Shown: one piece after another, positions 1 to 24,400 of the stretch
Numbering within the stretch: the stretch's first letter is position 1
Layout of the letters: each line of letters opens with the position of its first letter
IMG/VR virus record: IMGVR_UViG_3300010296_000082
Location: 1-24,400 of that record
Source of the DNA: a virus
Strand: one strand, 5' to 3'
Length of the DNA: 24,400 nt
Notes under the pieces: generated by a model
What the model was told of the DNA's origin: nothing
Databases searched by the model: none
What the model saw: only the letters and a program-made list of their open reading frames with translations
Translations under genes and position numbers: made by a program

Positions 1-872
1 CAAATGCTGGAGGACTTGGAATTAGTGGTGGAAGTGGAGAAAATAGAATGTTTCTTCCAACTACTGCTCAAGCTCATGTTGGAATAGGAACAACTGATTT
101 TCCAACTGGTATGGCATCGTCCTCCTACGCGCAACTTAAAGTTGGAGGTTCATTATTCTCAGTTAGTGGCGAAGGTAATGGAAGCGCTGCATTTTTAACA
201 AATAATGCATATGTTGGTTCAGGAAATAATATGTATCTTGATGCAGGTGGTGCAGCCTCTGCTATTCAACAAACTCAAGGTAAAGTAACCTTTATGACTT
301 TTGACGGTAGTGGAGGGTCAGCAGACTCTCAATGGAGTATGACTAATAGAATGACGGTTAATGGTAGTGGACAGGTTTGTTTCGGTACAGCCACAGCATT
401 AGATAGCTCAAATGCAACCTGTGGATTTACTCCAAATTCAAATACGGGTGCAGAACTGATTGTTGGAAGACCGAGTAGTTTTACAGCTACAGGAAATACA
501 CTACTACACTATCATAATGGTTCTTATATTGGAGGCATAAATACTAGCACTACACAAACATCTTTTTTAGATGGAACCTCTGATTTAACTCTGAAAGAAA
601 ATATACAAACTTGGAATGAAAATGTATTAGATAGTTTTAAAACTCTACAACCAAAAACTTTTAATTTTATTGCTGATGAAGATAATAACACTAAAAAAGG
701 TTTTATAGCACAAAATGAAGTTGATAAGTTTCCAGAAGCATATCCTTTAACTGCTGATAATAAATACGGTTTTAATCCAAGTGGTATGGTTATTTACTTA
801 ATGAAAGCAATACAAGAACAACAAGTCATAATAGACGACTTAAAGTCAAGAATAGAAACATTAGAGGGATAA
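1..872 (+). CDS. Tail fibre/spike with C-terminal S74 intramolecular chaperone (5' partial)
   Basis: The reading frame is open from base 3 to the stop at 870-872, so the gene begins left of the window and the ATG at 48 is internal. The visible part starts Gly-rich, has the GIGTT-type turn common in phage fibre shafts, and ends in a Peptidase_S74 (endosialidase-type) chaperone domain. The domain motif is SDLTLKEN, with the likely catalytic Ser at 579-581 and Lys at 594-596. They are five residues apart, like the Ser-Lys dyad of endosialidase. The domain ends in a coiled-coil-like stretch (EQQVIIDDLKSRIETLEG). Family knowledge: this domain helps the trimer fold, then cuts itself off, leaving a mature fibre that binds the host surface. 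The next gene follows after one base. The receptor cannot be inferred. Confidence 0.85.
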   Translation, partial: NAGGLGISGGSGENRMFLPTTAQAHVGIGTTDFPTGMASSSYAQLKVGGSLFSVSGEGNGSAAFLTNNAYVGSGNNMYLDAGGAASAIQQTQGKVTFMTFDGSGGSADSQWSMTNRMTVNGSGQVCFGTATALDSSNATCGFTPNSNTGAELIVGRPSSFTATGNTLLHYHNGSYIGGINTSTTQTSFLDGTSDLTLKENIQTWNENVLDSFKTLQPKTFNFIADEDNNTKKGFIAQNEVDKFPEAYPLTADNKYGFNPSGMVIYLMKAIQEQQVIIDDLKSRIETLEG

Positions 873-873
873 T

Positions 874-1839
874 ATGGCATTAACAAAAGTAACACAACAG
901 GTATCAAGTACTCCAGGAATTTCAGATAGTTCTGATGCTACGGCTATTACTATAACAAGTGGTGAAAATATTGGTATTGGAACTACAAGTCCAGATGAAA
1001 AATTAGATGTCGCTGGTAACGTAGTAGTAAATAATGGTGGTTTTTATAAATTTGGTGATGGCACAGTAAGAATTTATGGAGAAACTTCAAGTGATATTAT
1101 GTCATTTGTTACTAATGACTCAGAAAGAATGAGAATTGATTCTTCTGGAAATGTTGGTATTGGAACGACCTCTGCAGCAAATAAATTAGATGTAAATGGT
1201 GCTATAAGATTAATGGCAACTGGTACAGATAATGACTCGCATATTTTATACTTCAATAATAGCGCTTGCGCGATAGCAAGAGATGCTAATGATTTAGAAC
1301 TTCATGCTTACAATGCAATGGTCTTTGGAGTTTCTAACACCGCATACCCATCATCTACAGAAAGAATGAGAATTGATTCTTCTGGAAATGTTACGAAAGC
1401 AAATAACTGCACTTTCTCAGCAACTGCTACAGCACAAACAAATTTATCAACAGGAACTCCAGTAACGCATGATATAGGCTTTGGAACGGAAAATTGGGAT
1501 ATAGGAAGTAATTTTAATACCTCAACAGGAATCTTTACTGCTCCAGTTACAGGTAAATACTTTTTAAATGCTAATGTAAGACTCAATCAGGTTGATACTG
1601 CAATTTATTATTTTAGAATAATAATCGCAACTTCTAATAGGACTTTTGCAACAATAGTACCTGCTAGTGCTACATACAATTCAGACCCAGATTTTCTTAA
1701 CAATCAAGCAGTATTCATAGCTGATATGGATGCTAATGATACAGCAAAAGTACAGTATCAAGCTCACGGGGGAGCTGCACAAGTGGACGTTTCTAGTTCA
1801 ACTTTCGAATCATATTTTCAAGGATATTTATTAGGATGA
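874..1839 (+). CDS. Tail fibre/adhesin with C-terminal C1q-like domain
   Basis: This 321-residue protein has two fibre-shaft repeats in its N-terminal half. These are ENIGIGTTSPDEKLDV (about 31-46) and NVGIGTTSAANKLDV (93-107), joined by the repeated block ERMRIDSSGNV (84-94 and 163-173). Roughly residues 181-321 look like a C1q/TNF-type beta-sandwich. The clearest part is NFNTSTGIFTAPVTGKYFL at 213-231, and the C-terminal SSTFESYFQGYLLG fits the last strand. It lacks the S74 chaperone of its two neighbours, so the C1q-like head may do the trimerising. It is probably a receptor-binding fibre or fibre tip. The C1q call rests on recognised motif pattern only; a different phage head domain with similar strands is possible. 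A 35-bp exact DNA repeat lies within it. Confidence 0.75.
   Translation: MALTKVTQQVSSTPGISDSSDATAITITSGENIGIGTTSPDEKLDVAGNVVVNNGGFYKFGDGTVRIYGETSSDIMSFVTNDSERMRIDSSGNVGIGTTSAANKLDVNGAIRLMATGTDNDSHILYFNNSACAIARDANDLELHAYNAMVFGVSNTAYPSSTERMRIDSSGNVTKANNCTFSATATAQTNLSTGTPVTHDIGFGTENWDIGSNFNTSTGIFTAPVTGKYFLNANVRLNQVDTAIYYFRIIIATSNRTFATIVPASATYNSDPDFLNNQAVFIADMDANDTAKVQYQAHGGAAQVDVSSSTFESYFQGYLLG
1121..1155 (+). repeat. 35-bp direct repeat, copy 1 (in fibre gene)
   Basis: This 35-base block is repeated exactly at 1358-1392, 237 bases (79 codons) downstream and in the same frame. It encodes the fibre-shaft motif ERMRIDSSGNV. It is a duplicated protein module with no sign of being mobile. Confidence 0.9.
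1358..1392 (+). repeat. 35-bp direct repeat, copy 2 (in fibre gene)
   Basis: This is the second exact copy of the block at 1121-1155. Identity stops abruptly at the 3' side (GGTATTGG follows copy 1, ACGAAAGC follows copy 2). The match is therefore a short recent duplication or gene-conversion tract inside a more diverged shaft repeat. Confidence 0.9.
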
Positions 1840-1852
1840 GGTAAAATAAATT

Positions 1853-2122
1853 ATGGCAAATTTAACAATAACAATAGAAATAGACGATACTGACCAACTC
1901 GTTTTAAAAAACGATTTAACAGATATCAATAATTGGGCACAAGAAGCAATAACAGGAAAAATAAACAACTCTTGGAAGCGTATGCAGTCTGAGTGGACTC
2001 AAAAACTTATGAATGATGAGTCTTTTACTGATTCTATTCCAAGTAACAAAGCTGACTTTGTAACTTTAGTAACAAGTAGAGAAGACTATAAAAATAGAGA
2101 GCAAAGAGAAGTAGAGGAATAA
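1853..2122 (+). CDS. Small protein of the fibre operon, unknown function
   Basis: This 89-residue, charged, Trp-containing protein starts MANLTITIEIDDTDQLVLKN and ends in a Glu/Arg-rich stretch (REQREVEE). It has no signal peptide or membrane segment. A GAGG ribosome site overlaps the upstream stop codon (TGAGG at 1837-1841), about 11 bases before the ATG. It lies between two fibre genes in a tight co-directional run, with one base to the next start. That context suggests a structural accessory, connector or fibre-assembly protein. I do not recognise the family, and nothing visible gives a biochemical function. Confidence 0.7.
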   Translation: MANLTITIEIDDTDQLVLKNDLTDINNWAQEAITGKINNSWKRMQSEWTQKLMNDESFTDSIPSNKADFVTLVTSREDYKNREQREVEE

Positions 2123-2123
2123 C

Positions 2124-3251
2124 ATGACAACAAAAGTAAAATCAGAATTTTTAGATTCAGCAATAATATCGGACCATAGTCAAGTATCGGCTGCAAGCGG
2201 AGACTATGTACTTATACATGATTCTTCTGATAATACTTTGAAGAAATGTTTAATTTCAACTATTGCAGGAGGTTTAGCCTTAGATGATATTGGAACTGGT
2301 GACGCCTCTTCGACATTAACAACATCATCAGGTGATATAATACTTGATTCTCCTGATAGTATAGTTTTAGATGCTGATGGAGATGGAAGTATAAGTTTAA
2401 AAGACGGAGGGACACGATACGCTCTTATAGAAAAAAGTAGTGATAGTATGATTATTCGAAGTGACCTTGCAGATGGAGATATAATTTTTCAAGGAAAAGA
2501 TAATACTACACTTATTACTGCTCTTACACTTGATATGTCTAATTCAGGTGATGCTGTATTTCGCAGACAAATAACTTGTAGAGAGGCTATTTATATTAAT
2601 ACCGCAGACAATAGTGCAACAACTGGATATTTATACGATAGCTCAGGGGATTTTGTAATAAGAAGTTTTACTCAAGATAAAGATATACTTTTTAAAGGTA
2701 ATGATGGCGGTTCCGTTATAACTCCTTTTAGACTTGATATGTCCACAGGCGGTAGAGCTCTATTTGCAGCAGACTTACTTGCTTTGGAGACAGCAGGACA
2801 ATATCTACAAGTAGCAGGAAGTAGTAGTAATTATTGGGCAATTGGTTCAACAGGAGGCAATGCTTCTCCTGGCACAGCCTCAACTACTTTAGGTTTTCAT
2901 CATTACGACGGCTCTTCCTGGGACGAAGAGTTATCGTTAGATGCCTCAGGTAATCTTACAGCAGACGGAAACGTTACAGCTTACTCAGATGAAAGACTAA
3001 AAGATAATATTCAAACTTTAGAAAATGGTTTAGATAAAGTAAATCAATTAAGAGGAATTACCTATACAAGAAAAGAGAAAGAAAATATAGGTGTAGTAGC
3101 TCAAGAAGTAGAAAAGATTTTACCAGAAATAGTATTAACAGCAGATGATGAAATGGGTACTAAGTCTGTAGATTACAGCAGATTAACAGCAGTACTGATT
3201 GAAGCTGTAAAAGAATTATCTGCAAGAGTAAAAGAGTTGGAGAATAAATAA
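2124..3251 (+). CDS. Tail fibre/spike with C-terminal S74 intramolecular chaperone (second copy)
   Basis: This is a 375-residue protein. Residues about 30-285 are repetitive beta-rich shaft with Asp/Gly/Ser-rich turns, including repeats of the type SGDIILDSPDSI and DGDIIFQGKDN. Residues 288-375 are a Peptidase_S74 chaperone with the canonical SDERLKDNI motif. Ser288 and Lys293 match the spacing of the self-cleavage dyad known in endosialidases, and GVVAQEVEKILPE is a typical core strand-helix. The C-terminal LIEAVKELSARVKELENK is the usual terminal helix. The chaperone should be released after trimer folding. It differs from the left-edge S74 protein in shaft sequence and in a more canonical dyad context, so the phage appears to carry two S74-matured fibres. 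The stop overlaps the next start as TAATG. Confidence 0.88.
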   Translation: MTTKVKSEFLDSAIISDHSQVSAASGDYVLIHDSSDNTLKKCLISTIAGGLALDDIGTGDASSTLTTSSGDIILDSPDSIVLDADGDGSISLKDGGTRYALIEKSSDSMIIRSDLADGDIIFQGKDNTTLITALTLDMSNSGDAVFRRQITCREAIYINTADNSATTGYLYDSSGDFVIRSFTQDKDILFKGNDGGSVITPFRLDMSTGGRALFAADLLALETAGQYLQVAGSSSNYWAIGSTGGNASPGTASTTLGFHHYDGSSWDEELSLDASGNLTADGNVTAYSDERLKDNIQTLENGLDKVNQLRGITYTRKEKENIGVVAQEVEKILPEIVLTADDEMGTKSVDYSRLTAVLIEAVKELSARVKELENK

Positions 3252-3928
3252 TGCCTTTACCAACTGAAGGTGCTATATCTTTAAATGCTATACACGTTGA
3301 AGCAGGTGGTACTTCTGGTACTACTTGTTCTTTAAATGATTCTGATATTAGAGGTCTAACTCCTGGCGTTGGAAGAAGTATTAATAGTGCATTAGGAACT
3401 AATATAGGTTTTGGAAATTTTCGTGGTGCTTCAGGATTCTCAGCAGCAGCAGATGTTTCTTTAACCATGACTATTGGTGGAGCTTCTAGCACAAGCACTG
3501 TAGAATATGTAGGTACTACGAGAATTAGATATAGAGGTTATGATGCTTCTGGTTCTTATGATAGTAGTGTTACAAGCTTTGGAAGTTTATCTACTTCATC
3601 TTTTACTAACTATTTTGGCGGAAATACTATTAATGAAATATATAATTCTGGAACCTCTTACTCAAGTATTACAACTGGACCATATGGAAATGTTACATTA
3701 CAACTTCGAGTAAATGCAGCAAATGTTGTTAATTCTGATTCATCATTTAAAAAAATGGTAATAGGTAGTACTACTTACAATAGGACAGATGCTACCTATT
3801 CAACTGCAGGCGGGTCAAGTCTATGGCAATGGTCTCCAGGTGGAAATGCTCCAGACAATAATACTAGTACTTTTACACCATTCGCTGGTTCTGGGTCAAC
3901 AGTAACAATTACTTTTAAACAGGCTTAA
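3251..3928 (+). CDS. Putative virion/baseplate-tail structural protein
   Basis: This 225-residue protein starts MPLPTEGAISLNAIHVEAGG, an N-terminal style seen in many phage tail and baseplate-associated virion proteins. The rest is rich in Gly, Ser, Thr and Asn with alternating hydrophobics (SLTMTIGGASSTSTVEY, NVTLQLRVNAANVV, STVTITFKQA), typical of a beta-sandwich tail or fibre-attachment component. There is no signal peptide, catalytic motif or transmembrane segment. Its ATG overlaps the stop of the upstream S74 fibre gene (TAATG), suggesting coupled production. The structural role is inferred from the N-terminal pattern and the context; the exact virion position is unknown. Confidence 0.65.
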   Translation: MPLPTEGAISLNAIHVEAGGTSGTTCSLNDSDIRGLTPGVGRSINSALGTNIGFGNFRGASGFSAAADVSLTMTIGGASSTSTVEYVGTTRIRYRGYDASGSYDSSVTSFGSLSTSSFTNYFGGNTINEIYNSGTSYSSITTGPYGNVTLQLRVNAANVVNSDSSFKKMVIGSTTYNRTDATYSTAGGSSLWQWSPGGNAPDNNTSTFTPFAGSGSTVTITFKQA

Positions 3929-3929
3929 T

Positions 3930-4970
3930 ATGACTCAAATTAAATTACAAAAACAATCTATAGAAAGTAGTCTTCCAGGAATTACTGCAGATGTAGATGA
4001 AAATAATATTTCTTTTAATAGATTAACTTTTTCTGTTAAACACCCTTCAACTGAAGAACTACATTATTGGGAATTGAATAAAAGTGATAGTGATAGTCTT
4101 TTAACTCAAAAAGAAGATGGACTATATACAGACGATGAAGATATAAATTATTTGACGGATAGTTGGACTGTTCAAGAATATGAAAACCGTTTACGTTTAG
4201 CATGGAGAGATGCAAAAAAAGAAGATGATATTCCAGCAGATTGGTGGGAAGATGTACAAATCATTCCTAAATATACAGCAATGTGGGACGATGTTTATGT
4301 TGATAAACAAAAAGTAAAAAAAGATTATAGTGTTGGTTGTGTGGGTACTCCTTTAAATGAACTCAATGAATTAATTGCTAAAGTTGAAAACAAATTCCCT
4401 AATGAACATAATTTAAAAAGCCATGAAAACAATATCATTGGTATGTACTTACCCAACCATTCAATAAGACCTCCATACAAATCAAATAATACAATTACTG
4501 TCTACCACTTATATTATGATAAAGATATTTTCAATCAACTTCTTAAAGACTACAAAGTACCTAATTACGATTACAGATATTGTTTTTGGTATGGCTTAAA
4601 ATATGACTTAGACTCAGGGAAAAGATACTTTAAATTAGTAATTAGAAATAGCGATGTGGCTAGTAATTATCAAAAACATTCTAATTCTTTTATACCAAGA
4701 CCACAACTACCAGTTTGTAATGAACCTTATTTTGCAAAAATATACTCTCCAGATGGCACAGAGGCTGATGAGTACGATGTGTTCTTTTCTACAACACCAA
4801 AAATCATGAAAGAGTACTGTGAGGAAAATAATCTTAAGTTTCCCATACCAGAAGATAAGGAAAATGATTATATCTGGACTTATGGCATAGTCTATGATAA
4901 AAATACTTTAGATGTTAAACAGATTAAAGGTTACATTAAGGTAGCTCAAGACCCCGAAACTTGGTTATAA
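3930..4970 (+). CDS. Uncharacterised phage protein following the tail genes
   Basis: This 346-residue acidic protein is rich in aromatic residues (clusters such as DYRYCFWYGLKYDL and NPETWL-like ends) and has no membrane segment or recognised catalytic motif. Residues 230-346 contain alternating Tyr/Trp and charged residues, ending YIWTYGIVYDKNTLDVKQIKGYIKV, which looks beta-rich. It lies one base after the baseplate-like gene and overlaps the start of the next tiny gene by TAATG. By position it is probably a virion component or an adhesin accessory. I do not recognise the family. Confidence 0.65.
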   Translation: MTQIKLQKQSIESSLPGITADVDENNISFNRLTFSVKHPSTEELHYWELNKSDSDSLLTQKEDGLYTDDEDINYLTDSWTVQEYENRLRLAWRDAKKEDDIPADWWEDVQIIPKYTAMWDDVYVDKQKVKKDYSVGCVGTPLNELNELIAKVENKFPNEHNLKSHENNIIGMYLPNHSIRPPYKSNNTITVYHLYYDKDIFNQLLKDYKVPNYDYRYCFWYGLKYDLDSGKRYFKLVIRNSDVASNYQKHSNSFIPRPQLPVCNEPYFAKIYSPDGTEADEYDVFFSTTPKIMKEYCEENNLKFPIPEDKENDYIWTYGIVYDKNTLDVKQIKGYIKVAQDPETWL

Positions 4971-5062
4971 TGGATATAAAAAAAGCAGATAAAAAATTCT
5001 ATAAAAAGATAGAAGAAGAAAAGAAACTTAGAAAGAAATTTAGAATAAAATTTCATAATTAA
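4970..5062 (+). CDS. Small basic peptide (30 aa), translationally coupled
   Basis: An ATG overlaps the upstream stop (TAATG at 4968-4972) and opens a 30-codon frame closing at 5060-5062. The product is strongly Lys-rich (MDIKKADKKFYKKIEEE, then KKLRKKF), predicted as one amphipathic charged helix. Eleven bases separate its stop from the next ATG, and that spacer holds the next gene's ribosome site. The overlap-type start and the absence of any other use for this gap support it. It could instead be non-functional leader translation. Confidence 0.45.
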   Translation: MDIKKADKKFYKKIEEEKKLRKKFRIKFHN

Positions 5063-5073
5063 GGAGAGACACA

Positions 5074-6150
5074 ATGAAAATAAAACAAGTATCAACACCA
5101 CAAGAAGTAAGACTTTTTGATGGAGATTATATAGAAAATTTAGAGCCTACTGATGTAGTAGAAATATTTCAAACTCCGCTAACAGGTTCGTATAACTGGG
5201 ATTACACAGTTCAAGATAATCGTATCAAAAAGCTTTATGAACTTGGAAAGAAACTCAACTGGAATGTTGAAGAAGATGTAGACTGGACTCCAGAGTTCAA
5301 AGACATACAAGATGACGAGTTTGAATTTGAAAACTCACAATGGGAAAGGCACCCTGTATATAAAACTTGGAATACAGAAAAAAGAAAAGATTTCTTTAGA
5401 GATTTAAACGCTTGGTCACTTAGTCAGTTTTTACATGGAGAACAAGGGGCTTTACTTGTTGCAAGTCAATTAGCTTCTTGTGCGCCTACATTTAATGCAA
5501 AACTCTACGCAGCAAGCCAAACTTTTGATGAAGCTAGACATGTAGAGGCTTTTAATAAATACTTACAAACTCGTATCAAAAAGACCTGGCCTATTGGTAG
5601 AGCTTTGAAAGGGTTACTAGATAAGATATTAACTGACCCTCGTTGGGATTTAAAATTTATTGGAATGCAAGTCGTAATTGAAGGACTAGCACTTGCAGCT
5701 TTTCAAACTTCAAAAGAATCTAGCTCTGATGAAGTCTACAAAAATATGATTGAACTCATTATTAGAGATGAAGCTCGTCATGTAACTTTTGGAATAAACT
5801 ATCTTACAGACTTTGTAAAAACTTTATCAGAAGAAGAACAAATAGATAGAGCTAAGTTTGCTCTTGAAGCCTGTACTGTTAGTAGAAATAGACTAAGACC
5901 TTATGATGTATGGGAAACTTATGGAATGAATATAGAAGAAACTGAAGATTATCAGAAAAAAGAAATTTTTCAAGCTCAGTTTCAAGATATATTATTTAGT
6001 AGAATTATGCCAAATTTAAAAAGAATTGGTTTACTACGAGAAGAATTAGTGCCTGAGTATGAAAAAATGGGTGTCATGGGCTATGCTAATGGTGATAGTG
6101 ATTATGAAACCAGTTGGGAAGAACTCTCAAAACCATTGAGAGTAGCATAA
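5074..6150 (+). CDS. Ferritin-like diiron-carboxylate protein (possible oxygenase)
   Basis: This 358-residue protein carries a complete six-ligand diiron four-helix-bundle pattern: Glu123 (HGEQGA), Glu153 and His156 (FDEARHVEAF), Glu203 (VIEGLA), then Glu233 and His236 (RDEARHVTFG). The two halves are spaced almost identically (E, 30 residues, ExxH), as in the ferritin/R2-like superfamily. Known members are diiron oxygenases and desaturases, AurF-like N-oxygenases, R2-like oxidases and RNR beta subunits. It is not the RNR beta subunit: that is encoded separately at 6400-7356, and the radical-Tyr context is absent here. A strong ribosome site (AAGGAG at 5061-5066) precedes the ATG by 7 bases. 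It is the last rightward gene before the convergent terminator, a typical place for a cargo or auxiliary metabolic gene. The substrate is unknown. Confidence 0.8.
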   Translation: MKIKQVSTPQEVRLFDGDYIENLEPTDVVEIFQTPLTGSYNWDYTVQDNRIKKLYELGKKLNWNVEEDVDWTPEFKDIQDDEFEFENSQWERHPVYKTWNTEKRKDFFRDLNAWSLSQFLHGEQGALLVASQLASCAPTFNAKLYAASQTFDEARHVEAFNKYLQTRIKKTWPIGRALKGLLDKILTDPRWDLKFIGMQVVIEGLALAAFQTSKESSSDEVYKNMIELIIRDEARHVTFGINYLTDFVKTLSEEEQIDRAKFALEACTVSRNRLRPYDVWETYGMNIEETEDYQKKEIFQAQFQDILFSRIMPNLKRIGLLREELVPEYEKMGVMGYANGDSDYETSWEELSKPLRVA

Positions 6151-6180
6151 AAAAGGGGGCTTACGCCCCCTCTTCTTTTT
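6149..6180. terminator. Bidirectional intrinsic terminator at the convergent junction
   Basis: A perfect 6-bp GC stem (GGGGGC 6155-6160, loop TTAC 6161-6164, GCCCCC 6165-6170) is flanked by six A's on the left and TCTTCTTTTT on the right. Read leftward, it gives the stem followed directly by TTTTTT, a strong intrinsic terminator. Read rightward, the U-tract is interrupted but usable. The loop contains the TAA stop of the leftward gene at 6161-6163. A second inverted repeat, CTCTCAA / TTGAGAG (6124-6130 / 6136-6142), lies just before it in the last codons of the diiron gene. Confidence 0.9.
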
Positions 6181-6403
6181 CCTCAGATTCAGTTTCTGGT
6201 GGGTCAAGTTCTTCTTTTAACCGCTTAGTAAGTCCTTCTTTAGACATATTAAGTTGGTCTGTTTTCATTTGATGACCATTTAATTGTTTCTGAACATCAT
6301 CAATACAACTTAGTAAATATTTTGCTGTATCTGATAAATCATCAATTATATATTTTTTCCCATCTAAAACCAAAACTGGCTCGTTATCTACTTGCGTTGT
6401 CAT
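6161..6403 (-). CDS. Small acidic phage protein (80 aa), unknown; possibly DUF6447-like
   Basis: The 80-residue product starts MTTQVDNEPVLVLDGKKY and has a short beta-like start (VLVLDGKKYIIDDL). A helical middle follows (SDTAKYLLSCIDDVQKQL, then a Lys/Leu-rich helix that could form a coiled coil), and then a Glu-rich tail (ETESEEKEEGA). The pattern resembles small phage proteins grouped as DUF6447, but I hold that only loosely. Its ATG overlaps the nrdB stop (ATGA), making it the last gene of the leftward replication and nucleotide operon. Its stop codon lies inside the terminator loop. No enzyme function is visible. Confidence 0.6.
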   Translation of the reverse strand: MTTQVDNEPVLVLDGKKYIIDDLSDTAKYLLSCIDDVQKQLNGHQMKTDQLNMSKEGLTKRLKEELDPPETESEEKEEGA

Positions 6404-7356
6404 TTAAAAATGTCCTGCCAATTTCCTTGTGTACTACTTTTAGCATACTCTGTAGCACGGTTTTCAAAAAAGTTGGTATGCTCAACTGCATTAACTTGCA
6501 TATCAATCCAAGGTAGTGGGTTTTCATTACTATGAAATATATTTTTCATTCCTAAACCAAGAAGCCTTCTATCCGCAATATAACGAATATACTCTTTTAC
6601 TTCTTTGGGTGTTAAGTCTGGAATGTCTGCTTTTGCAAAACAAACATCAATAAACTTATCTTCTAGTTCTACTACTCTTTCAGCAGCACAATAGATTTCA
6701 TACTTTAATTTATCTGTCCATATTTCTGGATTTTCTGCGATAAAAGTTCTAAAGAGTTTTGAAAGTCCTTCTACATGAAGCGACTCATCTCTAATAGACC
6801 ATGTAACTATTTGTCCCATACCTTTCATCAAGTTATGTCTTGGATAATTTAATAGTATTGCAAAACTACTAAATAATTGTACTCCTTCTGTAAATCCACT
6901 ATAGACTGCCATTGTCTTTGCAATCTCATGTGGATTTTTCATACTAAAGTCGGTTAGATACTCATGTTTTTCTGACATTGCTTGAATATCAAAAAACTCT
7001 TGGTACATATCATCTGATTTACCCAAAGTCTCCAAAAGTAAAGAATATGCTTCTTGATGTACAGCTTCCATAGAAGCATAACTTACTAGCATCATTCTTA
7101 TCTCTGGTTGTTTAAATGTTGGTAGATAGTGCTTAGCATATCCACAACATACATCAACATCTGCTTGAGTGAAAAACTTAAATATGTTGTCAAGGAGTAA
7201 TCTGTTGTCAGGAGATAACTTCTCCTTATAATCTTTTATGTCGTCTTGTAATGGCACTTCATCAGGTAGCCAATGCATCTGTTGTTGTCTTTTATAAAAC
7301 TCAAATGCCCAAGGGTACATAAAAGGTTTGTAATATTCTCTTTCTTCTAATAACAT
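6400..7356 (-). CDS. nrdB: Class I ribonucleotide reductase, beta subunit
   Basis: NrdB houses the diiron cofactor and radical that NrdA uses to convert ribonucleotides to deoxyribonucleotides for phage DNA synthesis. The 318-residue sequence has all metal ligands by alignment to E. coli R2: Asp66, Glu97, His100, Glu157, Glu191 and His194. Tyr104 sits seven residues after Glu97, the position of the E. coli Tyr122 radical. This makes it an ordinary tyrosyl-radical enzyme rather than a Tyr-less class Ic type. The C-terminal tail that docks on NrdA is present (ending GNWQDIFK). It lies 2 bases after the nrdA stop, in the usual A-then-B order, and overlaps the next gene by ATGA. No thioredoxin or glutaredoxin gene is visible in the window, so host reductants are presumably used. 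Confidence 0.96.
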   Translation of the reverse strand: MLLEEREYYKPFMYPWAFEFYKRQQQMHWLPDEVPLQDDIKDYKEKLSPDNRLLLDNIFKFFTQADVDVCCGYAKHYLPTFKQPEIRMMLVSYASMEAVHQEAYSLLLETLGKSDDMYQEFFDIQAMSEKHEYLTDFSMKNPHEIAKTMAVYSGFTEGVQLFSSFAILLNYPRHNLMKGMGQIVTWSIRDESLHVEGLSKLFRTFIAENPEIWTDKLKYEIYCAAERVVELEDKFIDVCFAKADIPDLTPKEVKEYIRYIADRRLLGLGMKNIFHSNENPLPWIDMQVNAVEHTNFFENRATEYAKSSTQGNWQDIFK

Positions 7357-7358
7357 TA

Positions 7359-9125
7359 CTATCCCTCACAGCTTAGACAATCTTCTTGTTCAAAGATTAT
7401 CTCTCTTTTTATTTGATTAGAAACATTATCTGCTCTCGAAATGGCTTCACTTCGTAAGTAGTATAATGTTTTCATGTTTTTTGCCCATGCTAACATATGG
7501 ATATTATGTAAATCTCCTTTATTAACATCAGGCGGAAAAAATAAGTTTACACTTTGTGATTGACAAATATATTGTTGTCTCACAGCTGCATGCTCAACAA
7601 CCCAAGACTGATTTATTTCTACAGCAGTCTTAAATACTTCTTTTAAATCTTCCGATAAAAAGTCAAGGTGTTGTACACTTCCTTTATTTGCAACTATACT
7701 TCTCCAAGTCGCATCGTCATTCTTTCCTAGTTTTTCTAGTTCTTCTTCTAAGAATTTATTTTTGTGTAAATGCGACCCAGACTTAGTTTTCTGTGTGTAT
7801 GCATTTGCACGAAAAGGTTCGATACTTGGACTCGTATTTCCACAAAGAATAGAACTACTTGCATTAGGGGCTATAGCTAACAGATGTGCATTTCGTACTG
7901 TACAAGTATCATCATCTGGGCAGGCTCCTCTTTCTACTGCAAGTTTTAAAGTTTCTTCTTGAGCTTGAGATTTTATGTGAGAAAATATCTCTGTATTAAG
8001 ACCAGAAGCAAAGAGCCCTTCAAAAGGTACTTTGTTTTTCTGTAAATACGCATGAAATCCCATTGCGCCTAATCCGATACTTCTCTCCCTAAACGCACTA
8101 TATTTAGCTCGTTCTAAAGAATCGGGCGCATTTTCTATAAAGTATGTTAGAACATTATCTAACATTCTTACTAAATCTGGAATAAACGCTGGAACTTTTT
8201 TCCACTCGTCATAATACTCCAAATTTACACTTGAAAGACAACATACTGCTGTTCTTTCCTCATTTGTAGCAAGTGTGATTTCAGAACATAAGTTAGAGTG
8301 ATTTACCCTCAATCCTTTTCGTTTCTGAAAGTTAGGTAAGTCTGCTTGAACGGCATCTTCAAACATGAGATAAGGCTCTCCTGTTTCCATTCTGTTCTGC
8401 AATAATTTTACCCATAGTGTTCTTGCCGACACTACTTTTTTGACTTCGCCTGAGTGTGGGTCAATAAGTTCCCAGCTGTCATCAAAGCCTTCTGTTTTTG
8501 TAGCCATGTGTATGATTTCCATGAACTTGTCTGGAATTACTACTCCATGATGTAAGTTTAGACACTTACGATTGGTGTCTCCACCAGTAGGTTTTCTTAT
8601 ATCAAGAAATTCCTCAATCTCGGGGTGACTCATATGTAAGTATGAAGCATAACTGCCTCGTCTTGTAATACCTTGTGAGAAAGCAAGCATTTCTGCATCA
8701 ACTACTTTCATAAATGGTATCACACCTGTACTTTCTGAGCCTTTTGATGTTCTCGTACCTTGTGCACGAACTTCACTCCAGCTTCCGCCTATACCTCCAC
8801 CAAAAGATGAAAGATAAGCATTTTCTGTGTAATGTTCAGTAATACCTTCTCTACTATCATCAACATAGTTCAAGAAGCACGAAATCGGTAGACCCCGCTC
8901 AGTCCCTCCATTAGATAGTAGTGGAGTTGCGAACATAAACCAATGCTTACTTACATAATCATATAGTCTTTGTGCATGGTCATCATCATCAGAGAATACC
9001 TTTGCTGCTCGAGCAAAAGCCTGCTGAGGACTTGTTTCATCTGCCACCATATATCTATCTTCTAGGGTCATCATACCAAACTCGTCAAAGAGTTTGTCTC
9101 TACTGTAATCAATCTTTATCGTCAT
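7359..9125 (-). CDS. nrdA: Class I ribonucleotide reductase, alpha subunit (no ATP cone)
   Basis: This is the catalytic RNR subunit, 588 residues, clearly shorter than the roughly 760 of E. coli NrdA. It begins directly in the helical domain, with no N-terminal ATP-cone, so dATP overall-activity inhibition is probably lost, as in other phage enzymes. Catalytic residues are present: Cys83 (LPISCFLN), Asn278-Cys280-Glu282 (NLCSE), Cys295 (CCLSSVNL), the Tyr555-Tyr556 radical-transfer pair (MKTLYYLRSEA), and a C-terminal CLSC pair (583, 586) for re-reduction. Finger-loop and barrel signatures such as GGIGGSWSEVRAQGT and IAPNASSSILCGNTSPSIEP are intact. The ATG has a good GAGGG ribosome site 6 bases upstream and overlaps the end of the flap exonuclease gene by 17 bases. 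Confidence 0.96.
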   Translation of the reverse strand: MTIKIDYSRDKLFDEFGMMTLEDRYMVADETSPQQAFARAAKVFSDDDDHAQRLYDYVSKHWFMFATPLLSNGGTERGLPISCFLNYVDDSREGITEHYTENAYLSSFGGGIGGSWSEVRAQGTRTSKGSESTGVIPFMKVVDAEMLAFSQGITRRGSYASYLHMSHPEIEEFLDIRKPTGGDTNRKCLNLHHGVVIPDKFMEIIHMATKTEGFDDSWELIDPHSGEVKKVVSARTLWVKLLQNRMETGEPYLMFEDAVQADLPNFQKRKGLRVNHSNLCSEITLATNEERTAVCCLSSVNLEYYDEWKKVPAFIPDLVRMLDNVLTYFIENAPDSLERAKYSAFRERSIGLGAMGFHAYLQKNKVPFEGLFASGLNTEIFSHIKSQAQEETLKLAVERGACPDDDTCTVRNAHLLAIAPNASSSILCGNTSPSIEPFRANAYTQKTKSGSHLHKNKFLEEELEKLGKNDDATWRSIVANKGSVQHLDFLSEDLKEVFKTAVEINQSWVVEHAAVRQQYICQSQSVNLFFPPDVNKGDLHNIHMLAWAKNMKTLYYLRSEAISRADNVSNQIKREIIFEQEDCLSCEG

Positions 9126-9966
9126 TTAATACCCTCGCTAATTCTAAGTCTACTACTTGTGTATTTTTCTCTCCAAGAGCATCATCACAGTAAGTTATTA
9201 AATCCATTAATTCAACATTTACTAATAACTGCTCTCCCATTTCATTTACAGACTGTATATATTTATACTTGCCTTCAAGTGGCAAGGAATCGTATATATC
9301 AAAGACTGTGCCATATTGTTCCATAAGAGTTACAGCTCTTTTTGGTCCAACACCTTGAACACCAGGAACGTTATCTCCTTTATCTCCCACTAGACATTTA
9401 TAAGTAATATAGTCTTCCATAGGGAAATCATAGTGTTCGTCCCAATTATCTACTGTAGTTTCTTTACGAGTAACAGTAGAGAATCGAGAAGTATTCTCGT
9501 CAATCAATAAATCCCAATCTCTATCAGAAGATATTAGCCAACATTGGTCATAACCAAATTTTGCTCTATACTTTACAATATAAGCAGCAATATCATCTGC
9601 TTCTACTCCTCTGAAGTTAAATACAGGATAGTCTTTCTTTTTGAGTGCTGTGAGTGTATTATTAAATTCTGCAAGAAACATCTCGAATTCTTTTTGTTCG
9701 AGTTCACTCTGTTCTGCATATTTTTCTTTTCTGTTTGCCTTGTATTCAGGATATATGTCTTTCCTGAACTTACTTCCGCCATCAGCAAGAACTACTATTG
9801 TTCCTGCATTGTAAGATTTTGCTAGAGATTCTACTGTTCGTATATAATCATACTTAAAGTCTAATCTTCCTTGATGTTTCCAGCGAAATGCTATGTTTAA
9901 TCCATCAACTATCAGCAAGTTCCCAGTCGGAGCTCGGTTCCCAAGGTCTGAGAATGTAATCGCCAT
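9109..9966 (-). CDS. 5'-3' flap exonuclease (FEN family, T4 RNase H / Pol I N-domain-like)
   Basis: The 285-residue nuclease should remove RNA primers and 5' flaps during lagging-strand synthesis. The two-metal acidic cluster is complete: Asp21 (IVDGLN), Asp62 (LADGG), Glu122/Asp124/Asp125 (VEADD), Asp148/Asp150 (SSDRDW) and Asp195/Asp198 (GDKGDN). The helix-3-turn-helix DNA-binding motif follows as PGVQGVGPKRAVTLMEQYG (about 201-219). The family A polymerase of this phage lacks its own 5' nuclease domain, so this gene supplies it separately. The ATG at 9966 has AGAGG about 11 bases upstream and overlaps the preceding nuclease gene by 62 bases, unusually long for this window. The conserved core begins at LLIVDGLN, so a slightly later start is possible. 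Confidence 0.93.
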   Translation of the reverse strand: MAITFSDLGNRAPTGNLLIVDGLNIAFRWKHQGRLDFKYDYIRTVESLAKSYNAGTIVVLADGGSKFRKDIYPEYKANRKEKYAEQSELEQKEFEMFLAEFNNTLTALKKKDYPVFNFRGVEADDIAAYIVKYRAKFGYDQCWLISSDRDWDLLIDENTSRFSTVTRKETTVDNWDEHYDFPMEDYITYKCLVGDKGDNVPGVQGVGPKRAVTLMEQYGTVFDIYDSLPLEGKYKYIQSVNEMGEQLLVNVELMDLITYCDDALGEKNTQVVDLELARVLNDDKD

Positions 9967-10396
9967 TTGTCCAGTTTACCTCTTCTTTTTCTAGCCAATC
10001 GTCTAGTAGTAATACATATGCGCCAAGCCATGCTATGTGCATATATCGTTTGTAGTTTTCGGGTTGTCTTACTGTGGCAACATACCACTTCCCATAGTTT
10101 TCTTTAAATATAAGAAGCGGTTCTTGTTTCATATCTTGGGCTTGCCTAACTACTTTACTCCACCACTTGTAAAAGTTATTTGTTTTAGATGTAAATATCT
10201 TAGAGTTAAATTCAGTATCTCTATAAAATTTTACTTCTACACAAAAGAGATTATGTTTTCCATGAACTCGTAAATCTCCTTTAACTTTTCCACTTCCAGA
10301 GCCAGGAGTTTGTTCCCAATGTAATCCTGTTTCTCTACTTAATATTTCTATTATTTGCCTTTCAGCTCGTATTCCTTTTTGTCTACTACTAACCAT
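9905..10396 (-). CDS. PD-(D/E)XK nuclease, Holliday junction resolvase-like
   Basis: This 163-residue protein has the archaeal Hjc-like layout: KGIRAERQIIEIL near the N-terminus (Glu12), PGSGSGKVKGDLRV with Asp41, then FCVEVKFYRD with Glu54 and Lys56. This E...D...EXK set is the PD-(D/E)XK active site of resolvases that cut branched DNA. The remaining 100 residues are aromatic-rich and less diagnostic. It lies between the gp46-like ATPase and the flap exonuclease, overlapping both (8 and 62 bases). That supports a role in resolving replication or recombination intermediates before packaging. A related restriction-type or VRR-NUC-like nuclease is the alternative. Confidence 0.8.
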   Translation of the reverse strand: MVSSRQKGIRAERQIIEILSRETGLHWEQTPGSGSGKVKGDLRVHGKHNLFCVEVKFYRDTEFNSKIFTSKTNNFYKWWSKVVRQAQDMKQEPLLIFKENYGKWYVATVRQPENYKRYMHIAWLGAYVLLLDDWLEKEEVNWTNGDYILRPWEPSSDWELADS

Positions 10397-12185
10397 CTAG
10401 CCTACTTATTTCATTTTCTTTAATCACTTCTATCTTTGATAAAAGTGGGTGTGTCCAGCCATGAGATACTATATATGTATTAAGATTTTCTTCTCCTAAT
10501 AGTATCTCGACCATCTTTTCTTTTCCAACTTCATCGAGTACATTTGTAACCTCATCAAGAAATAATACATTTATTCTTGACTTGGAAATACTACTCATAA
10601 GTTTTCTAATCGCTAAAAGAGTAGAAGTATTTACTCTCGCTAGTTCTCCAGCGCTCAGAGCCAATATCTCTACTGCTTTGCCATTATCGTCTATCTCTAC
10701 ATTTAACTTATCGTTGAGTACAACAAATTGTAAGTTAAATCTTCCGTCTGATAATTCTGCTAAGTACTCATTTGTGAGTTCTTCTAAATCTTTTACTAAG
10801 TTCTCTATTTTATATGCTAGTAATCCATTTGTACTAAATGCTTTTTTAAGTATATCAATACTTCCTAACATATCTTTTACTTCTTCTAATTTATTTTCGT
10901 GAGTCTTTAGTTCTTCTTTAAATTCTCCAATCTGTTCTTGTATAACTTGGAGTCGAGTATTATGCCTTTCTCTACTTTCATTTTCATTTATTATATACTC
11001 TAACTCTTTTTGTTCGTTATCAATCTTTTCTGCTAACATTTCTATTTTTCTTTGTAGCTCGTCTGCGTCTTTTATTTCGGCAGGTAAAGTTTGGTCAATA
11101 CTATTAAATAATTCTTTCCATCTTCTTTCTTCTTTTTGCTTTTCGTCTATCTGCTCATTAACTTTCTTTTTGTGTCTAATAGTATCTTGTATTTTCTTAA
11201 TATAGTTAAATGCTTGATTGTGCTTTTCTTCTTCTCTTTGATATATTTCATCAAGTAAATCTTGGTCTACTTCTTGTCCACAGGTTGGACAGATATCCTC
11301 ACTTGTTCCTTCAAAGACTTCACTATTATAAACCGACTGCCACTTTCCTAATTCTTCCAAATCTTTGTCATAGTTTTGTCGAGATTCTAGTAAGTGATTT
11401 CCCTCATTTTTATATTTACTTAAATCTATCGTAGCCAGCTCAGTTTTATAAAAATTATTTTGATTTATTTTTCGGTTAATTTCAGAGATATTTTTAAATT
11501 CTAATTGTAGAGAACTTAATTGTTCTAAGTCATTTTCCGAGATTTTTGGTAAATCTAATTTGGGTAGTATAGTAGGTGCTTCCAAATTGTTGTCATCTAA
11601 CCACTTAATGATTGTGTCAAGTTTCCCTTGTATGTGAGAAACCTCTCCAGATAAAACTCGTGACTTTTCTTTAAAAATTTCAAAGTAATCTACATATTTT
11701 TCTAATTGCAACAAATCTATCAAAAACTTCTTTCTATTAGTATCTGTAGCAGTTAAAAACTGTAAGCTGGTATTAGTATTTTGATATACTATCTGAGTAA
11801 AAGTTTTGAAATCTAATCCTAATACTTCTTCTACTGTTTTGTAAGTATTTGTAGCAGTATGACTAGAAATATCCTCGTCATTCTTAAATAATTTACATTT
11901 TATAGAAGCTCTACGACTAACTTCAATTTTATACTCGTCTCCATTTACATTAAATTCTAAAGATATATCATAACCTTTATTAAAAATTCTATTTGCTATA
12001 TCTGCTTTTTTAATTCCTTTTGAGTTCTTATTAAATAATACTTCTTCTAGTATCAATGGTATCGAAGACTTTCCTGCTCCATTTGTACCTACAAGCTGAG
12101 TTACTGTACTATCATTTAAGTCTAGTATGTTATCTTCGCCATAACTAAAACAATTATTCCACTTCAACTTCTTTAGCGTAATCAC
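10389..12185 (-). CDS. SbcC/Rad50-like recombination ATPase (T4 gp46-like)
   Basis: This 598-residue SMC-type ATPase has Walker A GTNGAGKS (33-40), a Q-loop near Gln135, and coiled coils on either side of a zinc hook CPTC (Cys299, Cys302). The ABC signature LSAGELARV is at 510-518, Walker B INVLFLDEV at 538-546, and a switch His at 575 (IVSHGW). With its SbcD/gp47 partner it should process double-strand ends for recombination-dependent replication and may degrade host DNA. It is short beside cellular SbcC (about 1000) and close to phage gp46 length. The start is GTG, supported by AGGAG 6 bases upstream. It overlaps the gp47-like gene by 32 bases, as is usual for this pair. Confidence 0.95.
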   Translation of the reverse strand: MITLKKLKWNNCFSYGEDNILDLNDSTVTQLVGTNGAGKSSIPLILEEVLFNKNSKGIKKADIANRIFNKGYDISLEFNVNGDEYKIEVSRRASIKCKLFKNDEDISSHTATNTYKTVEEVLGLDFKTFTQIVYQNTNTSLQFLTATDTNRKKFLIDLLQLEKYVDYFEIFKEKSRVLSGEVSHIQGKLDTIIKWLDDNNLEAPTILPKLDLPKISENDLEQLSSLQLEFKNISEINRKINQNNFYKTELATIDLSKYKNEGNHLLESRQNYDKDLEELGKWQSVYNSEVFEGTSEDICPTCGQEVDQDLLDEIYQREEEKHNQAFNYIKKIQDTIRHKKKVNEQIDEKQKEERRWKELFNSIDQTLPAEIKDADELQRKIEMLAEKIDNEQKELEYIINENESRERHNTRLQVIQEQIGEFKEELKTHENKLEEVKDMLGSIDILKKAFSTNGLLAYKIENLVKDLEELTNEYLAELSDGRFNLQFVVLNDKLNVEIDDNGKAVEILALSAGELARVNTSTLLAIRKLMSSISKSRINVLFLDEVTNVLDEVGKEKMVEILLGEENLNTYIVSHGWTHPLLSKIEVIKENEISRLDG

Positions 12186-13110
12186 TAAACACTCCTAATA
12201 TTTTTTTGGTTTTACTATCGTCTAATTCTAAAATATAACTCAGATACTCATTTAATTCTTCTTCTATTGTCATTTCTCTATCTAACATCAGAGTAGCTTC
12301 TGTTTTTCTTTTTAATACTTTCTTATCGAGTAATTCTGAGTTTTCTACTCCTGTTAGGTCTGCCACATCTCCTTCTATTTCATAGATTGTATGATGAAAG
12401 TCTGTTTGTACCATTTCATCAGGACTTGATACTGTTTTTCTTAATAGCTGTGGCAAATCAAATGCATGCCAAGTCCAACTCCAATCTGTATCTATTACTA
12501 TATATCCTGTTTGTACTTCGTTCCTATGAAAACTTGTAGTCATAGGACTGCCAGGATATACTATATTTCTTTGCGTATTGCTGTGTGCGTGTAAGTCTCC
12601 TGCAAATACAGTTTTAAACTTACTAAATCTTTCTAAGTCTACTTCAGGTACAACATGGGGTGGTATTTCTCCTCTCACATGAGTAAATAAGTAATCTGTT
12701 CTAACATTTTCTATGCTTCCTTTTTTATGTAAGTCAGCATATGGTAATATTGAATAACCATCTGGGTGCTCATAAAATTCATCAATTATAATTACTTCTG
12801 GATTTATTTCAGTCGTAACTCTTTTCAGATTGGTAAAGAATGTAGTATTCTTTTTAGTAGCCTCATGGTTACCATCAAAAATTATAGTAGGAATACTACA
12901 TTGCTTTACAAAGTCAAAGTATAGAGTCAGCTCGTCCATCGAGGGAACTCGGTCAAACAAGTCCCCTCCAATGATATGTAATTTACAATCGTGCTGTTCT
13001 ATAGCTTCTTCTACCTGCTGAAAGAATAACTTGTATCGAGTACAAGCCCACGGTACTGGGACATTCTTTTGTCCAAGTTTTATATGCCAATCAGCGGTAA
13101 ATAAAATCAT
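12154..13110 (-). CDS. SbcD/Mre11-like nuclease (T4 gp47-like)
   Basis: This is a metallophosphoesterase partner of the downstream gp46-like ATPase, acting on DNA ends. I chose the ATG at 13110: the protein then starts MILFTADWHI, placing motif I (Asp7, His9) at the N-terminus as in the family. The ATG overlaps the peroxiredoxin stop as ATGA. The open frame extends 11 codons further upstream but adds nothing conserved. Other motifs are GDLFDR (Asp50, Asp53), GNHE (81-83), THVRGE, and GDLHAH followed by YPGSPM. Product length is 318. The C-terminal part contains the region that contacts the ATPase coiled coil. The gp47-gp46 order and the overlap are standard. Confidence 0.95.
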   Translation of the reverse strand: MILFTADWHIKLGQKNVPVPWACTRYKLFFQQVEEAIEQHDCKLHIIGGDLFDRVPSMDELTLYFDFVKQCSIPTIIFDGNHEATKKNTTFFTNLKRVTTEINPEVIIIDEFYEHPDGYSILPYADLHKKGSIENVRTDYLFTHVRGEIPPHVVPEVDLERFSKFKTVFAGDLHAHSNTQRNIVYPGSPMTTSFHRNEVQTGYIVIDTDWSWTWHAFDLPQLLRKTVSSPDEMVQTDFHHTIYEIEGDVADLTGVENSELLDKKVLKRKTEATLMLDREMTIEEELNEYLSYILELDDSKTKKILGVFSDYAKEVEVE

Positions 13111-13628
13111 GCTACGAACTCGTCTCCTGCAGTCCACGAACAACCAGTTAATCCACCTGCTCGTAGTGCGTGTAAAGTTCTAATGATTTCATCGATATCT
13201 CTTCCTGTGTCAAGTGCATTAGCTGAAACATGTTGAATAATACCTTCTGGGTCTACTATGTAAGTAGCTCTATAAGGTACATTTTCTTCACTTACTATTT
13301 CTAAATGTTCTGCTAACACATTTCCTGAGTCTGCAAGTAATGGAAAAGAAACATCTTCTAGTAATGGATTATTTTCTAACCATTCAAGATGACAATATTC
13401 ATTATCTGGACTAATACCATATACACTACAGTCCTCTTGTTCTGCAACTTTTTCAAATGCTACGATTTCTGTAGGACAGATAAATGTAAAGTCTTTTGGA
13501 TAAAAGAAAATTACTTTCCAATCTCCTTGAACATCATCAGTATAAACTTGTTTTATAACTTTATCAGGATTAATGCCTACTACACCGTTAAGGGTGGTAT
13601 GAGGAAATTCTTCTCCAACTCCTATCAT
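13107..13628 (-). CDS. 2-Cys peroxiredoxin (AhpC/Prx family)
   Basis: This 173-residue thiol peroxidase should reduce hydrogen peroxide or organic peroxides. The active-site block FFYPKDFTFICPTEI holds Thr48 and the peroxidatic Cys51. Arg120 (YRATYIVD) is the conserved active-site Arg. Cys163 in GCSWTAGDEF sits where the resolving Cys of typical 2-Cys Prx lies (CPxxW), so a disulphide-cycling enzyme is likely. It needs a thioredoxin or AhpF-type reductant, and none is seen in the window. It sits between the ssDNA-binding protein (TAATG overlap) and the gp47-like nuclease (ATGA overlap), so it is produced with the DNA replication genes. Peroxiredoxin is unusual cargo for a phage; protecting DNA synthesis or thiol enzymes such as RNR during infection is a plausible, unproven role. 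Confidence 0.93.
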   Translation of the reverse strand: MIGVGEEFPHTTLNGVVGINPDKVIKQVYTDDVQGDWKVIFFYPKDFTFICPTEIVAFEKVAEQEDCSVYGISPDNEYCHLEWLENNPLLEDVSFPLLADSGNVLAEHLEIVSEENVPYRATYIVDPEGIIQHVSANALDTGRDIDEIIRTLHALRAGGLTGCSWTAGDEFVA

Positions 13629-14251
13629 TAGACATCAAACTCCTCGACAGATTTTTCATCTGCGTTGTCAGAAGAACCAGCTCTAAGTCTATCAAGAAGC
13701 TCTTTTTGAGCATCAGGAGTAGGTCTAGGTAATACTTCGTCCATTGATTTCAATTCTGCAACTAGTTCCATTTCGTTTTCATCTAGTGCTCTAGGTTTGC
13801 ATTTTAATGCTTGAAGTTGGTACTCTACATTGTACGCCATAGGTCCAGTCTTTACTCTTTTGAAGTGGACGTCCCAACCAGTTTCTAAATCTGTAGGGTC
13901 ACCTAAATCTTCTGCAGCAACTTTAATTTGCTCCATTAGTTTCTTCTTGAGGTTTAAGACTTTTACTTTGCCGTCATGTATGCATTGGATTGCATAAGAC
14001 CAACCACATTTTAATTCGGGGTGGTATTCTCTAACCCAGTCTTTTTCCATGTTATTGAATACTTCCTTCTCTCTATCAAATGATAGACATTCGAAAGGTA
14101 AGTTCTTACCGTTCTCACCTTTTAACCAGTAAACGTATCTTGCACAGATATCGCCTACCATTCTAACTTTATTGTCGCCTTCGACATATTGATAACTGTC
14201 AATCTTAGATTTAACAGCTTCACCTTTTGATTCATTAAATTTTAGTGCCAT
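13628..14251 (-). CDS. Single-stranded DNA-binding protein (gp32-like, reduced)
   Basis: The 207-residue protein has an OB-fold-like core with the aromatic/basic pattern of phage ssDNA-binding proteins: YVYWLKGENGKNLPFECLSF near residue 40, GWSYAIQCI, KVKVLNLKKKLMEQI, and GWDVHFKRVKTG. A linker and a strongly acidic C-terminal tail follow (SSDNADEKSVEEFDV). The acidic tail is the hallmark used by SSBs to recruit replication partners. I see no T4-type zinc-binding Cys/His set, so it is a shortened gp32-like form. A ribosome site AAGGA precedes the ATG. It is immediately downstream of the strong promoter at 14651-14679, in line with the large amount of SSB needed. Assignment is by pattern, not a catalytic motif. 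Confidence 0.75.
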   Translation of the reverse strand: MALKFNESKGEAVKSKIDSYQYVEGDNKVRMVGDICARYVYWLKGENGKNLPFECLSFDREKEVFNNMEKDWVREYHPELKCGWSYAIQCIHDGKVKVLNLKKKLMEQIKVAAEDLGDPTDLETGWDVHFKRVKTGPMAYNVEYQLQALKCKPRALDENEMELVAELKSMDEVLPRPTPDAQKELLDRLRAGSSDNADEKSVEEFDV

Positions 14252-14652
14252 TCTAATTCCTTTAGGCTTGTGATTTCTTCAAATTTAAAATGTATTCTAT
14301 CATTCTCAATCCAAAGTAATCTGTTGTTATTTATAATATCTTGCTTACCATTATAGTGCAGCAAGTCCAATGTGGTATCTTTAGTTGAATTGTACGCAAA
14401 TAGACTGCGCAGCGATGCGATACCTGCATACTGCGCAATCTCGGTGTCTGAATACAATCTTCGTTGAATAAACAAGGGTTCAGGATTCACTAGGAAACTA
14501 TTCCCATGAAAACTTTTTTGCCAATACTTGTATATTCTGTCTTTTCTATTAACTGGGGGTAGTTTATAAGTCAGAATATGAAGGATAGTAAGTATGTCTG
14601 ATACTTTACTATTTGCCTCTTTCTTAATTTTTTTCCAATTATAGAGTATCAT
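14242..14652 (-). CDS. Conserved-type phage protein starting MILYNWKKI, unknown function
   Basis: This 136-residue basic protein begins MILYNWKKIKKEANSKVSDI. I recall similar MILYNW-starting proteins from marine phages, which is why I place the start at the ATG at 14652, although the frame opens a few codons earlier with TTG. A middle stretch IAQYAGIASLRSLFAYNST looks helical, and residues 93-136 contain DLLHYNGKQD and NNRLLWIENDRIHF. There is no known catalytic motif. It overlaps the SSB start by 10 bases, suggesting a DNA-replication accessory or regulator. The ATG lies inside the -10 box of the strong promoter. Transcripts from that promoter should therefore begin about 8 bases inside this gene, and full-length protein would need read-through from upstream or an unusual start. 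Confidence 0.65.
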   Translation of the reverse strand: MILYNWKKIKKEANSKVSDILTILHILTYKLPPVNRKDRIYKYWQKSFHGNSFLVNPEPLFIQRRLYSDTEIAQYAGIASLRSLFAYNSTKDTTLDLLHYNGKQDIINNNRLLWIENDRIHFKFEEITSLKELEWH

Positions 14653-14679
14653 TATATCAAAAAATATACCGTTTGTCAA
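14651..14679 (-). promoter_or_regulatory. Consensus sigma-70 promoter (TTGACA-17-TATAAT)
   Basis: On the minus strand, TTGACA (14679-14674) and TATAAT (14656-14651) are both perfect matches, separated by the ideal 17 bases. It lies in the 44-base gap between the UvsW-like helicase stop and the MILYNW gene, one of the few true intergenic gaps in this operon. Transcription should start near 14644 and run into the ssDNA-binding protein, peroxiredoxin, gp47/gp46, nuclease and RNR genes. This looks like an early promoter for host RNA polymerase. Confidence 0.85.
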
Positions 14680-14696
14680 GAACTATTTTTCCAATG

Positions 14697-15977
14697 TTAT
14701 AAAGCTTTGACATCATAACCTTGTTTTATATAGTAACCCATTCGTGCACCAGCCTGCCGTCTTGCTGTACGACCGACTAAGTGAATATCAACGATGATTG
14801 GTTGCTGTTTTCCTTCATATATTCGGATTATACGACCTATCAACTGTGTTAATAAAGGTTCATTGTTTACGGGTGTTGCCAAAATAAGACAACTTAGACA
14901 GTCTAAACTAATTCCTTCACTAAATATAGACTGTGTTCCAAACAATATATCTTTTTCTCCGAATATTTGTTTTAGCATAGGAGGGCGCTCTTCGTGAGGA
15001 ATCTTTCCTGTTACGCAGATTGCGTTATCTCCTACAAGTTTCGTACAATTTTGTAAAAAATCGACTCGGTCGCTTACAACCAGTACCTTGTGTCCTCTTG
15101 CCGCATAGTTTGCTGCAAGAAGCGCAACTTGATTTTGGTACTCAAAGTTGTACGCAATAGCGTTGATTCGATTTGCCCATGGGGTATGCGCCCCATCAGG
15201 AAACCTTATACCTGACGGTACGACGTCAACTCGTGGCACAAGATAGTTTTCCTTTGGTGGTTTAAACACCGTGTTAGAGAAATAGTCTCGAAATATAACA
15301 TGTTTGCCATCTTTTCGTTCCATCGTTCCTGTCAATCCAATCTTATATCGTGCGTGACTCGCATCGATAATTCGTGTAAATGTCGGTGATGAAACGTGAT
15401 GCATTTCGTCAAGAATGATAGTCCCGAAACTCTTTTGAATATCGGGTATTCTTCTGTACAAAGTTTGTATATTCCCTACCACGAATGGAGCATCTATTTC
15501 AAATCTTCCACTACCTAGCACACCCGCTGTAACCCCGAGTGATTTTTGTACTTCTTTTTCCCATTGACTACGAAGTTGTAGAGTGTGTGTTACTATGAGT
15601 GTTTTCTGTTTAAGCTTATTTGCAATAGCTAAAGCCGTTACAGTCTTTCCCCAACTGACCCAAGCATTAATTATACTACTGTCATAGAGGTCGTCATAGA
15701 CCGCTTGTTGGGAAGGTCGTAACTCATACGCAAAGTCGAAGTGTGGAATCTCAATGCAAGTTCTCTTATCAACTATTTCGTAATCTGATGGTATTAAATC
15801 CGTCCTTCCGATAGGTAATGAGACTAACCCTTTACGAATTACTCCCATATTCTTTATAACGAAAGGCGGGTCTTGTGGATTTCTTGGAGGTATAGTATAA
15901 GTAAGTTCTTCGTCAATCTTTGATTGCAAAGCTGAGTCTACATTCATGTAAATTCTGTTACTCAGTACTGCCTTCAT
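14697..15977 (-). CDS. SF2 DNA helicase (UvsW/RecG-like annealing helicase type)
   Basis: The 426-residue protein has both RecA-like lobes of SF2. The Walker A is AWVSWGKT (105-112); it keeps the G-K-T core but has Trp where the loop usually reads PTGxGKT. Motif II is DEMH (190-193), motif III GLTGT (214-218), and motif VI QLIGRIIRIYEG (378-389). The accessory N-terminal domain (about 80 residues) before RPSQQ fits T4 UvsW-like phage helicases, which remodel R-loops and replication forks and switch replication mode. Cys360 and Cys363 (DCLSC) lie close together. It overlaps the 2OG-oxygenase gene by 20 bases at its start and is followed by the promoter gap. The UvsW role is inferred from domain type and from company with gp46/gp47. 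Confidence 0.9.
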   Translation of the reverse strand: MKAVLSNRIYMNVDSALQSKIDEELTYTIPPRNPQDPPFVIKNMGVIRKGLVSLPIGRTDLIPSDYEIVDKRTCIEIPHFDFAYELRPSQQAVYDDLYDSSIINAWVSWGKTVTALAIANKLKQKTLIVTHTLQLRSQWEKEVQKSLGVTAGVLGSGRFEIDAPFVVGNIQTLYRRIPDIQKSFGTIILDEMHHVSSPTFTRIIDASHARYKIGLTGTMERKDGKHVIFRDYFSNTVFKPPKENYLVPRVDVVPSGIRFPDGAHTPWANRINAIAYNFEYQNQVALLAANYAARGHKVLVVSDRVDFLQNCTKLVGDNAICVTGKIPHEERPPMLKQIFGEKDILFGTQSIFSEGISLDCLSCLILATPVNNEPLLTQLIGRIIRIYEGKQQPIIVDIHLVGRTARRQAGARMGYYIKQGYDVKAL

Positions 15978-16431
15978 AATCTACTGTCCAATTTTTTATT
16001 TCGTATTTCCAAGGATTTATATTAATACTAGTCCTTTTCCCACGAAAAGGCTCTACACCATGATATAAACCAGGTGAAAAAATTACTAATCTATTAAATT
16101 TAGGTTGGATTGTAACTCCATCTTCAAAAAGTAATTTTCCTCCTTTAATATCATTACTCACATTAGCATAAAATACTGTGGAGCAAAGAGGAAAGTTTAA
16201 TTTTCCCTCTGCAAATAAAGGCTCATCTTTATCATAGTGCATGCCGCCTGGTATTGTATTTTCATGTGTCCATGCTTCATAGTATTTCATTTCTGATAAA
16301 TCAAAATAATTATTAGCCTTATCCAGTATAGTTTTCACTAATTCTGGCGCTTCTTTCATACTTCTAAACTCCTGTATAAAAGCAGGTATCATTAAAGTAT
16401 CATCTAAAAAATTATCTACTATTACTATCAT
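15958..16431 (-). CDS. 2-oxoglutarate/Fe(II)-dependent dioxygenase
   Basis: This 157-residue double-stranded beta-helix enzyme has the iron triad His65-x-Asp67 (GGMHYDKDE) and His124 (FSPGLYHGVEP). Arg133 (GKRTSININPW) is positioned to bind the 2-oxoglutarate carboxylate. The N-terminus MIVIVDNFLDD is typical of small prolyl-hydroxylase-like phage oxygenases. Such enzymes hydroxylate proteins, nucleic-acid bases or small molecules with O2; the substrate here is unknown. Its stop overlaps the UvsW-like start by 20 bases, and upstream lies the 25-codon membrane peptide gene. I see no clear Shine-Dalgarno before its ATG, so translation may depend on coupling with the upstream small gene. Confidence 0.88.
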   Translation of the reverse strand: MIVIVDNFLDDTLMIPAFIQEFRSMKEAPELVKTILDKANNYFDLSEMKYYEAWTHENTIPGGMHYDKDEPLFAEGKLNFPLCSTVFYANVSNDIKGGKLLFEDGVTIQPKFNRLVIFSPGLYHGVEPFRGKRTSININPWKYEIKNWTVDYEGSTE

Positions 16432-16432
16432 A

Positions 16433-16510
16433 TTATATGAAAAATATTATGTAAGTTGCGAATATATAACTTATCGTTACTAGCCCCCATTTTACTATAT
16501 TTTTCTCCAT
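16433..16510 (-). CDS. Single-membrane-span micropeptide (25 aa)
   Basis: A 25-codon frame starts at the ATG at 16510, with a good ribosome site (AAGGA, 7 bases upstream), and stops at 16433. The product begins MEKNIVKW and continues as an uninterrupted hydrophobic stretch (GLVTISYIFATYIIFFI), so it is almost entirely one transmembrane helix. The gene overlaps the end of the 161-residue gene by 16 bases and fills the only gap before the oxygenase gene. It could be a subunit stabiliser of the kind seen with respiratory complexes, a pinholin-like peptide, or incidental. The strong ribosome site and the clean hydrophobic profile favour a real product. Confidence 0.55.
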   Translation of the reverse strand: MEKNIVKWGLVTISYIFATYIIFFI

Positions 16511-16980
16511 GTCTTTTTCCTTAGTTCGTTACTAAACTCATAGATAAATGCAGGTTGATTTTGTAGGTATAAGACTCCCGCATACTTTGCAGTCACTGGT
16601 CTTACTTCTTCAAAGGGCGAAGGTATATCCTTTACCCAAACAAGAGTACATACATCTTTCTTCTGTATTTTTTCTATTCGTTTATAAATTATGTTTGCCT
16701 TTGTTGTTTTGTTGTAGACAAAATACTTGCCTTTGGTATCAACATAAAATTTACCTCTGTGCTTGACGAGACTGCGAAAATCCCTAAGCATATACTTAAG
16801 AGGATATAAACTCTTAAACGGTGACTGTATTCTTCTAATTCCAATCGTTTCTCCTTTCATGTTATAGTCATCTACTACACCCATAGTTCCATCTGCTTGA
16901 GTGCACCAAAGTATGTTGTCTTGTTTTTCAGCTTCTCCAGATAAGACAAAAACTGGAAAAGTTATATCTTTTAAATTCAT
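16495..16980 (-). CDS. Soluble protein of the cytochrome cassette, unknown function
   Basis: This is a 161-residue basic, beta-rich protein with no signal peptide or membrane helix. Visible segments are ITFPVFVLSGE, LWCTQADGTMGVVDDYNMKG, KHRGKFYVDTKGKYFVYNK, and YAGVLYLQNQPAFIYEFSNELRKKTW. The mix of short strands and basic patches recalls small phage nucleic-acid-associated proteins, but I recognise no family. Its ATG overlaps the stop of the 87-residue membrane protein (ATGA). It is therefore coupled to the cytochrome cassette, though it may belong functionally to the replication genes. Confidence 0.65.
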   Translation of the reverse strand: MNLKDITFPVFVLSGEAEKQDNILWCTQADGTMGVVDDYNMKGETIGIRRIQSPFKSLYPLKYMLRDFRSLVKHRGKFYVDTKGKYFVYNKTTKANIIYKRIEKIQKKDVCTLVWVKDIPSPFEEVRPVTAKYAGVLYLQNQPAFIYEFSNELRKKTWRKI

Positions 16981-17240
16981 TCAAATATTGCCATTACTGT
17001 AAGAGGAATTGAACCCATAAAGATTGTAGTAAGAGCTGGAACTATCCACATCATCATGGGATATTTTGTAATCCAGTCATAATCTTTATTATTCATTCCT
17101 TTCTTCTTTTCTTGCTCAGTATACTCAGGATATCTTATACTTAATAGATACCTTCTCACATGAGCAGGCGTATTTGGGTCATTTATTCTCTCAATCTGAC
17201 TTCTTGTCATTTGTTCTAGGGGGAGATTGTCTTGTTTCAT
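16977..17240 (-). CDS. Small C-terminally anchored membrane protein next to cytochrome c
   Basis: The 87-residue product has a soluble charged N-terminal part of about 58 residues (MKQDNLPLEQMTRSQIERI, then a segment with PAHVRRYLLS). One hydrophobic span at the C-terminus follows (WIVPALTTIFMGSIPLTVMAIF), so it would be tail-anchored with its bulk probably in the cytoplasm. It overlaps the cytochrome c stop by ATGA and the next gene by ATGA. This four-gene coupling suggests a shared membrane function with the cytochrome, such as a docking or assembly partner. I do not recognise the family; a lysis-related small membrane protein is an alternative. Confidence 0.7.
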   Translation of the reverse strand: MKQDNLPLEQMTRSQIERINDPNTPAHVRRYLLSIRYPEYTEQEKKKGMNNKDYDWITKYPMMMWIVPALTTIFMGSIPLTVMAIFE

Positions 17241-17671
17241 TGCAAAGTATCAATGTATGCTTGTAGATTCTCCATATCTTCTGTTGATAAATTTGCTGAT
17301 TGTCCCCACATAAGTGCAGACTGAGCTCCTCTAGTTTCCCCATTTTTATACTGGGTTAGCATTTTCACTATGGAAGTGCTTCCTACCAGTTTTGGACCTA
17401 TGCCACCTTCTCCTTTCATTCCATGACACATATTACAATTAATATATATCTTACCGCCTTTATCGGCAGGAGTTTCAGACTGCATAGCAACCTTTTTTGC
17501 TTCTAGCTGTTCGCTGAATGTTCCATACTTTGCAGTATATTCTTCATAACATTCGCCCCAGCAACCATGATTATCTGTATAGCCTTTCACTTCTGCATTA
17601 GTAACGGTAGCGTATAAAATACCTCCTAATCCTAATACTCCGACAGCTGTGGCTATCAATGCTTCTTTCAT
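17237..17671 (-). CDS. Monohaem c-type cytochrome, exported or membrane-anchored
   Basis: This 144-residue protein has an N-terminal hydrophobic segment (about 4-22, ALIATAVGVLGLGGILYAT) ending in TNA. That could be a signal peptide cleaved near residue 26 or an uncleaved anchor. The haem-attachment site is CNMCH (Cys79, Cys82, His83), followed by GMKGEGGIGPKLVGS. The distal ligand is most likely Met121 (SALMWGQSANLS), and LSTEDMENLQAYIDTL matches the C-terminal helix of class I cytochromes c. An extra CWGEC pair (Cys37, Cys41) lies before the haem domain, perhaps a disulphide or metal site. A strong ribosome site (AAGGAG) precedes the ATG. It needs the host haem-ligation machinery in the periplasm. 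The likely role is carrying electrons in the host envelope; the partner is unknown. Confidence 0.92.
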   Translation of the reverse strand: MKEALIATAVGVLGLGGILYATVTNAEVKGYTDNHGCWGECYEEYTAKYGTFSEQLEAKKVAMQSETPADKGGKIYINCNMCHGMKGEGGIGPKLVGSTSIVKMLTQYKNGETRGAQSALMWGQSANLSTEDMENLQAYIDTLQ

Positions 17672-17877
17672 GTGTTATCTCCTTCTATGTATTTGACTGT
17701 ACCTTGTATGTCAAATACTCTGCTTTGTTTGTTTTTATCTTTCATCAATTCTGATAATTTGTAAGTCTTTATTCTTTTATCTTGAAGTGAAAGTATGGAA
17801 CATGCTATTGCTACAAAACTAACAATACATGTCATTAACAGATAACCAAGATATCCTTCAATACCTAAATATTCCAT
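17668..17877 (-). CDS. Small N-terminally anchored membrane protein before cytochrome c
   Basis: This 69-residue protein has one hydrophobic span near the N-terminus (about 9-30, YLGYLLMTCIVSFVAIACSIL). A basic helical linker follows (LQDKRIKTYKLSELMKDKNK), then a short C-terminal tail (VFDIQGTVKYIEG). The ATG overlaps the DNA polymerase stop (TAATG), and its stop overlaps the cytochrome ATG (ATGA). It is therefore made between the two in a fixed ratio. The single-span layout resembles small accessory subunits of respiratory complexes in shape only; I see no family match. The weak promoter-like TTGACA inside it is discussed under rejected items. Confidence 0.7.
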   Translation of the reverse strand: MEYLGIEGYLGYLLMTCIVSFVAIACSILSLQDKRIKTYKLSELMKDKNKQSRVFDIQGTVKYIEGDNT

Positions 17878-20162
17878 TACATCTCTCCATACTTACTTTC
17901 AAATTTACCAAATGAATAGTCATCTCCAATATCAAAATCACAACCAATAGGTGTGCCTGGAATTGATAAACCTCTATCTTTTTGCACATTTCTTCTAACA
18001 ACTTCGCAGTACTCCTCTACTTCTTCTTCATCTACTTCAGCTAAAATAGAGTCGTGTACAAGAGCAAATATTTGAGCTCTCATACCTCGTTCTTTAACTT
18101 CTTTGTGTGAGTCTATGGCTCCAAGTAAATTTACATCAGATGCGATAGATTGTACTAAAAAGTTAATACCACTACGAACTTCATGTGCTGCAATACCTTT
18201 GTCTTCACTAAAAACATTAGGTAATCTTCTTTTTCTTCCGAAATAAGAATATATAAATCCATTGTCTTGAATAAACTGTTTGGATTTATCTAACCAAGAT
18301 TTTAGTCCATGAAACTGTGCAAAGTAATCATCAATGACTTCTTTTGCTTCAGTTGTACTAAAATACTTGCCTGAGTCTTTTGATACTTGTTCACTAATCT
18401 TTTTCGGACCAGCTCCATACATAATACCAAAAGTTACTGCCTTAGCCATTTGTCTTTCAGTAGAGTAGTGTTCAGTTACTTCTTCTACTGTGCCAGGCAA
18501 ATTAAATACTAATTTAGCAATTTGACTATGAAAGTTTCCTCCATCTTGAAAGACTTTCATTAATGCTTTATCATTGGCTAACACAGCCGCACAATATACT
18601 TCTGCTGTAGTTAAATCCATTGCAACAATCTTATTGCCTTCTTTTGCTTTGATACACCCTTTTACTATTGGATTATCTCTAGGAATTTGTTGCATATTCA
18701 TTTTTCCACTAGATGATAACCTACCAGAAGTTGTGCCATGTAAATTAAAATTAGTTCTTAGTCTACTATCTCTATCTAACTGAGGATATATCTTATCTAA
18801 ATATGTAGATTTAATTTTTACTTTCTGTCTTATATCTAATACTAATTTAGGTATTTCATGTACTTCTGCTAGTTTTCCTAATACTTCTGCATCTGTGCTG
18901 TTGGCACCTGTACCAGTCTTTTTACCAGTAGGTGTTAATTGTAAAAAATCAAATAGTAATCCACGAAGTTGTACTGTACTATTTGGGTTGAAGTCTTTTC
19001 CTTGCGCATCTTCAAACATCTTTACAGCTGGATATGTATATAATTTTTCAACTGCTTCATCAATTTCTTTTTGCATAAGTGCTGTAGACTTCATAAGTCT
19101 GTCCTTGTTAAAAGGAACACCATAATCTTGTGCATCAATCAAAAATCTACAGCCTTCAATTAGTATATCCCTATACACGCTGTACATTTTTTCATTCTTT
19201 ACTAATGCTGCCTCAAACTTTTGAAACAACAAGAAAGTACACACCGCATCCATTGCAGCATAGTCTTTCATTATGTCAAACGGAATCATATCCCAAGAGA
19301 AACTATCTTTTAGAATACCTGTTCTCTTTCTATAATCTTCAATCCATTGATACATAGGTTTTTCATAGTCACCATATGGTGTATGTTTCAAAGTTAGTTG
19401 TTTTAGTCCATGTGTGCCAGGCTGTTCATCTAACATATAATGCATAAGCATGGTATCTTCAAATCTTGGAAACTTAAATCCAAAGTGATACTCAAAAAAT
19501 GCAATATCAAACTTAGCATTATGAAATACTACTCGTTTCTTATCAAAAATTAATTGTAATAATTCTTCTGCTTTTTCATCTATACAATTACAGTCTATGT
19601 ATGCGCCATGCTCTGGCTCATAAGACATACTAATACCTAGCATATGCCCATCTCGTGGATATAATGCACTTGTTTCCGAATCCAGAGCAACAAAATCATT
19701 TTCATGTTCTAAGGCTTTAGTTAAGAATACATATAAGTCTGCACTCTCTGTTATGCCATAGATATTTTCTAACTTTTCTTGTTTCATTTCGCCATTGAGA
19801 TACTTAAATACATTATCTCTTGACTCTTCCCAAGTCTTTTTTGCCTCTGGTTTGAAAGCTAACATCGCAGGATTAATTACTGGTAGAAACTTGTCATCTA
19901 CTATTCTACCACTATATTCTGTTATGGAGCCTTCCTTAGTATAAAATTTTAGTGGCTCGGAACCAACTAAAATTACCCAGTCATAATCATCTGGGTTAAA
20001 TTCAATATCAACATCTCGTTTTAATACTCTTTTTACAGAAGGATTAGAACAGAGTTGAAACTGGTCAAATTCAAACGAGTTTTCAAACAAATCCACATAG
20101 TCATTTCTACTTGGTTTTGTTTCTACTATCGCTATTGCTTGACCTTGTAATACTTCAGCCAT
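17877..20162 (-). CDS. Family A DNA polymerase with 3'-5' exonuclease and UDG-like N-terminus
   Basis: This 761-residue replicative polymerase has three parts. Residues 1-125 include VILVGSEPLKFYT...GSITEYSGR...PVINPAML, resembling the second half of family 4/SPO1-type uracil-glycosylase domains. The usual HP motif reads NP here and the first half is eroded, so this domain is probably non-catalytic. The 3'-5' exonuclease has Asp161/Glu163, Asn215/Asp219 and Tyr301/Asp305. The polymerase domain has motif A Asp516 (MDLTTAEVY, with Glu521), the O-helix RQMAKAVTFGIMYG (Arg570, Lys574, Phe578, Tyr582) and motif C VHDS (His703, Asp704). Phe578 corresponds to E. coli Phe762. There is no 5' nuclease domain; that activity is encoded at 9109-9966. 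It overlaps the primase gene by 8 bases. Confidence 0.97.
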   Translation of the reverse strand: MAEVLQGQAIAIVETKPSRNDYVDLFENSFEFDQFQLCSNPSVKRVLKRDVDIEFNPDDYDWVILVGSEPLKFYTKEGSITEYSGRIVDDKFLPVINPAMLAFKPEAKKTWEESRDNVFKYLNGEMKQEKLENIYGITESADLYVFLTKALEHENDFVALDSETSALYPRDGHMLGISMSYEPEHGAYIDCNCIDEKAEELLQLIFDKKRVVFHNAKFDIAFFEYHFGFKFPRFEDTMLMHYMLDEQPGTHGLKQLTLKHTPYGDYEKPMYQWIEDYRKRTGILKDSFSWDMIPFDIMKDYAAMDAVCTFLLFQKFEAALVKNEKMYSVYRDILIEGCRFLIDAQDYGVPFNKDRLMKSTALMQKEIDEAVEKLYTYPAVKMFEDAQGKDFNPNSTVQLRGLLFDFLQLTPTGKKTGTGANSTDAEVLGKLAEVHEIPKLVLDIRQKVKIKSTYLDKIYPQLDRDSRLRTNFNLHGTTSGRLSSSGKMNMQQIPRDNPIVKGCIKAKEGNKIVAMDLTTAEVYCAAVLANDKALMKVFQDGGNFHSQIAKLVFNLPGTVEEVTEHYSTERQMAKAVTFGIMYGAGPKKISEQVSKDSGKYFSTTEAKEVIDDYFAQFHGLKSWLDKSKQFIQDNGFIYSYFGRKRRLPNVFSEDKGIAAHEVRSGINFLVQSIASDVNLLGAIDSHKEVKERGMRAQIFALVHDSILAEVDEEEVEEYCEVVRRNVQKDRGLSIPGTPIGCDFDIGDDYSFGKFESKYGEM

Positions 20163-20994
20163 ATAACCTCTCTTTTAGTTTTTTTATGTTTTCATGTGTC
20201 AATGCTCCCGCATCGCCTAATTCTTTTCTTATTTTTATCCCATAATATAGTAATCCTACTTTTTCACATAGTTCTATTACTCTATTCTGAGCATCGAGTC
20301 CTGCATCATCTGGGTCAAAAAATATATCTACTTGAGTTACACCTTGCATTTTTAATAATGTAAGTTTTTCTTCATTAATATTTCTTGTACCAAAACAGCA
20401 TACAGCATTTCGTAATCCTTTATCATATAGATTTATAGCATCATATATGCCTTCTACTAGGATAACTCGTCCTTTAATTGGACTAACTTTTGATGGATAC
20501 AAAGGAAGTACTGCGCCAGGAGGCTCAAACAAATACTTTGGTATTTGAGTTGGAGATTGTGCACGGTTGTTAAATGCAACAATCTTTCCTCTAATATCCC
20601 TAATCGGAAAACAATATCTGCCCTCAAAGTGTGAGTGTCCTGATAAGAAACACTCGAAGTGTTTGAAGGTTTCTTCCGATATATTTCTATGGCTTCCAAT
20701 ATACATCATGCTGTCAGTAGGAAACTGTAAGCCAATAGAGTCAGACCGCTTTTCTTGTAATTTTCTCCTAAATTTTTCTCGTTTAATATCGAGTGGATTT
20801 GAAGGGGCGTCAAAGTGTTTAAATAAATTTCCTTTAAAACCACAAGAAAAACAGTTGTATATTCCAGTAACCCTATCTATTCTCATACTAGGATTATTAT
20901 CGTCATGCTCTGGGTTTAGACACTTAACTATAAAATCTCTTGGAGATTGTTTATAAGGTATCTTCTGTTCTTTTAATAAATCTTCAACTAGCAT
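20155..20994 (-). CDS. DnaG-type DNA primase (zinc finger plus TOPRIM)
   Basis: The primase makes RNA primers for the family A polymerase. I place the start at the ATG at 20994 (279 residues), because the frame further upstream opens only with TTG. The N-terminal CHC2-type zinc finger has Cys25, His30, Cys48 and Cys51 (CLNPEH ... YNCFSCGF). Residues 90-170 form a RNA-polymerase-like linker. The TOPRIM domain has VILVEGIYDAI with Glu181, and DIFFDPDDAG with Asp227 and Asp229 for metal binding. There is no fused helicase domain as in T7 gp4; the DnaB-like helicase is a separate gene (22349-23701). It overlaps the upstream gene by 11 bases and the polymerase gene by 8. Confidence 0.94.
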   Translation of the reverse strand: MLVEDLLKEQKIPYKQSPRDFIVKCLNPEHDDNNPSMRIDRVTGIYNCFSCGFKGNLFKHFDAPSNPLDIKREKFRRKLQEKRSDSIGLQFPTDSMMYIGSHRNISEETFKHFECFLSGHSHFEGRYCFPIRDIRGKIVAFNNRAQSPTQIPKYLFEPPGAVLPLYPSKVSPIKGRVILVEGIYDAINLYDKGLRNAVCCFGTRNINEEKLTLLKMQGVTQVDIFFDPDDAGLDAQNRVIELCEKVGLLYYGIKIRKELGDAGALTHENIKKLKERLYG

Positions 20995-21592
20995 AAAAGT
21001 GTTTGTACTCCTCAATCATTTCTTCAATATCTTCTTCTGTAAACTCTCTATCTAACCATGACTTATCTATGGCTCCAACTTCCATATTGAAAGCCTTTCC
21101 ATTTGTGCTAGAGTCATCATAGTTGGCTTCAAGTATTTCTCCCTTATAGATTACATCTTCTATAAATTCTCCAAAATAAGTTTCTATAGTAGTTACGAAT
21201 ACTTCTTTTTCATCAAAGTTATCATCTTCAATTTCCCAAAATTGAAAACCACCTTTTTCTTCTGAAATACAAGCAAGAACTAAATGCTCTGGTCTTTTCC
21301 ATTCCGTTTTATCTATATGACTGTGTTCTAGCATTGTTCCTTGTTCTCTACTACCAATTATTTGTATCGGTATCTCTTGTTCTTCGTCATCTATCTCTGC
21401 ATATATTTCTTCTGCAAAACAGCCGTAGATATGTACTATATCATCAACTTCAAACCATTCAATTTCTTCTTCTTGTAAGGTTTCATACATATCATCAGAT
21501 ACTTTTAATTTATCATATAGTTCTTTTTCAATAGAGCCCATAGTGAACTCTCCACCCCAATGATATCCTGTTATTTTAATCTTCTGTGTCAT
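20984..21592 (-). CDS. Very acidic protein of the replication operon, unknown function
   Basis: This 202-residue protein starts MTQKIKITGYHWGGEFTMG and is dominated by Glu and Asp (for example EEEIEWFEVDDIVHIYGC, IDDEEQEIPIQII and FTEEDIEEMIEEYKHF). It has beta-like segments but no membrane span or catalytic motif. I have a faint memory of GYxxGGE-type starts in other phage proteins of unknown role. Strong acidity next to primase and a ParB-like protein could mean a DNA mimic or partner-binding protein, but that is only inference. It overlaps the ParB-like gene by 17 bases and the primase gene by 11. Confidence 0.7.
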   Translation of the reverse strand: MTQKIKITGYHWGGEFTMGSIEKELYDKLKVSDDMYETLQEEEIEWFEVDDIVHIYGCFAEEIYAEIDDEEQEIPIQIIGSREQGTMLEHSHIDKTEWKRPEHLVLACISEEKGGFQFWEIEDDNFDEKEVFVTTIETYFGEFIEDVIYKGEILEANYDDSSTNGKAFNMEVGAIDKSWLDREFTEEDIEEMIEEYKHFYAS

Positions 21593-22088
21593 TTTCTTCT
21601 GTAGAAAAAGGTTTTACATTCCAACCTTCTAATCTATCTCCTAATTCTTCGTACCAAATCATATCATTACCTTCATCATCAGTATCATAAGGGTAATATA
21701 AGCTTTTAAATACTAATTCTAACATTTGAAAGTAAATAGCAACAAGCTGGTCTTGATGCCATAAATGTAGAGGCTCCCAAGGATGCTCAAGTAATTTATA
21801 TACTGTAACTAGTGCGTCCCAAGAAGGATTTTCTTCTCGTATTGCATGGGCTACTCTTAATCTTTGTGAGCCTGCAATACACCAATAATTATTCATACAA
21901 AGAAAAGGGTTTTTAAACCCTTCTCTTTCTACACTTGCAAGAAGTGGTGTATTTACAGGAACTCTGTTTGTAAGCTCTAACTGATTGATTTCTTTATTTA
22001 ATAGTTCACTAGCTGTCATGTTTTCAACAGTAAATTTAGGAAACCATATGCTGCGAGCTTCTCTTGGGTCGATTCTATCGTGTGCCAT
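21576..22088 (-). CDS. ParB/sulfiredoxin-fold protein
   Basis: This is a 170-residue protein. Residues 45-82 fit a ParB/Srx-like nuclease-fold core: PVNTPLLASVEREGFKNPF, then YWCIAGSQRLRVAHAI. GSQRLRVA occupies the place of the GxRR phosphate-binding motif, usable for nucleotide binding. No helix-turn-helix of plasmid ParB is seen; the C-terminal half is aromatic and acidic (HLWHQDQLVAIYFQMLELVF, then an Asp/Glu-rich tail), so centromere binding is unlikely. Phage members of this fold include nucleases, methyltransferase partners and CTP-dependent switches. Its ATG overlaps the stop of the 39-codon gene (TAATG), and it lies between helicase and primase. Confidence 0.75.
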   Translation of the reverse strand: MAHDRIDPREARSIWFPKFTVENMTASELLNKEINQLELTNRVPVNTPLLASVEREGFKNPFLCMNNYWCIAGSQRLRVAHAIREENPSWDALVTVYKLLEHPWEPLHLWHQDQLVAIYFQMLELVFKSLYYPYDTDDEGNDMIWYEELGDRLEGWNVKPFSTEENDTED

Positions 22089-22207
22089 TATCTAATCCAG
22101 CACTTGTAATGAATCTTTCTGTCTGTTTCTGGGTCTTGTTCTTGACACCATCTACATTCATCAATATTTCCCTGCTCTTTTTCTTTTTTAAGTTCATTGA
22201 ATTTCAT
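22088..22207 (-). CDS. Tiny Cys-rich protein (39 aa), possible zinc-binding
   Basis: A 39-codon frame runs from the ATG at 22207 to a TAA that overlaps the ParB-like gene's ATG (TAATG). The product starts MKFNELKKEKEQGNID and then has ECRWCQ ... RKIHYKCW. This gives a CxxC pair followed by His and Cys about 16 residues later, compatible with a small zinc knuckle. It overlaps the 52-residue gene by 14 bases. Both neighbours are linked by overlaps, and no other use of this gap is visible. That supports translation, though short length limits confidence. Confidence 0.6.
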   Translation of the reverse strand: MKFNELKKEKEQGNIDECRWCQEQDPETDRKIHYKCWIR

Positions 22208-22352
22208 CTTCTACTCCCATAGCTTGTGCACATATTTGTTCGTAAATGGGTCTAAAATCATCTATCGTTAGAGGGGTAATCATATTCTCATTACATACTT
22301 TGAAATATGTTTTCCAAGCTGTTTCTAATTGTTTTTCTGTATACCATATCAT
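22194..22352 (-). CDS. Small protein (52 aa) after the helicase, unknown
   Basis: The ATG at 22352 overlaps the helicase stop (ATGA), and the frame closes at TGA 22194-22196 inside the next small gene. The product starts MIWYTEKQLETAWKTYFKV and continues with helical segments (TIDDFRPIYEQICAQAMGV). It is a compact, slightly acidic alpha-helical protein without a membrane span. Coupling to the helicase suggests a helicase-associated or loader-type accessory, but nothing diagnostic is visible. Confidence 0.6.
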   Translation of the reverse strand: MIWYTEKQLETAWKTYFKVCNENMITPLTIDDFRPIYEQICAQAMGVEDEIQ

Positions 22353-23701
22353 AAGTCGTCTACTGCCTCTCCAGTTTTCATTGACTTTTCTACTGCTTCT
22401 CTTTCTTTAGGACTAAGTGCAGAGTGCGGACCAATCTTCAAAGTTTCCCAATCAACTTCAGACGAGAAACTAGACATTACATTACTTCGCATTTTAACAC
22501 AATTAAATGTCATACATCTATCTTCTTGTTCCCATGTTTCTAATGAGTAAGCTGCATCGGCTGCATCTAATATTCCTTTTGCAAATCTTGCTTCCCCACT
22601 CGCATCAGTTTGGTAAGGCGCAAAGACTAATGTTTCATAGTCTTGAGCAAATATTTTCAATCGTTTACTAACTTCTATTTGCTCTGTCCAATCATACTGT
22701 CCCGAGCGACTTGGCACATTGTGTCGGCGGACTTGGTTGAGATAATCTACTACGATTATTCCAACATCGAGAGACTTCACTTTTTTATCAAGTTCAGACT
22801 GCATTCTCGATAAACTAAGTGCTGGGTCATAAACTACATCTATCTGCCTTTCTTCATCTAGTTTGAGTTTTGAGAGAGAAGTGTGAAATTTTTCAAAGTC
22901 TCTATCTCGTTCAAATTCATGGAGGGCTTGGTCGCTTTCTTGAAAACGACCTGCCCACCAACCTCCAACTAGATTCCATTCTTCACTAGAAAGATTTTTA
23001 CTGCGTAATCTCTTAAGAGGTACACCAGTTGAGATAGAACAAACTCTTTGAAGAATTTGTCTACTATCCATCTCAATAGTAAAGTAAATAGCAGAACGAC
23101 CTGAGTCATAAACTGTACTTGCTAAATTACAACAAGTCACAGACTTACCAGCACCTCGTCTGCCTCCCACAAGCACCAAGTCTTTGGGAGAGAATTGTAT
23201 TTGTGAATCATATTCACTATTTAATCCTAAAGGTAAATACCTAGAGAGTTCAGTATCATCTTCAAAAAGATTGATAGCCTGCATACTTTCTTCAGGTGGC
23301 TTAACATCTACTTTATCACTTACCTTTAGAACTATTTCTTGTAGTCCTTCTATACTTTCTTCTGCTGTTGCAATAGCTACTGTACTATCAACAAATTCAT
23401 CTAATTCGTTTAGTATTTCACTTTGGGTAAATTCATTCTTGAGATAATCTAATAACAGGTCAGCAGAAACATCTACTTCGACTAATTCCATAGCGACTAC
23501 TTTTTCTTGTAGACTTCTATCTCTTAATCCTGTTTTAAATTCTTCCAGACTAGGAAGTTCTTGATATGTGTCAATATGTTTGCTTAGGGCACGATAAATC
23601 CCTTGATACTCGCTCGGAAGATAAATATCTTTGAGCCCTGACCAAGTGTCAAAGTCGTTTTCAACAATAATTTGTTTTAGTAAAGCACTAGCAATATTCA
23701 C
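22349..23701 (-). CDS. Replicative DNA helicase (DnaB/gp41-type RecA-fold ATPase)
   Basis: This 450-residue protein is the likely fork helicase. An N-terminal helical domain of about 140 residues precedes the RecA-like motor. The Walker A is GRRGAGKS (180-187), preceded by SPKDLVLVGG, and the Walker B is GIIVVDYLNQV. The segments SAIYFTIEMDSRQILQRV and VFAPYQTDASGEARFAKGI match the DnaB-family motifs 1a-like region and the sensor/DNA-loop region. There is no primase domain; the primase is separate. The start is GTG at 23701, chosen because GGGAGAG lies 5-6 bases upstream. A perfect 12-bp hairpin lies just upstream of this ribosome site. Downstream it overlaps the 52-residue gene. Confidence 0.92.
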   Translation of the reverse strand: MNIASALLKQIIVENDFDTWSGLKDIYLPSEYQGIYRALSKHIDTYQELPSLEEFKTGLRDRSLQEKVVAMELVEVDVSADLLLDYLKNEFTQSEILNELDEFVDSTVAIATAEESIEGLQEIVLKVSDKVDVKPPEESMQAINLFEDDTELSRYLPLGLNSEYDSQIQFSPKDLVLVGGRRGAGKSVTCCNLASTVYDSGRSAIYFTIEMDSRQILQRVCSISTGVPLKRLRSKNLSSEEWNLVGGWWAGRFQESDQALHEFERDRDFEKFHTSLSKLKLDEERQIDVVYDPALSLSRMQSELDKKVKSLDVGIIVVDYLNQVRRHNVPSRSGQYDWTEQIEVSKRLKIFAQDYETLVFAPYQTDASGEARFAKGILDAADAAYSLETWEQEDRCMTFNCVKMRSNVMSSFSSEVDWETLKIGPHSALSPKEREAVEKSMKTGEAVDDL

Positions 23702-23717
23702 TTATCTCTCCCAAGAA

Positions 23718-23745
23718 TAAGTAAGGGAGCGAACTCCCTTACTTA
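23718..23745 (-). terminator. 12-bp hairpin between HTH-repeat gene and helicase (terminator or leader structure)
   Basis: The inverted repeat TAAGTAAGGGAG / CTCCCTTACTTA is perfect over 12 bp with a TTCG loop on the transcribed (minus) strand. It lies 11 bases after the stop of the HTH-repeat gene and ends 16 bases before the helicase GTG. Only a weak T-run (TTCTT) follows, so it is an imperfect terminator. It may instead be an attenuator, an mRNA stabiliser or a translation control element. Confidence 0.6.
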
Positions 23746-23756
23746 AACATTGCTAA

Positions 23757-24400
23757 TTAACCGATTTCTTTTTTAGCAGCTCCATTGTAATTAGCACATT
23801 GAAGACCTCTTCTGGTCAACATTGTTTTCACGCCTCTTACAGTCTTGCCAATTTCGTCAGCTATTTCTTCAACAGTCATACCTGCAATATCAAGGTCAGC
23901 CAAGACATCAGCTTTGCTAGAACCTTTAGTTTCTTTTTGCTTTGGTATTCCGTCAATGTCTCCACTTCTAAGTAAAGATAACGCTTTTCCTCTGATAGAA
24001 TTTACAGATTTGCCTAAAGCGTCTGCAATTTCTTCAACAAAGGAACCATCGTTAACCATAGAAACAAAAGTCTCTTCCTCTTCAGGAGTGTAAGTTCTTA
24101 CTGTTTCTTGCTTAGGAGCAGGTTTTACATGACCAGTAAGTTCCATAGATAGAATCTTACCTTGAATTGATTTTGCTGAAAATGCTCCGCCTTCAAAGTT
24201 AGAAGCAATTTCTGCATAAGTGTAACTTCCAGAATTGTCAGTTACAAAGTTTCTTAGAGTATCTTCTTGCTCTTGGCTAAAAGATTTACTCGCAGATGCT
24301 GAAGCTAATTCAACATCATATCCCATTTTTCTCAATTTAGAAGAAACACTTCTTGTAGAAGTTTCTAATTGCTCAGCTGCTTCAGCAACTGTAGCTTGAG
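23757..24400 (-). CDS. Multi-repeat HTH-like DNA-binding protein (5' partial)
   Basis: The frame stays open from the stop at 23757 to the right edge, so the start lies outside the window. At least four related HTH-like units are visible: VAEAAEQLETSTRSVSSKL at the edge; YAEIASNFEGGAFSAKSIQGKI; FVEEIADALGKSVNSIRGKA; and VEEIADEIGKTVRGVKTML. Each has the form xxEIAxxLGKSxxSVxxKxxxL, a Myb/SANT- or sigma-like three-helix unit, and units 2 and 3 are preceded by a helix of the type EEEETFVSMV. The visible protein is over 210 residues and ends in a basic tail. It is likely a sequence- or structure-specific DNA-binding protein acting at the start of the replication operon. Regulator, origin binder or nucleoid-like protein cannot be separated. 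Confidence 0.7.
   Translation of the reverse strand, partial: QATVAEAAEQLETSTRSVSSKLRKMGYDVELASASASKSFSQEQEDTLRNFVTDNSGSYTYAEIASNFEGGAFSAKSIQGKILSMELTGHVKPAPKQETVRTYTPEEEETFVSMVNDGSFVEEIADALGKSVNSIRGKALSLLRSGDIDGIPKQKETKGSSKADVLADLDIAGMTVEEIADEIGKTVRGVKTMLTRRGLQCANYNGAAKKEIG

Follow-up and report, generated by a model that had tools for sequence, protein, structure and literature searches.

The window, by which the whole 24.4-kb virus record is meant, was assigned to a T5-like phage from its replication genes (D5-like regulator, SbcC/SbcD, family A polymerase, primase and helicase). Its polymerase is 45% identical to those of Proteus T5-like phages and its NrdA is closest to pelagiphage proteins (65%). 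The features considered below were as follows.

6400..7356, minus strand: NrdB
7359..9125, minus strand: NrdA
approximately 16433..16510, minus strand: 25-aa hydrophobic open reading frame (ORF), not conserved among relatives
16495..16980, minus strand: s161, a 161-aa backbone gene (phrog_4386) forming the downstream insertion border, outside the cassette
16977..17240, minus strand: TM87, an 87-aa single-span membrane protein and downstream partner, with homologues directly 3' of cytochromes
17237..17671, minus strand: class I c-type cytochrome, 144 aa, identified from Pfam, PDB relatives, AlphaFold and Foldseek, and invariance in relatives; parts are an N-terminal membrane helix (residues ~2-25), an HxCxGEC segment (35-41), C79-x-x-C82-H83 and the distal Met121
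17668..17877, minus strand: TM69, a 69-aa single-span membrane protein and upstream partner, with a cytosolic-type basic tail by sequence and homologues beside cytochromes
17877..20162, minus strand: polA, the T5-like backbone family A DNA polymerase, forming the upstream insertion border

A TAATG is shared by polA and TM69, TM69 overlaps both the polA stop and the cytochrome start, and ATGA overlaps join TM69 to the cytochrome, the cytochrome to TM87 and TM87 to s161; AGAAGGAG stands 5' of the cytochrome ATG. Coordinates and overlaps are those given in a preliminary description of this DNA, which had reported coupling of the cytochrome to polA and to small single-span membrane proteins. That description had also counted the 161-residue protein and the 25-residue peptide in the cassette, and neither is retained here. 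In most T5-like contigs without a cytochrome s161 directly follows polA; s161 is backbone, present without the cytochrome, and the window cassette is therefore TM69-cytochrome-TM87. The 25-aa ORF is missing from L001, L002 and L005, and a different short ORF occurs in L003 and L004. Rfam and tRNA scans of the window returned no matches.

Other genes of the window were recorded. An AurF-like/R2-like diiron protein (5074-6150, plus strand) scored just below the PF11583 cutoff (28.5 against 29.6 bits); it had no match in deposited phages, and homologues are present in the cytochrome-bearing contigs L014, L031, L050 and L190. The peroxiredoxin at 13107-13628 (minus strand) belongs to the backbone; most T5-like marine contigs have it, flanked by ssb and SbcD. 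A 2OG-Fe(II) oxygenase (15958-16431, minus strand) lies between s161 and the helicase and is found in only some T5-like relatives.

Identity of the cytochrome

On its sequence, 17237-17671 encodes a class I cytochrome c, for which haem attachment and export are predicted. The protein scored above the cutoffs for Cytochrome_CBB3 (PF13442; 27.9 bits, cutoff 27) and Cytochrom_C (PF00034; 28.0 bits, cutoff 21.3). Its PDB relatives are cytochromes c4, c552 and c554 (1etp, 1cno, 2zzs), and Met121 aligns with a Met of c552. C79, C82, H83 and Met121 are invariant across the aligned relatives, as are C37 and C41, and the CXXCH, distal SxxMW and N-terminal CxGxC motifs were present in 111/111 distinct full-length phage proteins among the matches listed. 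The CXXCH site and distal Met singled out in the preliminary description are thus borne out. AlphaFold2 run on 74 sequences gave a model with a pLDDT of 88.7, comprising an N-terminal helix (2-25), a linker with helices and the haem domain; in a Foldseek search the haem domain was matched to cytochrome c554 (2zzs; target TM 0.85, rmsd 1.5 Å, 79 columns). An earlier model from 17 sequences was poor (pLDDT 69.5), with a weak Foldseek result. The family search and structure prediction that had been proposed as checks both returned a cytochrome c. Values of dN/dS were approximately 0.04-0.2 in most pairs, and 0.47 in one very close pair with few changes.

A chance CXXCH was ruled out by the Pfam scores, the predicted fold, the Foldseek match and the presence of the motif in all 111 proteins among the matches listed. 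The cbb3 oxidase subunit CcoP was also ruled out: there is one CXXCH as against a di-haem protein, no oxidase gene nearby, and no ccoP match in NCBIfam at E <= 0.1. No match to the cytochrome was found in PHROG, and a structure search of BFVD returned no viral protein with a cytochrome fold.

The likeness to the class I cytochromes c4, c552 and c554 lies in the sequence and fold of the haem domain, which is the part covered by the matches; in the phage protein, by contrast, a membrane helix and a conserved HxCxGEC linker precede the one haem domain. Membrane-anchored cytochromes of the cy/CycM type carry a tethered single haem domain that shuttles electrons from bc1 to the oxidase. The phage protein resembles them in having a single haem domain on a membrane tether, a comparison of architecture alone.

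Insertion and spread among phages

The T5-like contigs share a stable gene order, D5-DnaB-primase-polA-s161-helicase-145aa-ssb-Prx-SbcD-SbcC-PDDEXK-FEN-NrdA-NrdB. Most of these phages have no cytochrome, and the others carry it at one or another of four insertion sites. The sites were as follows.

Between polA and s161: the window, L001-L005, L051-L052, L130, L177 and L201
Between Prx and SbcD: L081-L083, L119 and L392-L393
Between SbcC and PDDEXK: L341, L350 and L352
Between NrdA and NrdB: the sister phages L077-L080

Neither cytochrome nor alternative oxidase (AOX; see below) lies between polA and SbcD in 27 of the 34 contigs spanning that stretch. On the protein tree, which has a short alignment and many open forks, the T5-like copies fall in separate parts (the window with L051; L079; L081), and this scatter suggests that T5-like phages gained the cytochrome more than once.

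A host chimera or misassembly was ruled out, as the same arrangement is found on independent contigs, both empty and filled sites occur, and the GC content is within the range of the neighbours. The placement in a phage replication operon described earlier is upheld: T5-like backbone flanks the cytochrome on independent contigs, which marks it as a bona fide phage gene and not host contamination. Of the findings that would have counted against the preliminary description, none was obtained, since the fold is that of a cytochrome c, CXXCH is kept in relatives and the contig is no chimera.

The same description had treated the arrangement as without known precedent among phages; it is not unique to this phage, as relatives in other contigs share it. 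In IMG/VR, 136 loci were confirmed by scanning with the window-type alignment and 352 by scanning with a more distant L069-type query, the two sets overlapping. Relatives of the cytochrome occur on more than 300 marine viral contigs, with T5-like, T4-like and pelagiphage-like backbones, these contig counts being phylogenetically non-independent (L130 and L332 are one contig). The relatives analysed were the best 80 of the 136 and the best 80 of the 352 loci, a query-biased sample of contigs that are fragments. Podovirus-like (pelagiphage-like) carriers have a polymerase 51% identical to that of Pelagibacter phage HTVC115P. T4-like carriers have a gp43-type polymerase, UvsX, a T4-type primase, baseplate genes and an NrdA 75% identical to that of cyanomyophages. 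The DNA of the module of cytochrome and small membrane protein is ~75-84% identical among T5-like, pelagiphage-like and T4-like contigs; the flanks just outside it align at 42-51% identity, the level of unrelated sequence.

Neither the window-type nor the L069-type query gave a match at E<=1 in 50,697 deposited phage records. No phage cytochrome c of this kind was found described in the literature searched; this absence is weak evidence, because most subscription papers and preprints fell outside the search. Phage soxD genes are known from viral contigs, two of which encode a protein lacking one haem motif or both (PMC8190135). They are likewise cytochrome c-like auxiliary metabolic genes in viral contigs, but soxD is a sulfane dehydrogenase subunit with an unrelated gene context. 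Viral cbb3 oxidase reads have been recorded in Indian Ocean viromes (PMC3474794), and a viral AlaS is thought to sustain haem for respiration (PMC11480375).

Partner genes and cellular relatives

Homologues of TM69 adjoin the cytochrome in the T5-like contigs L001-L005 and L051-L052 and in contigs L031-L035, L047-L048 and L053. Those of TM87 lie directly after it in T5-like, pelagiphage-like and T4-like contigs. A small TM gene was directly 3' of the cytochrome in 45/101 distinct cases among the matches listed, as against 50/1129 control genes (4.4%), an enrichment whose p value is inflated by related contigs. Several contigs, T5-like and other, have a further hydrophobic protein of ~130 aa encoded ahead of the cytochrome, from a family here called mp130. 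Pfam and NCBIfam held no family for TM69, TM87, mp130 or the ~70-aa TM proteins.

A ~190-aa neighbour in the relatives is AOX (PF01786, E=1e-68, 231.7 bits, cutoff 22.7), and the diiron motifs LET, ERMH, EEEAV and RADExxH were present on reading its sequence. An ATGA overlap joins the AOX and cytochrome genes, whichever of the two comes first. Among the matches listed (111 distinct cytochromes), AOX lay within 50 bp in 9, within 1.5 kb in 19 and within 5 kb in 29. There is no AOX within the window's 24.4 kb; in the near relative L052, with 93% identity to the window in the polymerase, the order is polA-TM69-cyt-AOX-TM87-like-s161, and in L130 it is polA-AOX-cyt-s161. All four T5-like entries with AOX between polA and s161 also have the cytochrome, two of the four being one contig. 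No cyanophage isolate was matched by tblastn of AOX.

The sole deposited phage record with an AOX homologue was Phage C48C1 (OQ984149.1:26279-26830; 58.5% identity), where it is annotated as a hypothetical protein. The tripartite tricarboxylate transporter gene TctA (PF01970, E=6e-92) was found at L054:5382-7918 and also in L007 and L029; in this group of phage contigs AOX, a methyltransferase-like gene and the cytochrome are preceded by TctA and a gene that probably encodes a binding protein. A DoxX-family membrane protein (PF07681, just over cutoff) lies immediately 3' of the cytochrome at L350:7345-7791. Fatty acid desaturase-like genes occur in cytochrome carriers at L031:3767-4708 and L014:16898-17677.

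The nearest cellular relatives of the window cytochrome are in Halieaceae. A first genome scan with a strict alignment gave no matches. In a second scan, full-length cellular homologues, which also have the N-terminal cysteine motif, were found only in Halieaceae-type Gammaproteobacteria. Within the family, 15 of 61 sampled genomes matched at E<=1e-25; among 369 sampled genomes of the class, the sole full-length match was the centre genome of the Halieaceae family itself. None of 385 sampled genomes of the alphaproteobacterial class matched, in a run without a positive control. The Halieaceae proteins (L232-L235, L247, L313-L326) match at full length with 39-42% identity and share the CxGECYE segment; unlike the phage copies, their genes are chromosomal. 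The tree places the phage proteins as a sister clade of the Halieaceae ones, at modest support values (85/79).

Homologues of mp130 adjoin the cytochrome in four Halieaceae loci (L235/L314, L317, L318 and L319). Across the 61 genomes, strong matches to the cytochrome and to mp130 (10 genomes each) co-occurred in 7 (p ~3e-5, kinship ignored). The Halieaceae loci read contained no AOX, TM69, TM87 or sm70, and no recognisable oxidase gene lay beside the cytochrome in these neighbourhoods, which were read by eye from N-termini and not by profile. Three full-length matches in contigs assigned in GTDB to Synechococcus CPC35 and to a Sphingobacteriales MAG (L229-L231) were not accepted as cellular; the NrdA-NrdB-cyt-Grx(-AOX) order of these contigs is that of T4-like phages, so they look like phage contigs that were misbinned.

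Proposed function

The genes are read as a mobile respiratory module, whose cytochrome probably shuttles electrons from host quinol oxidation to a terminal oxidase during infection. A respiratory electron carrier fits because the protein would be a periplasmic, tethered haem protein whose gene is coupled to those of small membrane proteins, with a quinol oxidase gene joining them in relatives. The module would consist of the cytochrome and one or two small membrane partners, with AOX added in many relatives. Assuming that the host has a Ccm system, the cytochrome would be matured by host cytochrome c assembly and would be tethered to the membrane facing the periplasm. It would take electrons from bc1 or an equivalent complex and pass them to the host terminal oxidase, a suitable oxidase being assumed, and AOX would draw electrons straight from ubiquinol. 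The cytochrome would thereby serve the proton-pumping branch and AOX a non-pumping bypass, allowing quinol oxidation and NADH recycling to continue during dNTP synthesis; together, the two branches would hold the quinone pool in an oxidised state and maintain the supply of ATP and reductant. Several unrelated phage groups carry the module as an insertion in operons for early replication and nucleotide synthesis, a placement that would make its expression coincide with dNTP synthesis.

The preliminary description had proposed that the cassette alters host respiratory electron flow, for example by bypassing a lost complex. The wider proposal gains independent support, because relatives carry AOX overlapping the cytochrome and mp130 adjoins the Halieaceae copy; the bypass of a lost complex is unsupported.

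The strongest genomic neighbour of the cytochrome is ribonucleotide reductase (RNR), rather than a respiratory enzyme: NrdA or NrdB lay within 1.5 kb of 73, and glutaredoxin within 1.5 kb of 49, of the 111 distinct cytochromes among the matches listed. This proximity may reflect an operon hotspot, and could hint at another role. An unlikely alternative that it favours, together with the invariance of C37 and C41, is a functional link of the cytochrome to ribonucleotide reduction or to thiol redox, in which it would accept electrons from, or give them to, the RNR/glutaredoxin system, with CxGEC as a redox or metal site. However, c-type haem is attached in the periplasm and RNR and glutaredoxin are cytosolic; because the compartments differ, proximity to RNR is best taken as a matter of timing in the early nucleotide operons. 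The cytochrome also sits away from RNR in the window, L081-L083 and L341-L352, though RNR is encoded in the window, L082, L083 and L352, and the Halieaceae homologues share the cysteines and lie away from RNR in the loci read.

It is equally improbable that the cytochrome detoxifies oxygen species, as a donor to a peroxidase or as a direct scavenger of superoxide or peroxide protecting iron enzymes. Peroxiredoxin adjoins it in L081-L083, L119 and L391-L393, and AOX, as is generally known, also lowers superoxide production; but peroxiredoxin belongs to the lineage backbone whether the cytochrome is there or not, the two partners are exposed to different compartments, and no cytochrome c peroxidase was seen beside the cytochrome. 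That an altered cytochrome and membrane peptides jam the oxidase or bc1, blocking the host or superinfecting phages, is very unlikely: the module is optional and mobile, and inhibitory phage membrane peptides are small, in size like the single-span partners, but the haem and ligand residues are all kept and AOX has intact diiron motifs, which suggests working electron transfer.

For the respiratory module, the closest known parallel is in cyanophages, where petE (plastocyanin) and PTOX have been described as a cassette, hypothesised to be mobile, whose likely effect is to stop electrons from accumulating (PMC3037559). Both systems combine an electron carrier with a quinol oxidase of the AOX/PTOX superfamily, and both are sporadic in phages and variously placed in their genomes. 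In contrast to petE/PTOX, the carrier here is a cytochrome c and the oxidase AOX, with no plastocyanin or PTOX homologues; there are small membrane partners; and the carriers are T5-like, pelagiphage-like and T4-like phages of mostly unassigned hosts, with respiration in place of photosynthesis. The best reading of the module is as a heterotroph counterpart of the plastocyanin/PTOX cassette, analogous in arrangement and without homology. There is about an even chance that, more broadly, phages of heterotrophic marine bacteria run a mobile module that re-plumbs host electron transport at the time of dNTP synthesis, with the CxGEC linker and membrane partners docking to host complexes.

Phage control of photosynthesis is textbook knowledge. 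Control of respiration in heterotrophs by phages has so far rested on scattered annotations. A cytochrome c family that looks competent for haem, is found in many marine phages of several unrelated types, has been inserted next to replication genes more than once and is linked to AOX makes the question directly testable, with the genes named. By analogy, the findings suggest that these marine viruses of bacteria adjust host respiration during infection, as phages of photosynthetic bacteria adjust photosynthesis. If this is true, control of respiration would be a recurrent phage strategy, with a reach comparable to that of viral photosynthesis.
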